Positions 1 through 64,000 of a DNA stretch of 64,000 nt are shown in pieces; the stretch's first letter is position 1; every line of letters begins with the position of its first letter. The stretch is from Terrabacter sp. Ter38. GTDB taxonomy: Bacteria > Actinomycetota > Actinomycetes > Actinomycetales > Dermatophilaceae. The notes below the pieces were generated by a model, which worked only from the letters and a program-made list of their open reading frames with translations, did not search any database and was not told the DNA's origin. The stretch lies in contig NZ_JALJRZ010000002.1 of assembly GCF_024519435.1 (NCBI RefSeq), forward strand, positions 124,001 through 188,000, given 5' to 3'. A program made the translations under genes and the position numbers.

Positions 1-1
1 G

Positions 2-664
2 GCAACACGCGTCGAGGCGCTCGGGCGGATCCGGGATGGCCTGCGCCAATCAGGCATCTACGGCGCCGAGCAGTCGGTCGTGTCATCGCTTGCGAGTCGC
101 GTTCTGCGGCCAGGATCGACCCCAGCGACGGACAGGGCGTTGTCGACTGTGACGACCGAGTGGAAGGCAGAGGAGCGGCGACTCGGTGTCGAAATCCCAC
201 CTCGCACCTGGGCGTATCTGATGCGCGCACGCGCCGACTTGGATGCTGGCCTGGTCCTCGCGGGTGGAGGCGGCGAGCGCCAGCGAATGGATGCGGTCCA
301 GAGCATGCTGTGGCCGCGCGGCTGGCAACTCCGTGCTGAACAACTGAACGCTTGGAATCCGTTTGCCGCGAATCTGGCAGCGGCACCCGACGTGCTGCGG
401 TCTCTCGCTGCCGCAGGCGATCCCCCGCTCCCCCTCATCGGCGACTTCCGTGTACGCGTCCGGCGGGCCCTGGCGAGTATGGGCTCGGCGCAGGTCCTAG
501 CCACCCCCGATCAGGCCGGAGAGCTCGCAGATCTGCTCGTGGACGTCAGCGTCGAGCCGGTAGTGACCGAATACCTCAATGTCTATCCGCGGGTTGTGGA
601 GGTCGACCACCGGGCGAACGGCGACGTCGTCGTCGCGCTCGAACTGGCCGAGGTGTCGGCATGA
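2..664 (+). CDS. C-terminal part of probable DpdJ-like protein (5' end outside window)
   Basis: The reading frame is open from the first bases of the window, so only the last 220 or so residues of a longer protein are visible. The fragment is a mixed alpha/beta tail without helicase motifs, a signal peptide or membrane segments. Its stop overlaps the ATG of the next gene (ATGA), so the two are translationally coupled. The next two genes resemble DpdK and DpdD of the Dpd deazapurine-DNA systems. In such clusters a large DEAD/DEAH helicase, DpdJ, often accompanies dpdK, and this suggests the identity. The assignment rests on context; the fragment alone would be hypothetical. Base composition is clearly less GC-rich than the rest of the window. 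Confidence 0.4.
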   Translation, partial: ATRVEALGRIRDGLRQSGIYGAEQSVVSSLASRVLRPGSTPATDRALSTVTTEWKAEERRLGVEIPPRTWAYLMRARADLDAGLVLAGGGGERQRMDAVQSMLWPRGWQLRAEQLNAWNPFAANLAAAPDVLRSLAAAGDPPLPLIGDFRVRVRRALASMGSAQVLATPDQAGELADLLVDVSVEPVVTEYLNVYPRVVEVDHRANGDVVVALELAEVSA

Positions 665-1185
665 GACGGATTACGACTGGGGGCCGCGGGCAGACGCGGG
701 TTCTCAATGACCTCATGCAGAACCTGCTGGTCACAGAACTCCTGGTCCCTTCCGGGCAACTGTGGGTTCTGTCTCCTTGGATCTCCGATATTGACGTAAT
801 CGACAACACGGCGGGCCAGTTCAAGACCGTGCTGCCAGGTCTCCCATCACGAAGGATTCACCTGACCGAGGTCCTGATCGAACTGGCTCGTCGTGGGAGC
901 GACGTCCGCGTTCTGACCCGCGACGCTGAGAGCAACATCGTTGCGCGCCAGCGGCTCGAGAATGCCGGCGGCCTGGGCGCTAGGCCGGCGGTACGAATCC
1001 ATCCCAATCTCCACGACAAGGGCATCCTGGGCGACCGATTCCACCTCCAGGGATCGATGAACTTCACCTACTTCGGACAGACGATAAACGCTGAGGGCGT
1101 GACGTTGACGCGCGACCCCCACGCCATCGCGGAGACGCGGATCTCGTACAACGCCCTCTACGAAGGGGCCGGTCATGCAGGGTGA
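661..1185 (+). CDS. dpdK: phospholipase D-like domain protein, DpdK-like
   Basis: This 174-residue protein carries one phospholipase-D (HKD) motif: His118, Lys120 and Asp125 in HDKGILGD, followed by GSMN (Ser132, Asn134). One HKD motif per chain normally means that a homodimer forms the active site, as in bacterial PLD-fold nucleases. The phrase LWVLSPWISD near residues 34-43 is typical of restriction-associated PLD proteins. The ATG overlaps the previous stop, and the end overlaps the next gene by 11 nt, so it sits inside a tight operon. Family knowledge places DpdK on the DNA-restriction side of Dpd systems; nuclease activity here is inferred. DISARM DrmC is also a PLD protein, but the DpdD-like neighbour favours Dpd. 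Confidence 0.7.
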   Translation: MRRITTGGRGQTRVLNDLMQNLLVTELLVPSGQLWVLSPWISDIDVIDNTAGQFKTVLPGLPSRRIHLTEVLIELARRGSDVRVLTRDAESNIVARQRLENAGGLGARPAVRIHPNLHDKGILGDRFHLQGSMNFTYFGQTINAEGVTLTRDPHAIAETRISYNALYEGAGHAG

Positions 1186-3340
1186 CGAGTTTTTTGGGCC
1201 CGGTAACGACATCAAACCCGCACGCCTACACCCCGAGCACGAGACATCGATCGAGAACTGGCGCGCTGCCATCAGGCGTGGGCAGATCGCGTTTCTTCCG
1301 AGAGCGACCAGCGGAAACCTTTACTGGTACGGGTTTGCGCCCACGCAACGGGAGCAGAAAGAGTTGCTCACGCTGCTGGACGCCTGGGTAGGCCCCACAT
1401 TCAGCGACCTGCCGAGAAGCCGGGGGCGGCTGTACCCAAAGGATCCGTTTGACACGGCGCTGGCCACGAACGACGTGCCGCCACTTCGCTTTGAGGTTCT
1501 GCCTCGCGGCAGCGGAGCGGCTCGCGACGAGGTACGCCAAGCACTCCTGGTTCTCTCCAAGTTGGTGTGGAAGCGTCCCCGCTCTGAGTTCGACGCCCCA
1601 CGAACCACGGTCGAGGTGCTCGACGACTTGGGTCACGCAATTGGTGCTCAGGATCGGCGAATCGCCCTTGCATGCCTTCGTGAACTCGAAGCCTTCGCCG
1701 ATCTCGACCACTCGAACCTTGCGTTCCTCCGCTTGCGCGTACACGCCGGGCTTAGGGACGTGGCCGCAATCTTCGCCGACCAGGACCTGGAACACGTCCT
1801 CCAACTGCGTCGCCCACTCGGTATCACTCGACTGCTTCAGCACGCTGTCTACGAGCGCTACCTAGAAGCGGCCGACGCATCCGGCGAGGGAGCATCACTG
1901 CTCGAAGCTGCCGACCGGATCCCAACTGGGCTCCGAACACTCACAACAGGAGGCACCGCAGGAAGCCGGCCCGCGCTCGTCGTCGAGTTCGTGCTAGCCA
2001 GACTTGGAGGCGCCGCAACCGCCACGCTTGAGCGGTGGGCCGAGGAAGCTCAGTCCATCTCGCCGGCATTGACGGACACGCTCCGCCTGCTGATTGCGCC
2101 TAATGCTGAGCCAACTCAGACGCTTCCTGCTGACCCCTCGGCGAAGCCAGACGTCACGCCGACAGATGAACTCCACCGACTTATCGAAGAAGGTGAGTTC
2201 GCTGCGGCGATCATCGCCGGTCTGGCAGAGCCGCCATCGACGACCACGGCTGCCCTATTGCTCGGATGCATTCGCGAGCTCGAGGACACGCGTCTCGCCG
2301 GTGAAGTCGCGGCCTTCGTCGAGGCTTCGGGACTCGAGGCAGAGTCGCGAGAAGACGACGTCGTCGTCCGAGCCGATCTTGAATGGCTCGCGCACTTCCT
2401 GACCCCGCTGCGGAACCATGGGTGGCTCGGATGGTTCGACGCCCTCCGCTCGAACGATGTCGCGGGAATGGACGTCGATTTCAGCGTCAGCGCCGACTGG
2501 TCGCCGCTCGACCATGCGACTGTCGCCAACTGCCTGGCGTCGCTGGACGAAGAGTCGTTGGCTCGGCTGGGAGACCATGGCGGCGCGTTCATGGCAGCGC
2601 ACTCGTCGCTATTTGCGGGCTCAGACGGAGCCGAACTCTGTGAGCGTGTTCTCGCAGGCTTCGCCGTCAGCGAAAAGAACACCGTGGGAATCCGCATTCA
2701 GACGGTCGCACTCCTGGAGTACCTGTCCGCTTCCGGGCCAGAGCCAGAGACTCTGGCCTCCTCGCTTCTGTGGACAGAGGACATCCTCCGGGCGGGCACC
2801 TCGGCAGTCACTGCGAGCTGGACGGTCGATGTGCTCCAGGCCGCAACCGCCAGCCCGCAGGCCCTGTCGCTCGATGCCAAGACTCGACTGTTCTACAGCG
2901 CACTTGAGGTGCTAAGGCCTGTGCGCTCCAGCCTAAGCCTCGCTGAGATCGAGGGACTTCGACTCGTCGCCGACGAGTTGACTACGGCCCTGCCCGAGGA
3001 CTTCGAGATCAAGACCCTCGGTGAAGACCCGGCCGCGCCGTACCGCCACCTTGAAGATTCAGTCGTCGTGCTCTACTCGCTCACCGAGTCCGCAATTACC
3101 CGCGCCGCACAGGTCCTTCGGCGGCTCATCCCAGGCATCGATGTACGGACGGCGTCAGACCATGACGGCAGTCAGCAGTTGGCTGCGCTCAGCTCGAACG
3201 CCGATGTATTCGTCATGGTCGCGGCATCGGCGAAGCACGCTGCCACCAACTTCATCAAGGACCACCGCGGAGGTCGACCAGTCATCCAGGTGAACTCGCG
3301 CGGCTCGTCGGCCATTCTCCGAGAGTTGGCCGAGGGGTGA
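1175..3340 (+). CDS. dpdD: DpdD-like defence protein
   Basis: This 721-residue soluble protein has no membrane segment. The N-terminus (residues 1-110) has features I associate with DpdD: FFGPGNDI near residue 6, a WYGFAP segment near 50 and VGPTFSDL near 72. The middle is helical and repeat-like. A C-terminal alpha/beta region (from about 610) has alternating strands such as SVVVLYSLTESA and ADVFVMVAASAKHAA. The ATG at 1175 overlaps the PLD gene by 11 nt. Dpd proteins B to K accompany the DpdA transglycosylase that places deazapurines in DNA, and D to K are thought to restrict unmodified DNA. The molecular role of DpdD is not established. The match is from memory of the family and needs a profile search. 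Confidence 0.65.
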   Translation: MQGDEFFGPGNDIKPARLHPEHETSIENWRAAIRRGQIAFLPRATSGNLYWYGFAPTQREQKELLTLLDAWVGPTFSDLPRSRGRLYPKDPFDTALATNDVPPLRFEVLPRGSGAARDEVRQALLVLSKLVWKRPRSEFDAPRTTVEVLDDLGHAIGAQDRRIALACLRELEAFADLDHSNLAFLRLRVHAGLRDVAAIFADQDLEHVLQLRRPLGITRLLQHAVYERYLEAADASGEGASLLEAADRIPTGLRTLTTGGTAGSRPALVVEFVLARLGGAATATLERWAEEAQSISPALTDTLRLLIAPNAEPTQTLPADPSAKPDVTPTDELHRLIEEGEFAAAIIAGLAEPPSTTTAALLLGCIRELEDTRLAGEVAAFVEASGLEAESREDDVVVRADLEWLAHFLTPLRNHGWLGWFDALRSNDVAGMDVDFSVSADWSPLDHATVANCLASLDEESLARLGDHGGAFMAAHSSLFAGSDGAELCERVLAGFAVSEKNTVGIRIQTVALLEYLSASGPEPETLASSLLWTEDILRAGTSAVTASWTVDVLQAATASPQALSLDAKTRLFYSALEVLRPVRSSLSLAEIEGLRLVADELTTALPEDFEIKTLGEDPAAPYRHLEDSVVVLYSLTESAITRAAQVLRRLIPGIDVRTASDHDGSQQLAALSSNADVFVMVAASAKHAATNFIKDHRGGRPVIQVNSRGSSAILRELAEG

Positions 3341-3477
3341 CATCAGCCAGCAGACATCACCTGTGGTTCTTGCTGACGCATCGACTACAGGGCAACTGAC
3401 TCCCAACCGACAACCCTCCAAAGCCGAACGAAAGCGGCGGTCATGCCGCTAATCCGGACGCTGCACTGAGAGGGCTT
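3341..3477. other. short spacer at the edge of the defence segment
   Basis: This 137-nt gap separates the DpdD-like gene from the convergent sugar operon. I see no tRNA end, integrase remnant, direct repeat or strong terminator. Any attachment site for the island must lie elsewhere or be degenerate. Composition changes across it, from moderate to high GC. Confidence 0.5.
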
Positions 3478-4476
3478 TCACGGAATAGGGCGGCGTTTGG
3501 GGCCTCTACTGAGGATCAGTCGGTTGCCGCGCCAATTCATGACATACGGGTCGGTGATTTCGCCGATGAACTGGCCTCCGGTCTCGTTGCGGAAGGCGAG
3601 GAACTTCGTCTCGCCCGTCTCGCGGTCGTCGACGAACTTGCCGACGTAGAGGGTCGGGTCGTCGATCTCCTGAGCGCCGGCCAGGTCGTAGGGCCCCAGC
3701 ACCGACTCGGCCGACGCGATCCACACGCCACCCGTGATGCCGGCGGCGCGCGCCGCCTCGGGCATGTCCCCGACTGAGCAGTTGAAGAGCAGCACCTGCT
3801 TCCCGTCAACCACATGCGTCTGGAAGACCTCGAGCTGGCCAAACCCAGCCCCCGGCTCAGACAACGGCGACCGCAGCTCCCACTTCTCGAGATCAGCCGA
3901 CCACGCGTGCCCCACGACCCCCCGGTCCACCCGATCCGAGGGATCGGAGGCAGGACCAACAGCAGACCGAGCCGTGATCAACATGTGCCAGCCATCGCCA
4001 TCGGGGTCGGCCACCACCCACGGGTCGCGGAACGCCTCGTCGTGCCAGTTCCCCTCGGGCGGCGGCGCGTACTTCTCGTACCACCGCCCGTCAGCCTCGA
4101 GCACCGGCCCCGGCGCCTTGTCCCACATGTAGAGGTCAGAGGAGACGGCATACCCGATGGACTGCACGTTGGCGCCGTGCTCGTTGAGCCGAGCCCCGGT
4201 GTAGAACATGAACCACCGCCCGTCCGGGTGCCGCACGACCGACCCGGTCCACGTCGCGAGCTCGTCGAAGGCCGGCGCGTCCGAGCGCACGAGCGCGTCG
4301 ACGACCCGCTCCCAGTGGACCAGGTCAGACGACACCGCGTGCCCGATCGAGGCCCTGTAGTGCCGGGCGTGCGGGTCGCGCAGCGCCCGCGACGCGTAGA
4401 GGAAGAAGAGGTGGTACTGCTCCCCGTCGTCGACGAGCCAGAAGTCCCACACCCACGCCTCGGGGAGACGAAACAC
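3478..4476 (-). CDS. glycoside hydrolase family 32-type enzyme
   Basis: This 332-residue enzyme has a predicted five-bladed beta-propeller pattern. The three acidic signatures of GH32/GH68 are visible: WVWDFW with Asp11 as candidate nucleophile, FRDPW (Arg150-Asp151-Pro152) as transition-state stabiliser, and EVFQT with Glu216 as candidate acid/base. It is shorter than invertases, which carry an extra C-terminal beta-sandwich; this protein is essentially the propeller. There is no signal peptide, so it probably acts in the cytoplasm on sugars brought in by the transporter. The GTG start lies 3 nt after the stop of the upstream permease, making it the last gene of the operon. Fructose-containing oligosaccharides are the likely substrates, but specificity cannot be read from sequence. 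Confidence 0.85.
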   Translation of the reverse strand: MFRLPEAWVWDFWLVDDGEQYHLFFLYASRALRDPHARHYRASIGHAVSSDLVHWERVVDALVRSDAPAFDELATWTGSVVRHPDGRWFMFYTGARLNEHGANVQSIGYAVSSDLYMWDKAPGPVLEADGRWYEKYAPPPEGNWHDEAFRDPWVVADPDGDGWHMLITARSAVGPASDPSDRVDRGVVGHAWSADLEKWELRSPLSEPGAGFGQLEVFQTHVVDGKQVLLFNCSVGDMPEAARAAGITGGVWIASAESVLGPYDLAGAQEIDDPTLYVGKFVDDRETGETKFLAFRNETGGQFIGEITDPYVMNWRGNRLILSRGPKRRPIP

Positions 4477-4479
4477 GAT

Positions 4480-5424
4480 TCAGCCTTTCACGCCGGAGCT
4501 GGCGATGGAGTTGATGAAGGAGCGCTGGAAGGCCACGAACAACACGAGCACCGGCGCGGTGATCATCGTGGCGTACGCCATGATCTGACCCCACGAGGTG
4601 TTGAGCTGCTTGAAGTAGTCGATGCCGACCATGACCGGCCGCAGCTCCTCGGTCTGCACCGCCATGAGCGGCCAGAGGTACTGGTTCCACATCGGCAGGA
4701 AGGTGAGGATCGCGACCGTGGCGATCGCCGGCCCCGACAGCGGCATGACGATGCTCCGGTAGATGCGGAACCACCCCGCGCCGTCGACCTTCGCCGCCTC
4801 GTCGAGCTCCTTCGGGATGCTGTCGAAGTACTGGTAGAAGAGGAAGATCGAGAAGGCGTTGGCGATGAACGGGATGATCTGCACCTGGTAGGTGTCGAGC
4901 CAGCCCTGCGAGATGCCGTCCGGCCCGAGGAAGGGCAGCTGGTTCGACCACCACAGCAGCGGCAGCGCCAGCGTCTCGAAGGGCACGATGAGCGTCGCGA
5001 GGATGATCCCGAGCACCCCTCCCGCGCCGCGGAAGCCGATGCGCGACAGGGCGAAGGCCGCCATCGAGTTGACGACGATCCCGAGCACCACGGTGACGAC
5101 CGTGATGACGACCGAGTTCATCATGAACTGCGCGAAGGGCACTCTCCCGAAGACGCCGGTGTAGTTCGCCGTCGAGATGTCCCCGGTCGGCAGGAAGGCC
5201 TTGAAGCTGCCGAGGTCGTCGAAGATCTGCAGGTCGGGCTTGAAGCTCGACACGACCATGAAGACGAGGGGCAGACCGAAGACGAGGCACAGCACGATCC
5301 GCAGCAGGAGGCCGAGGGCGTGCCGGGCCGGGTGCGGCCGGTCGCCGCCACGGTGCTGCTCGGGGACGGCGGTCTCGGCGACGTGGGCCAGGCCCTCGGG
5401 GCCGGTGGTGACGGTGGCGCTCAT
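4480..5424 (-). CDS. carbohydrate ABC transporter permease (MalG-type)
   Basis: This 314-residue inner-membrane protein has about six hydrophobic segments; the first spans roughly residues 40-60. The binding-protein-dependent permease signature, which docks the ATPase, is seen as ELDEAAKVDGAGWFRIYRSIVMP. The ATG at 5424 overlaps the stop of the other permease (ATGA), so the pair is translationally coupled. A much longer frame extends upstream of this ATG but only shadows the neighbour. No ATP-binding subunit is encoded nearby; as in many actinobacterial sugar importers, a shared MsiK-type ATPase elsewhere probably drives it. Confidence 0.9.
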   Translation of the reverse strand: MSATVTTGPEGLAHVAETAVPEQHRGGDRPHPARHALGLLLRIVLCLVFGLPLVFMVVSSFKPDLQIFDDLGSFKAFLPTGDISTANYTGVFGRVPFAQFMMNSVVITVVTVVLGIVVNSMAAFALSRIGFRGAGGVLGIILATLIVPFETLALPLLWWSNQLPFLGPDGISQGWLDTYQVQIIPFIANAFSIFLFYQYFDSIPKELDEAAKVDGAGWFRIYRSIVMPLSGPAIATVAILTFLPMWNQYLWPLMAVQTEELRPVMVGIDYFKQLNTSWGQIMAYATMITAPVLVLFVAFQRSFINSIASSGVKG

Positions 5425-6368
5425 CGGACGACGTCCTTGTCTCGGGTGACGTAGCGGTTGAGCAGCGTGACGGCGAGCACGAGCACGAAGAAGGCGAGCG
5501 AGATCGCCGAGGCGTAGCCGGTCTGCTGCTGCTGGAAGCCGGTGCGCACCGCCATGAGCACGAGGGTCGACGTCGAGTCGAGCGGTCCGCCCTGGGTCAT
5601 GATGTTGACCTGGGTGAAGAGCGCGAACGCCGAGATCGTGATCGTGATGAGGATGAACGTGCGGGTCGCGCGCAGCCCCGGCCACGTGACGTAGCGGAAC
5701 TTCTGCCACCTGTCGGCCCCGTCGAGGTCGGCCGCCTCGTAGAGGTCGGCGGGGATGGTCTGCAGCCCGGAGAGCCAGATGACCATGTGGAAGCCCATCG
5801 CCTGCCACGCCGACATGAGGATGATGGCGAGCAGCGCCGTCTTCGGGTCGCCGAGCCAGTCCGGCCCGACGATCCCGAACTTGAGCAGCACCTCGTTGAT
5901 GAGGCCGTTCTTCTGGTACATGAACAGCCACAGCATCGACACGACGACCATCGAGGTGACGACCGGCAGGAAGTAGACGGTCCGGAAGAAGTTGACCCCG
6001 CGCATCTTGACGTTGACGAGCAGCGCCAGCCCGAGCGCGCACGCCGACTGCAGCGGCACGATGACCACGGCGAAGACGATCGTGTTGCGCAGCGACTTCC
6101 AGAACGTCTCGTCCTGGAAGAGGCGGACGAAGTTGTCGGTGCCGATGAACTCGGCCGGCCGGGGCGAGATGAGCCGGGCGTTCGTGAACGCCAGCCCGAA
6201 CGTCAGCCCGATCGGGATGAGCAGGAAGGTGATGAGCAGGACCGCCGCCGGCAGCAGCATGAGCAGTGCCGTCGTGGTCGATGAGCGAGAGCCCTTGGCC
6301 GGCTTGCGCTCCCGAAGCGTGGTCGCCGACGCGTTCTCGGCAGCAGTGATGGTGGACATGTCAGTCAC
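5421..6368 (-). CDS. carbohydrate ABC transporter permease (MalF-type)
   Basis: This 315-residue inner-membrane protein has six predicted membrane segments, the first around residues 33-55. The EAA-like coupling loop reads DLYEAADLDGADRWQKFRYVTWP. It pairs with the downstream permease to form the channel of a CUT1-type sugar importer. The GTG at 6368 directly abuts the TGA of the binding-protein gene. An ATG three codons later (6359) is an alternative start, and neither has a strong ribosome site, which suits translational re-initiation. Specificity is set by the binding protein and hinted at by the GH32 enzyme. Confidence 0.9.
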   Translation of the reverse strand: MTDMSTITAAENASATTLRERKPAKGSRSSTTTALLMLLPAAVLLITFLLIPIGLTFGLAFTNARLISPRPAEFIGTDNFVRLFQDETFWKSLRNTIVFAVVIVPLQSACALGLALLVNVKMRGVNFFRTVYFLPVVTSMVVVSMLWLFMYQKNGLINEVLLKFGIVGPDWLGDPKTALLAIILMSAWQAMGFHMVIWLSGLQTIPADLYEAADLDGADRWQKFRYVTWPGLRATRTFILITITISAFALFTQVNIMTQGGPLDSTSTLVLMAVRTGFQQQQTGYASAISLAFFVLVLAVTLLNRYVTRDKDVVR

Positions 6369-7664
6369 TCACTGGAAGTAGCCGTTGGACTTCTGGTTGG
6401 CGTCGATGTTCTTGACCGCCTGGTCGAGCGCCTGCTTGGGGTCGGCGCCGTTGAGGATGTCCTGCGCGGTCTTCGTGAACTCCGTCGCGATGAAGGGGTA
6501 GCCGGGCGTCACGGGACGCAACAGGGCGAACTTCTTCGCGTAGTCGAGGAAGATCTCGTTCTCCCCGCCCTTCTCGTAGCCCTTGACCTGCGCGGCGGCC
6601 GCGTCCGTCGCCGGGATGTTGTTCGTGTCCCGGGCCACGCTCGCGACGTACTTGTCCTGCGCCGCGAACTTCATGTAGTCGAGCGCGCCGGCCTGGTCGG
6701 AGCAGTTCTGCGAGATGCCCCACTGCCACGAGCCGCCACCGATCTTCGGGCCGGTGCCGAGGTCCGGCGGCGGGAGGAAGAGGGTGTCCTTGCCGAAGGC
6801 CTTGCGGGTGTCGACCGCCGTCCACGTGCCGTTGTAGAGGATCCCGGTCTTGCCGTTGATGAAGTCCTTGGCCGGGTCGGCGCCGGACTTGAGCGGGACC
6901 AGCCCGTCGGTGACGAGGCTCCGGAACCACGTCGCCCACTCGACGGCCTTCGGCCCGTTGAGGGAGCCCTCGGCCGTCTTGTAGCCGTCGCGGTTGATGA
7001 GGTCGCCGCCGAAGCTCTGGAGCATCGGGGAGTACGCGTAGGGCCACCACTCGCCGGTGAAGCTCGTCGCGATGTCGAGCGGGTTCTGGAAGTCGCCGGA
7101 CGCCTTGATCTTCTTCAGCGCCGCGTCGAACTCGTCCTTCGTCCACGGGGAGTCGGCGGTCGGGACGCGGATGCCGTACTTGTCGAGGATCGTCTTGCGC
7201 GTGACCATGACGAGCGCGACGTCGTAGTAGCCGTAGGAGTACGTCTTGTTGTCCCACTTGCCGAGCACCGTCGGCAGGTACTTCGAGAGCGTGGCGTCGA
7301 GCCCGTCGAGCGGCGCGAGGTAGCCGGCCCACGCCCAGTTCGGCACGTTGGGGCCGTCGATGTCGAGGATGCAGGGCAGCTTCTTGGAGGCCGCCGCCGC
7401 GACGACGGACTGGTTGTAGCTGTCCTGCGGGAAGGCCTGGATCTTGACCTTGTACTTGGACTGGCTCTTGTTGTAGTCGTTGACGATCGCCGTGATGGCC
7501 GCGAGCTCGGCCTTGTTGCCGGCGTTGTGCGTCCACATCGTCAGCTCGCCCCCGGCGCCGCCGGAGCTGGAGCTGCCGCCCTTGGTGCAGGCGGCCATGG
7601 AGAGGGGCAGCGCCGCGGCGAGCAGGCCGACGGCGACGCGCTTGGTGGTGGGGGTGAGCTTCAT
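6369..7664 (-). CDS. extracellular sugar-binding lipoprotein (ABC transporter)
   Basis: This 431-residue protein starts with a lipoprotein signal: a basic MKLTPTTKR, a hydrophobic stretch and the lipobox SMAAC, so the mature protein is anchored by Cys near residue 25. A Ser/Gly linker follows, then a family 1 solute-binding fold with sugar-contacting aromatics (WAWAGY, TGEWWPYAY, GGGSWQWG). The ATG at 7664 is chosen because GGAGGAACC precedes it and because the longer frame would bury the signal peptide. It is the first gene of the operon, and two LacI-type operators lie upstream, so sugar-responsive induction is likely. Confidence 0.9.
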   Translation of the reverse strand: MKLTPTTKRVAVGLLAAALPLSMAACTKGGSSSSGGAGGELTMWTHNAGNKAELAAITAIVNDYNKSQSKYKVKIQAFPQDSYNQSVVAAAASKKLPCILDIDGPNVPNWAWAGYLAPLDGLDATLSKYLPTVLGKWDNKTYSYGYYDVALVMVTRKTILDKYGIRVPTADSPWTKDEFDAALKKIKASGDFQNPLDIATSFTGEWWPYAYSPMLQSFGGDLINRDGYKTAEGSLNGPKAVEWATWFRSLVTDGLVPLKSGADPAKDFINGKTGILYNGTWTAVDTRKAFGKDTLFLPPPDLGTGPKIGGGSWQWGISQNCSDQAGALDYMKFAAQDKYVASVARDTNNIPATDAAAAQVKGYEKGGENEIFLDYAKKFALLRPVTPGYPFIATEFTKTAQDILNGADPKQALDQAVKNIDANQKSNGYFQ

Positions 7665-7697
7665 CGGTTCCTCCGTGGTGGGAAGGTCAGCGTCAGT

Positions 7698-7712
7698 GCT
7701 AAAACCTTTCAG
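7698..7712. promoter_or_regulatory. candidate LacI-family operator, copy 1
   Basis: GCTAAAACCTTTCAG is a near-palindrome of A/T arms around a central CC. It lies 34-48 nt upstream of the binding-protein ATG and matches the second copy 56 nt away. This layout is typical of autoregulated sugar operons with two LacI-family sites. Confidence 0.6.
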
Positions 7713-7753
7713 CCCCGAAGGTAGCGGCTCTGTCCAACCTTCCACAAGAGGTT

Positions 7754-7768
7754 GCTAAAACCTTTTCA
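7754..7768. promoter_or_regulatory. candidate LacI-family operator, copy 2
   Basis: GCTAAAACCTTTTCA has arms AAAA/TTTT around CC, close to the TGAAAACGTTTTCA-like sites of the family. It is one of two copies in the spacer between the transporter operon and the divergent lacI-type gene, so the regulator could control both. Confidence 0.65.
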
Positions 7769-7897
7769 CCAGCAGGTATGCCGTGCCGGCGCCCTTACCG
7801 TGGGGTACGCTGTCCGCGGGCGCCCCGGGAGGGGGGCACCCGGCATACGCGATCCGGCGGTGCCGCGCCGAATGCGACGAACCGACGGGGGTGGCAG

Positions 7898-8941
7898 GTG
7901 ACCAAGCGACCGACGCTTGCCGACGTCGCCGCCCTGGCCGGGATGTCCAAGACGGCGGTCAGCCTCGTGCTCAACGACCGCCCGGGCTCACGCCTATCCG
8001 CCGACGCGGTCGCCCGCATCCACGAGGCGGCACGCGAGCTGAACTACCGGCCCAACCCCGCCGCCCGCTCCCTGCGCCTCGGCACGACCGGCACCATCGG
8101 CTTCATCTCCGACGAGGTGACGATCACCCGCTTCGCGTCCGCCATGATCCGAGGCCTGCTCGACGTCGCCGACGAGCGCGACCAGGGCGTCCTCATCGCC
8201 GAGACCGGCAACCACCCCAAGCAGCTCGCCAAGGCGCTCGAGTTCATGATCGACCGCCAGGTCGACGGCATCGTGTTCGGTTCGATGGCCGCCCGTCTCC
8301 TCGACCTGCCACCGCTGCCCGAGTCGATGCGCGTCGTCACCGCCAACTGCGCGAGCAACGCCGGCGACGGCACCTACGCGTCCGTGCTGCCCGCCGAGCA
8401 CGAGGCCGGTCGGGCCATGATGCGCCTGCTCCTCGAGCACGGCCACGGCGAAGGCATCGGCATCATCGGCAGCGCCCCGAGCGCCCCCGCCGACAGACGC
8501 TCCTCGGTGACGATCGGCGCGCGCTTCGCCGGTATCGACGAGGCGCTGGCCGAGGCGGGCGCGACACCCGTCGCCGTCGTCGACGTCGGCTCCTGGGAGC
8601 CGTGGAACGGCTACGCCGGGACGAAGCAGGTGCTCGAGTCGGGCGCCCCGGTCACCGCGCTGCTCTGTCTCAACGACCGGGTCGCATTCGGCGCCCACCA
8701 GGCCCTGGGCGAGCACGGGCTACGCGTCCCGGACGACGTTTCGATCGCCTCCTTCGACGACGACGAGATCGCCTCCTACCTGCGGCCCGCGCTGACGACC
8801 GCGAGGCTGCCCTACGAGGAGATGGGCCGGAAGGCGATGGAGCTCGTCCTCGGCCCCGACGAGCCGGGTGGGGAGCACCTCGTCGAGATGCCCGTCCAGG
8901 TGCGCGGCTCGATCCGCCCGCTCGACCGCTCGTCATCCTGA
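7898..8941 (+). CDS. LacI family transcriptional regulator
   Basis: This 347-residue repressor has an N-terminal helix-turn-helix with the family signature (TLADVAALAGMSKTAVSLVL at residues 5-24) and a hinge RPNPAARSLR. A periplasmic-binding-protein-like sensor core follows, ending in SIASFDDDEIASYLRPALTT. The GTG at 7898 begins VTKRPTLADV, the usual start just before the HTH, with a purine-rich GGGGGTGG upstream. Longer in-frame extensions add an unlikely arginine-rich leader. It is divergent from the sugar operon and most plausibly represses it until the imported sugar or its product binds. Confidence 0.9.
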   Translation: MTKRPTLADVAALAGMSKTAVSLVLNDRPGSRLSADAVARIHEAARELNYRPNPAARSLRLGTTGTIGFISDEVTITRFASAMIRGLLDVADERDQGVLIAETGNHPKQLAKALEFMIDRQVDGIVFGSMAARLLDLPPLPESMRVVTANCASNAGDGTYASVLPAEHEAGRAMMRLLLEHGHGEGIGIIGSAPSAPADRRSSVTIGARFAGIDEALAEAGATPVAVVDVGSWEPWNGYAGTKQVLESGAPVTALLCLNDRVAFGAHQALGEHGLRVPDDVSIASFDDDEIASYLRPALTTARLPYEEMGRKAMELVLGPDEPGGEHLVEMPVQVRGSIRPLDRSSS

Positions 8942-8952
8942 GTGCACGCGAA

Positions 8953-8983
8953 CCGGTGGGCCGGGACGGACCCGGCCCACCGG
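8953..8983. terminator. bidirectional hairpin between convergent genes
   Basis: A perfect 13-bp stem (CCGGTGGGCCGGG with its complement) and a 5-nt loop ACGGA sit between the lacI-type gene and the convergent BNR-repeat gene. There is no U-tract, as is common for actinobacterial terminators. A GGCATAC motif overlaps its right foot. Confidence 0.65.
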
Positions 8984-9017
8984 CATACGCCATCCTCCGA
9001 GAGCTGCGGTCCGCCCC

Positions 9018-10736
9018 TCAGCGCACCCGCAGCGACGAGCTGTAGACCTCCTGGTTGGGCGTCGACCCGGCGAGTGTCGGGTTGCCGCGGAAGTCGGTCC
9101 ACACCGGGTGGGCGATGAGGTCGCTGCCCATCGCGATGCTCGTGTAGTCACCGATGAAGGCGCCCTGGAGCTCACGGCCCGTCACGGCTCCGACGGTCAC
9201 GAACTGCACCTGCGGGTTGCTCGTCGCCGTCGTCACCCGCGTCGTCGGCGACTTCTTGATGTTGCCGACCCCCGTGGCGCCGTTCATGACGACGTCGAGA
9301 CCGACACCGTTCGGGTCGTAGGAGCGTGTGTAGCTCGAGATGGCCACGCGCCCGTTGTGGGCGGCGACGGCAGGGAAGACCTCGTCCGCCGACGACCCGA
9401 GCCGCACCGGCGCCTGCCACTGCACCCCGTTGCCCGAGGTCGCGACGAAGACGTCACCGTTGGTCTTGGTCGACCGGCCGTTGGCGTCGTAGCTGCCGTT
9501 CCGGTCGTCGGCCCAGGTGACGTAGAGGCGGTCGCTCGTCCGGTCGATGGCCATCGACGGGTAGCTGTTGATCCGGAAGTTCTCGCCGGTCAGGGCCGCG
9601 TTCTGCAGGTCGTCGTTGAACGGGAAGTCGTAGTCAGCCGAGACCTCGCGGCTCGAGAACGTCGCGCCGCGGTTCGTCGACTTCGCGACGATGACGGCGT
9701 CGTGGTCGGTGGCCTGGTCGCACGCGAGGCTCTGACAGACCGCCCCCTCGTAGGCGATGTAGAGGGCCCCGTCGGAGCCCACGAGCGGGAACGAGCCCTG
9801 GTCGAAGGGCGTGATGCCGCCCGCGCCTCCCGGCACGAAGGCCGGCGTCACCGAGGTGCGCGCGCTCCACGTGGCCCCGCCGTTGACCGACGTCGACACG
9901 ACGATCGGTGATCCGTTGGGCCCGAAGCGAGTCCACGACACGTACGCGGTGCCACTGGTCTGGTCGACCCCGACCCACTCCTTGTCGTTGAAGATGTCGG
10001 TCGGCACGGGGTTGCCGCTCGCGTCCGCGCCGTCGAGCGCGACGATCGACGGCTCGCCCCACGTCAGGCCACCGTCGTGCGAGACGTTGACGGTGATCGC
10101 GCTGCCGTCGTTGAGCCGGCTGAAGGCGATGTTGGCGTAGTAGACCGTGTTGTGCGGCCCGAAGGCGATCGCCGGGTCACCCGCCGAGTCCATGTCGGAC
10201 AGCGCACCGGTCGCGCCGGTCTGGAAGGTCAGGTGGGGCAGCACCACGTTGGTCCACGTGGCACCCCCGTCCATGGAGGTGTAGGCGAAGCCGGAGGAGT
10301 CGTTGCGGTTCTCTCGGCTGTTGAAGACCCGGTAGTCGTTCGAGCCAGCCACGAGGTTGCGTGGGTTGGCTGGGTTGACCGCGACGGTGGTCTCGTTCTG
10401 GGCGGCCGCGCAGCCGGCCTGCGAGCCCACGAGCACCGTGCTGTCGCCGACGATCGCATCGACGTTGGGCGCCGGGTTGCCATAGGGATTCGGGGCACCG
10501 AGGTAGCTCTGGCAGAGCGCCGAGAGCGACGGCTCGGGCGCCCCGTTGTCCTCGTCCTGGCCGTCCAGGAGCGCGTTGACCCGGAGCGGCTGGGCGTGCT
10601 TGAGGTGCGGGGAGGCATGGGCATGTCCCGGCGGCGCCGCACTGGCCGGCCCGATGGCCGGCACTGCCGTGAAGGCGAAGGAGACGAGACCGAGGCTGGC
10701 CAGCACGGCCACCCTCCGCCGACGGGTGTTCCCCAT
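9018..10736 (-). CDS. secreted BNR/Asp-box repeat protein (sialidase-like propeller)
   Basis: This protein of about 572 residues starts with a twin-Arg-like basic stretch (NTRRRRVAV) and a hydrophobic signal ending near ASAAPPG, so it is exported. At least four Asp-box motifs of the SxDxGxTW type are visible (SMDGGATWT, SHDGGLTWG, SVNGGATWS, STNRGATFS), marking blades of a six-bladed propeller. Catalytic sialidase residues (arginine triad, Tyr/Glu pair) are not evident, so hydrolase activity is uncertain. The ATG at 10736 is favoured over one five codons upstream, because the AGAGG ribosome site falls inside that longer version. No neighbour shares its orientation, so it appears monocistronic. 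Confidence 0.8.
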   Translation of the reverse strand: MGNTRRRRVAVLASLGLVSFAFTAVPAIGPASAAPPGHAHASPHLKHAQPLRVNALLDGQDEDNGAPEPSLSALCQSYLGAPNPYGNPAPNVDAIVGDSTVLVGSQAGCAAAQNETTVAVNPANPRNLVAGSNDYRVFNSRENRNDSSGFAYTSMDGGATWTNVVLPHLTFQTGATGALSDMDSAGDPAIAFGPHNTVYYANIAFSRLNDGSAITVNVSHDGGLTWGEPSIVALDGADASGNPVPTDIFNDKEWVGVDQTSGTAYVSWTRFGPNGSPIVVSTSVNGGATWSARTSVTPAFVPGGAGGITPFDQGSFPLVGSDGALYIAYEGAVCQSLACDQATDHDAVIVAKSTNRGATFSSREVSADYDFPFNDDLQNAALTGENFRINSYPSMAIDRTSDRLYVTWADDRNGSYDANGRSTKTNGDVFVATSGNGVQWQAPVRLGSSADEVFPAVAAHNGRVAISSYTRSYDPNGVGLDVVMNGATGVGNIKKSPTTRVTTATSNPQVQFVTVGAVTGRELQGAFIGDYTSIAMGSDLIAHPVWTDFRGNPTLAGSTPNQEVYSSSLRVR

Positions 10737-11160
10737 GGTGCACCTCTTCAAGGACTCGCGGACAGTGACGATCCCCCGACCTTCGGAAGGTACTCCCGGC
10801 CGACCTCCGTCGTGGCCGAACGCGAGTTTCGTTGAGACACAGACGATTGCGTATGCCGTGTGCCTGCGGGCGGCGGCTCCGCGCGGGACGCGTCGGGGCT
10901 GGGTGCCCGCTGGGCAAGGGCTGACTGTCGACCGACCGTGGACTGGATGATGGCTGGGTGAGGGCTGTGGTTGAGTCTGGGCGTCAGTGACGGCTCAGGG
11001 CGTCCCGTGCCGCCCTTCTCGGGGCTCGCGCGGGGCTCGCGGGGCTCGCTCGGGGTTCGCTCCGGCTCCCTCGGGGGCCGTCTCCGGGCGGGCGGCGGCC
11101 TGACGGTGGGCTGACTCCGGGACCCGGAGCACTGTCGGTGGTCCCGTCTAAACTCGTTAC
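10737..11160. other. 424-nt divergent intergenic region
   Basis: This is the promoter region between the BNR gene and the HNH gene. It holds one GTATGCCGTGTG motif (10851-10862). Around 11018-11065 there is a run of imperfect GGGGCTCGC-like repeats. At its right end is the TAAACT element of the leaderless HNH gene. I see no small gene in it. Confidence 0.6.
11149..11154 (+). promoter_or_regulatory. -10 element of leaderless HNH gene
   Basis: TAAACT followed by 6 nt and then the ATG at 11161. No Shine-Dalgarno precedes the ATG, so transcription probably begins at the start codon. Confidence 0.55.
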
Positions 11161-12723
11161 ATGGCAAGCGAACCCACGATGCTCGAGCTCCTGAGGAGCC
11201 GGCTCACCGATCTCGAGGCGCGACAGCGCGCCACGGGCGGCGTCGCCGAGGGCCGGTTCTGGGAGCGCTTCGCCGGGAGGGTCGCATCTGCGCGGCCCGG
11301 GCCCGACGCTCGGCCGGATCGGGCGGGCAGGCAGACGCGGCCCGTGGCGCCTGCGGCTCGTCCGGAGCCCCGCATGGCGGGCCCGTGGTCGGGCCTGACG
11401 CACGCCGAGGCAGGCTCGCTCGAGCAGCTGGACCTGCGGCACCCGTCGTGGCTCGACGCCGCCGGCTACGAGCAGATGGTCGACGACCCGGCGTGGGTCG
11501 AGTCGACCTCGGCTCGCGCCGAAGCCTCGGCAACCGTCGACGAGACCATCGTCGTCGAGGCCGCGGCGGGGCTGGGACTGACCCGCCATGCCGAGGCCGA
11601 GCTGACCGCCGCGGCCGAGCGGGTCGCACGCCAGCGGCGCACCCACGAGGTCACGCTCGTCACCATCGTCTCCGAGCTCGTGTCACGCGGCATCGACGCA
11701 CCGGACGGGCTGTCGCGCACCGACTGGCTCCGCAGCCTCGACCCGAGCCTGACTGCCGGGCAGGCCAAGGCGTTCGTCACGGTCGGCACCGCCCTGGCCG
11801 AGGCCCGGTGGGCGCGGCTGCGGCTGCTCGTGGCCACCCAGCAGGTCACCGTCGGCAACGCCGCCCAGATCGTCGAGTTCGACACGCGCACGGCCCCGGT
11901 CGCCGACCCCGACGACCTGACGACAGCGCTGTCCGACCTCACCGAGCAGGCGCCGCGGCTCCGCCCCGAGGAGCTCGCCCGTCTGGTCCGGCACCACACC
12001 GAGCAGGTCCGACCACCCCGCGACGAGGACCGGCTCGACCGCGGCCGCCGCGAGGCCCGCGGCCTGTGGTTCACGGCGCCGAACGCCACCGGCATGGTGG
12101 GCCTGCGCGGCGTGCTCGACCCCGAGGGCGCAGCCGTGCTCAAGGCTGCGATCGACCCGCTCTCGATCCCCTGCCCCGAGAAGGACGAGCACGGCCGCAC
12201 GGTCACGCCCGACGACCGCACTCCCGCGCGACGGCGGATGGACGCCCTGCTGACGATGGTGCAACGCGGAGTCGCCTCGGCAGAAGGGGTCCCCACCACC
12301 GACAAGGCCAAGGTCGTCGTGCTCATCGACCTCGTGACCCTCCTCGACGACGTCCGCGGCACCGGCACGACGCTCACCGGCGAGGTTCTCTCGCCGGGAG
12401 TCGTGCGCCGGATGGCCTGCGACGCCGAGATCATCCCCATGGTGCTCGGTCGCGAGGGCGAGCCACTCGACGTCGGCCGCAGCCAACGCCTCTTCACCCG
12501 AGGTCAACGCCTCGCGCTCATCGCCCGCGACCAGGGCTGCAGCGTCGACGGGTGCACGGTGCCGGCGACGTGGTGCGACGCGCACCACGTCGTGCACTGG
12601 CGACACGGCGGCGCCACCTCCGTCGACAACGGGGCCCTGCTCTGCCCGAAGCACCACACCGAGGTCCACGACCGCGACCTCACGGCGACGGTCACCGCCA
12701 CCGGCGTCACCTGGCACACCTGA
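11161..12723 (+). CDS. DUF222 domain-containing HNH endonuclease
   Basis: This 520-residue protein follows the common actinobacterial 13E12/DUF222 plan. A long helical DUF222 region (about 100-400) is followed by a C-terminal HNH nuclease domain (about 445-505) reading CSVDGC, then WCDAHHVVHW, then NGALLCPKHHTEVH. The paired Cys residues would hold structural zinc, and the tandem His is the metal-finger centre. Such genes occur in many copies per genome and are often linked to mobile DNA; their function is unclear. The ATG is placed by the leaderless -10 element. An internal Arg/Pro-rich stretch (about 40-75) is probably disordered. Confidence 0.9.
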   Translation: MASEPTMLELLRSRLTDLEARQRATGGVAEGRFWERFAGRVASARPGPDARPDRAGRQTRPVAPAARPEPRMAGPWSGLTHAEAGSLEQLDLRHPSWLDAAGYEQMVDDPAWVESTSARAEASATVDETIVVEAAAGLGLTRHAEAELTAAAERVARQRRTHEVTLVTIVSELVSRGIDAPDGLSRTDWLRSLDPSLTAGQAKAFVTVGTALAEARWARLRLLVATQQVTVGNAAQIVEFDTRTAPVADPDDLTTALSDLTEQAPRLRPEELARLVRHHTEQVRPPRDEDRLDRGRREARGLWFTAPNATGMVGLRGVLDPEGAAVLKAAIDPLSIPCPEKDEHGRTVTPDDRTPARRRMDALLTMVQRGVASAEGVPTTDKAKVVVLIDLVTLLDDVRGTGTTLTGEVLSPGVVRRMACDAEIIPMVLGREGEPLDVGRSQRLFTRGQRLALIARDQGCSVDGCTVPATWCDAHHVVHWRHGGATSVDNGALLCPKHHTEVHDRDLTATVTATGVTWHT

Positions 12724-12737
12724 CGACCACGCCCCAC

Positions 12738-12760
12738 ACCCCGCCCATCCCGGGCGGGGT
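12738..12760 (+). terminator. intrinsic-type hairpin after HNH gene
   Basis: ACCCCGCCC pairs perfectly with GGGCGGGGT over 9 bp across a 5-nt ATCCC loop, starting 15 nt after the HNH stop. No U-tract follows. Confidence 0.6.
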
Positions 12761-12849
12761 CATCGCCACGCCCTGGTCGATTCCGGGCGGCCCCGGACAG
12801 ATCCTCGAGGGCGCCCTCTGAGCGGCCCCACCGGTGACGGCAGAGACCG

Positions 12850-13818
12850 TCAGGAGACGGTCGGCCGTTCGAGGCTCGGCGCGTCCGTCCGCGACAGCGT
12901 GATCATCGCGAGCTCCACGAGGTCGTGCTTCTCGACCTCGTGACCGAGAGCCGCGAGCCGGTCGGCCACCTGGGACTCCGTGTCGTTGCCCGTGAGGTCG
13001 ACGGCGGCGACGAGGAAGACGCGACCCGGGCCGACGAACTCGAGGTGCAGGAAGGTGATCCGTTCGACCTCCGGGCTGTCGTGCAGGGCGTCGAAGGCCC
13101 GCTCCCACAGCTCCGGTCGCACGGCCTGCCCGACGAGGTAGTCACGGTTGCGGCTGATGAGGAAGATCGCGACGACGCCGAGCAGCAGGCCGACGAGGAT
13201 CGAGCCGAGCGCGTCCCAGACCGCGTTGCCCGTGACCTGGTGCAGGAAGATCCCGAGCCCCGCGATGACGAGCCCGATGAGCGCCGCGGCATCCTCCGCG
13301 AAGACCGCCCGCAGCGTCGGGTTCGAGGTGTTGGCGATGAACTTCAGCGGCCGGAGGCCGAGGGCCCGAGCCTCGGACCGCGTCTGCCGCGTCGCCTGGA
13401 CGAACGAGACGCTCTCGAGCACGAAGGCGATGGCGAGCACGGCATACGCCCACGTGTACGACGTCTCCGGCTCCTCGTGGCCGAGGACCGAGATGCCGTG
13501 CCAGACCGACACGACCGCGCCGGCGCCGAAGAGCCCGAACGCCGCGAACATCGACCACACGTACGCCTCGCGCCCGTAGCCGAAGGGGTGGGTCGTGTCG
13601 CGCTTCTGCCCCGCGCGCCGCTCGGCGACGAGCAGGAAGATCTCGTTGCCCGCGTCGGCCCACGAGTGAGCGGCCTCGGCAACCATCGACGCCGACCCGG
13701 TGATGATCGCGACGATCGACTTCGCCACGGCGATCAAGGCGTTCATCGCCAGCGCGATGATGACGGTGAGCAGACTCTCGCTCTTCTGGCCCTGCTCGCG
13801 CTCCGCCGTGTCAGCCAT
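12850..13818 (-). CDS. cation diffusion facilitator family transporter
   Basis: This 322-residue membrane protein has about six hydrophobic segments and a C-terminal cytoplasmic ferredoxin-like domain of some 80 residues. Metal-site motifs are visible: HSWADAGNE in the second membrane helix (His and Asp ligands) and AEDAAALIG in the fifth. CDF proteins exchange cytoplasmic Zn2+, Fe2+ or related ions for protons. The substrate cannot be told from this sequence. The ATG at 13818 is preceded by GGAAGA. It is flanked by convergent and unrelated genes, and no metal-sensing regulator sits beside it. Confidence 0.88.
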   Translation of the reverse strand: MADTAEREQGQKSESLLTVIIALAMNALIAVAKSIVAIITGSASMVAEAAHSWADAGNEIFLLVAERRAGQKRDTTHPFGYGREAYVWSMFAAFGLFGAGAVVSVWHGISVLGHEEPETSYTWAYAVLAIAFVLESVSFVQATRQTRSEARALGLRPLKFIANTSNPTLRAVFAEDAAALIGLVIAGLGIFLHQVTGNAVWDALGSILVGLLLGVVAIFLISRNRDYLVGQAVRPELWERAFDALHDSPEVERITFLHLEFVGPGRVFLVAAVDLTGNDTESQVADRLAALGHEVEKHDLVELAMITLSRTDAPSLERPTVS

Positions 13819-13946
13819 GTTCGTCAGTCTTCCGTTCGGGGGTCACCCGCTCAAGGGGCGCTCGAGCGGACTGCCCCGACGGCATACCCGATGGGGTCGT
13901 ATGCCGTTCGCCGCACTCCCGGCCGAACGGCACGGGCCCGCTCGCC

Positions 13947-16283
13947 TCAGCTGTGGCGCACGACGTCGAAGCGGGTGCGCGCGTGACCGGCATACCCCCG
14001 TCCGGCGGTCTCGTGGGCGACGGTCACCTCGCCCGCAGCCCGTTCGACGACGACGGTCGTCGTGAGGCGCGCGGTGACACCCGCATCGTCACCACCTGCG
14101 ACGGTCAGCCCGTCGTCCTCGACGAGCACCGACTCCCAGCGGCCGTCGACAACCGGGTCAAAGACGTGGAGCTCGACCGAATCGGGGCGGTAGCCGTCGG
14201 TCGACATCGGCGCCTCGGCCCACATCGGGATCGCGGCGCCAGCCCGGGCGAAGAGCGGGATGCGCTCGAACGGCGTCTCGACGGTGATCCGCTGGCCGCC
14301 GGGGTGCAGCTCGCCGGTGTGCCAGTCGTACCAGTCACCCTCGGGGAGGTAGACGGTGCGCGAGGTCTGCCCCTGCTCCGTCACCGGCGCGACGAGCAGG
14401 TCGCGGCCGAAGAGGTACTCGTCGTCGAGGTCGACGACGTTCGGGTCGTACTGGTGGTCGAGGACGAGCGGACGCTGCACCGGCTCGCCCGTCTCTGTCG
14501 CCCGGACGAACGCCGAGTAGATGTAGGGCAGGAGCCGGTAGCGCAGCCGGACGGCCTCGCGGGCGAGGTCGTGGATCTCGGGGCCGAACGACCACGGGTA
14601 CTGGTCGATGTTGTTCGTCTCGGAGTGGTTGCGGCAGAAGGGAGTCAGCACGCCCATCTGCATCCAGCGCAGGAACAGCTCCGGGTTCGTGTCGCCCTGG
14701 AAGCCGCCGATGTCGGCGCCGACGAAGGGCTGGCCCGAGAGGCCGAAGCCGCATGCCATCGGCATGCTGACCCATAGGTGGTCCCACCGGGCCTGGTTGT
14801 CGCCCATCCAGTTCGCGGCGTAGCGCTGGATGCCGGCGAAGCCGGCGCGCGACAGGATGAAGGTCCGCGCCTCCGGCCGGGCGGCACGCAGTCCCTCGAT
14901 GGTGCCCATGGCCATGAGCAGGGCGTACTGGTTGTGGAAGCGCTCGTGCGTGGCGCGCCCCTGGTCGAAGAGCATTGCCTGCGGGGCGATCTCGCCCGTC
15001 GCGGGCTCGTTCATGTCGTTCCAGATGCCCGCCAGCCCCGACTCGACGTGCTTGGCGTTGAGCGCGCCCCACCACGAGCGCGCCTCCGGCGTCGCGAAGT
15101 CCGGAAAGACGGTGTTGCCCGGCCAGACCTGGCCGATGTAGGTGTCGCCGCCCTCGGTGCGGCAGAAGACGCCCTGCTCGAGCCCGTCGTCGTACACCGC
15201 GTAGCCAGGGTCGTGCTTGACGCCCGGGTCGACGATCGAGATGGTGCGGAAGCCTTGGTTGGCCAGACCCTTGAGCATGCCGGCGGGGTCGGGGTAGCGC
15301 TCCGCGTCCCACGTGAAGACGCGGTAGCCGTCCATGTAGTCGATGTCGAGCCAGATGGCGTCGCAAGGGAACTCGTCGTCGCGGTAGCGCTTGGCGATGA
15401 CCTCGACGTCCTTCTGCTTGTACGCGTGCCAGCGGCAGTGGTGGTAGCCGAGCGCCCAGATCGGAGGCAGTGACGCACGGCCGGTGAGCCATGTGTAGCG
15501 CTCGAGGATGCTGGCCATCGACGGCCCGGCGAAGACGTACTCCGTCCACTGGCCGCCGTGGAAGGTGACGCGGTACTCGTCGTCGTGGCTGAACTCGTAC
15601 TCACCGCGGTAGCCGTTGTCGACGAACGAGCCCAGAGCGGCACCGGTGGCGGCCTCGCGCTGGTAGAAGAACGGGATCGTGACGTAGTACGGGTCGAACT
15701 CGGCGCTCGTCATGTCGGCCCGCGGATCGGCCGCGTCGAGCCCCGCCCGGAACTCCGCGGTCGCGTGCTCGTTGAGGACGTCGGTGTTCCACATCGTGAA
15801 GTCGCGGCCGCGACGGTTGTGGTGGCCGCCCTTCTCGCCGAGGCCGTAGATCGCGTCGTCGCGACCGATCCGGCGACGCGTCGTCCACGCGTCGTTGAGC
15901 GTGGCGTAGGCCCAGTAGCGGCCCTCCGGGTCCGGCGTCGACTCGATGACGACCGACCCGTCCGTGCGGTGCACGTCGACCCGGAACGGGTCGAGCCACA
16001 GGGTCACGACGAGGTCGTCGGTGACGAGCCTCCACGCGTCCTCCACCTGCTCGGCCCGCCACGTGACGTCACCCTCGCCATCCGGAGCAGCGAGCGGGTC
16101 GATGCACACGGCATACGTGGGCTTGTCGTCGAAGACGCCGCCGCGACTCAGCTGGATGCGCACCACGTCGGAGCGCACCGCGTCGACGCGCAGCTGCTCC
16201 CCGTGCAGCCGGGCGAGCAGCCCGCGGGGCGTCTCCTCGACGGAGTCGACGTGCTCGAATCGGATGAAGTGGTCGGTCCTCAT
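13947..16283 (-). CDS. glycoside hydrolase family 31 (alpha-glucosidase type)
   Basis: This is a 778-residue enzyme with the normal GH31 plan: N-terminal beta-sandwich, catalytic barrel and C-terminal beta domains. The nucleophile motif WNDMNEPA lies near residue 423, the WMGDNQARW acid/base region about 80 residues later, and the WLDIDYMDGYRVFTWD substrate-loop motif near 310. No signal peptide is present, so it is cytoplasmic. It cleaves alpha-glucosidic linkages of maltose-, isomaltose- or trehalose-like sugars; exact preference is unknown. It is not adjacent to a transporter, but the sugar ABC operon 6 kb away could supply substrate. Confidence 0.92.
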   Translation of the reverse strand: MRTDHFIRFEHVDSVEETPRGLLARLHGEQLRVDAVRSDVVRIQLSRGGVFDDKPTYAVCIDPLAAPDGEGDVTWRAEQVEDAWRLVTDDLVVTLWLDPFRVDVHRTDGSVVIESTPDPEGRYWAYATLNDAWTTRRRIGRDDAIYGLGEKGGHHNRRGRDFTMWNTDVLNEHATAEFRAGLDAADPRADMTSAEFDPYYVTIPFFYQREAATGAALGSFVDNGYRGEYEFSHDDEYRVTFHGGQWTEYVFAGPSMASILERYTWLTGRASLPPIWALGYHHCRWHAYKQKDVEVIAKRYRDDEFPCDAIWLDIDYMDGYRVFTWDAERYPDPAGMLKGLANQGFRTISIVDPGVKHDPGYAVYDDGLEQGVFCRTEGGDTYIGQVWPGNTVFPDFATPEARSWWGALNAKHVESGLAGIWNDMNEPATGEIAPQAMLFDQGRATHERFHNQYALLMAMGTIEGLRAARPEARTFILSRAGFAGIQRYAANWMGDNQARWDHLWVSMPMACGFGLSGQPFVGADIGGFQGDTNPELFLRWMQMGVLTPFCRNHSETNNIDQYPWSFGPEIHDLAREAVRLRYRLLPYIYSAFVRATETGEPVQRPLVLDHQYDPNVVDLDDEYLFGRDLLVAPVTEQGQTSRTVYLPEGDWYDWHTGELHPGGQRITVETPFERIPLFARAGAAIPMWAEAPMSTDGYRPDSVELHVFDPVVDGRWESVLVEDDGLTVAGGDDAGVTARLTTTVVVERAAGEVTVAHETAGRGYAGHARTRFDVVRHS

Positions 16284-16346
16284 GCGTCCACCCTGTCAAA
16301 GAAGAGGTGACCGCGTGGCGCGCGCCCGGACTCAGCCCACCTGCAC

Positions 16347-17711
16347 TCAACCGACCTGGGCCGGCCCGATGCGGGGGTGGCGGATCGCCGCGCCGGTCGC
16401 GACGGGCGAGCGGCGGGACTCGCGCAGCACCCTCAGGACGAGCGCCGGGTGGACGAGCGACGTCGGCGGGTCGTCGAGCTGGAGCACCCGGTTGAAGGCC
16501 CGCGCGACGGGCACCGACACGTGCGAGGCGCGGATGACGCGCTGGAGGTAGCCGTTGACCTCGGCGGTGCCGAACGGGCGCGGCCCTTCAGTCGCGGGGT
16601 GGCCGAAGTCGCCGCCGACCGCGATCCGCCACGGGGACTCGATGATGCGAGCAGCCTTGCGGTGGAAACGTTTCGGCAGATCCTCCGAACGGACGCCCAC
16701 CTGCGACGCGACCTCGCCGAGCGCCGCTGCCTGAAGTGCCGATGACGTCATGCCCTGCCCGTAGATCGGGTCGAAGCTGCTCGACGCGTCGCCGAGCATG
16801 ACGAGCCCCGGGAGCAGGTCGCGGACCTTCTCGTAGTGCCGTCGCTGGCTCGCCGGGAAGCGGTAGGTCGAGACCTCCGAGAGCCGTTCGCAGCGGGCCA
16901 TGAGCTGGCCGACCGCCGGGGACGGGAGGCTCGCCGCGAATGCCGCGATGCCCTCGTCGTCCGCCGGCGGGGCGTCACCGTGGACGCCGGCGAGCGTCAC
17001 CTGCCAGCGGTCCCCCTCGACGGGCAGCACGGCACCGGCCCGGAACGAGCCCGGGTTCTCGATGCACACGACGAAGTGACCCTCGAAGTCGTGCGGCGAC
17101 CGCCGCATCGTGAAGGACGCGTAGCCGATGTCGATCCCCACGCGGGTCACGGGTGGTTCGAGCACGTGCGACGCCGCGAGGTCGTGCGCGAGGCGCGAGC
17201 TGCGCCCGGAGCAGTCGACGACGAGGTCAGCCGGCCGTGCCTGCCCGTCCACGACGACACCCGTCACGCGACGCCCGGACCGGACGACGCCCTCGACGGT
17301 CACACCGTCCTCGACGGTGACCCCGGGCAGCGCCCTGACCCGTGCGCGCACGACGTGCTCGAGCAGGGGGCGGGTCTGCGAGATGGCGGGTCGGCCCCAG
17401 TCGCCGCGGGCACGGTAGGCGCCACCCTGGTGCACCCACGCGCCGGTGCCGTCGACGCGTACGGCCCCGTGGCCCTCGAGCTCGTCCTCGATGCCGGGGA
17501 ACCAGTCGCGGAGCAGGTCGAGGCCCGCCGACAGGAGGAGGTGCAGGTGTCGGCCCTGCGGCACGCGACCGCGGGGGGCGACCGTCTCGGGCAGGTGCTC
17601 GCGCTCGAGCACGACGACCGACTCGGCGTGGTCGGCGAGTGCCCGCGCCGCGAGCAGTCCGGCCATGCTGCCGCCCACGACGACGACCTGACCCGAGCGA
17701 CTGGCTGCCAC
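16347..17711 (-). CDS. FAD-dependent oxidoreductase (aromatic-hydroxylase/halogenase-like)
   Basis: This 454-residue protein begins with a Rossmann dinucleotide fold. The GGSMAG variant of GxGxxG is at residues 13-18, and an acidic end of the second strand (VVLEREHLPE) follows. A second FAD signature, VDCSGRSSRLAHDL, lies near residue 165, and the C-terminal FAD-pyrophosphate motif GDASSSFDPIYGQGM near 306. The order suits class A flavin monooxygenases and related oxidoreductases. No substrate can be named. The GTG start has a GAGGTGAG ribosome site. It diverges from the cupin gene. Confidence 0.8.
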   Translation of the reverse strand: MAASRSGQVVVVGGSMAGLLAARALADHAESVVVLEREHLPETVAPRGRVPQGRHLHLLLSAGLDLLRDWFPGIEDELEGHGAVRVDGTGAWVHQGGAYRARGDWGRPAISQTRPLLEHVVRARVRALPGVTVEDGVTVEGVVRSGRRVTGVVVDGQARPADLVVDCSGRSSRLAHDLAASHVLEPPVTRVGIDIGYASFTMRRSPHDFEGHFVVCIENPGSFRAGAVLPVEGDRWQVTLAGVHGDAPPADDEGIAAFAASLPSPAVGQLMARCERLSEVSTYRFPASQRRHYEKVRDLLPGLVMLGDASSSFDPIYGQGMTSSALQAAALGEVASQVGVRSEDLPKRFHRKAARIIESPWRIAVGGDFGHPATEGPRPFGTAEVNGYLQRVIRASHVSVPVARAFNRVLQLDDPPTSLVHPALVLRVLRESRRSPVATGAAIRHPRIGPAQVG

Positions 17712-17748
17712 AGCTCACCTCACCTCGCCGACGAACCCGAACCAGCAC

Positions 17749-17793
17749 ATGAACCACATGAACCGCATGAACCGCATGAACCGCATGAACAAG
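17749..17793 (+). repeat. five-unit 9-bp tandem repeat upstream of the cupin gene
   Basis: Five contiguous units of the form ATGAACCRC occupy this span; the last unit is ATGAACAAG. Each unit starts with ATG in the same frame as the cupin gene, 28 codons before the chosen start, and would encode repeated Met-Asn-Arg. Confidence 0.85.
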
Positions 17794-17832
17794 GACACGA
17801 CAAGGCTAGAGCCGTGGGGGTTTGATGGGGGC

Positions 17833-18303
17833 ATGACCGAGCACACCGACCTGCCGACCGCTGCCGCCGAGCCGTGCAGCCACGTCGCGGGTGACGCCCT
17901 CAGCCCGGCCGACCCGACGCCGGGGATGAGAAGGCAGGTCGCCCTGCACACCGAGTCGATGTGGTCGGGCACGGTGGACACCGAGGCCGGCGCCGTCTCC
18001 GGGTGGCACCACCACGGCGACCACGACACGACCCTCTACGTCGTCTCCGGCCGGATGCGGCTCGAGTCCGGCCCGGGCGGCGAGGTCGTCGTCGAGGCCG
18101 GCCCCGGCGACTTCCTCCGCGTGCCCGCCGGCGCCGTGCACCGCGAGTCCAACCCGGGCGACGGCACGTCACGGGCCGTCATCGTGCGCTGCGGCTCGGG
18201 CACGCCGACGGTCAACGTGGACGGACCCGCGCCCGCTCCGGCGCCCGAAGCCGCGACAGCACCGACGGCACCGGACGGCCCGACGGCACCTGACGGCACC
18301 TGA
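17833..18303 (+). CDS. cupin domain protein
   Basis: This is a 156-residue single-domain cupin. The metal-binding first motif is visible as GWHHHGDHDTTLYVVSG (residues 56-72) and the second as GDFLRVPAGAVHRE, giving His/Asp ligands for a mononuclear metal. The C-terminus is a Pro/Ala tail built from repeated DNA that runs through the stop codon. The ATG at 17833 has GGGGGC just upstream. In-frame ATGs in the upstream repeat could extend it by 28 residues. The role is unknown; small cupins act as isomerases, dioxygenases or sensors. Confidence 0.8.
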   Translation: MTEHTDLPTAAAEPCSHVAGDALSPADPTPGMRRQVALHTESMWSGTVDTEAGAVSGWHHHGDHDTTLYVVSGRMRLESGPGGEVVVEAGPGDFLRVPAGAVHRESNPGDGTSRAVIVRCGSGTPTVNVDGPAPAPAPEAATAPTAPDGPTAPDGT

Positions 18304-18321
18304 GGCACCTGAGGCACCTGA
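18286..18321 (+). repeat. tandem repeat across the cupin stop codon
   Basis: About four copies of a 9-10-nt unit, GGCACCTGA with small variations, run from the last codons through the TGA stop at 18301-18303 into the spacer. Confidence 0.75.
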
Positions 18322-18355
18322 AGCGACCATGCCTGACCGACGAGGGAGCTGAGCG

Positions 18356-18745
18356 ATGCGCGCGACGATCACGGCCAGCGGCGGCGCCGACCCTGCCGTC
18401 GTGTGGGCCCGCTACGAGCAGTTCGACCTCTGGTCGACGTGGTCGCCGCAGATCCAGGAGGTCATCGCCCCCGCACCGCACATCGCCGCCGGCCTCAACG
18501 GGCTCGTCGTCGGGCCCCTGGGGGTCCGGGTCCCGTTCGAGGTACTTGCCGTCGACGCCGAGGCGATGGAGTGGAGCTGGCACGTGCGGCTCGGCCCCGT
18601 GCACGCCACCCTCGACCACGTCGTCCGCCCCGCCCCCGGCGGCTGCACGACCGAGCTCACCATCGACGGCCCCGCCTTCGCGGTCATCGGCTACCGGCCG
18701 GTCGCGGCCCTCGCACTGCGCCGCCTCGTCCAGCGCGACCTCTAG
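18356..18745 (+). CDS. SRPBCC (START-like) family protein
   Basis: This 129-residue protein has the helix-grip pattern of SRPBCC proteins: an opening strand (MRATITASGGADPAVVWARY), a Trp-rich segment FDLWSTWSPQIQEV, a central beta-sheet and a long final helix ALALRRLVQRDL. Such proteins bind hydrophobic ligands or act as cyclases. It lies about 50 nt after the cupin gene in the same direction, so the two may be co-transcribed. GAGGGAG precedes the ATG. Its stop overlaps the convergent gene by 4 nt. Confidence 0.75.
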   Translation: MRATITASGGADPAVVWARYEQFDLWSTWSPQIQEVIAPAPHIAAGLNGLVVGPLGVRVPFEVLAVDAEAMEWSWHVRLGPVHATLDHVVRPAPGGCTTELTIDGPAFAVIGYRPVAALALRRLVQRDL

Positions 18746-20565
18746 CCGGCCGGCGGGACCGGTCCGTCCGACGGAGCCGAGCCCGGCGAGGGCATGCGCG
18801 TCGCCTCCGCCACCCGGCACGCCTCGACGATCTCGCGCAGGGCGCCATCGGCGTCACCCGCCGGGTCGAGGGCGCCGACCTCCCGCTCAGGACCGTGGAT
18901 GCGGATGCCGTCCGGCAGCGCCGAGCTGATGACGATCGGCAGCGGGTCCGCGTCCGGGTGCCGCAACGACACGTCCTCGCGGTCGAGCCGACCGACGTAG
19001 ACCGGCTCGACCCCGTGCCCGTTGGGCGTGGGACGGACGACGACGACGTTCACGTCGTCCGTCGCAGGCGCGATGCTGACGACCTGCTTGGCCGCAGCCA
19101 GGACGACGGAGGCCAGCCCGGCGGCATACACCCCGTTGCGCTCCCCCGGCGTGCGCCGACGCCACGTCGTGCGGCCCGACAGAGCCACGTGGGGCCACTC
19201 CTTGGCGACGATGCTGATCGTGGGGAAGCGCACGAGGACGGTCACGTAGGCACGATCGGTCACCGGGTCGCCCCCCGCGTCCAGACACGTGACGTCGCTG
19301 CCGGAGCTGCGCAGCGCCTCGTCGACGACGGTGACGACGACCGCCGGGTCGTGCGCCTCGAGCAGCTGCCACGCCAACGACGCGAGTGCCTCCCGCCGGT
19401 CGGCGAGCACCCGACGGGCGAGGTTGCTGGCACGCACGAAGGCCGAGACCTGTTCGGCGGAGAGCGCCTGGAGCTCCGCCCTCCGAGCCCGTGACAGGCC
19501 CTTGGCCGTGGCGCCGGTCGCGGCGAGAGCCTGCTGGCGGACCTCCGACCTCTCGGCGGCCGTCATGGGCACGAACGGGGTCACGACAGGCGGTCTGATG
19601 GAAGTGAAGGTGTGCCGATGCAGGGAGCAGAGGTCGCGGTCGACGGCGAGCGCTTCTTCGCGGTCGGTGACGCGACGGGCCTCGCGCCCTCGACGGGCGA
19701 GGTTGCTCACGGAGAGCGCGCTGGCGACGCTGCGCTCGCCTTCCTCGCGCCCGTCTCCCTCCTCGCCCCGCACCGCCCCCGCGGCAACGACACCGCCCGG
19801 GTCCCGGCGACGGCGACGCAGCAGGCGCAGCCCACCCTGGCCGCCTCCCCGCCCTCCTCGCCCGGCCCGGTCGGCGCTCGGACGAACCGACGGGCCCGGC
19901 CGGCGTGACTGCGCTGGAGAGAGGCCGGCCATCGCTGCCTCGACGGCCGGGGTCATGACGCCGACGAGCGCGGCGGCAACCGGCGCACCGGCCCGGAGCT
20001 GCACGCGCAAGCCAGACGGGTGCGACACGAGCCGCAGGATCGGTGACAGCCGGATGCCGGGTGACACCCTCGGCTCGTCGTCTGAGCCTGCGCCGTCCGC
20101 GGGTGTCTCGGTCTGGGGGACCAGCCGTCCCGGCACCGCCGCCACGAGGCCGTCGAGGACCGACCCGCGGGTAGGCGGCGCGTCGCTGCCGAAAGCCGAG
20201 ACGCCCCGCCCGGGTGGCTCGTGGTACTCGTGTCGCGCCGTGGTCGCCGGCTCTCCGGCGACACCGCCCGACGAGGTGCCGTACGTCCCGTCCGGAGCGC
20301 GCCGGCCTCGGTCCGAGAAGAGGGCGCCGAGCGACACCGTGGACTGGGCGGCCACCGTGGCGACCGGGAAGGACACCTTGCCCAGCCGCCCGCCTTTGCC
20401 GCGCTCCTGGGGCTCACCCGATGCAGGCTGTGGGGCGGGCACCGACCAGAACCTCCAGTCGGCCGGGGGCTCGGGCCAGTCCGGGGCGGGGAGCCACTCG
20501 TCCGACGGCTCCCACGTCGCAGGAGGCATGGGCCATCCCGGCGGTGGGTTGAAGACAATCGGCAC
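18742..20565 (-). CDS. unrecognised protein with Trp/Pro-rich N-terminus, paralogue A
   Basis: I do not recognise a named family. The product is about 607 residues. Residues 4-40 form a Trp/Pro module (FNPPPGWPMP, then spaced W-P repeats ending WRFWSV) of a kind seen at the start of many actinobacterial hypothetical proteins. A long low-complexity region follows. From about 390 a conserved alpha/beta domain includes CLDAG, RAYVTVLVRFP, SGRTTWRRRTPGERN, PATDDVNVVVVRPT and DADPLP. The same blocks occur in order in the next two frames. The GTG at 20565 is supported by GAGGGAG 7 nt upstream; a longer ATG-started frame lacks such support. No signal peptide or membrane segment is seen. Confidence 0.7.
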   Translation of the reverse strand: MPIVFNPPPGWPMPPATWEPSDEWLPAPDWPEPPADWRFWSVPAPQPASGEPQERGKGGRLGKVSFPVATVAAQSTVSLGALFSDRGRRAPDGTYGTSSGGVAGEPATTARHEYHEPPGRGVSAFGSDAPPTRGSVLDGLVAAVPGRLVPQTETPADGAGSDDEPRVSPGIRLSPILRLVSHPSGLRVQLRAGAPVAAALVGVMTPAVEAAMAGLSPAQSRRPGPSVRPSADRAGRGGRGGGQGGLRLLRRRRRDPGGVVAAGAVRGEEGDGREEGERSVASALSVSNLARRGREARRVTDREEALAVDRDLCSLHRHTFTSIRPPVVTPFVPMTAAERSEVRQQALAATGATAKGLSRARRAELQALSAEQVSAFVRASNLARRVLADRREALASLAWQLLEAHDPAVVVTVVDEALRSSGSDVTCLDAGGDPVTDRAYVTVLVRFPTISIVAKEWPHVALSGRTTWRRRTPGERNGVYAAGLASVVLAAAKQVVSIAPATDDVNVVVVRPTPNGHGVEPVYVGRLDREDVSLRHPDADPLPIVISSALPDGIRIHGPEREVGALDPAGDADGALREIVEACRVAEATRMPSPGSAPSDGPVPPAG

Positions 20566-20927
20566 GGCACGGCTCCCTCGGCCACCCCACATGGCCCTCC
20601 CCGCTGGGCCGAACACGCATCGAGGGGGCCGCGGACGAGGGGTGGTCCGGACGTCCGTGCGCCCCGTCGTCGCAGCGTAGCCCTCGGAGCTCCGGTCGCG
20701 GTCGCCTCGCGTGGCCCGCTGTCCCGGCGCTTCCGCTCGAGCCAGCACGGGAAGCCCCCGCATACGCGGGTCGATGCAGTCATCGTGTCCGAAATGGTCG
20801 GATACGCCGTATTCCCAACGGCTTTGGCGTCGGACGGCCTTGGATGGGCATAGCCGGTGATGCGCGGGCCAGGCAGTCCCAGCCGGGCGACCGTGGGTCC
20901 CAGCCGGGCGACCGAGCAGCTGTCAGC
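20566..20927. other. 362-nt spacer between the two paralogous loci
   Basis: This contains no convincing gene. It carries a TCCGAAATGG decamer (20788-20797) that recurs upstream of the second locus. A short direct repeat based on CCCAGCCGGGCGACCG (about 20878-20914) lies near the end of the second gene. Confidence 0.55.
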
Positions 20928-22028
20928 TCAGTCGAGCCCGACCTCGAGCAGACCGTCGAGCTGCTCGTCGACGAGCGCTTCGACGCACACCCGCACGATC
21001 TCCATGACGTCCGCGTCGGGGGCCACGGCCGCGAGGTGGTGGGCCGGGCCGTCGAACTGCATCGGCCGGGTCGCCGACCCGAGCAGCAACGGCAGCGGGT
21101 CGGCGAGGGCCGGGCGCAGCGTGACCGCCTCCCGGCTCAGGCTGCCGACATAGATCGGCTCGAGCCCCTCACCCGTCTCGGTCGGTCGCACGATGACGAG
21201 GTGGATGTCGTCGGTCGCTACTGCGACGCTGATCGCTCGGCGGGCGGCGGCCAGGGCGAACGATGCGAGGCCGCCGAGGTAGAGCGCGTTGCGCTCGGAG
21301 CGGGTGCGGCGGCGCAGCATCGGACGTCCGCTCGACGAGACGCCCGGGCCGCGCTCGCCGACGATGTCGAGCGAGGGATAGCGGGCCACGACCGTGACGT
21401 AGCCGCGCGAGGTCTCGGCGTCCCACCCGGCGTCGACGCACGTGCAGCCGCACTCCGCCGCCGCAAAGTCGGCGTCGAGCTCGGCGATGACGGCGCAGCG
21501 CTCGTGCCCGGCGAGCCCGTTCCACTGGTCGTCGAGCGCGGCGGCCCGGTGCTGGGCGATGACGGCGTGCGCGACGTCGAGGGTGCGGCTGAAGCCGTCC
21601 GCCTCGGTCTCGGCGATCGCCCTGGCCTTGGAGCGGGCCGCGCGCTTGAAGAGGGACACCTGCGGCAGCGCGGCGTTGAAGGCCTTGCGCTCCAGGAGAC
21701 TTCGCTCCTTGGCCGACAGTGCCGCCGTCTCGGGTGGCTCGGGACGCCGACGGGGTGGGTGGTTCTCGCGGTGCAGCCCGGCGAGCGCCTCCTCGACCGA
21801 CCCCAGCGCGTTGAGGTCGCCGGACTCCTGGGCCTGCCGCGACCGCACCTCGAGCTCGGCGAGAGTCAGCGCCGCGTCGGAGCCGCGATCGGAGACGGAC
21901 GAGACGTCGGTGCGAGCGCCGACGCCGGTGCCGACACGCGGGGCCGCCGTCTCGTCGAGCAGGGCGCGGAGTCCGGACGTCGAGGACCTGAGCCGCACCT
22001 CGGGTGCGACCCTGAGCAGAAGGTCCAC
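20928..22028 (-). CDS. unrecognised protein, C-terminal part of paralogue B
   Basis: This frame encodes about 366 residues. It aligns with the C-terminal domain of the preceding gene through TCVDAG, RGYVTVVARYP, SSGRPMLRRRTRSERN, VATDDIHLVIVRPT, EPIYVGSLSRE and LADPLPLLL. It lacks the Trp/Pro module, which lies immediately upstream in another frame and ends one nucleotide before this GTG. Either a single gene has been split by a frameshift or the two parts are translated by stop/restart coupling. No ribosome site is evident for the GTG start at 22028. Function is unknown. Confidence 0.65.
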   Translation of the reverse strand: MDLLLRVAPEVRLRSSTSGLRALLDETAAPRVGTGVGARTDVSSVSDRGSDAALTLAELEVRSRQAQESGDLNALGSVEEALAGLHRENHPPRRRPEPPETAALSAKERSLLERKAFNAALPQVSLFKRAARSKARAIAETEADGFSRTLDVAHAVIAQHRAAALDDQWNGLAGHERCAVIAELDADFAAAECGCTCVDAGWDAETSRGYVTVVARYPSLDIVGERGPGVSSSGRPMLRRRTRSERNALYLGGLASFALAAARRAISVAVATDDIHLVIVRPTETGEGLEPIYVGSLSREAVTLRPALADPLPLLLGSATRPMQFDGPAHHLAAVAPDADVMEIVRVCVEALVDEQLDGLLEVGLD

Positions 22029-22029
22029 C

Positions 22030-22446
22030 TCAGAGGTCCAGCCGGCCCGCAGAGGTCAGCAAGCCGTCGAGCTCCCACGAGCTCTCGGCGGAGGCGCGCG
22101 CCGCGGCCGGCTCGACTGCGCGGCCGGGCGAGGTCGCCACCTCGAGGGCCTCGGACGAGGCGCGGGCCCGCAGGCCGGCGAGCCAGCTCCCGCGATCGGT
22201 GCCGTAGGCGACGGAGGTGGCCGAGGTGGCCGAGGTGGCGGAGGTGGCGGCGGCCGTGCGGGGCGGGGAACCGACGCGCGGCGTGCCGCCCTCGCCCACG
22301 GCGCCGGCGGCCCGCTGCTCGACGACCCAGAAGCTCCAGCCGCGCGGCGGCGTCGGCCAGGTGGGGTCCGGCATCCAGTCATCGCCCGGAGCCCACGACG
22401 ACGACGGAACCGGCCATCCCGGAGGAGCATTGAAGCGCACCGACAT
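22030..22446 (-). CDS. Trp/Pro-rich N-terminal module, paralogue B
   Basis: This 138-residue product opens with the same module as paralogue A (FNAPPGWPVP, then spaced Trp-Pro motifs ending WSFWVV). It continues with an Ala/Thr/Ser-rich linker encoded by short GGTGGCCGA-like DNA repeats (about 22210-22260) and ends LDGLLTSAGRLDL, matching LDGLVAAVPGRLV inside paralogue A. It is therefore best read as the N-terminal portion of a split gene. The ATG at 22446 follows AAAGGGG. Function is unknown. Confidence 0.65.
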   Translation of the reverse strand: MSVRFNAPPGWPVPSSSWAPGDDWMPDPTWPTPPRGWSFWVVEQRAAGAVGEGGTPRVGSPPRTAAATSATSATSATSVAYGTDRGSWLAGLRARASSEALEVATSPGRAVEPAAARASAESSWELDGLLTSAGRLDL

Positions 22447-22648
22447 GTCTACCCCTTTGACCAGAGCCTCGACGGGGTCAACCCTGACCTCGACCCCACA
22501 AGCGCACGGTACGACCCAAAGAGGGTCAAAGTCTCCGAAATGGACAAAAAGGCGAGCGCGTCCACCCGACCGCTCTCAGGGACCGTTGGGGGACGGCTCG
22601 GGGTCGACCCCGATGGGCACCGTCACCCCCGACCGCCACGCTGGAGGC

Positions 22649-23473
22649 ATGACGACGAGCACGCTCTCCCCGGCCCGCGCCGCCGGCTCCCCGAGAGCCC
22701 ACACCGCACCGGCCGCGTATGCCGTCACGCCACCGACCACGCACCGCACCCCTCCCCCGTCCGCCGCCTCCGCGACGTCCCCCGCTGTCCCCGCCGCTGT
22801 CCCCACCACTGTCCCCACCACTGTCCCCGCCACTGTCCCAGCCGGCCGGGTGACGTCGCCGGCACCCGCGAGGGTGTCCACGCGTACGCCCACGCTCCCG
22901 GGCACGCGGGCGGCGACGGACCGCGTGCCGCTCCTGGCGCTGCTCGCACCGCTCCTGCTCTTCACCCACGGCATCGTCGACTGGGTCGACGGCCTCGACT
23001 CCCTCGACGGGCTCCGCGGTCTCGGTGGGCTCGGCGGGGTCGCCGCAGCCCGCGACGAGGGCGCCCTGTCGGTGGCCGCGGGCGTGCTCCTCGTCCTGTC
23101 GGTCGCGGGCTTCGCGTGGCTGACCGCGGGCCTCGGCGCTCGGCTGCGCCATCTCCCCCTCGCGGTGCCGACGGCGCTGCTCGCGGCGTTCGGGGCGGGC
23201 GCGACGGCGGCCGTCTGGGTCGGTCAGATCACTGGCCTCATCGGCCACTCGGCGCCCGCCGCACTCTCCTCGGGCGGCGGCGTCCTGACGGCCGTGGCCC
23301 TCGCGATGGTGCTCGTCGCCCTCACCGTCGAGGGGCACCTGCCCGCCGGCTCGCTCGCCCTCGCGGCCGTCTCGGTCGGGATCATGCTGCTGCCTTGGGG
23401 CCTGGGCCCGCTCGCCTCGCTCGTGCTCCTCATCGCCCTCGCCCCGCTCACCCGGCCGGTCGAGGCGGACTGA
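22649..23473 (+). CDS. hypothetical membrane protein
   Basis: This protein of about 274 residues has an N-terminal disordered Ala/Pro/Thr half and a C-terminal half with about four hydrophobic segments, the first near LLALLAPLLLFTHGI. Residues 45-65 are a Val-Pro repeat (VPTTVPTTVPATVP) encoded by 12-nt repeats at about 22790-22845. Charged loops include a Leu/Gly/Asp-rich stretch. I recognise no family. The ATG has GGAGG only one or two nt upstream, an unusually short spacing, so an ATG 12 codons earlier is possible. Confidence 0.55.
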   Translation: MTTSTLSPARAAGSPRAHTAPAAYAVTPPTTHRTPPPSAASATSPAVPAAVPTTVPTTVPATVPAGRVTSPAPARVSTRTPTLPGTRAATDRVPLLALLAPLLLFTHGIVDWVDGLDSLDGLRGLGGLGGVAAARDEGALSVAAGVLLVLSVAGFAWLTAGLGARLRHLPLAVPTALLAAFGAGATAAVWVGQITGLIGHSAPAALSSGGGVLTAVALAMVLVALTVEGHLPAGSLALAAVSVGIMLLPWGLGPLASLVLLIALAPLTRPVEAD

Positions 23474-23497
23474 GAGCCCGACCCGGGCGCCCCGGCC

Positions 23498-23511
23498 TGG
23501 CCCATGGGCCA
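23498..23511. terminator. palindromic element after membrane-protein gene
   Basis: TGGCCCATGGGCCA is a perfect palindrome within a larger GC-rich set of inverted repeats (23476-23525). It starts 25 nt after the stop and may act as a terminator. Confidence 0.4.
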
Positions 23512-23631
23512 CCCGGGGCCAGGCCTCCGTGACGATGTCGACGAGCGGACTGACCGGTAGCCCCCAAGGATGTGGGGACGCGCCCGATCCAGGGCGCTGT
23601 CATTTGTTCCTCACACCACGGGAGCTCACAC

Positions 23632-25176
23632 ATGCGCCACCCCAGCCTGACCCGACGCGGCATCGTCGCCGTCGCGTCGCTCGCCCTCGCCTCGACCGCC
23701 GCGATCGGTGGCGTCGCCGTCGCCTCGACCGACGCGACCACCACCGAGCCGGTCTCGACGCCGGTCACCATCAACACCCCGGACGGCCAGCTCATGAGCT
23801 ACGTCGTCAACGCGCGCATCGCCAACCCCGGCCAGACGCGTCTCGTCGAGACCGCGGTCAGGGCCGCGGGCGGCGTCGTCGTCCAGTCGTGGCCGCAGAT
23901 CGGCGTCGTCATCGCGCACTCGAAGGTCTCCACCTTCCGGGCCGACGTCGTCGCGGCGGGCGGCAAGGCCGTCGAGTCGGTCGGCGCGACCCGCACGGTC
24001 GCCGTATCCGAGGGCACGCCCCAGGTCGCGGGGGCGTCCTGGGGCCGCGGCGCGTCCGGCTACAAGCAGGGCGCGAAGAAGGCCGACAACGGCGACCTCG
24101 AGTCCGACGCGTCGCCGGCCGCCGCCAGCGACCCGCGCGAGGGCGAGCAGTGGGACCTCAAGATGATCAAGGCCGACCAGGCCCACGCGATCACCGACGG
24201 CTCCCGCAACGTGCTCGTCGGCGTCCTCGACAGCGGCATCGACCCCGACCACCCAGACCTCGCCGCCAACATCGACGTCGCCGACTCCGTCAACTGCACC
24301 GACGCCGGCCGCCCCGACCTCTCGGCCACCGGCTGGTACCCGACGACGAGCGACCACGGCACCCACGTGGCCGGCACGATCGCCGCTGCGCGCAACGGCG
24401 TCGGCATCGTCGGCGTCGCCCCGAACGTCCGGATGGCCGCGGTCAAGGTCGTCAACGACGCCGGGTTCATCTACCCGGAGTACGCCGTGTGCGGCTTCCT
24501 CTGGGCCGGGCTCAAGCACATGGACGTGACGAACAACAGCTACTACGTCGACCCGTTCGAGTTCTACTGCGAGGACCAGCCCGACCAGTACGCCGCCAAG
24601 GAGGCCGTCCGTCGCGCGGTGACGTGGTCGACGAAGCAGGGTGTCGTCCACGCGGCCGCGGCCGGCAACTCGGCCCGCGACCTGTCGGACAAGTCGTCGT
24701 TCACGGACACGACGAGCCCTGACGACCAGCAGCCCGCCGGTTTCGTCACCCGCACCCTCAACAGCGGCTGCGAGGACATTCCGACCGAGCTCGACGGCGT
24801 CGTGACGGTCAGCTCGATGCAGCGTTTCCCGGCGGGGACGATGGAGAGCCGTCTCTCCTCGTTCAGCAACCGCGGCCTCGGCACGATCGACGTCGCCGCT
24901 CCCGGTTCGTCGATCCTCTCCACGGTCGTGGCCAACAACGGCTACGGCACGAAGAGCGGCACCTCGATGGCGTCCCCGCACGTCGCCGGTGTGCTCGCGC
25001 TCATGAAGTCGGTGCACCCGACGTGGACGCCCGCGCAGATGATCGAGAAGCTGCGCCGGCAGGCCGACGACAAGGCGTGCGGCACGACGACCGGCGGCCC
25101 GGTCTGCGTCGGCCCGGTCGAGGACAACAGCTTCTTCGGTGAGGGTGTCGTCGACGCCCTCGACGCCGTCAGCTGA
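23632..25176 (+). CDS. secreted S8 family serine peptidase (subtilase)
   Basis: This is a 514-residue precursor. A signal peptide (basic RHPSLTRRG, then a hydrophobic stretch to about residue 31) is followed by an inhibitor-like propeptide to about 170 and the subtilase domain. The catalytic triad is complete: Asp200 in GVLDSGID, His245 in DHGTHVAG and Ser445 in SGTSMASPHVAG. The usual oxyanion-hole Asn is in AAAGNSA. Extra Cys residues suggest disulfides. The ATG is preceded by GGGAGC. It should be an exported, self-maturing protease; there is no sorting signal or membrane anchor. Confidence 0.92.
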   Translation: MRHPSLTRRGIVAVASLALASTAAIGGVAVASTDATTTEPVSTPVTINTPDGQLMSYVVNARIANPGQTRLVETAVRAAGGVVVQSWPQIGVVIAHSKVSTFRADVVAAGGKAVESVGATRTVAVSEGTPQVAGASWGRGASGYKQGAKKADNGDLESDASPAAASDPREGEQWDLKMIKADQAHAITDGSRNVLVGVLDSGIDPDHPDLAANIDVADSVNCTDAGRPDLSATGWYPTTSDHGTHVAGTIAAARNGVGIVGVAPNVRMAAVKVVNDAGFIYPEYAVCGFLWAGLKHMDVTNNSYYVDPFEFYCEDQPDQYAAKEAVRRAVTWSTKQGVVHAAAAGNSARDLSDKSSFTDTTSPDDQQPAGFVTRTLNSGCEDIPTELDGVVTVSSMQRFPAGTMESRLSSFSNRGLGTIDVAAPGSSILSTVVANNGYGTKSGTSMASPHVAGVLALMKSVHPTWTPAQMIEKLRRQADDKACGTTTGGPVCVGPVEDNSFFGEGVVDALDAVS

Positions 25177-25197
25177 CCCTCCGCGCAGGTCCCTCGC

Positions 25198-25263
25198 CGA
25201 ACGTGGTGTTCGGTGTCGAACTCAGTGTCAGAACACGGTTTTCGACGCCGAACGCCGCGTTCG
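25198..25263. terminator. 66-nt inverted repeat between convergent genes
   Basis: Two 23-nt arms (25198-25220 and 25241-25263) are complementary except for three positions, which become G-U pairs in the plus-strand RNA. The 20-nt loop has its own GTGT/ACAC stem. It lies between the subtilase and MFS genes, which converge, and could stop transcription from both sides. Confidence 0.6.
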
Positions 25264-25270
25264 CGCGGTT

Positions 25271-26620
25271 TCAGGGGCGGGTCGGGCGGCTGGTCGGGCG
25301 GGGATGGCGGCGGAGGGAGCGAATGGTGCGGGCGAGGAGGACGAGGGCGACGAGCTGGGTCAACGCCACCACGCCGACCAGGGCCGGCAGCGAGCGGTCG
25401 TAGAGCCATCCCGCGACGAGACCGCCGACGATCGCGAACGCTCCCTGCACCCCCGCGAAGACGCCGTATGCCGTCGCGCGCCTCGGTGCCTCCACGACCT
25501 CCGCGACGAGCGCCTTGACCGTCGAGTCCTGCACTCCGTAGGCCAGGCCCCAGACCGCGACCCCGACGAGGGAGAGCGCCACCGAGCCCGACAGGGCGAG
25601 CGGGGGCACGAGCGCGACGAGCAGCGGCACGGCATACAGCACGGCGCCGCCGCGGCGGTCGTAGACGAGGCCCACCCCGAGCGCAGCGAGCGCCTCGACC
25701 GCCATGGCGCCGGCATAGACGACGGGGACCGTGGCGACGGGGACGAGCCCCTCGACCGTGAGGTGGTAGCCGATGATGCCGAAGGTCACGAGGCCGCCGG
25801 TCATGAGGCCCGCGGCGAGCGCGTAGCCGAAGAACTCGCGCGGCAGGCCCGACCCGACGGCGTCGGCGAACCATCCGCGCAGCCCGCCTCTCGACTCCTC
25901 GCCACCCGGAACCGCTTGCACCGCAGGCTCGCTCGACGCTGCCGACGTCTCCACGTCGTAGACCGACGGGTCGGGCACGCGCGAGCGGATGACCGCGAGG
26001 AGCAGCATCGCTGCCGTGCCGGGGATCGCGAGCACCGCCATGCTCGGCCAGATCGCGCCGGTCGCCGCGATGACGCCGGCGACGACGAGCGGCCCGGCGA
26101 ACGCCCCGACCTGGTCGAGCGCCTTGTGCACGCCGAAGCCGCGGCCGCGCCCGACCGCCGATGCGACGTGGGCGAGCAGCGCGGACTTCGACGGGCTGCG
26201 CACGGCCTTGCCGGCGCGCTCGAGGAGGATGAGGACGGACGCGAGCGCGAGGCCCGCGCCGCCGACGAAGGGCGTCACGGCGAGCAGCGGCACGCACACG
26301 GCGGTGAGGCCGTAGCCGACGATCGTCAGACCCCAGTAGCGGCCGGTCCGGTCGGCGAGCGGACCGAAGACGAGGCGCAGCACGAGTGCCATCGCCTCCC
26401 CGGCACCGGTGACGAGCCCGACGACGACGGCCGTGGCACCGAGCGAGGCGAGGATCGGGCCGTACATCGAGCGCGCGCCCTCGTAGACCATGTCGGCGGC
26501 GAGGCTGACGAAGCCGAACCACCACACCACCCGCCACGCCGACCAGCGGCCCCGGGCGGGTCCGAGGCCGGCCGCGCTGGTGGGAACGCCGCTGGGAGCG
26601 TTGCCAGCCGGGTCGGTCAT
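25271..26620 (-). CDS. MFS transporter
   Basis: This is a 449-residue membrane protein with about twelve hydrophobic segments and a central charged loop (about 200-235) between two six-helix halves. The major-facilitator signature loop between helices 2 and 3 reads GPLADRTGRYWG. Similar proteins are proton-coupled drug or metabolite exporters; the substrate is unknown. The ATG at 26620 is selected because TAGGTT lies 7 nt upstream, a leaderless layout. An ATG three codons earlier lies inside that spacer. The gene diverges from the pirin gene. Confidence 0.85.
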   Translation of the reverse strand: MTDPAGNAPSGVPTSAAGLGPARGRWSAWRVVWWFGFVSLAADMVYEGARSMYGPILASLGATAVVVGLVTGAGEAMALVLRLVFGPLADRTGRYWGLTIVGYGLTAVCVPLLAVTPFVGGAGLALASVLILLERAGKAVRSPSKSALLAHVASAVGRGRGFGVHKALDQVGAFAGPLVVAGVIAATGAIWPSMAVLAIPGTAAMLLLAVIRSRVPDPSVYDVETSAASSEPAVQAVPGGEESRGGLRGWFADAVGSGLPREFFGYALAAGLMTGGLVTFGIIGYHLTVEGLVPVATVPVVYAGAMAVEALAALGVGLVYDRRGGAVLYAVPLLVALVPPLALSGSVALSLVGVAVWGLAYGVQDSTVKALVAEVVEAPRRATAYGVFAGVQGAFAIVGGLVAGWLYDRSLPALVGVVALTQLVALVLLARTIRSLRRHPRPTSRPTRP

Positions 26621-26627
26621 GCGGGGC

Positions 26628-26633
26628 AACCTA
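26628..26633 (-). promoter_or_regulatory. -10 element of leaderless MFS gene
   Basis: On the minus strand TAGGTT is followed by 7 nt and the ATG at 26620. No ribosome site is present. Confidence 0.5.
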
Positions 26634-26703
26634 GCAACCCGACCTGCACCCGACCTACGAGGAGACCTACGAGGAGACCTGCACCCAGAGCCCGCTCCGG
26701 GCC

Positions 26704-26709
26704 TAGCCT
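26704..26709 (+). promoter_or_regulatory. -10 element of leaderless pirin gene
   Basis: TAGCCT is followed by 6 nt and the GTG at 26716. Divergent to the leaderless MFS promoter 70 nt away. Confidence 0.55.
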
Positions 26710-26715
26710 GAACGG

Positions 26716-27714
26716 GTGAGCAACCCGGACCCCCACCCCGCCGAGGTCGTCTGCGGCGACGACCCCACCCCTTCGACCGTCGTCGTCCTGCCCTACCGCG
26801 AGGTGCCGCTCGGCGGCCCGAGAGCGATGCCGGTACGCCGCAGCCTCCCGCAGCGCGAGCGCTCGCTCATCGGGGCATGGTGCTTCGTCGACCACTACGG
26901 CCCCGACGACGTCTCGCAGACGGGTGGCATGGTCGTGCCCGGCCACCCGCACACCGGCCTGCAGACGGTGTCCTGGCTCTTCACCGGAGAGGTCGAGCAC
27001 CGCGACTCCACCGGAGCCCACGCGTTCGTCCGCCCCGGCGAGCTCAACATCATGACCGCGGGCTCGGGCATCGCCCACTCGGAGTACTCCACCGCCGACA
27101 CGACGGTCCTCCACGGTGCGCAGCTGTGGGTCGCGCTCCCCGAGGCCGACCGCAACACGCAGCCGGGCTTCGAGCACTACGCCCCGCCGGTGACCGAGGT
27201 CGACGGCGCGCGGGTCCTCGTCTTCCTCGGCACCCTCTTCGGCCAGACCTCGCCAGTCACGATGTTCTCCGACCTCGTCGGCGCCGAGGTGACGCTCACC
27301 GCCGGCAGCTCTCTCGACATCGACGTCGACCCTGCCCACGAGCACGGATTGCTCTGCGACACGGGCGTGCTCACGGTCGACGACGTCACGGCCAAGCCCG
27401 GCGAGATCGCCTTCCTGGCCACCGGGACCAGCCGCATCACCGTCGAGGCAGGCCCCGACGAGCCCACACGCCTCCTCGTGCTCGGCGGGGCACCCTTCGG
27501 TGAGCAGATCGTCATGTGGTGGAACTTCATCGGCCGCAGCCACGACGAGGTCGTCGGCTTCCGCGAGGACTGGCAGCGCGAGCGGTCGCCGCGCGAGGAG
27601 GGGTCGTATGCCGCCGCGGCACCCGGCGCGCGCTACGGCAGCTTCCCCGAGGCCTGGGACCACACCCTCCCCGCCCCCGGCCTGCCCAACCTGCGCCTGC
27701 GCTCCAGGGGCTGA
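26716..27714 (+). CDS. pirin family protein
   Basis: This is a 332-residue bicupin of the pirin family. The N-terminal cupin shows the signature GAWCFVDHYGPDD and the metal ligands HPHTGLQTVSW followed by EVEHRDSTG and the ITAGSG-like segment MTAGSGIAHSEYS. Pirins bind one iron atom and act as quercetinase-like dioxygenases or redox sensors. The C-terminal half is the second cupin without ligands, ending in a short conserved block (LGGAPFGEQIVMWWNFIGRS). The start is fixed by the leaderless -10. A short direct repeat (GGGTTGACGTGAA type, 27731-27768) follows the gene. Confidence 0.92.
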   Translation: MSNPDPHPAEVVCGDDPTPSTVVVLPYREVPLGGPRAMPVRRSLPQRERSLIGAWCFVDHYGPDDVSQTGGMVVPGHPHTGLQTVSWLFTGEVEHRDSTGAHAFVRPGELNIMTAGSGIAHSEYSTADTTVLHGAQLWVALPEADRNTQPGFEHYAPPVTEVDGARVLVFLGTLFGQTSPVTMFSDLVGAEVTLTAGSSLDIDVDPAHEHGLLCDTGVLTVDDVTAKPGEIAFLATGTSRITVEAGPDEPTRLLVLGGAPFGEQIVMWWNFIGRSHDEVVGFREDWQRERSPREEGSYAAAAPGARYGSFPEAWDHTLPAPGLPNLRLRSRG

Positions 27715-27730
27715 GCCCGAGGGAACGTCA

Positions 27731-27768
27731 AGGGTTGACGTGAAGGGTTGACGTGAAGGGTTGGCGGC
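27731..27768 (+). repeat. 13-nt direct repeats after pirin gene
   Basis: About three copies of AAGGGTTGACGTG-like units lie in the short spacer before the alcohol dehydrogenase gene. Confidence 0.7.
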
Positions 27769-27810
27769 CGGGGTTTGGGGTCGGCCCACGGGCAGGACAA
27801 GGATGGCCCC

Positions 27811-28827
27811 ATGCGCGCGACGACGATCCATGCCCCCGGTGACATCCGCCTGTCCGACCTGCCCGACCCGACGATCGAGGCGCCGACCGACGCCATCGTC
27901 CGCGTCGTGGCCGGCTGCATCTGCGGCTCGGACCTCTGGCCCTACCGCGGCGCCAACCCGATCACGGCCGGCTCCACGATCGGCCACGAGGCCGTCGGCG
28001 TCGTCGAGGAGATCGGCGACGACGTCCGGCAGATCAGGAAGGGCGACTTCGTCGTCATCCCGTTCGTCCACTGCGACAACACGTGCCCGCACTGCCTCGC
28101 CGGCATGACCTCGGTGTGCGACCACCAGGGCTGGACCGAGAGCGGCCAGGCCGAGCTCGTCCGCGTCAACCAGGCGGACGGCAGTCTGGTCGCGACCGAC
28201 GGGATGCCCGACGACGCGATGCTCCCCTCGCTCCTCACCCTTGCCGACGTCATGGCCACGGGCTGGCACGCCGCCGTGTCCTCGCGCGTGCGGCCCGGCG
28301 GCACCGCCGTCGTCATCGGTGACGGAGCCGTCGGCCTCTGCGGCGTCATCGCCGCCAAGGAGCTCGGCGCCGACCGCATCGTCGCGATGTCGCGCCACCA
28401 GCCGCGCCAGGCCCTGGCCCGCGAGTTCGGCGCCACCCACGTCATCGCCGAGCGTGACGACGCCGGTGTCGAGGCCGTGATGGAGCTGACCGGCGGCATC
28501 GGCGCCGACTCGGTGCTCGAGTGCGTCGGCACCGACCAGTCGATGAAGACCGCCTTCCGCATCGGCCGCCCCGGCTCGACCGTCGGCTTCGTCGGCGCCC
28601 CGCACGGCGTCGAGCTGCCCGTCCGGCAGATGTTCGTGCGCAACGTCGGCCTCGCCGGTGGCATGGCTCCGGTGCGCACCTACCTGCCCGACCTGCTCGA
28701 GCGCGTCCTCGACGGCCGCATCGACCCGGGCCGGGTCTTCGACCTGACGCTTCCGCTCGACGAGGTCGCCGAGGGCTACCGCGCCATGGACGAGCGCCGT
28801 GCGATCAAGGTCCTGCTGCGCCCCTGA
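27811..28827 (+). CDS. zinc-dependent alcohol dehydrogenase family protein
   Basis: This is a 338-residue medium-chain dehydrogenase. Catalytic zinc ligands are seen as CICGSD (Cys37 region), GHEAVG (His and Glu near 60) and the structural-zinc loop CDNTCPHCLAGMTSVC with four Cys. The NAD(P)-binding fold carries GDGAVGLCGV near residue 172, in place of the usual GxGxxG. It oxidises alcohols or reduces aldehydes; the substrate is unknown. The gene follows pirin in the same direction. Downstream, several imperfect CCTGAACGG-like repeats cover 28835-28885. Confidence 0.9.
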   Translation: MRATTIHAPGDIRLSDLPDPTIEAPTDAIVRVVAGCICGSDLWPYRGANPITAGSTIGHEAVGVVEEIGDDVRQIRKGDFVVIPFVHCDNTCPHCLAGMTSVCDHQGWTESGQAELVRVNQADGSLVATDGMPDDAMLPSLLTLADVMATGWHAAVSSRVRPGGTAVVIGDGAVGLCGVIAAKELGADRIVAMSRHQPRQALAREFGATHVIAERDDAGVEAVMELTGGIGADSVLECVGTDQSMKTAFRIGRPGSTVGFVGAPHGVELPVRQMFVRNVGLAGGMAPVRTYLPDLLERVLDGRIDPGRVFDLTLPLDEVAEGYRAMDERRAIKVLLRP

Positions 28828-28944
28828 ACGAAGCCTGACCCCGCCTGACCCGCCTGAACGGCCTGAACGGCCCGACCCGCCTGACCAACCCTGGACAGCG
28901 GCCGATCGGCGACAGCACCGGCGACAGCACCGGCGACACCGAAC

Positions 28945-29029
28945 GGGTATGCCGTGTGGGCACCAAGCCGTCGACGCTCGCGCTCCGAAGACCGGACGTG
29001 ACACGCGAACCCGAGCACACGGCATACCC
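28945..29029. promoter_or_regulatory. perfect 14-bp inverted repeat with GTATGCC cores
   Basis: GGGTATGCCGTGTG (28945-28958) and its exact complement (29016-29029) are separated by 57 nt and end 22 nt before the GTG of the hydrolase gene. The pair looks like two operator half-sites or a long-loop RNA stem. Confidence 0.5.
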
Positions 29030-29051
29030 GACGGCGGACCAGGAGAGAGAC

Positions 29052-29726
29052 GTGACGCACGCCCGGCTCATCGACACCGCAGCCCCGAGCGCACCACGCG
29101 GCATCGTCCTTGTGCTGCACGGTGGCGCGGCGCGGCGCGCGCCGATGCGCGTCAGCCCGACCCAGCTGTCGGTGCTGCGGATGGTGCCGATCGCGAGTCG
29201 CATCGCGCGCGCCGCGAAGGGCGAGCTCGCCGTGCTGCGCCTACTCAACTCGACGCGCGGCTGGGACGCCCACCACACTCCGGTCGACGACGTGCGCTGG
29301 GCCCTGGGCGAGGTGGCCGACCGCTTCGGTCCCGACCTGCCGGTCTGCCTCGTCGGGCACTCGCTCGGCGGTCGTGCCGCGCTGCTCGCGGCCGGCGAGG
29401 ATCCCGTCGTCAGCGCCGTCGCGCTCAACCCGTGGGTCTACCCCAGCGAGGGACACCTCGACCTGACCGGGCGACGCGTCCTCGTCATCCACGGAGACGA
29501 CGACCGCATCGCCCGACCGACGAGCTCGGCGGCGGTGGCCCGCGACCTCGCCCGCACCGCCGAGGTGGGCTACGTCACCGTCGAGGGCGGCAAGCACGCG
29601 ATGCTCCGGCGCCACGGCGTCTTCGACGGCCTGGCCGCCGACTTCGCGGTCGCGACCCTGCTCGGCCGCCGACCCGAGGGCGTCATCGGCCGGGTCCTCG
29701 CCGGTGAGGCCTGGCTCGACGTCTGA
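29052..29726 (+). CDS. alpha/beta fold hydrolase
   Basis: This 224-residue protein has the alpha/beta-hydrolase order: oxyanion motif LVLHGGAA, nucleophile elbow VGHSLGGRAA (Ser near 104), acid strand VLVIHGDDDRI and a final His in GGKHAMLRRHG. It has no signal peptide, so it is cytoplasmic. The family covers esterases and thioesterases; substrate unknown. The GTG is placed by AGGAGAGA 5 nt upstream. A longer frame starting at 28956 crosses the inverted repeat and is less likely. Confidence 0.8.
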   Translation: MTHARLIDTAAPSAPRGIVLVLHGGAARRAPMRVSPTQLSVLRMVPIASRIARAAKGELAVLRLLNSTRGWDAHHTPVDDVRWALGEVADRFGPDLPVCLVGHSLGGRAALLAAGEDPVVSAVALNPWVYPSEGHLDLTGRRVLVIHGDDDRIARPTSSAAVARDLARTAEVGYVTVEGGKHAMLRRHGVFDGLAADFAVATLLGRRPEGVIGRVLAGEAWLDV

Positions 29727-29772
29727 GCCGACGTGCGAGCCGACGTGCGAGCCGACGTGCGAGCCGAGGTGT
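29725..29772 (+). repeat. four-unit 12-bp tandem repeat at the hydrolase stop codon
   Basis: Four units of GAGCCGACGTGC (the last one diverged) begin inside the TGA stop at 29724-29726. Unit length is a multiple of three. Confidence 0.85.
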
Positions 29773-29969
29773 GATCAGGCGCCTGAGGCCAGACACCACG
29801 GAGACGGCCCTCAGCCCGTCTTGCGGCGGGCTCGTCGGTCCAGCTCAGCTTTTAGGTCTGTGACCATTCGGTCGCTGGACGCGTACGTACTTTGCAGTCG
29901 TGCGTCTCGCCCAATACAGTCGGGTCACCCCTTTCACCGACCGGTCCGGAACTGAAGTGAGGACCAGGA

Positions 29970-30344
29970 TTGGCCCCGAGATTTGCGTCCGTCGATGACT
30001 ACATCGCCTCCTACCCCGAGGAGACGCGAACTCAGCTTGCGGGGGTCCGCCGCACGATCCGCGAGGTAGCCCCTCACGCGGGCGAGAAGATCAGCTACGG
30101 CATGGCGACGTTCACCGTCGACGGCAAGCCGCTCATCTACTACGCCGGCTGGAAGAACCACGTCGGCCTCTACCCCGTCCCGACGGGCGACGAGCAGTTC
30201 GAGGAGGCGATCGGCCCCTACCGTCGCGCCAAGGACACCGTGCGCTTCCCGATCAGCCGGCCGGTCCCGCTCGAGCTCGTCTCCGAGATCACCGAGCTGT
30301 GCCTCAAGCGCCGCTCGGCCGTCTCTGAGGGCCACGACGTCTGA
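29970..30344 (+). CDS. DUF1801 (YdhG/YjdI-like) small protein
   Basis: This 124-residue protein matches the small DUF1801 fold: an N-terminal SVDDYIASYPEETRTQL helix, a central EKISYGMATFTVDGKPLIYYAGWKNHVGLYP block and a basic C-terminus. Relatives include Bacillus proteins resembling frataxin-type iron carriers, so an iron-related role is possible but unproven. It begins with TTG, supported by GAGG 8 nt upstream; no ATG or GTG lies near. It is flanked by genes in the same orientation but with sizeable gaps. Confidence 0.75.
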   Translation: MAPRFASVDDYIASYPEETRTQLAGVRRTIREVAPHAGEKISYGMATFTVDGKPLIYYAGWKNHVGLYPVPTGDEQFEEAIGPYRRAKDTVRFPISRPVPLELVSEITELCLKRRSAVSEGHDV

Positions 30345-30428
30345 CGCGTCGCTCGCCGCGCTTGCGCCCGAGCTGGCCGGTGCTGGCGTACGGTGACGAG
30401 ATCGAGTTCGACGGACAGGGGTTCTGCG

Positions 30429-31475
30429 ATGGCGCGGCGACATGAACGGGTCACGATGCGGCGTGTACTGGCGACGCTGCTCCCGGTCCTCGCCCTGACG
30501 CTGGCGGGCCAGACGCCCTCCGGCGCGGCCGTTCCCGAGGCGACGACGACCGCGCCGCCGCCGGTGTCGAGCATCGCGGTGACGGCCCGCTACGACCACA
30601 CGCTGACGATCGGGTGGGCCGTCCCGGCCGCCGTCTACACGCCCGGTGCCTCCGTCGTCGTGCGGCTGACTCGCGGTGCCACACCAGCGGCCTCCCCCAC
30701 GACGGGGTATGCCGTCCCGGTCACCTTCCCGAGGTCGGCGACCGCGCGTCCCCTGACGAGCAGCGCGGCCTACACCTTCGCCGTCTGGGTGCGTGACGGT
30801 GCGGGCCACTACTCCGCGCGACGGACCATCACGACCTCGACCCTCGAGGACGTCACGGCGCCGCGGCTGACCTCGTTCGGCGGCTCCGGCCACCTCAGTG
30901 CCGACACCAGCCGCATCACCGTGGCGGCGAGCTGGACGACGAACGACGTCGAGGCCGTCCGGGCCCGGATCATCCGCAGCACGACCCCGAGCCTGACCGG
31001 CGGCGTGCTCGTCGCCTCAGCGGCCCCGCCCGGCGGGTTCACCGACACGGTGCCCCACGAGGGGACCTGGTACTACTTCCTTCGGCTCACCGACGCCTCG
31101 GGCGTCAGCTCGCCGTGGCTCTACCGGCCCCTCGAGACGCTGGGCCATCGCATCCGCGGCTCCCTCGGGACGTCGTCGTACGTCGACGGCTTCCTCAGCG
31201 TCTACGACTCGTCCGGCAACCAGGCCGGCACCGAGTCATCCTTGGCCGACGATGGGCCCGACTCCTACTCCATGGACGTCCCCGCAGGGCGATTCACCGT
31301 CTGCGCGACCTACACACCGCTGCCCGACAGCCACTTCCCGGAGGAGGTCCACCACTTCTGCTGGACTCCCGCCGGACGGGTCGAGTACGACGGCACGGTC
31401 GCGAACATCCCGCCGGCGGCGAGGGGAGCCGTCGACCTCCGGGTCGCGAAAGAGGTCACCGGCATCAACCCCTGA
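30429..31475 (+). CDS. secreted protein with fibronectin-like repeats
   Basis: This 348-residue exported protein starts with a signal peptide (RRHERVTMRRVLATLLPVL, cleavage near AAVPEA). The mature part holds beta-rich repeats that resemble fibronectin type III or bacterial Ig-like folds: strands such as SIAVTARYDHTLTIGW and WYYFLRLTDASG recur. No catalytic motif is visible. It probably works outside the cell, perhaps in adhesion or as a surface-layer component. There is no sorting signal. An ATG nine codons further in could also be used. Confidence 0.6.
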   Translation: MARRHERVTMRRVLATLLPVLALTLAGQTPSGAAVPEATTTAPPPVSSIAVTARYDHTLTIGWAVPAAVYTPGASVVVRLTRGATPAASPTTGYAVPVTFPRSATARPLTSSAAYTFAVWVRDGAGHYSARRTITTSTLEDVTAPRLTSFGGSGHLSADTSRITVAASWTTNDVEAVRARIIRSTTPSLTGGVLVASAAPPGGFTDTVPHEGTWYYFLRLTDASGVSSPWLYRPLETLGHRIRGSLGTSSYVDGFLSVYDSSGNQAGTESSLADDGPDSYSMDVPAGRFTVCATYTPLPDSHFPEEVHHFCWTPAGRVEYDGTVANIPPAARGAVDLRVAKEVTGINP

Positions 31476-31486
31476 ACCTCAGACGC

Positions 31487-31870
31487 TCAGCGCTCGATGA
31501 CGGCCAGGACGTTGCGGGCCGGGTCGGTGAACCACGCGATGAGCGGTCCACCCTTGCGGAAGACCCCCTTGGCGTCGGTCTCCATCGGCGTGCCCGCATA
31601 CGTCTCGAAGACGACGCCCTTGGCCGTGAGCTCGTCGACCGCGGCCTCGACGTCGTCGACCGGGAAGTTGAGGATGGTGAACGACGCCGGCTCGTGGTTC
31701 GGCTTCGGGTAGACGAGCGTCGGGCGGTCGCCCCCGTCGCCTGCGAGGTGGAGCGTCAGCATGCCGTTCTCCTCGGTGACGCGCAGGCCGAGGGTGTCGC
31801 CGTAGAAGGCCTTGGCTGCGGCGATGTCGTCGACGGCGAAGCCGCTGAAGGCGTGGGAGTCCTGGAGCAC
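31487..31870 (-). CDS. VOC (glyoxalase/dioxygenase-like) family protein
   Basis: This 127-residue protein shows the vicinal-oxygen-chelate pattern of two beta-alpha-beta3 modules: FAVDDIAAAKAFYGDTLGLRV early, and FPVDDVEAAVDELTAKGV in the second module. Relatives bind a metal for glyoxalase, dioxygenase or antibiotic-resistance chemistry, or act as ligand-binding proteins. The GTG at 31870 is supported by GGAAGGA 6 nt upstream. It converges on the secreted-protein gene and diverges from the CHRD-like gene. Confidence 0.8.
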   Translation of the reverse strand: MLQDSHAFSGFAVDDIAAAKAFYGDTLGLRVTEENGMLTLHLAGDGGDRPTLVYPKPNHEPASFTILNFPVDDVEAAVDELTAKGVVFETYAGTPMETDAKGVFRKGGPLIAWFTDPARNVLAVIER

Positions 31871-32100
31871 GGTGTGTCCTTCCGTGAAAGGGGGCCAGTG
31901 GCCGGTCGCGGCGCACTCGGTCCCTCCAGTGAAGACCCGTGGGGCCCGCCACGGCGCGCCTCCGTCGAAGAAATTTCGGTTGAACCCCAATCCAGTTGTC
32001 CTGGCCGCGGCGAACCCCCACCCGGAGACGGTCGACGACGGCCCCCCGTCCGAAGCAGAGCAGGATGGACGGTTTGTCTCCTCGTCAAGGAGGAACACAG

Positions 32101-32880
32101 ATGCGCACCACCACCACTCGGATCGCCGGCGCCAGCCTCGCGGCCGCCGCGGCCATGGCCCTCAGCATCGGACCGGCCTTCGCCGCCGACACCTGGGTCA
32201 GCGCCAACCTCAAGCCCGTCGCCGGCAACGGTGTCGACGGCAGCGGCACCGCGATGGTCGAGGTGACGGGCACCACCATCACCGTGACGATGGCCGCCAA
32301 CGGCCTGCTCCCCGACAACCCGCACGCCGCACACATCCACTTCGGCGCCGAGGCCCGCCACGAGTGCCCGATCCTGTCCGACGACAAGAACGGCGACGGG
32401 CACCTCAACACGACCGAGGGTGGCCCGGCCTACGGCGACATCGTCGTGTCGCTGACGACGACGGGTGACACGAGCCCGAAGTCGGGCCTCGCGATCGACC
32501 GCTTCAGCACGGCGCCCGGAGGCAAGATCGCCTACCAGCGCGGCAGCATCACGGTCTCGAGCGACGTCGCGAAGGCGATCTCGGCCGGCCAGTCCGTCGT
32601 CGTCATCCACGGCGTCGACTACAACAAGGACGGCAAGTACTCCGGCGCCACGAAGAGCGACCTCATGCCGTCGCTCCCGACCGAGGCCACCGACCCGGCC
32701 CTCTGTGGCGCGCTGCGCGTGGCCCCCGCCGGCGGCATGCACACCGGTGGCGGCCAGGCGGCCGACGGCCTCAAGAGCGGTGGCCAGAACGAGGCCCTCA
32801 TGCTCGTCGGTGCTGGCGCCCTGCTCGCTGCAGCGGGGTCCGGTGCCTTCGCCGCTCGTCGCGCCCGCTCCCGCGCCTGA
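32101..32880 (+). CDS. exported CHRD-like protein, probable sortase substrate
   Basis: This is a 259-residue precursor: a signal peptide (residues 1-29, ending AFAAD), a beta-rich domain resembling CHRD (AHIHFG with clustered His) and a C-terminal sorting-type tail. That tail reads APAGGMHTGGG, a spacer, a hydrophobic helix ALMLVGAGALLAAAGSG and a basic end ARRARSRA. There is no LPXTG, but the PAGGxxTGxG pattern before a membrane helix is common in actinobacterial proteins encoded beside class E or F sortases, and one follows here. A strong AAGGAGG precedes the ATG. It should be a surface-anchored protein; its ligand is unknown. Confidence 0.75.
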   Translation: MRTTTTRIAGASLAAAAAMALSIGPAFAADTWVSANLKPVAGNGVDGSGTAMVEVTGTTITVTMAANGLLPDNPHAAHIHFGAEARHECPILSDDKNGDGHLNTTEGGPAYGDIVVSLTTTGDTSPKSGLAIDRFSTAPGGKIAYQRGSITVSSDVAKAISAGQSVVVIHGVDYNKDGKYSGATKSDLMPSLPTEATDPALCGALRVAPAGGMHTGGGQAADGLKSGGQNEALMLVGAGALLAAAGSGAFAARRARSRA

Positions 32881-32989
32881 GCGCCGGAGCGCCTGAGCGC
32901 CTGACGGCTGAGGCCTGAGGCCTGACACGAGCTCGAGCGATCGACACCGAGCTCGAGCGACCGACACCACCGACCGGGAGTGACCGACC

Positions 32990-33808
32990 ATGAGCGAACC
33001 GACCGGCTCCGCGCCCAGGGCCACGCCGCCCACCGGCGGCCGCAGCCCCCGCCGCCTCAGCGCGACGGTGGCCGCGGCCCTGGCGGTCACGGCCGTGCTC
33101 GTCGTCGTCGGGATCGTCGCACTCGTGGTCGGTCTCAGGGGGAGCTCGAGCAGCCCCGGGAACCCCGGCCCGCCGCAACCGGCGGCGGCCGGGGCCCCGT
33201 CAGCCAGCGCCCCCGCGACCGCGGGCACGTCCCTGTCGAGCACGTCGCGTCCGTCGAGTCCGTCGGTGTCCCCCGGTCAGGGTGGGACATCGGCGGCCGG
33301 CGGCACGACCGGTGCGACGGCCGATGCCGCCGGCATCGGTGACTTCCTCGAGGCGTCCGAGCCGACGTCGATCGAGATCCCGGCGATCGGGGTGCGCTCG
33401 TCGCACTTCGTCCGTCTCGGCATCCAGCCCGATGGCACGATCTCCGTGCCGGGTACGGCCCAGGAGGTCGGGATCTACGACGCCGGCCCCACACCGGGCC
33501 AGCTCGGCCCGTCCGTCCTCGCCGCGCACGTCGACACCCCGTCGGGCGTGCCGGGCATCTTCTTCGAGCTCGGCAAGGTCAGGGCCGGTGACGTCGTCAA
33601 GGTGTCCCGTCGGGACGGCTCACACCTGACCTTCACCGTCGACAAGGTCGCGGCCTACAAGAAGACGCAGTTCCCGACCGAGCTCGTCTACAAGGGTGAC
33701 GTCAGCAAGGCCGAGATCCGCCTCGTGACATGTGGTGGGCCGACGGACAGCCGCAACGAGTACCGCGACAACGTCGTGGTGTTCGGCCACCTCTCGAGCG
33801 CTGCCTGA
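32990..33808 (+). CDS. class F sortase
   Basis: This 272-residue protein has one N-terminal membrane segment (about residues 26-48), a Ser/Pro/Gly-rich stalk and an extracellular sortase domain. Catalytic residues are His near 179 in LAAHVDTPSG, Cys near 246 in LVTCGG and Arg near 257 in EYRDNVVVFG. Class F enzymes are the minor, single-membrane-anchor sortases of actinobacteria. It lies 109 nt downstream of an exported protein with a sorting-like tail, the likely substrate. The ATG is preceded by GGGAG. Confidence 0.88.
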   Translation: MSEPTGSAPRATPPTGGRSPRRLSATVAAALAVTAVLVVVGIVALVVGLRGSSSSPGNPGPPQPAAAGAPSASAPATAGTSLSSTSRPSSPSVSPGQGGTSAAGGTTGATADAAGIGDFLEASEPTSIEIPAIGVRSSHFVRLGIQPDGTISVPGTAQEVGIYDAGPTPGQLGPSVLAAHVDTPSGVPGIFFELGKVRAGDVVKVSRRDGSHLTFTVDKVAAYKKTQFPTELVYKGDVSKAEIRLVTCGGPTDSRNEYRDNVVVFGHLSSAA

Positions 33809-33829
33809 CCGGCGGCCCGGGCCGACGGT

Positions 33830-33858
33830 CACACCCACACCCACACCCACACCCACAC
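33830..33858 (+). repeat. CACACC hexanucleotide repeat
   Basis: Nearly five contiguous CACACC units start 22 nt after the sortase stop. Confidence 0.85.
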
Positions 33859-34007
33859 GTGTCCGCGAGGTCCCCACCCAGGGACCTGGCGGCATACCCA
33901 GTGGGGCGTGCCGAGCATCCCGTCCGGATGTGATCCACGTCTCACCCAACGGCAGGTAAAGCGTTGGCATAGACGGGCACATCGGACATTCAGGGGCGAT
34001 CCCCACG

Positions 34008-34026
34008 CGCCACCGTTACCGTGGCG
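34008..34026 (+). promoter_or_regulatory. small palindrome upstream of riboswitch
   Basis: CGCCAC and GTGGCG flank a 7-nt loop CGTTACC. The position, about 100 nt before the riboswitch core, suggests a regulator site for the CHAP promoter or a terminator of the sortase transcript. Confidence 0.35.
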
Positions 34027-34111
34027 TGACATTTGCCAGTTGCCTCGTCTAGTCTTCCGGGAGTCCGGCCACCTGGTCGGGCTCTCGTGAGGTGGACCGC
34101 CTAGTCCTGTC

Positions 34112-34296
34112 ACCGCCTGACGAGAGAGATCAAACCTTGTGACAGGAGCGGAGGAACCACACGTTTCTCCGGACGTCCGGCGCAACGACATCGGACGTCC
34201 TTGGGGTGAAGACCCACCCGCCACGCGAGCTTCGCGGGGCGGGGGTGGCCCGGGCACCTTTCCGCCCGAACCCGACAGCTAACTTCGTAGGCGCGG
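34112..34296 (+). promoter_or_regulatory. cyclic di-AMP riboswitch (ydaO/yuaA class)
   Basis: Hallmarks of the ydaO class appear in order: a GAGGAACC block near 34151, GGGGTGAA at 34203-34210, a GGGC-rich stem and the highly conserved 3' block CCCGAACCCGACAGCTAAC followed by TTCGTAGGCG, ending near 34294. CGCCT near 34114 can pair with GGCG at 34290-34293 to close the outer helix. It ends right at the ribosome site (GGAGAGG) of the CHAP gene. In actinobacteria, this class usually turns down cell-wall hydrolase genes when c-di-AMP is high. Exact edges are approximate. Confidence 0.85.
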
Positions 34297-34309
34297 AGAG
34301 GCAAGACGC

Positions 34310-35185
34310 GTGAACACTGAGAACATCCGCGGTCGCCATCGTGCGCCAGGCCGCCACAACCCCCTCAACGAGCTCAAGCTCCTCGCCCGCGAGTCGGCCC
34401 AGCCGGCCATGAAGGCGGGCGCTGTCGTCGCCGCCACCGGTGGCCTGGTCGCCACCTTCGCCAACCCGGCGAGCGCCGACACCCTGTCGCCCAGCTCGGG
34501 TGACGTCGCGGCTGCCGCGGGCGTCGACGCTGCGGCTCCGGCCGCTGTCGGTCCGGCCACCGCTGCCGCCCCGGCCACGTCGACCGCGTTGTCGAAGATC
34601 GGCTTCGCCCCTGCCGTGCAGCAGGCCGTCGCCCAGCGCGTCGCGCCTGCCAAGCCGCAGGTCATCGAGGACGTCCAGGTCAAGACCGAGCGCGCTGCCG
34701 CCAAGGCGGCCTCCGAGCGCAAGGCCGCCACCCAGCGCGCCTCCCGCGACCTGACCCGCGCCACCCTGACGACGAGCACGTCGTCGGCCAAGGCGAGCGT
34801 CAACGTCTCCGTGCCGAGCGCCTCCTCCGGCGTGCGGGGCTCGTCCAACTGGGCCACCCCGGGCCAGTGCACGTGGGGCGCCCTCAACCAGTGGTACCAG
34901 TCCGAGGGTTACTACCCCGGCGGCTGGACGGGCAACGCCCGGACGTGGGCCTCGGGCGCAGCGGCCTCCGGTTACACCGTGTCGGGCACGCCGCGGACGC
35001 GGTCGATCCTCGTCATGCAGCCCGGTGTCCACGGCTCCTCGAGTGCCGGACACGTCGCCTGGGTGACCGCGGTCAACGGCAACGAGGTGACGATCATCGA
35101 GATGAACGCCCTCGCCGGTGCGTACAACTACAACACCCGCACGCTGACCGACGGTCCCGGCATGAGGTACATCTACGCGCCGTGA
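34310..35185 (+). CDS. CHAP domain cell-wall hydrolase
   Basis: This is a 291-residue exported protein. The long N-region has a basic start (GRHRAPGRHNPLNELKLLARES) and a hydrophobic signal to about ASAD at residue 58. An Ala-rich, probably helical spacer leads to a C-terminal CHAP domain (about 178-291). Candidate catalytic Cys186 is in TPGQCTWGAL and His near 247 in SAGHVAWV, with IIEMNA supplying the third residue. CHAP proteins cleave peptidoglycan amide or peptide bonds. The GTG at 34310 follows GGAGAGG at the end of the riboswitch, so its level should respond to c-di-AMP. Confidence 0.9.
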   Translation: MNTENIRGRHRAPGRHNPLNELKLLARESAQPAMKAGAVVAATGGLVATFANPASADTLSPSSGDVAAAAGVDAAAPAAVGPATAAAPATSTALSKIGFAPAVQQAVAQRVAPAKPQVIEDVQVKTERAAAKAASERKAATQRASRDLTRATLTTSTSSAKASVNVSVPSASSGVRGSSNWATPGQCTWGALNQWYQSEGYYPGGWTGNARTWASGAAASGYTVSGTPRTRSILVMQPGVHGSSSAGHVAWVTAVNGNEVTIIEMNALAGAYNYNTRTLTDGPGMRYIYAP

Positions 35186-35243
35186 CCCACCGGGTCGTCG
35201 TCGCAACGACCACCGCGGAGCTCTCCGCGAGCTGAGCGCGCAC

Positions 35244-35275
35244 GAAGGGGAGGATGCCTGCGCATCCTCCCCTTC
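35244..35275 (+). terminator. strong hairpin after CHAP gene
   Basis: A perfect 14-bp stem (GAAGGGGAGGATGC with its complement) closes a CTGC loop, 58 nt after the stop. A GGCATAC motif immediately follows the stem. Confidence 0.75.
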
Positions 35276-35449
35276 GGCATACCCCCAAAACACTCCGGCC
35301 GGGTGGGATCGCCCACACCTGCAACCCTGGACAAACGGGAATGATCGACCGCCCGCCCTCCTTGTCGCCTAGGTAGTTGAAGGCTCCACCGATCGCCGGT
35401 GGGGGCCGCCAACCGCCACCGACATCCCCTAGACGTGAGGAGCAGGCCT

Positions 35450-36520
35450 GTGTCCACGGCCTTCGAGAGCATCCGCATCGGCCGCTGGGACCTTCCCCAG
35501 CGCTTCGTCATGGCGCCGCTGACCCGCAACCGCGCGGGCGAGGGCCAGGCGCCGACCGAGCTCAACGCCGAGTACTACGGCCAGCGCGCGAGCGCCGGTC
35601 TCATCATCACCGAGGGCACGCAGCCGAGCGCCATCGGTCAGGGCTACCTCGACACCCCCGGCATGCACTCCGACGAGCAGGTCGCCGGCTGGCGCCTCGT
35701 CGCTGATGCCGTCCACCAGGGCAACGGCCACGTCGTCGTCCAGCTCATGCACGCCGGCCGCGTCGCCCACCCCGACAACAAGGGCGGCCTCGAGAGCGTG
35801 GCGCCGAGCGCCATCGCCGCGCCCGGTGAGATCGTGACCCCGACGGGCCAGCAGGCGTATGCCGTCCCGCGGGCCCTCGAGACCGACGAGATCCCCGCGC
35901 TCGTCGCGGAGTTCGTCCACGCTGCGCGCCAGGCCGTCGCGGCCGGGCTCGACGGCGTCGAGGTGCACGCCGCGAACGGCTACCTTCCGCACCAGTTCCT
36001 CGCCCCGTCGAGCAACGAGCGCACCGACTCCTACGGCGGCTCCCCCGAGAACCGGGCCCGCCTCACCGTGGAGATCACGACGGCCGTGGCCCAGGCGATC
36101 GGCGCCGACCGCGTCGGCATCCGCATCTCCCCCGCCCACAACATCCAGGGCGTCCTCGAGGAGGACGAGGTCGAGACGGCCGCCACCTACGAGTCGCTCG
36201 TCGAGGGCATCGCCCCGCTCGGGCTCGCCTACCTCAGCATCCTCGGCGACCCGGAGTCCGACCTCGTCCGCGACCTGCGCAAGCGCTTCGACGGCCCGGT
36301 CATCCTCAACACCGGCTTCGGCAAGCTGACCGAGCTGGCCGATGTCGAGGACATCCTCGAGCGCGACCTCGGCGACCTCGTCGCCGTCGGACGCGAGTTC
36401 CTCGCCAACCCGGACCTCGTCCGTCGCTGGCGCGAGGGCGCCCCGCTCAACGAGCCGAACCCCGCCACCTTCTACGGCGGCGGCGCCGAGGGATACACCG
36501 ACTACCCCGCTCTCCCCTGA
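35450..36520 (+). CDS. alkene reductase (Old Yellow Enzyme family)
   Basis: This 356-residue flavoenzyme has the TIM-barrel motifs of NemA-type ene-reductases: FVMAPLTRNRA near residue 17, VVQLMHAGRVAH near 95, GVEVHAANGYLPHQFL near 173 and SPENRARL near 200. FMN-binding Arg/Lys and the HxxN-type substrate pair (HAAN) are present. It reduces activated C=C bonds or nitro compounds with NAD(P)H. The GTG at 35450 is favoured by GAGGAG 8 nt upstream. It appears monocistronic, with a complex inverted repeat after its stop. Confidence 0.92.
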   Translation: MSTAFESIRIGRWDLPQRFVMAPLTRNRAGEGQAPTELNAEYYGQRASAGLIITEGTQPSAIGQGYLDTPGMHSDEQVAGWRLVADAVHQGNGHVVVQLMHAGRVAHPDNKGGLESVAPSAIAAPGEIVTPTGQQAYAVPRALETDEIPALVAEFVHAARQAVAAGLDGVEVHAANGYLPHQFLAPSSNERTDSYGGSPENRARLTVEITTAVAQAIGADRVGIRISPAHNIQGVLEEDEVETAATYESLVEGIAPLGLAYLSILGDPESDLVRDLRKRFDGPVILNTGFGKLTELADVEDILERDLGDLVAVGREFLANPDLVRRWREGAPLNEPNPATFYGGGAEGYTDYPALP

Positions 36521-36522
36521 CG

Positions 36523-36622
36523 CCCCGTCGAGTGAGCGCCCGGTAGCAGGCGAGTGAGCGCCCCGTCACAGACCACCTGTGGCGGGGCGCTCACTCGACG
36601 GGGGACGGAGCGCTCAATCGAC
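36523..36622. terminator. two-plus-two inverted repeat between convergent genes
   Basis: GAGTGAGCGCC occurs twice on the left (36527-36541 and 36550-36564) and its complement twice on the right (36583-36599 and 36607-36622, the last diverged). The inner pair makes a 15-bp perfect stem, and the outer-left with inner-right makes an 18-bp perfect stem, so the structures are mutually exclusive. It starts 2 nt after the ene-reductase stop and probably terminates both convergent genes. Confidence 0.65.
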
Positions 36623-36656
36623 CGGATCACGTCGGGTGGGCAGGGGCGTACGCCCG

Positions 36657-37253
36657 TCAGGTCGGCTCGGGCGGGTTCTCGCCGGCCCCTCCTGGGGGGA
36701 GCGGCTCGCCGAGGCGGCGCTGGACCCAGGTGACGTCGTGCGAGGCGCCGAACTTCCAGCCGATGTCCCGGTAGGTGCCGACCGGCGCGAAACCCATCGC
36801 CGCGTGCAGCCGGCCGCTCGCCTCGTTGGGCTGGGTCATCCCGGCCGCGGCCATCCGGTAGCCGCGGGCCGTGAGCCGCTCGAGCAGAGCCTCGTACAGT
36901 CGGCGCCCACCGCCACGACCGCGGCGATCGCCGGCGAGGTAGACCGACACCTCGCACGACCACCGGTAGGCGGCGCGCTCCTTGAACGGGCCGGCATACG
37001 CGTACCCCACGACGGCGCCGGTGGCGTCCTCGAGCACGAGCCACGCGTGCGCGCGCTGCGCCGTCTCGATGCGCGCGGCCATCGCGGCGACGTCAGGCAC
37101 CTCGGTCTCGAACGTGATCGCCGTGTCGGTCACGTAGGGGGCGTAGATCGCGGCGCACGCGGTCGCGTCGCCCGGCGTGGCGTCGCGCACCGTGGCGAGC
37201 TCGAGGGGTCCGGATGTTTCGGGCGGTTCGATCGCTTCGCGCGCGTCAGGCAT
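36657..37253 (-). CDS. GNAT family N-acetyltransferase (phosphinothricin-acetyltransferase-like)
   Basis: This 198-residue protein shows the PAT-like order: VRDATPGDATACAAIYAPYV at the start, ITFETEVPD, then VGYAYAGPFKERAAYRWSCEVSVY. The acetyl-CoA loop is DRRGRGGGRRLYEAL and the last motif is GFAPVGTYRDIGWKFG. Relatives acetylate phosphinothricin, methionine sulfoximine or similar amines. The ATG at 37253 follows a TAGCAT element by 6 nt. That element overlaps the stop codon of the upstream potassium channel gene. Confidence 0.88.
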   Translation of the reverse strand: MPDAREAIEPPETSGPLELATVRDATPGDATACAAIYAPYVTDTAITFETEVPDVAAMAARIETAQRAHAWLVLEDATGAVVGYAYAGPFKERAAYRWSCEVSVYLAGDRRGRGGGRRLYEALLERLTARGYRMAAAGMTQPNEASGRLHAAMGFAPVGTYRDIGWKFGASHDVTWVQRRLGEPLPPGGAGENPPEPT

Positions 37254-37259
37254 GCGGCG

Positions 37260-37265
37260 ATGCTA
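37260..37265 (-). promoter_or_regulatory. -10 element of leaderless acetyltransferase gene, sharing a stop codon
   Basis: TAGCAT on the minus strand is followed by 6 nt and the ATG at 37253. Its first three bases are the TAG stop of the channel gene. Confidence 0.5.
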
Positions 37266-38288
37266 GGGCGTGCGGCTTCGGCCGACCTCGTCGCCGTCGT
37301 CCTCGCCGTTGCCCTCCAGATCGCCCTCCCGATCGTCCTCCCGATCGTCCTCCCGATCGTCCTCCCAGAGATCGTCGTCGTCCTCGTCGTCCGCCAGCTC
37401 CCCAGGCAAGGGCTGGAGGGTCCGGGACGAGTCGAGCGCCTCGAAGAGGGTCCCTGGCGGCTCGGCCGCGCCCGGATCGCCGCCGGCGCCGGCGGCAGCC
37501 GAGGCACGCGGCATACCCGCCGCGAAGCGCGCGACGATGAGCGCCACGAAGGTGACGAGGTAGACCTGTCCGACGACAGCCTCGCTGGAGGCGATCAGAC
37601 GGCCGAGGTCGGTCTTCGCCGTGAAGTCGCCGAAGCCGACCGTCGAGATGGTGACGAGGCTGAAGTACATGTAGGTCGTCGTCGACACGTCCTCGCCGAA
37701 GAAGCGTGCCGTGCTGAAGGCGTCGACGGTCTGGAAGAGGTAGGCGTAGGCCACCGCGATCTGCAGGTATGCCGCGACCGAACCCATGATGGTCTGGACC
37801 GTGACGACGGTGTGCTGCAGCACCCGTCGGGCGATGAGCACCGGCGTCAGCGAGGCGGCGAGCAGCCACGTCATCTCGGGCGGCACGGCGAGATTGCCGT
37901 CCGTGCGGCGGTACGACAGGGTCGCGAGACTGAGGATCAGGACGCCTCCGACGAGGATGTCGATGACGCGGCGGAAGCGGCGACGCGCGCCGGAGGCACG
38001 TGCGGCCGCGACGAGCGCGAGCCCGCTGATGGCGTGCGTGAAGACCTGGGCCGGGAGCGAGCCGCGGACGTCGACGAGGGCCTGGACGGCGATCGTGGCG
38101 AGCACGAGGACGAGGACGAGCCCGAAACGGTCGAGCATCGGCCCACGCACCAGTCGTTCCCGACGGCTCCGTCGCGCGGCTCGTCCGGCTCGTCCGGCTC
38201 GACGGGCACGAACGCGTCGATCGTCGGGTCGCGTCGGAGTGGTCGGCGCGGGCGCGTCGTGATCGGGCCCGGTGCTGGCCTCGGTCAT
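37263..38288 (-). CDS. two-pore-helix potassium channel family protein
   Basis: This 341-residue membrane protein has about six hydrophobic segments. A pore loop with the selectivity filter TVGFGD (residues 216-221) is preceded by the pore helix YMYFSLVTIS. The cytoplasmic end lacks an RCK domain. Instead, it carries an unusual acidic tail, roughly residues 300-335, rich in Asp/Glu with a repeated EDDR unit encoded by four 12-bp repeats (37319-37366). The N-terminus is Arg-rich. The ATG at 38288 follows GAGGAGGG. It should conduct K+; the acidic tail could bind cations or partners. Confidence 0.85.
   Translation of the reverse strand: MTEASTGPDHDAPAPTTPTRPDDRRVRARRAGRAGRAARRSRRERLVRGPMLDRFGLVLVLVLATIAVQALVDVRGSLPAQVFTHAISGLALVAAARASGARRRFRRVIDILVGGVLILSLATLSYRRTDGNLAVPPEMTWLLAASLTPVLIARRVLQHTVVTVQTIMGSVAAYLQIAVAYAYLFQTVDAFSTARFFGEDVSTTTYMYFSLVTISTVGFGDFTAKTDLGRLIASSEAVVGQVYLVTFVALIVARFAAGMPRASAAAGAGGDPGAAEPPGTLFEALDSSRTLQPLPGELADDEDDDDLWEDDREDDREDDREGDLEGNGEDDGDEVGRSRTP
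37319..37366 (-). repeat. in-gene 12-bp repeat (acidic tail of channel)
   Basis: Four contiguous units (GATCGTCCTCCC on the plus strand, the first with one change) encode repeated Arg-Glu-Asp-Asp. Confidence 0.85.
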
Positions 38289-38368
38289 GCCGCCCTCCTC
38301 GAGCGTCGCCGCGAAAGTGCTACCGCGTCCGAGGATAGGGCGGCGCCCCCGCCCGCGCCCGCAGGTCG

Positions 38369-38947
38369 TCAGAGACCACGCCGACCGAGGGCGTACGCGT
38401 GGGCGAGCACCTGCTCGGCGGTCTCCTCCGGTGTCAGCGCAGACGTGTCGAACCACCAGCCGATCCCGCCGAAGTCGCGTCGCATCCCGGCCACGAGCGC
38501 CTCCTGCCCGTCGAAGTCGAACTGCTCCTCGGGGTCGCGCAGCTCGTTGCGGTCGCGGCACACGTCGCCGCCCGGGTCGAGGACGACGAGCACCAGCCCG
38601 CGGTCACGGAGGCCCTCGACGTAGCGGTCGAGCTGTGGGCGGTCCGGCACGACCCAGTCGATGACGGGCGTGAAGCCCGCGTCGGCGAAGCGTGCCGCGA
38701 GCGTGACGATGTTGTCGTTGGTGAGGCGGGTCTGGCGGTCGGCCTCGTCAGCGGGCTCGCCCAGCGCCCAGACGCGCCCGCTGACGACGAGCCGACTGAT
38801 GACGTCGCCCTCGAGGAGCGCCGCTCGCGACAGTCGGGCCGTGACGAGCCGGGTGACCGTGGTTTTCCCCGCACCCGGGGCTCCGACGACGAAGACGCAC
38901 GCGGCGCCGTCGTCGAGCGGGGAGCGACCCGGCGCTCGAGCCGTCAC
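38369..38947 (-). CDS. AAA family ATPase / P-loop kinase-like protein
   Basis: This 192-residue protein has a Walker A motif GAPGAGKTT near residue 23 and the shape of small nucleoside- or shikimate-kinase-like proteins. An Asp-containing segment LLEGDVISRL follows the P-loop by about 20 residues, and a lid-like region is RDRNELRDPEEQFDFD. The substrate is unknown. The GTG at 38947 overlaps the esterase stop by 4 nt, so the two genes are translationally coupled. Confidence 0.72.
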   Translation of the reverse strand: MTARAPGRSPLDDGAACVFVVGAPGAGKTTVTRLVTARLSRAALLEGDVISRLVVSGRVWALGEPADEADRQTRLTNDNIVTLAARFADAGFTPVIDWVVPDRPQLDRYVEGLRDRGLVLVVLDPGGDVCRDRNELRDPEEQFDFDGQEALVAGMRRDFGGIGWWFDTSALTPEETAEQVLAHAYALGRRGL

Positions 38948-39825
38948 GACTCGCGCTCCCCGTCCGCCCCTCGGGAACGGGTGCGCCAGACCCAGCGCAG
39001 CGCGTCGGGCAGCACGACGCCCCCGTGGTTGGCACTGTGGCCGCCGTCGCCGAGGACGAGCCGCACGTCGTAGCCGGCCTCGACGAGCGCGGCCGTCGTG
39101 CGGAGGTTCTCGGCGAGCCAGTTCATCTCGGGCTCGTCCCAGCCGAGGTCGCGGTGCCCCGCTTGGAGGAAGACCGTCAACGGCTTGCGCGGGACGTCGG
39201 GGACGAGGTCGGGATACGGGTTGCCGCCCGGCATCTGCGCGAAGCTCGACACGAAGGCGACGACCCGGCGGAAGCGGTCGGGCCGCAGCCACGCTGCGGT
39301 GAAGGCGCCGTCGCCGCCGCTGCTGCCGCCGCAGATCCCCCACCGTTCGGGGTCGTCACTGACCGCCCAGCGCGCGGTGACGAGCGGCAGCACCTCGTCG
39401 AGGAGGAAGGTCACGTAGCGGTCGTCGAAGGCGTCGTACTCCGTGTTGCGGTTCTTCCGTTCGTCGGGCTCGTCGCGGTCCTCGAAGACGCCGGGATCGA
39501 CGAAGACACCGATGGTCACGGGGATCTCGTCGGCGTGGACGAGGTTGTCGAGCACGACGCCGGCGCGGACGTCACCGTCGGGGTCGAGATACCACCAGCC
39601 GTCGTTGAAGACCATGAGGTTCGCCGGCTCGCCCAGGTGGTGGGAGGCCGGCACGTGCACCCACACCCGGCGCGACGTTCCGGGGTAGATGACGCTGTCG
39701 TCGATCCGCAGCTCCACGGTCTCGCCGGCCGGCACTAAGTCGCGCACCTGCGAGTCCGGGCCGTAGTCATACACGACGTCCGTCTGGTCGATCGGCAGAC
39801 GTCGGTACGGCACGCGGGTAGCCAT
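38944..39825 (-). CDS. enterochelin-esterase-like alpha/beta hydrolase
   Basis: This 293-residue enzyme resembles the esterase D/Fes family. The nucleophile elbow is GICGGSSGGDGA (Ser near 174), the N-terminal strand VWVHVPASHH is followed by LMVFNDGWWYLD, and the likely catalytic His is in GDGGHSANHGG near the end. No signal peptide is seen. Family members cleave siderophore or other ester bonds; there are no siderophore genes nearby. The ATG at 39825 has TACGTT 7 nt upstream, a leaderless layout. It leads a two-gene operon with the P-loop protein. Confidence 0.82.
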   Translation of the reverse strand: MATRVPYRRLPIDQTDVVYDYGPDSQVRDLVPAGETVELRIDDSVIYPGTSRRVWVHVPASHHLGEPANLMVFNDGWWYLDPDGDVRAGVVLDNLVHADEIPVTIGVFVDPGVFEDRDEPDERKNRNTEYDAFDDRYVTFLLDEVLPLVTARWAVSDDPERWGICGGSSGGDGAFTAAWLRPDRFRRVVAFVSSFAQMPGGNPYPDLVPDVPRKPLTVFLQAGHRDLGWDEPEMNWLAENLRTTAALVEAGYDVRLVLGDGGHSANHGGVVLPDALRWVWRTRSRGADGERES

Positions 39826-39832
39826 GCGTGGC

Positions 39833-39838
39833 AACGTA
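39833..39838 (-). promoter_or_regulatory. -10 element of leaderless esterase gene
   Basis: TACGTT on the minus strand, 7 nt, then the ATG at 39825. Confidence 0.5.
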
Positions 39839-40000
39839 CGGACACCCCGGGCAGGCGGCAACGGGATAACCCGCCATCCGGCCCACGCAGGCACGGGTCG
39901 TGTGTGGCCGCGAGCGTGGTCGGGCAGACACGGTGACGTACGCTCGAGGTGGGTCGACGAACCGGGCTGCCGAGCGGCCGGACCACGAGAGGAGACGGGC

Positions 40001-40333
40001 ATGAGCGTCCTGCGCCACCGCGCGTCCGCCGACGTGGCCGCGCTTTCCGCACGCTCCGCGCTTCCCGCCGTCGCCGCGAGCCTCGTCGCGATGGTCGTCG
40101 TCCTCCTCGGCACCGTGACGGGTGCGGGCGCCGGTCAGCTGCTCCTCACGGCAGCGACCGTCGGCGTCCTCACCGTCGTGCTCGCCACGACCGCCGTGCG
40201 CACGGTCCGGCCGGTACCGGTGCCCGTCCTCCCGTCCGGGGTGTCGGGCGCGGTGCCCGCGTCGACGGCGTACTGGTGCGCCCTCGACGCACCGCGCTGT
40301 CCCCAGCGCCCTCGGGCTCCGGGTCGGCACTGA
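40001..40333 (+). CDS. DUF6412-type small membrane protein
   Basis: This 110-residue protein has two hydrophobic segments (about 20-45 and 46-68) and a short C-terminal tail with the conserved-looking ALDAPRCPQRPRAPGRH. I recognise it as the small protein often placed just upstream of a second YidC in actinobacteria (DUF6412). It is followed by that insertase after 81 nt. It may assist or depend on the insertase; function is unknown. GAGAGGAGACGGGC precedes the ATG. Confidence 0.7.
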   Translation: MSVLRHRASADVAALSARSALPAVAASLVAMVVVLLGTVTGAGAGQLLLTAATVGVLTVVLATTAVRTVRPVPVPVLPSGVSGAVPASTAYWCALDAPRCPQRPRAPGRH

Positions 40334-40414
40334 CCCGCTCGTCGCACCTGCGGCGTCCGGGCCACTGCCCACCCATCCCCGGCCCCTCGCGGGCCCGAGC
40401 CGAGGAGCTCACCC

Positions 40415-41242
40415 GTGCCTGACCTGCTGTCCCCCTTCACCCATGCCGTCGCCGCGGTGCTCGCGGCCACCCACGACGTCGCCGGCGCCGTCGGCCTGAG
40501 CTCCGGCTCCGCGGGCGCCTGGCTGCTCGCCGTCGCGCTGCTCGTCGTCGCCGTCCGCTCGGTGCTGCTGCCCGTGACGATCCACGGCGTGCGCTCGTCG
40601 CACGCCCGCGCCCATGCCGCGCCCCAGCTGCGCGAGCTCCGCCAGAGGTATGCCGGCACCCGCGACCTCGAGGAGCTGACGGCGATGCGCGCCGAGCAGA
40701 AGGCGATCCACGTCGAGCACGGCGTCTCGGGATGGAGCCTCGCGCCGGCGCTGCTGCAGCTGCCGCTCTTCTACGCGCTCTACCGCGTCGTCTCCGACCT
40801 CACGGCCGGGCACTCGGTCGGCGCGCTCGACGCCGGCCTCGTCGCGTCGGCGTCGGCCGCGTCCCTCGCCGGCCTGCACCTGACGAGCCACCTCGGCACG
40901 ACGTTGGGGTCCGACCCCGTGGCCGGGCTCGTCCTCGTCGCGGTCGCGCTCGGGGCAGCCGCGCTCAGCCTGCTCGCGCAGCGCTGGTTCGTGCTGCCGA
41001 TGACCGACGTCACCGACCTGCCCGAGGGGATGGCGACGGTCCAGCGGCTCATGCCGTGGCTCGGCGCGGTCGGCGTCCTCGCGGCGGCGCTCGTCGTGCC
41101 GGCGGGCATCATCGCCTACTGGTTCGTCAACAACGCCTGGACGTTCGCGCAGCAGGGCGTCATCTGGCGCTTCGCCCCGACGCCGGGCTCACCGGCCGCG
41201 CGGCGGCGTGACGCCAGGGCGCTGGAAGGCGCCCCCTCCTGA
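40415..41242 (+). CDS. yidC: YidC/Oxa1 family membrane insertase
   Basis: This 275-residue membrane protein has the core five-helix plan of Oxa1/YidC without the large extracellular domain of Gram-negative YidC. Typical blocks are LLPVTIHGVRSSHARAHAAPQLRELRQRY (the loop that takes part in insertion) and WSLAPALLQLPLFYALYRVV. It is a probable secondary insertase, because the main one usually lies beside rpmH and rnpA, which are absent here. The GTG has GAGGAG upstream. The DUF6412 gene precedes it. Confidence 0.88.
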   Translation: MPDLLSPFTHAVAAVLAATHDVAGAVGLSSGSAGAWLLAVALLVVAVRSVLLPVTIHGVRSSHARAHAAPQLRELRQRYAGTRDLEELTAMRAEQKAIHVEHGVSGWSLAPALLQLPLFYALYRVVSDLTAGHSVGALDAGLVASASAASLAGLHLTSHLGTTLGSDPVAGLVLVAVALGAAALSLLAQRWFVLPMTDVTDLPEGMATVQRLMPWLGAVGVLAAALVVPAGIIAYWFVNNAWTFAQQGVIWRFAPTPGSPAARRRDARALEGAPS

Positions 41243-41322
41243 CGACCCGGCGACCCGGCGACCCGGCGACCCGGCGACCCGGCTACCCGGCGACCCGGCG
41301 ACCCGGCGACCCGGCGACCCGG
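41243..41322 (+). repeat. ten-unit 8-bp tandem repeat after yidC
   Basis: Ten contiguous CGACCCGG units (the sixth is CTACCCGG) begin at the base after the yidC stop codon. Confidence 0.9.
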
Positions 41323-41376
41323 CGAACCCCGTCTGCGGTGAGGGCGTGATCCCTCGCCGTGGTCGGGGGTGGCGTC

Positions 41377-41382
41377 TAGCGT
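41377..41382 (+). promoter_or_regulatory. -10 element of leaderless DinB gene
   Basis: TAGCGT, 7 nt, then the GTG at 41390. The same hexamer and spacing recur at 55423 and 58222. Confidence 0.55.
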
Positions 41383-41389
41383 GGTCGGC

Positions 41390-42109
41390 GTGAGCGCGAC
41401 ACCGAGGGCCACGAACGGGACCAGCCAGATGAGTGGGACGAGCGAGTCGACGCGGGTGGGCGGACCCCACCTCGTCGACGACCTCCTGCGCTACCTGCAG
41501 GAGGGGCGCGACGGACTGCTGTGCGCACTCGACGGGCTGGGCGACTACGACGTGCGGCGCCCGATCACGCCGAGCGGCACCAACCTGCTCGGCCTCGTCA
41601 AGCACGTCGCCGGCGTCCAGCTGGCCTACCTCGGAGACTCGGTGGGGCGGCCGTCCGGCGAGCGGCTGCCGTGGGTCGAGGACGGCACGATCTGGCACTC
41701 GGCCGACATGTGGGCGACGGCCGACGAGTCGCGCGACGAGCTCGTCGGACTCTACGAGCGGGCGGCGACCCATTGCGACGCCGTCGTGCGCGAGCTCGGG
41801 CTCGACGCGGCGGCCAGCGTCGCGTGGTGGCCGGAGGAGCGCCGGTCGACGACGCTCGGGTCGCTGCTCGTACGCTGCGTCGCCGAGGTGTCGCAGCACG
41901 CCGGGCACGCCGACATCCTGCGCGAGTCGATCGACGGGCGGGGCGGTCGCGACCACGACCACATGGGCGACGACGCGTGGTGGACCGGCTACGTCGCGCG
42001 CATCCAGGCCGCCGCCGACGCCCACCGCACGCTGCCGTCCGGTGCCGTGGCCGGTGACGTGGCCCGTGACGTGGTCGCTGACGCAGCCCACCGCGGAGCC
42101 GGGTCATGA
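41390..42109 (+). CDS. DinB/DUF664 family protein
   Basis: This 239-residue protein has the four-helix-bundle pattern of DinB-like metalloenzymes. Likely metal ligands are His in GLVKHVAGVQL near residue 72 and the pair in VSQHAGHADILRE near 168. Relatives include mycothiol- and bacillithiol-dependent transferases, and actinobacteria use mycothiol, so a thiol-transferase role is possible. The GTG at 41390 is chosen on the leaderless -10. An ATG at 41429 is the alternative. Its stop overlaps the sulfatase start (ATGA). Confidence 0.78.
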   Translation: MSATPRATNGTSQMSGTSESTRVGGPHLVDDLLRYLQEGRDGLLCALDGLGDYDVRRPITPSGTNLLGLVKHVAGVQLAYLGDSVGRPSGERLPWVEDGTIWHSADMWATADESRDELVGLYERAATHCDAVVRELGLDAAASVAWWPEERRSTTLGSLLVRCVAEVSQHAGHADILRESIDGRGGRDHDHMGDDAWWTGYVARIQAAADAHRTLPSGAVAGDVARDVVADAAHRGAGS

Positions 42110-43620
42110 GCGCCCGCAGGCCCAACATCGTCTTCATGCTGAGCGACGACCACGCCGCCCACGCCATCGGCACCTACGGCTCGGTCGTCAACCGCACGCC
42201 GCACATCGACGCGGTCGCGGCGGCCGGCGTACGTCTCGACAACCTCTTCGCGACGAACTCGCTGTGCGCGCCGAGCCGGGCCTCGATCCTCACCGGCACC
42301 TACAGCCACGTCAACGGTGTGACGACCCTCGACACGTTCATCGACGCGTCGCAGCCGACCTTCGTCACGGCGCTGCGCGAGGCGGGCTACCGCACTGCAT
42401 TCGTCGGCAAGTGGCACATGGGGCAGGGCTCGAGCGACGGCGTCGACCACGACCCGCAGGGCTTCGACCGGTGGGACGCCCTCATCGACCAGGGCGAGTA
42501 CCACGACCCGCGCTTCCTCTCCGCCGACGGGCTGCGCGTCGAGCCGGGCTACGCGACCGACCTCATCACCGACCTCGCCATCGACTGGGTCGAGTCGCTC
42601 GACGGCGACGGCGACGGCGACGGCAACGGGGACGACCGGCCGTGGTGCGTGCTCGTGTGGCACAAGGCGCCGCACCGTCCCTGGGAGCCCGACGCCGCCC
42701 ACGCGGGGATGTATGCCGAGGGCGGGCCGGCCGGGGGCCAGCCGATCCCCGTGCCCCCGACGTTCACCGACGACCTCGCCGGCCGCTCCGACACGGCGCG
42801 GCGGGCGGCGATGCGCATCGCCGACCACCTCACCGAGGAGGACCTCAAGGCGCCGGTCCCGCCGGGGCTCTCGGCCGACGAGGAGGCGCTGTGGAAGTAC
42901 CAGCGCTACATGGAGGACTACCTCGCGTGCGTCGCGTCCGTCGACGACAACGTCGGTCGCCTGACGTCCTGGCTCGCCGACCGCGGCGAGCTCGACGACA
43001 CGATCGTCGTCTACTCCTCCGACCAGGGCTTCTTCCTCGGCGACCACGGCTGGTTCGACAAGCGCTTCATGTACGAGGAGTCGATCCGGATGCCGTTCGT
43101 CCTGTCCTACCCGCGGGCGGTCGCCGCCGGGCAGGCGCTCGACCGGATCGTCACGAACGTCGACATCGCCGCGACCCTGCTCGACGCGGCCGGCGTCGAC
43201 GTGCCCGAGCGCATGCAGGGCCGGTCCTTCTGGCGCGACCTCACCGATCCGGCTGCGGCACGACGTGATCGGGAGCGCGAGGGCTTCTACTACCGCTACT
43301 GGATGCACGACGACCGGAGCCACCAGGTCGGCGCGCACTACGGCTACCGCACGCACCGCTACACGCTGATCTTCTTCTACAACGACGGGCTCGGGCTGCC
43401 GGGCTGCTCGGACCGGAGGTTCGCGCAGGAGTGGGAGCTCTACGACCTCGAGGCCGACCCGGAGGAGCTCGTCAACGTCGCCGAGGACCCGGCGTACGCC
43501 GCGGTGCGCGACGAGCTGGAGGCGCGGATGTGGCTCGCGCAGCAGCAGGTCGGCGACGATCCGCACCCGGACCAGCCCGTCCCGCGGCTCATCGCGGAGG
43601 GCCACCCCCCCACCCGCTGA
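42106..43620 (+). CDS. sulfatase family hydrolase
   Basis: This is a 504-residue sulfatase/alkaline-phosphatase-fold enzyme. The modification motif CAPSRASILTG (Cys54) would be converted to formylglycine by a separate FGE enzyme. Metal ligands include the early Asp pair in MLSDDHAAH and SDQGFFLGDHGWFDK near 305. HVNG and GKWHMGQG are further family blocks. No signal peptide is seen, so it is cytoplasmic. It is translationally coupled to the DinB gene. It may hydrolyse sulfate or phosphonate esters; substrate unknown. Confidence 0.9.
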   Translation: MSARRPNIVFMLSDDHAAHAIGTYGSVVNRTPHIDAVAAAGVRLDNLFATNSLCAPSRASILTGTYSHVNGVTTLDTFIDASQPTFVTALREAGYRTAFVGKWHMGQGSSDGVDHDPQGFDRWDALIDQGEYHDPRFLSADGLRVEPGYATDLITDLAIDWVESLDGDGDGDGNGDDRPWCVLVWHKAPHRPWEPDAAHAGMYAEGGPAGGQPIPVPPTFTDDLAGRSDTARRAAMRIADHLTEEDLKAPVPPGLSADEEALWKYQRYMEDYLACVASVDDNVGRLTSWLADRGELDDTIVVYSSDQGFFLGDHGWFDKRFMYEESIRMPFVLSYPRAVAAGQALDRIVTNVDIAATLLDAAGVDVPERMQGRSFWRDLTDPAAARRDREREGFYYRYWMHDDRSHQVGAHYGYRTHRYTLIFFYNDGLGLPGCSDRRFAQEWELYDLEADPEELVNVAEDPAYAAVRDELEARMWLAQQQVGDDPHPDQPVPRLIAEGHPPTR

Positions 43621-43641
43621 GCAGCCGGCGGGGCCGCGCGC

Positions 43642-44544
43642 CTACGCGAGGGCCCTGTCGATGGCGCGGTCGAGGCGACGCAGGGCCTTGCCGCCACGGC
43701 GCTCGAGACGGTCTGCGGCGCGCTGCTCGTCGGAGTCGAGGTGGCCGAGGAGGAAGGCCGCCGCGACACCGGCGTCCTCGTCGATGGCCAGGTGCCGCAG
43801 GGTCGCCCGGGTGACGACGGCGTCGTGATGGTCGCCGAGAAGGCCCTGCACGTCCGCAGCCCGCTCGGCGACGAGGCCGACCCTGGACCCGGACACCGGC
43901 GCCATGGCCTCGGCCGCGTAGCGCAGCCGCTTGGCGGCCTTGCGCACGTCGTGGAGGCAGGCGGACCGCAGCTCGGTGTCACCCGTGGCGAGGGCGTCCT
44001 CGGCGAGGTCGGCCCGCTCGCGCACCCGTTTGCCCTCTTTGCGCAGCACCCTGCGCACGACCTTCTTCGCGCCCCGCTCGGCGCCGTCGGTGAGAGGCGG
44101 GTGCGTGACGACGCTGTCGAGCAGGGCGATCGCGGCGGCATACCGGCTCGATCCGAGGGTCTCGTCGATGACCTCGTCGGCGGCGGTGGCGTCGAGGTGC
44201 AGCCGGGCGCGGAGCCCGGTCACGGCCTCGTCGAGGCCGATGAGGCCGGCGGGGCCGATGTCATCGAGGAGCGTGTCGACGAGGTCCTGGACGACCTCGG
44301 CATCGCGCGCCTCCCCGAGGCGCCCGGCCGCCCAGCGCAGCTCGTCGCGGAGCGGCTCGGTGACGGCGGGATCGACGAGCGCGTGGAAGCTGGCGAGGGC
44401 GCTGCGGATCCGGCGCATCGCGACCCGGAGGTCGTGGACCCCCTCGGGCTCCCCTGCGCGCACGGCGGCCTCGGCGGTCGCGAAGGCCTCCCGCTGCTCG
44501 CGGAGGTGCTCGCTCAGCAGCGACGCGGCGGACGGCATACGCAT
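43642..44544 (-). CDS. CHAD domain-containing protein
   Basis: This is a 300-residue all-helical protein of the CHAD family. It carries regularly spaced basic and His residues in the pattern VHDLRVAMRRIRSAL near 36-50 and LHDVRKAAKRLRYAAEAM near 197-214, the two halves of the domain. CHAD proteins bind inorganic polyphosphate through these positive surfaces and are often near triphosphate-tunnel enzymes; none is seen here. GAGGGG lies 6 nt before the ATG. Confidence 0.9.
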   Translation of the reverse strand: MRMPSAASLLSEHLREQREAFATAEAAVRAGEPEGVHDLRVAMRRIRSALASFHALVDPAVTEPLRDELRWAAGRLGEARDAEVVQDLVDTLLDDIGPAGLIGLDEAVTGLRARLHLDATAADEVIDETLGSSRYAAAIALLDSVVTHPPLTDGAERGAKKVVRRVLRKEGKRVRERADLAEDALATGDTELRSACLHDVRKAAKRLRYAAEAMAPVSGSRVGLVAERAADVQGLLGDHHDAVVTRATLRHLAIDEDAGVAAAFLLGHLDSDEQRAADRLERRGGKALRRLDRAIDRALA

Positions 44545-44631
44545 TGTCTACCCCTCAGCACCGTGGACGTCCCCGCTTCGCGAGATCCTGTGAAGACTCG
44601 ACAGCCCCTGCCGCTCGGGTCTCGGGAAACG

Positions 44632-44637
44632 TACAGT
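44632..44637 (+). promoter_or_regulatory. -10 element of leaderless protease gene
   Basis: TACAGT, 7 nt, then the GTG at 44645. Confidence 0.5.
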
Positions 44638-44644
44638 CGAGAAG

Positions 44645-45574
44645 GTGGCACGGGTCACCGCTCCTCCCGCGATCGACACCGCCGTCGCCCCAGGCGCCAG
44701 GCTCCTCCTCGGTGTGCCCAGTCGTGCGCCCGACCCGGAGCCCGAGCCTCCCCCACCGCGCCGGTGGCGGCGCGTCCGCGACCGGCTGGCGCGGGTGCCG
44801 CGCCGCGCGTGGTGGGGGCTCGTCGCGCTGGCGGTCATCGTCGCGCTCGTCAGTGCGTATGCCGTGACGCGACCTCCGGGCCCGCCCGTCCTCACGCAGC
44901 GCGACGTCGACACGAGCGTCCGGCGCGGCATCGAGAGACAGGCGGAGGCGGAGGCCGCCGCGCCGGCCGACGGGTCGGTCGCGCACGCGGCGATCGCGCC
45001 GTCGCTCGTCCTCATCGAGACCCGCGACACCGTGGCCGGGGGGGAGCAGGCGGGCAGCGGCGCGGGAGTCGTCGTCAACGAGGACGGCACCGTGCTGACC
45101 GCGCTGCACGTCGTCGACGGGTCGACGAACATCACCGTCACGTTCGCCGACGGCACGACCTCGCCGGCGAAGGTCGCGACCGAGAAGCCGGAGAGCGACA
45201 TCGCGACGCTCACGCCCTCGAAGCTCCCTGAGACCGTCGTGCCCGCCGTGCTCGGCGGCGGCGTGGCGGTCGGGGCGCCGGTCTTCGCCGTCGGCCACCC
45301 GCTCGGCCTCACCGACTCGCTCTCGGCGGGCGTCGTGTCGGCGCTCGACCGGACGGTGCGCGTCGAGGGCGACCGCAAGCTCGAGCACCTGATCCAGATC
45401 GACGCGGCGGTCAACCCGGGCAACTCTGGCGGGCCGCTGCTCAACAAGGCCGGGCAGGTCGTCGGCATCGTCACGGGGCTCGCGAACCCGACCGACCAGA
45501 GCCTCTTCGTCGGCATCGGCTTCGCGGTGCCGATCGCGACGGCGGGAGGGGCCGCGGGCAGCCCGCCCCGCTGA
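44645..45574 (+). CDS. membrane-anchored S1C trypsin-like serine protease without PDZ
   Basis: This is a 309-residue protein with a Pro-rich cytoplasmic start, one membrane helix (about residues 58-76) and an extracellular HtrA-like protease domain. The triad is complete: His near 155 in LTALHVVDG, Asp near 185 in ESDIATL and Ser near 260 in GNSGGPLL. The chain ends soon after the domain (VPIATAGGAAGSPPR), so no PDZ is present. HtrA-type enzymes handle misfolded or surface proteins. The GTG is set by the leaderless -10. It precedes the MoxR operon by 124 nt. Confidence 0.88.
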   Translation: MARVTAPPAIDTAVAPGARLLLGVPSRAPDPEPEPPPPRRWRRVRDRLARVPRRAWWGLVALAVIVALVSAYAVTRPPGPPVLTQRDVDTSVRRGIERQAEAEAAAPADGSVAHAAIAPSLVLIETRDTVAGGEQAGSGAGVVVNEDGTVLTALHVVDGSTNITVTFADGTTSPAKVATEKPESDIATLTPSKLPETVVPAVLGGGVAVGAPVFAVGHPLGLTDSLSAGVVSALDRTVRVEGDRKLEHLIQIDAAVNPGNSGGPLLNKAGQVVGIVTGLANPTDQSLFVGIGFAVPIATAGGAAGSPPR

Positions 45575-45645
45575 GACCGAGCCTCCGCCGGGAGGTGAGC
45601 ACACGGCATACGCCGTCGACGGGCGTGATCCAGAAGAAGTACAAG

Positions 45646-45687
45646 GGCAGGCGTGAACGAGCAGGCGTGGACGAGCAGGCGTGAACC
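45646..45687 (+). repeat. 12-nt direct repeats before moxR
   Basis: Three copies of a GAGCAGGCGTGNAC-like unit (the first reads GGGCAGGCGTGAAC) lie between the protease and moxR-type genes. Confidence 0.7.
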
Positions 45688-45698
45688 AGGAGGACGGC

Positions 45699-46820
45699 AT
45701 GGACGGACAGGCAACCGCTGGTCAGCAGGTCCAGCACGGTCGGCACGCGCTCGAGCAGGCGCTCTACGAGGTGAAGCGGACCATCGTCGGACAGGACGTG
45801 CTCGTCGAGCGGATGCTCGTCGCGCTGCTCGCTCGGGGGCACCTGCTCGTCGAGGGCGTGCCGGGGCTGGCCAAGACGATGGCGATCAAGACGCTCGCGC
45901 AGGCCATCGGCGGCGACTTCCAGCGCATCCAGTTCACGCCTGACCTCGTGCCGGCCGACCTCGTCGGAACCCGGATCTACAACCAGAGGGACGGCGAGTT
46001 CCAGGTCTCGCTCGGGCCGGTCTTCGCCAACCTCGTGCTCGCCGACGAGATCAACCGGGCCCCGGCCAAGGTGCAGAGTGCGCTGCTCGAGGTCATGCAG
46101 GAGCGGCAGGTGACGATCGGGCGCGAGACCTTCCCGGCGCCCGACCCGTTCCTCGTCATGGCGACGCAGAACCCCATCGAGTCCGAGGGCACGTATGCGT
46201 TGCCCGAGGCCCAGGTCGACCGCTTCATGCTCAAGGTGCTCATCGGATATCCCTCTGCTGCCGAGGAGTTCGTCGTCGTCGAGCGCCAGATCTCGGCGGC
46301 GGTGGCGACGGTCACGGTGCTCGACCCGGAGATGCTGCGCGGCTTCCAGCGCGAGGCGGACGCCGTCTACGTCGACCCTGCGGTCATCGAGTACGCCGTC
46401 CGGCTGGCCACCGCGACCCGCGAGCCGGCGAGCGTCGGCCGGGACGACCTGGCCCGGCTGCTGACGTACGGCGCGAGCCCGCGCGCGTCGATCAACCTCG
46501 TGCTGGCGGCGCGGGCGCTGGCGTTCCTCCGCGGCCGGGACTACGCGCTGCCCGGCGACGTGCGCGACCTCGCGCGGGACGTGCTGCGACACCGGATCGT
46601 GCTGTCCTACGAGGCGCTGGCCGAGGACCTCTCGCCCGACGACCTGCTGACGCCACTCCTCGCGGCGGTCCCGGTTCCGACGGCTCCGTTGCGCGAGCGG
46701 GCGGCCGGGTCGGCCCCTGTGGCAGGCGCTTTCGGGGCTGGTCCCGATGGCGCGCCGGACGGTGCGGGTGGATCGGGTGGCTCCGGTGGGGACGCGACAT
46801 GGGCGCGACCCCCACGCTGA
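45699..46820 (+). CDS. MoxR family AAA ATPase
   Basis: This is a 373-residue ATPase with Walker A EGVPGLAKT near residues 52-60, Walker B VLADEINRAPAK near 110 and sensor-1 VMATQNP near 150, in MoxR order. A C-terminal helical lid and a disordered Gly/Ala tail follow. MoxR proteins work with VWA proteins as metal- or cofactor-dependent chaperones that mature enzymes or act on the cell envelope. The ATG at 45699 is placed by CAGGAGGACGGC; a GTG six codons earlier would overlap that ribosome site. It overlaps the DUF58 gene by 22 nt. Confidence 0.92.
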   Translation: MDGQATAGQQVQHGRHALEQALYEVKRTIVGQDVLVERMLVALLARGHLLVEGVPGLAKTMAIKTLAQAIGGDFQRIQFTPDLVPADLVGTRIYNQRDGEFQVSLGPVFANLVLADEINRAPAKVQSALLEVMQERQVTIGRETFPAPDPFLVMATQNPIESEGTYALPEAQVDRFMLKVLIGYPSAAEEFVVVERQISAAVATVTVLDPEMLRGFQREADAVYVDPAVIEYAVRLATATREPASVGRDDLARLLTYGASPRASINLVLAARALAFLRGRDYALPGDVRDLARDVLRHRIVLSYEALAEDLSPDDLLTPLLAAVPVPTAPLRERAAGSAPVAGAFGAGPDGAPDGAGGSGGSGGDATWARPPR

Positions 46821-47809
46821 GCGCCGAGAGCCTGCTGCGACGCCTCGAGTGGAGGGTGGTGCGGCGGCTCGACGGGCGACTCCAGGGCGACTACCGCACG
46901 CTCTTCCGCGGTGCCGGTCTCGACTTCACCGACCTGCGGGAGTACGTGCCGGGCGACGACCTGCGGCACATCGAGTGGAACGTCACGGCGCGGCTCGACG
47001 AGCCCTACGTGCGCGAGTTCGTCGAGGACCGCGAGCTGACGGCGTGGCTGCTGCTCGACCACTCGGCGTCGATGGGCTTCGGGCCGGTCGACCGGCAGAA
47101 GGACCTCGTGCTGGCCGAGGTGGCGACGACGCTCGCGCACGTGCTGACCCGAGGCGGGAGCCGGGTCGGCGCCATCGTCATGGACACCGGGGTCGACCTC
47201 GTCATCCCGCCCGCGCCGGGCCGCAACCAGGTCCTGCGGATCGCGAAGACGCTGCTCGACCGGCGCGAGGCCCGAGCCCCCCTCCTGGACCGTCGCACCG
47301 CCACGAGCCGGGACCGTGGGGCGTCGACCCTCCGTCGTGGCGTACGCCGGGTGCTGGGTCGCTCGGGGCAGGCCGGCGTCCCAGCCCCCTCCGGGACCGT
47401 CACGGATCTCGGAGTCCTGCTCGCGGCGGCATACGGCATCGCCCGGCGGCGGTCACTCGTGCTCGTGGTGTCCGACTTCATCTCGGCGGACGGGTGGGAG
47501 GCGCCGCTGTCCCGGCTGGCGCGGCGACACGAGGTCGTCGCCATCCAGGTCGTCGACCCGCGCGAGAGCGAGCTGCCCGACGTGGGCGGCGTCTACGTCG
47601 AGGACGCGGAGACGGGTGAGCAGATCTTCGTCGACACGAGCGACGTCGCGTTCCGGGCCCGGCTCGCCGCGGCTGCGGAGTCGCGGCAGTCCGACCTCGA
47701 GGCGCGGACGCGCAAGGCCGGCGTCGACCTCTACCCGGTGCGGACCGACGACGACCTCGTGCGGTCGCTGCTGCGGATCTCCGAGCTGAGGCGGAGGCGA
47801 CGGCGATGA
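46799..47809 (+). CDS. DUF58 domain-containing protein
   Basis: This is a 336-residue protein with the conserved DUF58 opening GDYRTLFRGAGLDFTDLREYVPGDDLRHIEWNVTAR. It contains a VWA-like core with a metal-site motif LLDHSASMGF near residue 93. There is no membrane helix. DUF58 proteins are regular partners of MoxR ATPases and VWA proteins. The start overlaps the end of the moxR-type gene by 22 nt, giving coupled translation. Its stop lies within a 14-nt duplication before the next gene. Confidence 0.9.
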   Translation: MGATPTLSAESLLRRLEWRVVRRLDGRLQGDYRTLFRGAGLDFTDLREYVPGDDLRHIEWNVTARLDEPYVREFVEDRELTAWLLLDHSASMGFGPVDRQKDLVLAEVATTLAHVLTRGGSRVGAIVMDTGVDLVIPPAPGRNQVLRIAKTLLDRREARAPLLDRRTATSRDRGASTLRRGVRRVLGRSGQAGVPAPSGTVTDLGVLLAAAYGIARRRSLVLVVSDFISADGWEAPLSRLARRHEVVAIQVVDPRESELPDVGGVYVEDAETGEQIFVDTSDVAFRARLAAAAESRQSDLEARTRKAGVDLYPVRTDDDLVRSLLRISELRRRRRR

Positions 47810-47838
47810 GGTGGCTGCGATGAGGTGGCTGCGATGAG
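47803..47838 (+). repeat. 14-bp tandem duplication containing stop, ribosome site and ATG
   Basis: Two full copies of GCGATGAGGTGGCT and a partial third span the DUF58 stop (47807-47809) and the next ATG (47834). The ribosome site is thus duplicated. Confidence 0.85.
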
Positions 47839-48826
47839 CGAGCTGTCGCTGGCGTGGCCGTGGGCGCTGGCGGGGCTGCTCGTGGTGCCCGTGCTCCTCG
47901 TCGGCTACCAGCGGGTGCTGCGCGCGCAGGAAGCGCGGCGGGCGGCGCTGGCAGCGGACGGGCTCGTCATCCCCGCGCCGACGCGGTCGCGGTGGCACCA
48001 CTTGGGCCCGGCGCTGCTCATCGCGGCGCTGGCGGTCATGGTGCTGTCCCTGACGCGGCCGGTGGCATCGGTCGCGGAGCCGCACCGGGAGGGCACGGTC
48101 GTGCTCGCGTTCGACGTCTCGAACAGCATGGCGGCGACCGACGTGAAGCCGTCGCGGCTCGAGGCGGCGAAGGCTGCGGCGCGGTCCTTCGTCGAGAAGC
48201 AGCCGGCGTCCGTGCGGATCGCCGTGGTCGCCTTCGGCGGGACGGGGCTCGTGACGCAGCGGCCGACCCTGGACCGGGCGGCCGTGCTGGCGGCGGTGGC
48301 GCGGCTCAAGCCGGCCGGCGACACGTCGCTGAGCGACGGGATCCTCGGCGGACTGAGCGCGATCGTCGGCAAGCCGGTCAAGGCGCCTGGGGACGCCGAG
48401 AAGGGGACGGACGAGGAGACGCCGATCGGCTACCACGGGGGGACGGCGATCGTGCTGCTCACCGACGGCGAGGACACGACGGACGACGGGCCTTCCGGCG
48501 CGGCGGAGCTCGCGTCGGCGGCAGGGGTGCGGATCGAGCCGATCGGGCTGGGGACGCCGGCGGGGACGACGATCACGGTCGACGGCTTCAGCATCGCGAC
48601 GGCGCTCGACGAATCGCCCCTGCGGGCGATCGCGGAGACGACCGGCGGGACGTACCGCCGGGCGTCGGACGCTGCGTCCCTGGCTGCCGTGTACGACGCG
48701 GTCGAGCTGCAGTGGACGACGCGGACGGTCCCCCACGAGGTGACGTCGTGGGTGGCTGCGTTCGCTGCGTTGCTGCTGCTCGGCGGGGCGACGGTGTCGG
48801 TGCTCCGGCGGGGGCGGGTGGTCTGA
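47834..48826 (+). CDS. VWA domain protein (BatA-like)
   Basis: This is a 330-residue membrane protein with two N-terminal hydrophobic helices (about 6-25 and 57-75), a VWA domain and a C-terminal helix (about 300-322). The MIDAS metal site is complete at the start with DVSNS in VLAFDVSNSMAATD, and an IVLLTDGEDTT strand follows. This is the BatA-type plan, with the VWA domain lying outside the membrane between helices. The ATG at 47834 is set by the duplicated GAGGTGG site. It is the third gene of the MoxR operon. Confidence 0.88.
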   Translation: MSELSLAWPWALAGLLVVPVLLVGYQRVLRAQEARRAALAADGLVIPAPTRSRWHHLGPALLIAALAVMVLSLTRPVASVAEPHREGTVVLAFDVSNSMAATDVKPSRLEAAKAAARSFVEKQPASVRIAVVAFGGTGLVTQRPTLDRAAVLAAVARLKPAGDTSLSDGILGGLSAIVGKPVKAPGDAEKGTDEETPIGYHGGTAIVLLTDGEDTTDDGPSGAAELASAAGVRIEPIGLGTPAGTTITVDGFSIATALDESPLRAIAETTGGTYRRASDAASLAAVYDAVELQWTTRTVPHEVTSWVAAFAALLLLGGATVSVLRRGRVV

Positions 48827-48827
48827 C

Positions 48828-49946
48828 GTGTCGTTCGGAGTGCCGCTCCTGCTCGTGACGCTGGTCTTCGTGCCCGTGCTGCTCGGGGTCTACGTGTGGC
48901 AGCTGCGGCGTCGGCGGAGGCAGGCGGTGCGCTACTCGAACGTCGCGCTGCTGCGAGCAGCGGGCGCGGGGTCGGCGTCGTGGAAGCGGCACGTGCCCAT
49001 AGCGCTGGTGCTCGGGGCTCTCGGGCTGCTCGGGCTGGCGAGCGCGCGGCCGACGGTGCGGGCTGAGGTGCCGACGTCGAGCGCGACGATCATCCTGGCC
49101 CTCGACGTGTCGGGGTCGATGTGCGCGACGGACGTGTCCCCGAACCGGCTGAGTGCGGCGCAGGCGGCGGTGCGGTCGTTCGTCGAGGGGCAGGACGACG
49201 AGACGAAGGTCGGGCTCGTCGTCTTCTCGGGGTTCGCGCAGCTCGCGGTGGCGCCGACCGCTGACCGGGACGAGCTGTTGTCGGCCATCGACGCGGTGAC
49301 GACGGGGCGCGGGACGACGATCGGTGCGGCGATCCTGCGGTCCATCGACGCGATCGCCGAGCTGGACCCGAACGTGGCCCCGGCCGATGCGGTGGACGAG
49401 CCATCGACGGACGGGCCGGGTCTGGCTGGCCCGACTCCTGCGCCGACGCCCCCGGGTGGGGGAGGTGGGGCCGGGAGCGGTGGGCCCGTGGACGTGGCCC
49501 CGGAGATCATCGTGCTGCTGACGGACGGAGCGAACACGCGAGGCGTGACGCCGGGGGAGGCGGCGGCTCAGGCCGCAGCGCGGGGAGTGCGCGTCTATCC
49601 GATCGGCTTCGGCACGACGAACCCGACGCAGATGGCGTGCACGATCGACCAGTACGGCGGCTTCCAGCCCCGGGCGCGCGACTTCGGTGGTCCGGGCGGC
49701 GGGACGTTGGGCGGTCGCAACTTCCTCGTGGTCGACGAAGGGGCGCTCAAGGGGGTGGCCCAGACGACGGGTGGCGAGTACTTCGCCGCGACCGATGCCG
49801 ACGGCCTGACCAAGGTCCTCGCCGACCTCCCCAAGCACGTGACGGTCACCGAGCAGGACGTCGACCTCAGCGCCGCGGCCGGCGTCCTGGCCGCAGCGCT
49901 CCTCCTCGCAGGCCTGGTCCTCTCACTTCGCCGCTCGACACCCTGA
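48828..49946 (+). CDS. VWA domain protein (BatB-like)
   Basis: This is a 372-residue paralogue of the preceding protein, with the same plan: two N-terminal hydrophobic helices, a VWA domain and a C-terminal helix (VLAAALLLAGLVLSL). MIDAS residues are in LALDVSGSMCATD. A Pro/Gly-rich insertion (about residues 195-220) interrupts the domain. The GTG lies two nt after the previous stop. Together with MoxR, DUF58 and the first VWA protein it forms a complete four-gene module. A 16-nt direct repeat around its stop (CCTGAGGCGCT type) follows. Confidence 0.87.
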   Translation: MSFGVPLLLVTLVFVPVLLGVYVWQLRRRRRQAVRYSNVALLRAAGAGSASWKRHVPIALVLGALGLLGLASARPTVRAEVPTSSATIILALDVSGSMCATDVSPNRLSAAQAAVRSFVEGQDDETKVGLVVFSGFAQLAVAPTADRDELLSAIDAVTTGRGTTIGAAILRSIDAIAELDPNVAPADAVDEPSTDGPGLAGPTPAPTPPGGGGGAGSGGPVDVAPEIIVLLTDGANTRGVTPGEAAAQAAARGVRVYPIGFGTTNPTQMACTIDQYGGFQPRARDFGGPGGGTLGGRNFLVVDEGALKGVAQTTGGEYFAATDADGLTKVLADLPKHVTVTEQDVDLSAAAGVLAAALLLAGLVLSLRRSTP

Positions 49947-50038
49947 GGCGCTACGAAACCTGAGGCGCTTCGAAGACTCAGGCACCGTGAGACGTGGACG
50001 CGAAGCCCGTGGCCCGTTCGGTCGGGCTGGGTGGCCCG

Positions 50039-51874
50039 TCAGCCGACCAGCTCCTGGAGGTGGACGCCATGGTCCGTGGCGATCAGCTCGGCGGCCTTCT
50101 CGCCGATCATGATGGCGGCAGCGTTGGTGTTGCCGCTGACGACGTTCGGCATCACGCTCGCATCGGCCACGCGCAGGGCCTCGATGCCGTGCACCCGCAG
50201 CCGCGGGTCCACGACCTCACCGATCCGGCACGTCGAGGTCGCGTGGTAGACGGTCAGCGCGTAGTGGCGGGCAAGGTCCTCCAGCAACGCGTCGCTCGGC
50301 TCGGAGCCCGACGTGTGACCGTGGGCCCGCGCCAGGTGGGGCGGGATGACCGGCTCACCGAGGCCCCCTCCGGGCCAGGCCTTCGCGATCTCGAGGGCAC
50401 GGCGCATGACGGCGACCATGACCGTCACGTCGTGCGGGTCGCCGAAGTAGTTGAACCCGATCCGCGGTGGGACCGCGGGGTCCGCACTGGCCAGTGTCAC
50501 CGAACCCTCCGAGTGGGGTTGTACGGGATTGGGCAGCAGGACGACCTGGCCGCGCGTCGGGTCGAGGAAGGACTCCGGGTCCTCGAAGAACGCCGACGGC
50601 GGGAGTCGGAAGACGCCCTCCCAGATCGCCGGCGTGTAGCCGGTCGCGAGGAAGCCGATCTGTGCGTCGTGGGTGTGCTCGTCGCCGAGACCGGTCGAGT
50701 AGAACGCGACGGCGTCGTAGAGGGAGGACGATGCGATGCCGCGGCCGGTGGTGAACCACTCGCCGATGCGGCGCTCGGCCTCGGCCTTGGCAGCAGCCAG
50801 GGGCTCGGGGAGGTCGACATCGTCGGCGGGATCGGCCGGGAGCGGTCCGGCCGGGGCCCGCAGCGCGTCCGGCCCCAGGGACAGGGCGACCTCGGTCATC
50901 GACTCGCCGATGCCGTCGGCGGCAAACATCAAGGGCGTGTGGAGGTGGTCCTTGAGGTGACGCCCGACGTCCGGGAGGTCGACGACGCAGTCCATCCCGA
51001 CGGCGGCGAGCTCGTCGCGGGGCCCGACACCCGAGAGCAGCAGGATGTGCGGCGACCCGATGGCGCCCGCGCACAGCACCACTTCCGTGCCCGCGGACAC
51101 CTCCTCGTCGGCGCCGTCCTCGGTGCGGTAGGCGACCCCGGTGGCGCGGGGCGCCTCCCCGTCCGCCCCGATCAGGATCCGCTCGACGAGCGCGCCGGTG
51201 ACGACGGTGAGGTTCGGCCGCTCCATCGCAGGTTCGAGGTAGGCGTGGAAGGTCGAGCTGCGCCGGCCGTCCTTCGTCGTCGTCGTCTGGAAGAGCGAGG
51301 CCACCCCCTGGGGTTCGAGGCGGTCGCGACCGTTGTAGTCACCCTGTTTCAGGCCCGCGGCGCCCGCAGCCTCGACGAACTGGGTCGAGGCGCGGAGGAT
51401 CGGTTGGCGCACCGACACACCCACCGGCCCGTCGTGGCCGTGCACGTCGAGGTCGGAGTGCAGTTCGGGGCTGTCCACGAAGCCCTCCGCCTTGCGGAAG
51501 TAGGGCAGCACCTCGTCGTAGGACCAGCCCTCCGCGCCACCGGCGGCCCACGCGTCGAAGTCGCCGGGGTGCCCTCGCACGTATGCCATGTAGTTGAGGC
51601 CGGATGTGCCGCCGAGCATCCTCCCCCGCGGCACCATCATCTGGCCGCCGACGAGGCCCTTTCCGACTCCCCCGGGGTCGCCGTTGTACATCCAGTCGGT
51701 CGCGGGGTCGTTCTGCAGGCTCGCGACAGCTGCCGGCACGAGCTCCGCGGGCGGCGGCGGGCCGCCGGCCTCGAGCAGGCACACCGTGACATCCGAGTCC
51801 TCGCTCAGCCGGGCAGCCACGACGGCGCCCGCCGATCCCGCCCCCACGATCACGTAGTCGTACGTCGATCCCAT
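50039..51874 (-). CDS. GMC family oxidoreductase (choline dehydrogenase-like)
   Basis: This is a 611-residue FAD enzyme. The N-terminal dinucleotide fold is YVIVGAGSAGAVVAARLSE, followed by the GMC signature GGTSGLNYMAYVRG. A second FAD segment is GAIGSPHILLLSGVG. The C-terminal active site is VYHATSTCRIG with the catalytic His, then MPNVVSGNTNAAAIMIGEKAA. It is longer than typical choline dehydrogenases. It oxidises an alcohol; the substrate is unknown, and there is no betaine aldehyde dehydrogenase beside it. The ATG at 51874 has GAGGTGG 6-7 nt upstream. Confidence 0.92.
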   Translation of the reverse strand: MGSTYDYVIVGAGSAGAVVAARLSEDSDVTVCLLEAGGPPPPAELVPAAVASLQNDPATDWMYNGDPGGVGKGLVGGQMMVPRGRMLGGTSGLNYMAYVRGHPGDFDAWAAGGAEGWSYDEVLPYFRKAEGFVDSPELHSDLDVHGHDGPVGVSVRQPILRASTQFVEAAGAAGLKQGDYNGRDRLEPQGVASLFQTTTTKDGRRSSTFHAYLEPAMERPNLTVVTGALVERILIGADGEAPRATGVAYRTEDGADEEVSAGTEVVLCAGAIGSPHILLLSGVGPRDELAAVGMDCVVDLPDVGRHLKDHLHTPLMFAADGIGESMTEVALSLGPDALRAPAGPLPADPADDVDLPEPLAAAKAEAERRIGEWFTTGRGIASSSLYDAVAFYSTGLGDEHTHDAQIGFLATGYTPAIWEGVFRLPPSAFFEDPESFLDPTRGQVVLLPNPVQPHSEGSVTLASADPAVPPRIGFNYFGDPHDVTVMVAVMRRALEIAKAWPGGGLGEPVIPPHLARAHGHTSGSEPSDALLEDLARHYALTVYHATSTCRIGEVVDPRLRVHGIEALRVADASVMPNVVSGNTNAAAIMIGEKAAELIATDHGVHLQELVG

Positions 51875-52007
51875 CGTTACCACCTCGTCGTGGTGCCTCG
51901 CCGTGTGGCGGGGACGGTCTCGCCACGCAACCACACTCCCGGAGGCGAGACAAGGGAGCCCGCGCCCCGGCCCAGCGGACGGCGGCCACGGGCCAGCGAG
52001 TCACTCA

Positions 52008-52149
52008 GTCAGTGAGTCAGTGAGTCAGTGAGTCAGTGAGTCAGTGAGTCAGTGAGTCAGTGAGTCAGTGAGTCAGTGAGTCGGTGAGTCGGTGAGTCGG
52101 TGAGTCGGTGAGTCGTGAGTCAGTGAGTCGTGAGTCAGTGAGTCAGTGG
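52008..52149 (-). repeat. 18-unit 7/8-bp tandem repeat at the end of the YdeI-like gene
   Basis: Nine GTCAGTGA units are followed by four GTCGGTGA units and then alternating 7- and 8-nt variants, 18 in all. The last unit contains the stop codon of the YdeI-like gene (52143-52145). The array lies upstream of the GMC gene, whose ATG is 134 nt away. Confidence 0.9.
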
Positions 52150-52748
52150 AGGGTCTCGTGGTGGTGGCACATCTCGACGAACGTCGCGATGCGCGCGGCC
52201 CGGGTCCCTGGCCTCTTGGCGTCGCCGATGCGGTAGAGGATCGCGTAGCGGTTGGCGCCCGTGAGTGTCTCGAAGAACGCCTTGGCTTCCGGATCGGCAG
52301 CGAGCGCGACGGCCAGGTCGTCGGGGACGGTCGCGCTCTTCTGGCCGGCATAGGCTGCCGCCCAGCGGCCGTCGGTCTTCGCCGCGTCGACCTGGGCCTG
52401 CCCGGCCGGGCGCATGCGACCGGCCGTGATCAACGCCTCGGCCTTGTCCCGGTTGATCTGCGACCACGTGCTCCGCGCCCTTCGCGGGGTGAACCTCTGC
52501 AACCAGTGGGACTCGTCGTAGCCCCTCTTCTGCCCGTTGATCCAGCCGTGACAGAGGGCGACGTCGAGCGCCTCGGGGTAGGTGACCGTCTCGGCTGCCC
52601 CTGCCTTGCCGATCTTGAGCCAGAAGCCGCGGCGGTCGGCGTCGTGCTCGTCGAACCAGGCCTCGCAGTCAGGGACGGTGGCGAACGAGATCACCGGCTC
52701 TCCGGCCACCGCCTCAGCCGTCTGCACCTCGCTCTCCTCATCAGACAT
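52143..52748 (-). CDS. YdeI/OmpD-associated family protein
   Basis: This is a 201-residue protein with the family blocks WFDEHDADRRGFWLKIGK near 31-48, YPEALDVALCHGWINGQKRGYDE near 58, and RRARSTWSQINRDKAEALI near 89. The C-terminal part (DDLAVALAADPEAKAFFETLTGANRYAILYRIGDAKRPGTRAARI) is the second helical module. Members lie in antibiotic or stress loci but have no proven function. GGAGGG precedes the ATG. It lies downstream of the lactonase-like gene, 13 nt away, so probably an operon. Confidence 0.88.
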   Translation of the reverse strand: MSDEESEVQTAEAVAGEPVISFATVPDCEAWFDEHDADRRGFWLKIGKAGAAETVTYPEALDVALCHGWINGQKRGYDESHWLQRFTPRRARSTWSQINRDKAEALITAGRMRPAGQAQVDAAKTDGRWAAAYAGQKSATVPDDLAVALAADPEAKAFFETLTGANRYAILYRIGDAKRPGTRAARIATFVEMCHHHETLH

Positions 52749-52760
52749 GCAGCCCTCCTG

Positions 52761-53444
52761 TCATCGCCCACCGACGGGGTGGTCGGCTGCCGCGGGGCGC
52801 CACGGCTCGTGCTGGTGCGAGAGCCAGACCTCGTCGGGGGCGAGCGTCCGGATCAGCCGCTGGCCCTCGGTGCGCGGATGGTCCAGCTCGTCGAAGAAGA
52901 CCGCCGTGTCACCGGCGATGACGACGGAGCGGTCGCCCGTCTGGACGACCACGACCTGCGAGCCGCGCGTGTGGCCGGGCGTGGACACGAGCCGGACACC
53001 GGGCAGCAGCTCGAGCGTGGCGTCGACGGTCTCGTAGTGCACTCCGGGTGCCTCGACCCACTCGCGGATCGTGTAGTCGTCCTGGGTCCGCGCGTCATCC
53101 AGCTCCGCACTCTGGACGTACACGGGCTTGCCGGCGAAGAGGTGGTTGCCACCGCAGTGGTCGAAGTGCAGATGGGTGTTGACCACGATGTCGATTCCGG
53201 CCAGGTCGAAGCCGGCCTGCTCGCTCAGTGGAGTCAGCCGAGGATCCATGTCGTCGACGGCAGGGTGCAGCTGCGTCATGCCGGTGTCGACCAGCACGCG
53301 CGCGTCGGGATGGTCGACGACGTGCACGTAGACCGGCATCCGTTCGCCGCCGGCGAGCAGCTCGGCGACGAGCACCGGCGTGACCGTCACCGTCGAGAGC
53401 CCGCCTACCGACGCCTCGCTCTTCTCGTCCAGTGGATCACCCAT
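52761..53444 (-). CDS. MBL-fold hydrolase, N-acyl homoserine lactonase-like
   Basis: This is a 227-residue metallo-beta-lactamase-fold enzyme. The dinuclear metal motif HLHFDH is near residue 91, with later ligands in STPGHTRGSQ and VIAGDTAVFFDE and a final His in WLSHQHEPW. The N-terminal strand YVHVVDHPDARVLVDTGM is typical of AHL lactonases of the AiiA/AttM group. No signal peptide is seen. Whether it opens acyl-homoserine lactones or another lactone or ester is unknown. The following YdeI-like gene begins after 12 nt. Confidence 0.85.
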   Translation of the reverse strand: MGDPLDEKSEASVGGLSTVTVTPVLVAELLAGGERMPVYVHVVDHPDARVLVDTGMTQLHPAVDDMDPRLTPLSEQAGFDLAGIDIVVNTHLHFDHCGGNHLFAGKPVYVQSAELDDARTQDDYTIREWVEAPGVHYETVDATLELLPGVRLVSTPGHTRGSQVVVVQTGDRSVVIAGDTAVFFDELDHPRTEGQRLIRTLAPDEVWLSHQHEPWRPAAADHPVGGR

Positions 53445-53525
53445 GGCGCAAGTCTGGGGCAGAGCGGCGGACGACGGTGGCCAAGTGCCGAAGTCGGCCA
53501 CCGTCGCTCGCCGATGCGTGCAGCG

Positions 53526-53900
53526 TCAGTCGCCGGGCGCGTCCGGGCCGTCGGAGATCTGGCGCAGGGTCGAGATCACGGTGACCTCGGGCCAGTGCTC
53601 GGCGTGCAGCTCGGCGAACTTCCGCTGGTCGGCCACGGCCTCCTCGACGGTGTCGTACTGCATGATCGACCACCCGCCGATGACCTCCTTGGACTCGGCG
53701 TACGGTCCGTCGTGCTGGGTGATCTCGCCCTGGCTGACGACGAAGTTCACGGCGTCCTCCGTCCCGTACAACCCGCCGCCGTCGAGGAACACGCCCGCGG
53801 CGGCCCGCTCGCCGATGTGGACGTCCATCGCGTCGAACAGCGCCTGCGGCGGCGTCCCGATCCCCTCTTCCATCCTCACGAACCCCATGAAACGCGGCAT
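53526..53900 (-). CDS. YCII-related (DGPF) domain protein
   Basis: This is a 124-residue ferredoxin-like fold protein of the YCII/DGPF group. It starts MPRFMGFVRMEEG and shows the block DGPYAESKEVIGGWSIMQYDTVEEAV at 64-90, where the family has DGPF(A/T)E. Such proteins are small and widespread, often beside sigma factors, none of which is seen here. AGGAGG about 8 nt upstream supports the ATG. Confidence 0.88.
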   Translation of the reverse strand: MPRFMGFVRMEEGIGTPPQALFDAMDVHIGERAAAGVFLDGGGLYGTEDAVNFVVSQGEITQHDGPYAESKEVIGGWSIMQYDTVEEAVADQRKFAELHAEHWPEVTVISTLRQISDGPDAPGD

Positions 53901-54121
53901 GTCGATCACTCCTCCTGGTTGCTGTGGTGTCCTTCGTACTCGTACGTCGACCGGCCGGGCAGGTCCTCGACACGCACCTCGAGAATTCTTGGGATGCCCA
54001 GAATGATCCGCTCCGCCACGCCCCGACGGTGTCGTCACCCAGCACTAGAGTCGGCACGGTCGCCGAGCACCTGCCTCGCGGCGACGACCGGCGAGCGCCT
54101 GGACCATCACGGAGGACACCG

Positions 54122-54754
54122 ATGTCACGCACCCGGATCCACAACTTCTCGATCTCCCTCGACGGCTTCGCCACCGGCGAGCCGCAGTCCCTCGAGACCC
54201 CCTTCGGCCACGCGGGCCAGAGGCTCCACCAGTGGATGATGCGCACCGAGTACTGGGACCCCGAGGGCACCGACGGGGTCGACCACGCGTACGCCCAGCG
54301 CCACGGCCCCGGCATCGGAGCGGAGATCATGGGCGCCAACAAGTTCGGCCCGCCCGGCTGGCCGGACGACCCGGACTGGAAGGGATGGTGGGGCCCCAAC
54401 CCGCCCTTCCACACGCCGGTCTTCGTCCTCACCCACCACGCCCGCCCCTCCCTCGAGATGGAGGGCGGCACCGTCTTCCACTTCATCGAGGCCACCCCGG
54501 CCGAGGCGCTCGAGACGGCCCGCGCGGCCGCCGACGGCCAGGACATCCGGATCGGTGGTGGTGCCACCGTCGTTCGCGACTTCCTGACCGCAGGGCTCGT
54601 CGACCACATGCACCTCGTCCAGGTCCCGATCGTCCTCGGCCGCGGCGTCCGACTCTGGGACGGCCTCGAGGGCGTCGAGGAGGGCTTCGACATCGAGACC
54701 GTCGCCTCCCCGACCGGTGTCACGCACTTCACCTTCACCCGCAAGGCGTCGTGA
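54122..54754 (+). CDS. dihydrofolate reductase family protein (RibD C-terminal-like), first copy
   Basis: This is a 210-residue protein with the DHFR-like fold of RibD C-terminal domains. ISLDGFATGE near residue 10 is the start of the nucleotide-binding strand, MGANKFGP resembles the loop that binds NADPH, and IRIGGGATVVRDFLTAGLVDHMHL near 140 is the family core. It is probably a small NADPH-dependent reductase with an unknown substrate. GGAGGACACCG precedes the ATG. A second, diverged member lies at 59436. Confidence 0.87.
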   Translation: MSRTRIHNFSISLDGFATGEPQSLETPFGHAGQRLHQWMMRTEYWDPEGTDGVDHAYAQRHGPGIGAEIMGANKFGPPGWPDDPDWKGWWGPNPPFHTPVFVLTHHARPSLEMEGGTVFHFIEATPAEALETARAAADGQDIRIGGGATVVRDFLTAGLVDHMHLVQVPIVLGRGVRLWDGLEGVEEGFDIETVASPTGVTHFTFTRKAS

Positions 54755-54839
54755 GGTCACGTCCCACGCGGACCCGGGCACCCGGCATACGCCATCGGTG
54801 GGGGTGACGCGTCCAAACGGGCACTGGCAGGCTGGCTGC

Positions 54840-55349
54840 ATGATCCTGCCGAAGGTGCGCGACCCGCGCCTCGTGACGATCCGCCGTGGCGGACTGCTCA
54901 CCGACGCGGATCATCGGCTGCTGTCGCTGTGGGCCGCCACGTGCGCTGAGCACGTGCTGCATCTCTTCGAGGCGGAGGCGTCGTCGGACACTCGCCCTCG
55001 GGACGCGATCGATGCGGCTCGGGCGTGGGCCCGCGGCGAGATGAGGATGATGGATGCGCGAGCCCGCGGTGGGCTTGCGATGGGGGCCGCCCGGCCGCTG
55101 CAGGGAGCGGCCCGGTTTGCGGCCTACGCTGCCGGCCAGGCAGCCTGCGTGGGCCACGTGGCCGAGCACGACCTGGGCGCCTCCGCGTACGCGATCAAGG
55201 CCGCTCGCGCTGCACACCCCCACGCGGTCGACGCCGGAAGGCTCGAGCGTGACTGGCAGCGGGACCAGCTCGACGCCCGGGTCCGCGCACTCGTCCTCGA
55301 CGACCAGGTCCGCCGGAACGCCATCTGCTGGGGCGTCTTCGCGGACTGA
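54840..55349 (+). CDS. putative immunity-like protein (Imm-type helical family)
   Basis: This is a 169-residue helical protein. It resembles the actinobacterial 'putative immunity protein' group: a start of the form LLTDADHRLLSLWAATCAEHVLHLFE, then RPRDAIDAARAWARGEM, AARFAAYAAGQAACVGHVAEHDLGASAYA and a C-terminal basic segment. No toxin gene is adjacent, so immunity in the toxin sense is not shown. No ribosome site or leaderless element is evident for the ATG. A GGCATACGCC motif lies 50 nt upstream. Confidence 0.65.
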   Translation: MILPKVRDPRLVTIRRGGLLTDADHRLLSLWAATCAEHVLHLFEAEASSDTRPRDAIDAARAWARGEMRMMDARARGGLAMGAARPLQGAARFAAYAAGQAACVGHVAEHDLGASAYAIKAARAAHPHAVDAGRLERDWQRDQLDARVRALVLDDQVRRNAICWGVFAD

Positions 55350-55422
55350 CGATGCCAGGCCCCCGGCACCGGCGAGGCGGCAACGGGCCCACGCCACACG
55401 GCATCGGTCGCGGTGACGCGGC

Positions 55423-55428
55423 TAGCGT
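55423..55428 (+). promoter_or_regulatory. -10 element of leaderless NTF2-like gene
   Basis: TAGCGT, 7 nt, then the GTG at 55436. Confidence 0.55.
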
Positions 55429-55435
55429 GTGGGCC

Positions 55436-55897
55436 GTGACGACAGACCTGACGGCAGACGAGACCACCGGCCACGCCGCGATCCAGGGGATGGTCGACGC
55501 GTTCTTCGGGGCGTTCGTCTCGGGGCCCGGCTGCGCCGAGCGGATGAGCCTGCTGCGCGGGCTGCTGCTCCCGCAGGCCGTCATCGTGCGGACGTGCGGG
55601 AGGGAGCCTGCGGTCATGGGGATCGAGGACTTCATCGCGCCTCGCGAGGCGCTGCTGACCGAGGGCGCGCTCACCGACTTCCGCGAGTGGCCCGTCACGG
55701 GGCGCATCGAGGTCTTCGGCGACATCGCGCACTGGTTCGGCAGCTACGCGAAGGCCGGCACGCAGGAGGGCGAGCCGTTCACCGGTCGAGGGATGAAGAC
55801 GATCCAGTTCGTCCGCGTCGCCGACGGCTGGCGGATCAGCGCGGCCGCCTGGGACGACGAGCGCGAGGGCCTGACCCTGCCGACCGCTGCCGGGTGA
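55436..55897 (+). CDS. nuclear transport factor 2-like (SnoaL-type) protein
   Basis: This is a 153-residue cone-shaped NTF2-fold candidate. A first helix IQGMVDAFFGAFVSG, middle strands such as ITEVFGDIAHWFGSY (as IEVFGDIAHWFGSY) and a last pair MKTIQFVRVADGWRISAAAWDDE follow the family order. Such proteins act as small isomerases or cyclases or bind ligands. The GTG is set by the leaderless -10 element; no ribosome site is seen. Confidence 0.75.
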   Translation: MTTDLTADETTGHAAIQGMVDAFFGAFVSGPGCAERMSLLRGLLLPQAVIVRTCGREPAVMGIEDFIAPREALLTEGALTDFREWPVTGRIEVFGDIAHWFGSYAKAGTQEGEPFTGRGMKTIQFVRVADGWRISAAAWDDEREGLTLPTAAG

Positions 55898-55943
55898 GCC
55901 CACCCGGATCCAGCCGGCGCCCCGGTGCGGTTCACTGGAGAGC

Positions 55944-56963
55944 GTGGCTGCGCAGCGCCTCGGGACGGCGTCCCTGACCGACGGGACGCGGGTCGCGTAT
56001 GCCGCCACCGGCAGCGGTCCGTTCCTCGTCGCCGCCCCCGGATGGCTGAGCCACCTCGAGATGGGGTGGGCCATCCCGGCCGAGCGTATGTTCCACGAGG
56101 CGCTGTCGTCGGGGCGCACGCTCGTGCGCTACGACCGCCCGGGCTGCGGGCTCTCCGACGCCTACGACGGCCCCCGCACCATGGACCTCGAGGTCGCGAC
56201 GATCGCTGCCGTGACCGAGGCGGTCGGCGCCGAGCGCTTCGACCTGCTCGGCTGGTCGCTCGGGGCGGCGGCGGCGGTGCAGTGGGCCGCCGAGCAGCCG
56301 GACACCGTCTCGCGCCTCGTGCTCTACGGCGGCTGGCCCGCCGGGAGCTCCATCGGCGACGACGACAGCCGCCAGCACGTGCTCGGCCTGCTGGCCACGC
56401 ACTGGGGACTCGGGTCCGACCTGCTCACCGAGGTGTTCGCCCCCGATGCGGACGCGGGCACGCGGCGCATCCTCGCTCGCTACCAACGCGCTGCCTCCTC
56501 GGCCGAGACGGCCGTCGCGCTGCTGCGGCTCGCCTACGAGCTCGACGTCAGCCCGCTCCTCGCGCAGGTGTGTGCGCCGACACTCGTGCTGCACCGGCAG
56601 GGCGACCGGGCGGCCCCCGTGGCCGGGGGACACGCTCTCGCACAGGCGATCCCGGGCGCCGAGCTCGTCGAGCTCGAGGGCCGCTCGCACCTGCCCGCCA
56701 TCGGCGATGCCCAGTCGGTCGTCGTCGAGGTGCGGCGCTTCCTCGGCCTGCCGACGCTGCGCCGGGCGGTCCCGACCGGGCTGACGACGCGCCAGACCGA
56801 GGTCGCAGCCCTGGTCGCCGAGGGCCTGACGAACCGCCAGATCGCCGACCGACTCGGCATCACCGAGCGGTCCGCCGAGTCGCACCTCGAGCGAATCCGG
56901 CTGCGCCTCGGATTCAGCTCCCGCGCGCAGGTGGCCGCCTGGTACGTCGCGCGCACCCCGTAG
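55944..56963 (+). CDS. alpha/beta hydrolase fused to a LuxR-type DNA-binding domain
   Basis: This is a 339-residue two-domain regulator. Residues 10-265 form an alpha/beta hydrolase with nucleophile Ser105 in LLGWSLGAAA and a late His in GRSHLPAIGD. Residues 275-335 form a LuxR helix-turn-helix reading LTTRQTEVAALVAEGLTNRQIADRL. The hydrolase part probably senses or cleaves a small ligand to control DNA binding. The GTG follows GGAGAGC. It is close behind the NTF2-like gene (46 nt), but its targets are unknown. Confidence 0.87.
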   Translation: MAAQRLGTASLTDGTRVAYAATGSGPFLVAAPGWLSHLEMGWAIPAERMFHEALSSGRTLVRYDRPGCGLSDAYDGPRTMDLEVATIAAVTEAVGAERFDLLGWSLGAAAAVQWAAEQPDTVSRLVLYGGWPAGSSIGDDDSRQHVLGLLATHWGLGSDLLTEVFAPDADAGTRRILARYQRAASSAETAVALLRLAYELDVSPLLAQVCAPTLVLHRQGDRAAPVAGGHALAQAIPGAELVELEGRSHLPAIGDAQSVVVEVRRFLGLPTLRRAVPTGLTTRQTEVAALVAEGLTNRQIADRLGITERSAESHLERIRLRLGFSSRAQVAAWYVARTP

Positions 56964-57032
56964 AAGGAGACCCCCGAGAAGTGGGGTAGTTCCACGGCTG
57001 TGCTGCGGACTGGCCGTGGAGAGCATGAAGAG

Positions 57033-57812
57033 ATGACCCGACGCATCGTGCACCTCGCCGTCTCTGCCGCCGCCTGGTGCGGCTTCGTCGCCATCACCGT
57101 GTGGACGATGGCCTTTCTCGCCGGTGTGCTGCTCCCCCGCACCGTCGACGGCCCGGCCCGCACGAGCACCGGCTGGGCCGTCACCATCGACCTCGCCCTC
57201 CTGCTGCTCTTCGCGCTCCAGCACTCGGTGATGGCGCGCCGCCCGGCGAAGGCCTGGCTCCGGCGCCGGGTCCCGGCCGAGCTCGAGCGCACCACCTACG
57301 TGCTCGCCACCGACGTGTGCCTCGCCCTCCTGCTGGCGCTGTGGCAACCGTGGGACCAGGTCGTCTGGCACGTCGAGGGGCTGGCGGCATACGCCCTCTG
57401 GTCGCTGTGCGCGGCGGGCTGGGCCCTCGCGATCGCGGCGACCTTCGCCGTCGACCACCTCGAGCTGATCGGGCTCCGGCATGCAGGCTGGGGTGCCCGG
57501 ACGACCCTGTCCGACGACGCACCCACGGCGCTGCAGGTCAGCGGGCTCCACGCGATCGTGCGGCATCCGTTGATGACCGGGATGGTGCTGGCGTTCTGGG
57601 CGACCCCGCGGATGAGCGCGCCCCACCTGCTCTTCGCCGTCGCCGCGACCGGCTACATCGCCGTCGGGATCACCTTCGAGGAGCGCGACCTCCGCCGCAC
57701 GTTCGGGGCGGACTACGACGCGTATGCCGCCCGGGTCCCCGCGCTCGTGCCGGGGCTCCGGCTGGGGCGGGCGGTGCACGTGGTGGCACCCTCAGGGCGC
57801 GACCGGGCCTGA
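57033..57812 (+). CDS. NnrU/MddA-like membrane methyltransferase
   Basis: This is a 259-residue membrane protein with about five hydrophobic segments and a C-terminal cofactor region typical of isoprenylcysteine-carboxyl-methyltransferase relatives: VRHPLMTGMVLAFWATPRMSAPHLLFA then TFEERDLRRTFGADYDAYAARVPALVPG. This order, especially FWATP and EERDL, matches MddA-type methanethiol S-methyltransferases that make dimethyl sulfide. I infer that from memory, and NnrU-like proteins are a broader alternative. The ATG at 57033 has AAGAG close upstream; a GTG 11 codons earlier is possible. Confidence 0.72.
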   Translation: MTRRIVHLAVSAAAWCGFVAITVWTMAFLAGVLLPRTVDGPARTSTGWAVTIDLALLLLFALQHSVMARRPAKAWLRRRVPAELERTTYVLATDVCLALLLALWQPWDQVVWHVEGLAAYALWSLCAAGWALAIAATFAVDHLELIGLRHAGWGARTTLSDDAPTALQVSGLHAIVRHPLMTGMVLAFWATPRMSAPHLLFAVAATGYIAVGITFEERDLRRTFGADYDAYAARVPALVPGLRLGRAVHVVAPSGRDRA

Positions 57813-57835
57813 CCACCGCGCGGTCGACGCAGCAG

Positions 57836-58039
57836 TCACTCGCCGCGGATGCGATCCGGCTTGAGGAGCACGAGGGCCAGCGCGACGAGCAGACCGGCGA
57901 CGATGCCGACGACGAGCCCGCGGCCGACGTCCTGGGTCAGCGCGCCGCCCATGAGCCCGGCGAGCGCCCCGATCGACGCGCACCCGGTGAACGTCGCGAC
58001 CACCTTGGCCCAGAAGGGCGCCTGCACCTCACCTGCCAT
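57836..58039 (-). CDS. small two-helix membrane protein
   Basis: This 67-residue protein has two hydrophobic segments (about 10-32 and 39-58) separated by a Gly/Asp turn and ends KPDRIRGE. I do not recognise a family. It resembles small, uncharacterised actinobacterial membrane proteins. The ATG is supported by TACTGT 6 nt upstream on the minus strand. A much longer frame reading through from upstream is a shadow of the AlkZ-like gene. Confidence 0.6.
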   Translation of the reverse strand: MAGEVQAPFWAKVVATFTGCASIGALAGLMGGALTQDVGRGLVVGIVAGLLVALALVLLKPDRIRGE

Positions 58040-58045
58040 GCCGCC

Positions 58046-58051
58046 ACAGTA
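58046..58051 (-). promoter_or_regulatory. -10 element of leaderless small membrane protein gene
   Basis: TACTGT on the minus strand, 6 nt, then the ATG at 58039. Confidence 0.5.
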
Positions 58052-58221
58052 GTCGCGTCCGTGCCCGGGTCCCGGCGATGGCGTATGCGTGGGCGACCGT
58101 CGCGGCGCACGCTGGGCACGATGCCTACGACGGCACACTGCGGTCGGGTGCCGAGGACGGGTGGCGCGGATGCGTGGCGAGGATGCGTGGCCGCATCCGT
58201 CGCCCTGTCCCCGCGCTCGGC

Positions 58222-58227
58222 TAGCGT
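58222..58227 (+). promoter_or_regulatory. -10 element of leaderless AlkZ-like gene
   Basis: TAGCGT, 7 nt, then the ATG at 58235. Confidence 0.55.
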
Positions 58228-58234
58228 CTCGGCC

Positions 58235-59335
58235 ATGGTGGCCCACCAGCTCACGGTCGAGCATGCACGTCGCATCGCCGTGCACGCGCAGCTGCTCGAC
58301 GTGCCGCGCCCGACCGACCTCGTGCAGACGGTCGAGCGCCTGACCTTCCTGCAGATCGACCCCACGGCGGCCGTCGCGCCGAGCGCCGACCTCGTCCTGT
58401 GGAGCCGGCTCGGCCGCACCTACGACCCCGCCGACCTGACCAAGGCCGTCGAGCACGACCGCACCCTCGTCGAGACCGTCGCCTACGTGCGCAGCCCGAC
58501 CGACATCCCTGCCGTCATCGCCGAGGTGCGCGAGGCCGAGCCCTACCCCTTCATGGCCACCTGGCTCGAGGCCAACGACTCCTTCCGCCGCGACATCCTC
58601 GCCACGCTCGAGGCCGACGGGCCCCTCCTCTCCCGCGACATCCCCGACACGAGCGTCGTCCCATGGCCCTCGACCGGCTGGACCAACAACCGCAACATCA
58701 CGAAGATGCTCGAGGCCCTCGCGCCGCGCGGCGAGGTCGCCATCGCCGGCCGCAAGGGTCGCCAGCGCTACTTCGACCTCCCCGAGCGCGTCTACCCGCC
58801 CGACCTGCCGAGGCTCACCCTCGAGCAGGCCATCGACCACCGCAACGAGCGACGCCTCGCCGCCCTCGGCATCGCGCGCGCCACCGGCACCGTCATGCCC
58901 GGCGAGGGCAACTACGTCGGCGACGCGGGTGAGCCCGCCGAGATCGCAGGCGTGCCGGGCACGTGGCGCGTCCACCCGGCATACCTCGACGTCGCCGACA
59001 CCTTCAGGGGACGCACCGCGCTGCTCAGCCCCTTCGACCGGCTCGTCCACGACCGTGTCCGCGCCGAGCAGCTCTGGGGCTTCGAGTACATCCTCGAGAT
59101 GTACAAACCCAAGGACCAACGGCGCTGGGGCTACTTCGCGCTGCCGATCCTCCACCACGACCGCCTCGTCGGGAAGCTCGACGCCCAGGCCGACCGCAAG
59201 GCAGGCACCCTCGTCGTCAACGCCGTCCACCAGGACGTCCGCTTCACCAAGGCCATCCGGACCGCCGTCGACCGCGAGATCGCCGACCTCGCCGCCTGGC
59301 TCGGCCTCACGCCCACCGGCCCTGCCGCCCCGTAG
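58235..59335 (+). CDS. winged-helix DNA glycosylase AlkZ/YcaQ-like protein
   Basis: This is a 366-residue protein of the HTH_42 family. The catalytic QxD-type motif is visible as FLQIDP with Gln40 and Asp42. Other blocks are GWTNNRNITKMLEALAPRGEVAIAGRKGRQRYFDL (a winged-helix segment) and LLSPFDRLVHDRVRAEQLWGFEYILEMYKPKDQRRWGYFALPILH. Related E. coli YcaQ and Streptomyces AlkZ unhook interstrand DNA crosslinks such as those of azinomycin. It would protect DNA from alkylating crosslinkers. The start is leaderless. Confidence 0.85.
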   Translation: MVAHQLTVEHARRIAVHAQLLDVPRPTDLVQTVERLTFLQIDPTAAVAPSADLVLWSRLGRTYDPADLTKAVEHDRTLVETVAYVRSPTDIPAVIAEVREAEPYPFMATWLEANDSFRRDILATLEADGPLLSRDIPDTSVVPWPSTGWTNNRNITKMLEALAPRGEVAIAGRKGRQRYFDLPERVYPPDLPRLTLEQAIDHRNERRLAALGIARATGTVMPGEGNYVGDAGEPAEIAGVPGTWRVHPAYLDVADTFRGRTALLSPFDRLVHDRVRAEQLWGFEYILEMYKPKDQRRWGYFALPILHHDRLVGKLDAQADRKAGTLVVNAVHQDVRFTKAIRTAVDREIADLAAWLGLTPTGPAAP

Positions 59336-59344
59336 CCCAGCCAC

Positions 59345-59420
59345 ACCGACCACGACACAGACACCGACCACGACACTGACACCGACACGACACTGACACC
59401 GACACAGACACCGACACCAC
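59345..59420 (+). repeat. GACAC-based tandem repeat after AlkZ-like gene
   Basis: Imperfect units built from GACACCGACCAC and GACACTGACACC cover 76 nt, beginning 10 nt after the stop and reaching the ribosome site of the next gene. Confidence 0.75.
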
Positions 59421-59435
59421 CACCAGGAGACCGCC

Positions 59436-60029
59436 GTGCGCAGGATCGTCGCCTACGTCATCACGTCGCTCGACGGCTCCGTCGACGACCCCACCCGCTG
59501 CTTCCCACCCGACGTCGACCCCGACAGGCCGCAGCCGCCGACCTTCGACGACGTCCTCATCGAGCGCGAGACCGCGCTCATCGAGCAGCAGGACGCCGTG
59601 CTCCTCGGCCGCCACCTGTACGACGAGTGGTCCGGCTACTGGCCGACCTCCGACGAGCAGCCCTTCGCCGACTTCATCAACGGCGCCACGAAGTACGTCG
59701 TGACCTCCACCCCGCTCACCAGGCAGTGGGGAGACGCCGAAGCCGTCCAGGGACCGCTCGCCGACATCGTCCGTGACCTGAAAGCCTTGCCCGGCAACGA
59801 CATCGGCGTCCACGGCAGCATTCAGCTCGTGCAGTCACTGCTCGCCGCGGGTCTCGTCGACGAGCTGCACCTCGCCGTCGCGCCGGTCCTCGACCCCGAG
59901 GGGCGGCGCCTCTTCGACGGCCTGCCCGAGCTTCAGCGCCTCTCCCTCGTCAGCGCGACCCCGACGCCCGGCGGAGCCCTCTGGCTCGTCTATCGCCCCG
60001 CGGCCCGGGACTCAGGCCCGGTCTCGTAG
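59436..60029 (+). CDS. dihydrofolate reductase family protein, second copy
   Basis: This is a 197-residue RibD C-terminal-like reductase. ITSLDGSVDDPTR near residue 7, VLLGRHLYDEWSGYWP near 52, and IGVHGSIQLVQSLLAAGLVDELHLAVAPV near 122 give the nucleotide-binding pattern. It is clearly diverged from the copy at 54122. The GTG start is preceded by CAGGAGACCGCC. Its 3' end overlaps the convergent SIGS-repeat gene by 40 nt. Confidence 0.85.
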   Translation: MRRIVAYVITSLDGSVDDPTRCFPPDVDPDRPQPPTFDDVLIERETALIEQQDAVLLGRHLYDEWSGYWPTSDEQPFADFINGATKYVVTSTPLTRQWGDAEAVQGPLADIVRDLKALPGNDIGVHGSIQLVQSLLAAGLVDELHLAVAPVLDPEGRRLFDGLPELQRLSLVSATPTPGGALWLVYRPAARDSGPVS

Positions 60030-60328
60030 GCGCGCCGCCGACCCAGGGTCCCGCTGACGCGGTAGCCGCGCACCGCGCGCTGCGACTGCGCCGAGAGGAT
60101 CGACCCGTCGCTCTGGTGCGACAGCACCGACAGGCGCGACATGTTCGACAGCAGCGAGGCCATGCTCATCGACGACCCGATCGACAGGAACGACGCGAAC
60201 GACCCGACGCTGCCGATCGACAGCACCGACCCCACGCTCCCGATCGAGAGCACCGACCCCGTCGACCCGATCGACAGGAACGAGTCCCGCGACGCGATCG
60301 ACCACTTCCCCGTGCGCGATGTCGCCAT
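59990..60328 (-). CDS. short SIGS-repeat protein
   Basis: This is a 112-residue protein. Residues 17-55 consist of five- to ten-residue repeats with the theme VLSIGSVGS (FLSIGSTGSV, LSIGSVGSVL, SIGSVGSFAS), then SMSMASLLSNMSRLSVLSHQS, and finally an Arg-rich tail. Regular Ser/Gly/Ile periodicity suggests a short beta-solenoid or zipper-like sheet. I know similar uncharacterised actinobacterial proteins but no function. The ATG is supported by TAGGCT 6 nt upstream. The minus-strand frame is preferred over two overlapping frames for that reason. Confidence 0.6.
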   Translation of the reverse strand: MATSRTGKWSIASRDSFLSIGSTGSVLSIGSVGSVLSIGSVGSFASFLSIGSSMSMASLLSNMSRLSVLSHQSDGSILSAQSQRAVRGYRVSGTLGRRRAYETGPESRAAGR

Positions 60329-60334
60329 GACCGC

Positions 60335-60340
60335 AGCCTA
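60335..60340 (-). promoter_or_regulatory. -10 element of leaderless SIGS-repeat gene
   Basis: TAGGCT on the minus strand, 6 nt, then the ATG at 60328. Confidence 0.5.
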
Positions 60341-60477
60341 GGCACGCGTACCCAATTCACGGGTCGTATGCCGTCCCACCCACTCGCAGAGGTATCACCT
60401 CCCCCGCCCGCTCCTCCTCTCCTGCAACGGCGGCGCCCCGCGCCACACGGCATACGCAGACCCCTCAGGAGCACCTC

Positions 60478-61575
60478 GTGAGCAGCACGTTCGCCTTCAC
60501 CGTCCACCCGCGGGCCCGCCTCGGCGAGGACCTCGCCCGCGTCTGGTCGCCGCTCGGCCGCGTCCCGGACCCCGTCTACGACACCGCCCTGCGCCGGCTC
60601 CCGCTGCGCCCGATCTCGATGGCCGGCATCCACATCGGCGGCGCGCACATCGGCCACGTCGTGCTCGTGCCCTTCGGGGCCCGCCACCTGCTCTCCTCCC
60701 CCAGCGAAGGCCGGGCCCGCGTTCACCGTGCGGTCGACAAGGCCCGCGCCCTCGGCTGCGACGTCGTGGGGCTCGGCGCCCTGACCGCCACGGTGACCGC
60801 GGGCGGGGTCTCGCTCCGCGGGCGCACCGACATCGGCGTGACGAACGGCAACGCCTTCACGGCAGCGATCGTCGACGACCAGGCCCGGCGCCTGCTGCGC
60901 GACGCCGTCGACCACGCGGCCGACCCGCACGTCGCGATCGTCGGAGCCACCGGCAGCGTCGGTGCCGCCGTGACCCGGCTGCTCGCCCGCGACCGTGCCG
61001 CCGCCCGGCTCACCCTCGTCGCCCGGTCGACGGGCCGGCTCGAGGCGCTCGCCGCCGACGTCGGCCGCCAGGTCCCGACGACGACGGCCACGACGATGGA
61101 CGCCGTCGCGACGGCTGACCTCGTCATCCTGCTCACCGCCTCCGCCGACGCGCTCCTCGAGGCGCGGCACCTCGCGCCCGGCGCGGTCGTGCTCGACGCG
61201 ACCCAGCCGCGCAACACCTCGCCGACCCTCGTCGACGAGCGGCCCGACGTGCTCGTCGTCGACGGCGGCGTCGTCGACATCCCGAGCCTGCGCCTCGTCG
61301 GCGGCAACATCGGCCTGCCCGACGGGCGCTCCTACGCGTGCTTCGCCGAGACCGCCCTCCTCGCCCTGACTGGTCACCGCGGCCACTTCTCCATCGGCGT
61401 ACCGACGCTCGAGCTCGTCGACCGCACCCGCGGCATGGCCGCCGACCTCGCGCACCTCGGCTTCCGGGCCGCAGAACCGACGAGCTTCGGCCGGCCCGTC
61501 ACCCCCGACCGCATGGCGACCATCGTCCGCACCGCGAACACCGCGAGCACCTTGGCGCTGGGGATGGCGTCGTGA
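60478..61575 (+). CDS. acyl-ACP-reductase-like NAD(P)-dependent enzyme
   Basis: This is a 365-residue protein with a Rossmann fold: VAIVGATGSVGAAVTRLLAR near residue 159 and DLVILLTASADALLEA further on. The N-terminal part (GLGALTATVTAGGVSLRGRTDIGVTNGNAFTA) resembles the long-chain fatty acyl-ACP reductase of cyanobacteria and its shikimate-dehydrogenase-like relatives. A Cys that would form a thioester is not clearly identified, so aldehyde production is only inferred. The GTG has AGGAG 8 nt upstream. Its stop overlaps the next gene (GTGA). Confidence 0.6.
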   Translation: MSSTFAFTVHPRARLGEDLARVWSPLGRVPDPVYDTALRRLPLRPISMAGIHIGGAHIGHVVLVPFGARHLLSSPSEGRARVHRAVDKARALGCDVVGLGALTATVTAGGVSLRGRTDIGVTNGNAFTAAIVDDQARRLLRDAVDHAADPHVAIVGATGSVGAAVTRLLARDRAAARLTLVARSTGRLEALAADVGRQVPTTTATTMDAVATADLVILLTASADALLEARHLAPGAVVLDATQPRNTSPTLVDERPDVLVVDGGVVDIPSLRLVGGNIGLPDGRSYACFAETALLALTGHRGHFSIGVPTLELVDRTRGMAADLAHLGFRAAEPTSFGRPVTPDRMATIVRTANTASTLALGMAS

Positions 61576-62912
61576 CGACGCTCGTCCGCGCCGGACACCG
61601 CGCGCAGCACCGCGTCGTCCTCCTCGGCGGCGGCTACGTCACCCTCCACGCGTATGCCGGCCTCATGCGTCACGCCGGCGGTGCCGTCCGCGCGGGCGAC
61701 GTCCAGGTCGTCGTCATCAGCACGGACGACGCGCACAGCTTCCACGGCTTCACCGGAGAGGTGCTCGCCGGCCTGCTGCCCTACGACCGCACCCGCACTC
61801 CGCTCGTCGACGCGATGCCGCACGCGCACGTCGTCCTCGGTCGAGCAACCGCCATCGACGCCGAGCGACGAGTCGTGCGCTACGTGCTCGCCGCCGACGA
61901 GTCGGACCGGGGCGTCGACCCGCACCACCACTCGGACTCCGACTCGGACTCCGACTCACACCACGAGCGCGTCCTCGACTACGACTCCCTCGTCGTCGGC
62001 ACCGGCGGCCGCGAACCCGCGACCGCGGTGCCCGGCCTCGCGGAGCACGGTTTCACCCTGCGAGCGCCCGGCGACATCGCCGTTCTCACCGACCGGGTCC
62101 GAGATGCGGCGGCGCACCGTGGCCACCGTCGTCACACGGTCGTCGTCGCCGGAGGCGGGATGGCCGGGGTCGAGATGGCGGCGGCGGTCGCCGACCTCGG
62201 CGGAGCGCGCCTCCGCGTCGAGCTCGTCCACTCCGGCGACGGGATCCTGCCTGAGCTGCGCGACGAGCAGCCCCGGCTGGCCCGCCGCGCCGAGCTCGAG
62301 CTGCGGCGTCTCGGCGTCCGGGTCCGGCTGGGAGTGCGCCTCGCGTCGGTGACCGAGGACCTCGCCTACCTCTCCGACGGGACGAGCCTCCCGGCGAGCA
62401 CCGTCATCGCCACCATCGGACAGCGGCCCGTGCACGTCCCGGGACTCGACGCCCACCGCGACCCGCGCGGCCGGCTCGTGACGCGCCCCGACCTCTCCGT
62501 CGTCGACGGCGTCTGGGCTGCCGGCGACGCGGCGTGCGTCGTCCACCCGACGTCCGGCGAACCCGTCCCGGCCAACGCGTTGTGGGCGATCAAGGGCGGC
62601 GAGCACCTCGGGCGCAACCTCGCGCGGACGCTGCGTGGTCGCCCGACCCGACCCTTCGCGTACCGCGGCCTCGGCCAGGCGGCCTCCTTCGGGGTCGGCC
62701 GCTCGATCTCCGAGCTCTACGGCATCCCCTTCACCGGCTGGGTGGCGTGGGTGCTGCGGCTGACCTTCTTCCTGCGCTTCATGCCGTCGCGGCGCAAGGC
62801 GGCACAGGTCGTGACCGACTTCGCCCGCCATGCCGCACACGGCCGCACCGCACCAGCCTCGGCACCCACCGAGCCCGCGGTCGCCGACCTCGCCGCCCCC
62901 CGCACCGCGTAG
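61572..62912 (+). CDS. FAD-dependent NADH dehydrogenase-like oxidoreductase (NDH-2-like)
   Basis: This is a 446-residue flavoprotein of the pyridine-nucleotide-disulfide family. The first Rossmann motif VVLLGGGYVTLHA (near 16) binds FAD, the second VVVAGGGMAGVEMAAAVADLGG (near 193) binds NAD(P)H, and VWAAGDAACV (near 315) is the FAD-ribityl motif. The C-terminal amphipathic end (WVAWVLRLTFFLRFMPSRRKAAQV) suggests membrane association, as in type II NADH dehydrogenases. A low-complexity SDSDSDSD insertion with flanking His (residues 118-132) comes from repeated DNA. The GTG overlaps the reductase stop, so the two are coupled. Confidence 0.82.
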   Translation: MTTLVRAGHRAQHRVVLLGGGYVTLHAYAGLMRHAGGAVRAGDVQVVVISTDDAHSFHGFTGEVLAGLLPYDRTRTPLVDAMPHAHVVLGRATAIDAERRVVRYVLAADESDRGVDPHHHSDSDSDSDSHHERVLDYDSLVVGTGGREPATAVPGLAEHGFTLRAPGDIAVLTDRVRDAAAHRGHRRHTVVVAGGGMAGVEMAAAVADLGGARLRVELVHSGDGILPELRDEQPRLARRAELELRRLGVRVRLGVRLASVTEDLAYLSDGTSLPASTVIATIGQRPVHVPGLDAHRDPRGRLVTRPDLSVVDGVWAAGDAACVVHPTSGEPVPANALWAIKGGEHLGRNLARTLRGRPTRPFAYRGLGQAASFGVGRSISELYGIPFTGWVAWVLRLTFFLRFMPSRRKAAQVVTDFARHAAHGRTAPASAPTEPAVADLAAPRTA

Positions 62913-63025
62913 GCCCGAGGCGCACCCCGCCGGTCGTCCCTGGTGCGCGGACGGGCGTCGCCGGAGTGTCGAGATGCGAGGGCGCCGTTCGACGTGGTGG
63001 CATGACGACCACCTCAGGAGGAGCC

Positions 63026-63280
63026 TTGACCACGCAGCCCACGACCGGCAGTCCCGCCAGCCCCGCACCCAAGGGTCCGGCGTCCTACTTCCCGTCGATC
63101 GAGAAGACCTACGGTCGGCCGATCGAGCAATGGATCGGCCTCGTCCGGGAGCAGCACGCGGCCGGCACGGTCAGGCACGGCGAGCTCGTCGCCTGGCTCA
63201 AGACCGAGCACGGCCTGGGGCACGGCCACGCCAACGCCGTCGTCGCCCACACCCTCGGGCTCATCAAGGCTGGGGCGTGA
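63026..63280 (+). CDS. DUF4287 domain-containing protein
   Basis: This is an 84-residue protein. YFPSIEKTYGRPIEQWIGLVRE, HGELVAWLKTEHGLGHGHANAVVAHTL form the typical DUF4287 helical domain. TTG at 63026 is chosen because AGGAGG lies 4-5 nt upstream (63016-63021). An in-frame ATG at 63002 would put that site inside the gene. Its stop overlaps the following GTG. DUF4287 proteins often accompany DUF1801 proteins, but the DUF1801 gene here lies at 29970. Function is unknown. Confidence 0.85.
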   Translation: MTTQPTTGSPASPAPKGPASYFPSIEKTYGRPIEQWIGLVREQHAAGTVRHGELVAWLKTEHGLGHGHANAVVAHTLGLIKAGA

Positions 63281-63990
63281 ACGAAGGCCACCCCACCGAG
63301 CCCAGCCGCGTCACCGAGCCGCGCGACGTCGCCGAGCCGAGTCGACCCACCGAGCCGTGCCACGTCACGGAGACGCGAGCCGCCTACGACACGGTCGCCA
63401 TCGACTACGCGAGCCTCCTCGAGGGCGAGCTCGCGCGCAGCCCGCTCGACCGGGCGCTGCTCGGGCACTTCGCGGAGCTCGTCGGCCTCGAGGGCGGCGG
63501 CCCCGTCGTCGACGTCGGCTGCGGACCGGGTCGCGTCACCGGCCACCTCGGGACCCTCGGGCTCGACGTCAGCGGCATCGACCTCTCGCCGGGCATGGTC
63601 GCCGAAGCACAGCGGCGGCACCCCGAGCTCGACTTCCGCACCGGGAGCCTCGCCGCGCTCGACCTGCCCGACGCCTCGGTCACGGGCCTCGTCGCGTGGT
63701 ACTCGATCATCCACACGCCCCCTGAGCTGCTCCCCGAGGTCTTCGTCGAGCTCCACCGGGTCATCCGGGCGAACGGCCTGCTGCTGCTCGCCTTCCAGGC
63801 CGGCGGCTTCTCGGTGCGGCACGAACAGGCCTACGGCCACGCGGTCACCTTCGAGGCCCACCGCCACGATCCGGACGGCGTCGCCGCACAGCTGGCCGAC
63901 GCCGGCTTCCGCGTCACCGTTCGCACCGAGCGGGTCCCGCAGGACTACGAGAAGACGCCCCAGGCCTTCCTCCTCGGCCGCCGCGGCTGA
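63277..63990 (+). CDS. class I SAM-dependent methyltransferase
   Basis: This is a 237-residue methyltransferase. Motif I is VVDVGCGPGRVTGHL near 77-91, then VSGIDLSPGMVAEAQRR, and the post-motif acid and FRTGSLAALDLPDASV follow. The N-terminus (about 1-30) is a Glu/Pro/Arg/Thr-rich leader encoded by short repeated codons. The substrate is unknown. The GTG overlaps the DUF4287 stop (GTGA), so the pair is an operon. The gene ends 10 nt before the window ends. Confidence 0.88.
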   Translation: MNEGHPTEPSRVTEPRDVAEPSRPTEPCHVTETRAAYDTVAIDYASLLEGELARSPLDRALLGHFAELVGLEGGGPVVDVGCGPGRVTGHLGTLGLDVSGIDLSPGMVAEAQRRHPELDFRTGSLAALDLPDASVTGLVAWYSIIHTPPELLPEVFVELHRVIRANGLLLLAFQAGGFSVRHEQAYGHAVTFEAHRHDPDGVAAQLADAGFRVTVRTERVPQDYEKTPQAFLLGRRG

Positions 63991-64000
63991 GCCTCGCCGC

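Follow-up and report, generated by a model that had tools for sequence, protein, structure and literature searches.

The window, a stretch of 64,000 nucleotides from Terrabacter sp. Ter38, opens with three consecutive plus-strand open reading frames (positions 2 - 664, 661 - 1185, and 1175 - 3340), of which successive frames overlap by 4 and 11 bases. An initial annotation had described them as overlapping genes for the end of a large protein, a single-HKD phospholipase-D protein, and a 721-residue protein, and they were present as described. The first frame (dpdJ; 2 - 664) is open to the left and contains the last 220 codons of a gene for a YprA-like helicase; the whole gene extends from 120168 to 124664 on the window's own contig (C22), on which window base 1 is position 124001. 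The large protein proved to be DpdJ, as its C-terminus inside the window matched the NCBIfam model (5.4e-52) and the complete protein, carrying a Walker-type AGTGSGKT motif and a DEIH motif, scored 1795 bits across its whole length against NF041067 (cut-off of 800). The second frame (dpdK; 661 - 1185) has a possible ATG start at position 661, overlapping the dpdJ stop codon TGA (662 - 664), and encodes a single-HKD phospholipase-D-like (PLD) protein, presumed to be a nuclease, with 183 bits against NF041068 (cut-off of 100). This protein contains a single PLD motif, namely HDKGILGDRFHLQGSMN (HDKGILGD...GSMN). A strict HxKx4D pattern was dropped as a criterion for DpdK, as it fits only 15 of 46 DpdK proteins; HxK followed by GSxN fits all 46. 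The third frame (dpdD; 1175 - 3340) encodes the protein of 721 amino acids, which is DpdD (616 bits against NF041061; cut-off of 300), and is the last gene of the island. PADLOC concurred with NCBIfam on all three proteins, so that the profile search proposed with the initial annotation returned the three Dpd families expected. Among these proteins, Pfam gave a match above cut-off for DpdK alone (PLDc_2). The model matches of DpdJ, DpdK, and DpdD are far above chance.

Thirteen other island genes were found upstream of the window on the same contig. Over about 25 kb, the island has the order folE2-queD-queE-queC, dpdC-dpdB1-dpdA-dpdB2, and dpdE-F-G-H-(dpdI slot)-J-K-D. Indeed, dpdA, dpdB, dpdC, and possibly genes for preQ0 synthesis had been predicted to lie upstream of base 1, and dpdA, two dpdB genes, dpdC, and a preQ0 synthesis set were all retrieved there, the latter providing a preQ0 source within the island. 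Of the 16 island proteins, 14 were above their NCBIfam cut-offs (FolE2, QueD, QueE, QueC, DpdA, both DpdB, and DpdE, F, G, H, J, K, and D), the Dpd proteins among them matching over nearly their full length. This includes all seven restriction proteins, the genes of which have open frames and lie within one tightly packed operon. DpdA scored 589 bits against NF041059 (cut-off of 200) and matched 7ui4 (2.8e-115), and the two DpdB proteins, which are DGQHR-domain proteins, scored 390 and 506 bits against the DpdB model (cut-off of 300). DpdC, which is needed for dADG, was named by PADLOC alone (1.4e-98), NCBIfam and Pfam giving no match for it. The 236-amino-acid protein in the dpdI slot scored 12.7 bits (cut-off of 150) and was rejected as DpdI, with a profile comparison probability of 9.8. 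The lack of a recognised DpdI was not taken as a bar to membership, because dpdI is one of the two dpd genes that are not clustered in >70% of known islands, according to the available text of PMC11888242. The island is GC-poor, with a GC content of 0.605 and 0.635 in its two cassettes versus 0.71 in the flanks. A tRNA-anchored insertion site was considered and rejected, as no tRNA was present in the six stretches scanned. Terrabacter is a soil bacterium.

The locus is very likely a complete Dpd (7-deazapurine-in-DNA) restriction-modification island. This reading is based on the genes themselves and their matches to the models over nearly the whole length, on residue conservation, on the division into two cassettes, and on a genome in which no tRNA-guanine transglycosylase (TGT) of the tRNA type was detected. 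Judged from its sequence, the island is complete and apparently intact, and represents a known system, for which precedent is described in the available parts of PMC11888242 and PMC12707154. In such a system, some guanines of the cell's own DNA would be replaced by a 7-deazaguanine base, and DNA without this base would be attacked. Going by what is known of the families, FolE2, QueD, QueE, and QueC would convert GTP into preQ0, DpdA and the DpdB proteins would exchange chromosomal guanine for preQ0, and DpdC would hydrolyse the nitrile, yielding dADG as the final mark. DpdD-K would then block the establishment of unmodified incoming DNA, with the predicted helicases DpdE, DpdF, and DpdJ, the P-loop ATPase DpdH, and the PLD nuclease candidate DpdK as parts. 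Six residues of DpdA (D93, D254, C362, C364, C367, and H389), which we take to be catalytic and zinc-site residues by analogy to TGT, are conserved in all 82 DpdA proteins examined. A search for tRNA-type TGT across the genome gave no match to PF01702, while all 14 controls gave matches; DpdA itself was missed by PF01702 too, so that a very divergent TGT could escape such detection. The sole strong QueC match in the genome is the island copy. Two weak QueC-family matches were found as well, one with an E-value of 0.0054 and one at position 430440 of contig C33 (E-value of 0.0025), the latter being above the family cut-off only together with neighbours in frame. With a tRNA-type TGT undetected and no strong QueC match outside the island, preQ0 in this Terrabacter probably serves DNA alone.

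A DISARM set consists of drmA-drmB-drmC with a methyltransferase, and the families listed for the proteins of the island include neither DrmB nor a DNA methyltransferase. The initial annotation had named DISARM as a different system that the upstream context might match; this check was negative, as the best models for the helicases were those of DpdE, DpdF, and DpdJ, on which the DISARM models remained far below their own cut-offs. A DISARM- or Druantia-type system merely sharing helicase and PLD genes with Dpd has some basis in DpdJ, DrmA/B, and DruE forming one helicase family (PMC12458937, available text) and in a weak match of DpdK to DrmC (7.8e-4), but the Dpd equivalog models pass their cut-offs where the DISARM models fail, and dpdA, dpdB, dpdC, and the que genes are present, which leaves this explanation with practically no likelihood. 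It is also improbable, albeit far less so, that the island modifies DNA only, as a protective or regulatory mark, and that the dpdD-K genes form no active restriction machine in this strain. Dpd restriction activity is little explored, as far as the available text of PMC12707154 goes, and in 18 of 81 loci the stretch covered contains at most one restriction gene, in some cases due to a short contig; against this, the open frames of dpdD, E, F, G, H, J, and K, their near-full-length matches, and their packing in one operon argue for a complete Dpd restriction-modification island.

Within the modification cassette, the DpdB proteins split into two old families, B1 encoded upstream and B2 downstream of dpdA, and Dpd systems often appear to carry both of these anciently diverged copies. 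Two DpdB types around dpdA are not unique to this island, as 801 additional dpdB copies are counted in the available text of PMC11888242. B1 and B2 form the two sides of one branch (SH-aLRT of 100), and all 65 upstream copies had the window strain's B1 as best match, as had all 81 downstream copies its B2. This suggests that the two DpdB proteins are distinct, non-redundant subunits. It seems improbable that their genes are duplicates serving a single, redundant function, although DGQQR is kept in 68 of 68 B1 and 84 of 84 B2 sequences kept for the tree, 55 columns are shared with the same residue at ≥93%, and B2 occurs alone in 15 of 81 loci; recent duplicates would pair by species, whereas the split lies at one branch with gene position kept throughout. 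None of the solved structures matched DpdB1, DpdB2, or DpdC by sequence at a meaningful E-value. The residue at DpdA position 179 (Gln or His; locus L058 being counted as Gln by alignment column) is linked to the presence of DpdB1, an exploratory association with two or three origins only. At the same chromosomal site, the island of Terrabacter sp. Root181 encodes modification proteins 87 - 99% identical to those of the window strain and restriction proteins only 27 - 39% identical over the matched stretches, the identity breaking at the dpdB2 stop; no DpdE above cut-off was found anywhere in the Root181 genome. Varied defence-like genes occupy this site in eight of nine Terrabacter genomes. 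Dpd modification and restriction behave as separate, swappable cassettes, and because this relative pairs near-same modification with a very different restriction cassette, we infer that restriction reads the mark itself, not partner-specific protein contacts. The Root181 mosaic could also stem from a strain with a different Dpd having imported a window-type modification cassette; this is the less probable course of events. The modification cassette is slightly more identical (93.5% of nucleotides) than the flanks (91.2 - 91.6%), in line with import, but the restriction cassette, modification cassette, and flanks of Terrabacter aerolatus are at similar divergence from the window strain (76 - 83% nucleotide identity), consistent with the island having descended as a unit and the restriction cassette having been replaced in Root181. 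Tentatively, the common Dpd form may be a DpdB1-DpdA-DpdB2 machine from which the single-DpdB, enterobacterial-type form derives, B1 being lost after a Gln-to-His change in the base pocket of DpdA, and the mark may be a shared currency that lets unmatched modification and restriction cassettes pass from one Dpd lineage to another. The single DpdB proteins of Enterobacter, Moritella, Vibrio, and three Acidimicrobiia-like loci are nearest the B1 branch (support of 89), so that the tree does not decide between loss of B1 and a B1/B2 split after the single DpdB proteins.

From this island, a rare base is predicted in the DNA of this Terrabacter, which is a useful host in that preQ0 should go only to DNA. 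The comparison makes the roles of the DpdB proteins and the way in which restriction recognises self testable. Terrabacter offers a natural strain pair whose islands, at a shared site, agree closely in the modification genes and differ in the restriction genes. For annotation, NCBIfam NF041060 turns out to cover two old DpdB families under one name.

As to known systems, the dpd islands of Salmonella Montevideo and Kineococcus radiotolerans, as described in the available text of PMC11888242, have dpdA-C synthesis genes, dpdD-K restriction genes, linked preQ0 genes, and an island-like setting in common with that of Terrabacter. Compared with that description, the Terrabacter island differs in the two DpdB types flanking dpdA, a linked cyclohydrolase of the FolE2 type, and an unrecognised protein in the dpdI slot. 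Within the genus, the Root181 island (NZ_LMHU01000001.1) resembles that of the window strain in site and modification proteins, unlike in restriction proteins and DpdE. T. aerolatus NBRC 106305 has the same restriction cassette as the window strain (proteins 73 - 90% identical), as well as two DpdB proteins and the same adjoining DUF3293 gene, and differs in overall divergence and in its DpdC, which is 46% identical versus 75 - 82% for its neighbours. A swap of dpdC alone in this strain was rejected, since dpdC is the most divergent cassette gene in nearly all other loci having it and its fast evolution suffices. Lastly, the Enterobacter cloacae plasmid pPOL9A (NZ_CP086409.1) has dpdA, dpdB, and dpdD, K, J, H, G, and F annotated, as in Terrabacter, but carries one DpdB only, downstream and best matching B2, has His in the DpdA AxGW motif where Terrabacter has Gln, and bears its restriction genes on the opposite strand.

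The initial annotation had read three overlapping frames at window 2-3340 as the end of a large protein, a single-HKD phospholipase-D protein and a 721-residue DpdD-like protein, the tail of a probable Dpd cluster, and had predicted dpdA, dpdB, dpdC and possibly preQ0 synthesis genes upstream of base 1; this was borne out. The frames are present and represent the last 220 codons of dpdJ, dpdK (window 661, with ATG start, to 1185) and dpdD (window 1175-3340), and a profile search with NCBIfam and PADLOC agreed on all three names. The window covers bases 124001-188000 of a contig of 552,645 bases (C22), so that its upstream stretch is readable, and the predicted genes were retrieved there. Four preQ0 genes on the minus strand, namely folE2 (C22:102465-103283; NF010200, 229 bits, cut-off 215), queD (C22:103247-103618; TIGR03367, 111 bits, cut-off 89), queE (C22:103615-104328; TIGR04508, 340 bits, cut-off 240), and queC (C22:104247-104945; TIGR00364, 219 bits, cut-off 150), diverge from a plus-strand series. 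The latter consists of dpdC (C22:105045-105917; PADLOC DpdC 1.4e-98 only, no NCBIfam match), dpdB1 (C22:105914-107047; NF041060, 390 bits, cut-off 300), dpdA (C22:107044-108282; NF041059, 589 bits, cut-off 200), dpdB2 (C22:108275-109381; NF041060, 506 bits, cut-off 300), dpdE (C22:109464-112892; NF041062, 1140 bits, cut-off 500), dpdF (C22:112894-115491; NF041063, 650 bits, cut-off 550), dpdG (C22:115488-116411; NF041064, 155 bits, cut-off 80), dpdH (C22:116408-119464; NF041065, 665 bits, cut-off 450), a gene in the dpdI slot (C22:119461-120171) whose 236-aa product was not recognised as DpdI by NCBIfam (NF041066, 12.7 bits, cut-off 150), dpdJ (C22:120168-124664; NF041067, 1795 bits, cut-off 800), dpdK (C22:124661-125185; NF041068, 183 bits, cut-off 100), and dpdD (C22:125175-127340; NF041061, 616 bits, cut-off 300). 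Hence, 14 of the 16 proteins passed the cut-off of their own NCBIfam family. Based on gene starts that are mostly mechanical first start codons, neighbours share 4 to 82 bases or are 1 base apart, except for gaps of 99 bases (queC-dpdC) and 82 bases (dpdB2-dpdE). This is a complete, apparently intact Dpd island of an already known system. The dpdC gene was the most divergent one of the modification cassette (preQ0 genes and dpdC to dpdB2) in nearly all loci compared; in Terrabacter aerolatus NBRC 106305, it is 46% identical and its neighbours 75-82%.

According to the available passages of the literature, preQ0 is made by FolE and QueD, QueE and QueC, DpdA together with DpdB puts preQ0 into DNA, DpdC leads to dADG, and dpdD-K are presumptive restriction genes (PMC11888242, PMC12839542, PMC12707154). 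FolE2, QueD, QueE and QueC of the island would supply preQ0, DpdA with DpdB would insert it into DNA, DpdC would convert it to dADG, and the products of dpdD-K would restrict DNA. DpdA is related to the solved DNA-guanine transglycosylase 7ui4 (2.8e-115), and its residues D93, D254, C362, C364, C367, and H389 were kept in all 82 DpdA sequences; by analogy with TGT, these are presumably the general acid/base, the nucleophile and the zinc site. Motifs or family matches of helicases occur in DpdE, DpdF and DpdJ, a P-loop in DpdH and a single PLD motif in DpdK. The TGT family PF01702 had no match in the window's genome, in a search that was positive in 14 of 14 control genomes and was also silent on DpdA itself, so that a very divergent TGT could escape it. 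The sole strong QueC match in this genome is the island copy (2.6e-79); two weak matches occur elsewhere (E 0.0025 and 0.0054), the first passing the family cut-off only with its in-frame neighbours. This suggests that preQ0 should serve DNA modification alone. The island is acquired DNA, since its G+C content (0.605 in the modification part, 0.635 in the restriction part) lies below that of the flanks (0.71), as does the GC3 of its genes (about 0.67-0.76, versus about 0.9 in clear flanking genes). With the window's genome counted, DpdA above the cut-off was found in three genomes among the 58 of the relatives set, each of them a member of the same genus, in three of the nine genomes of this genus, and in two of 396 genomes sampled phylum-wide. 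A limited literature search retrieved no earlier report of Dpd in Terrabacter.

DpdB1 and DpdB2, both named DpdB by NCBIfam, represent two old families. In a sample of 81 loci, composed of the best 80 of 90 relatives from a DpdA-profile scan of GTDB genomes, and thus biased to window-like DpdA, plus one from the phylum sampling (G087), a DpdB (more than 100 bits, within 1,500 bases of dpdA) occurred on both sides of dpdA in 65 loci and downstream only in 16. A profile search added a contig-end DpdB1 fragment in one of these 16 (L067), bringing the totals to 66 and 15. The loci span Actinomycetota, Planctomycetota, Verrucomicrobiota, Acidobacteriota, Gemmatimonadota, Myxococcota, Cyanobacteriota, and Pseudomonadota, among others. 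All 65 upstream copies matched the window's DpdB1 best and all 81 downstream copies its DpdB2. In a tree of 152 sequences (64 of 65 DpdB1, 79 of 81 DpdB2, the window's two, and seven from four plasmid loci, leaving out three fragments under about 800 bases), both families fell on opposite sides of one branch (support 100; SH-aLRT, short search, unrooted), with a tool warning of long branches meeting for alphaproteobacterial copies. DGQQR was kept in 152 of 152 sequences, and of the columns in which each family has one residue at 93% or more, 55 agree between the two families and three differ. The single DpdBs of Enterobacter, Moritella, Vibrio, and three Acidimicrobiia-like loci, which are DpdB2 by position and score, were placed nearest the DpdB1 branch (support 89) and may have split off near the divergence of both families. 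This placement lowers the odds of the reading that DpdB1-DpdA-DpdB2 is the common form, with single-DpdB forms derived from it and the mark shared between cassettes, which is doubtful as it stands. Extra dpdB copies have been counted earlier (n=801; PMC11888242), and the available literature passages, from a search outside of which the primary Dpd papers fell, contain no description of these as one old second family, though an earlier one may exist.

Position 179 of DpdA (AAQGW, window DpdA numbering) is Gln in 66 and His in 16 of 82 sequences, and 7ui4 has His at the equivalent position. We take Gln to be the TGT-like state and the residue to lie in the base pocket. Adding 17 of 25 plasmid records gave 99 rows, 92 of them with DpdB2; among the latter, DpdB1 was accompanied by Gln in 72 and His in four, and its absence by Gln in three and His in 13. 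The corresponding Fisher p (about 2e-9, before correction) overstates this link, as only two changes to His are needed in the tree (2-3 across bootstraps). The nine plasmid loci with DpdB1 are all alphaproteobacterial and all Gln, an Enterobacter plasmid locus has DpdB2 alone and His, and seven plasmid loci without DpdB1 or DpdB2 by profiles have Gln; in two of these seven (L146 and L148), a gene annotated as DndB or DGQHR-domain protein follows within a few kb on the downstream side. Exceptions are L015, L067, L074, and L076 (His, DpdB1 present) and L068, L075, and L081 (Gln, no DpdB1). A link of residue 179 with DpdB1 is thus possible, as an exploratory lead from sequence comparison. In five cyanobacterial and Paenibacillus plasmid loci (L126, L127, L146, L147, and L148), DpdA is annotated at about 700 aa, its N-terminal part being longer by roughly 300 residues, and neither DpdB1 nor DpdB2 was found beside it; three of these (L126, L127, and L147) have a second TGT-like gene near dpdA.

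The island is situated in a defence hotspot (C22:96518-127477), with an equivalent site in seven other Terrabacter genomes. Its flanking genes share one contig, 12-36 kb apart, in eight of nine Terrabacter genomes, the ninth (74% complete) giving weak flank matches only; T. aerolatus has two copies of the right-hand flank gene, the weaker of which lies at this site. Dpd occupies the hotspot in three of the eight genomes and other genes do so in five. At the five Dpd-free sites, 20 proteins of the 87 frames listed all match PADLOC models (1e-8 or better), a score without weight, as they were picked for their defence-like look, and model matches do not equal complete systems. The matches comprise MzaB, C and E alongside a methyltransferase and Vsr; type I restriction-modification accompanied by an Orf5/type IV-like protein and a DrmD-like helicase; DrmA together with a cytosine methyltransferase and a TmtA-like protein; type IIG with SNF2-type helicases; and DruF/DruL, which are Druantia-like. 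Judged from these matches, varied putative defence genes fill one Terrabacter site, which is a hotspot. No tRNA was found in six stretches scanned. Upstream of the window, the stretch that separates the island from its left flank holds a gene for a 673-aa DUF3293-domain protein (C22:99703-101724, minus strand) next to a 163-aa frame; among the loci searched, T. aerolatus shares both, and they are absent in Terrabacter sp. Root181, where only about 26 bases separate the flank from the modification cassette. One Dpd-free genome (G004) has a frame with a similar start. At window 11161-12723, a 520-aa frame with an HNH-like stretch at its end (CDAHHVVHWRHGGATSVDNGALLCPKHH) was found, the product of which we assume to resemble DUF222/HNH repeat proteins of actinobacteria.

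What makes the Dpd island of interest are its two old DpdB families, the possible DpdB1-linked DpdA residue and a natural cassette exchange at one site. DNA of the window's genome and Root181 is 93.5% identical over C22:102377-109381, stopping at the last base of dpdB2, and both are sisters in the DpdA tree (100/100). In the DpdJ tree (37 sequences long enough, leaving out Kribbella and N. caeni), the window's sequence groups with those of T. aerolatus and Cellulomonas sp. KH9 (support 100); grouping with Root181 was rejected (p-AU 1e-51; quick tree, pair picked after the identity was known). As T. aerolatus and the window's genome share both cassettes and the flanks at 76-83% DNA identity, replacement of the restriction cassette in Root181 is a simpler account than import of the modification cassette into this strain, which is possible but less likely. 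Restriction genes lie downstream on the same strand in 19 and on the opposite strand in 36 of the 81 loci (best 80 of 90 plus G087), and upstream in five and three, respectively; in the other 18, they are lacking, too few or cut off. Nocardioides caeni, two Kribbella, and Cellulomonas sp. KH9 combine window-type restriction proteins (62-95% identity over the stretches present) with modification proteins whose degree of similarity is quite different. If both cassette combinations work, restriction would read the mark and not a partner-specific feature. The Root181 cassette (G007:C1:315769-332400) encodes DpdF, G, H, J, K, and D, each above its NCBIfam cut-off, and a slot-I protein below that of DpdI (37.6 bits), and no DpdE above the cut-off was found genome-wide (best 42.7 bits versus 500). 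Compared with the window's island, that of Root181 occupies the same chromosomal site, with 87-99% identity in the proteins from FolE2 to DpdB2, whereas identity is only 27-39% for the products of dpdF, G, H, J, and K, and DpdD matches over 14% of its length only.
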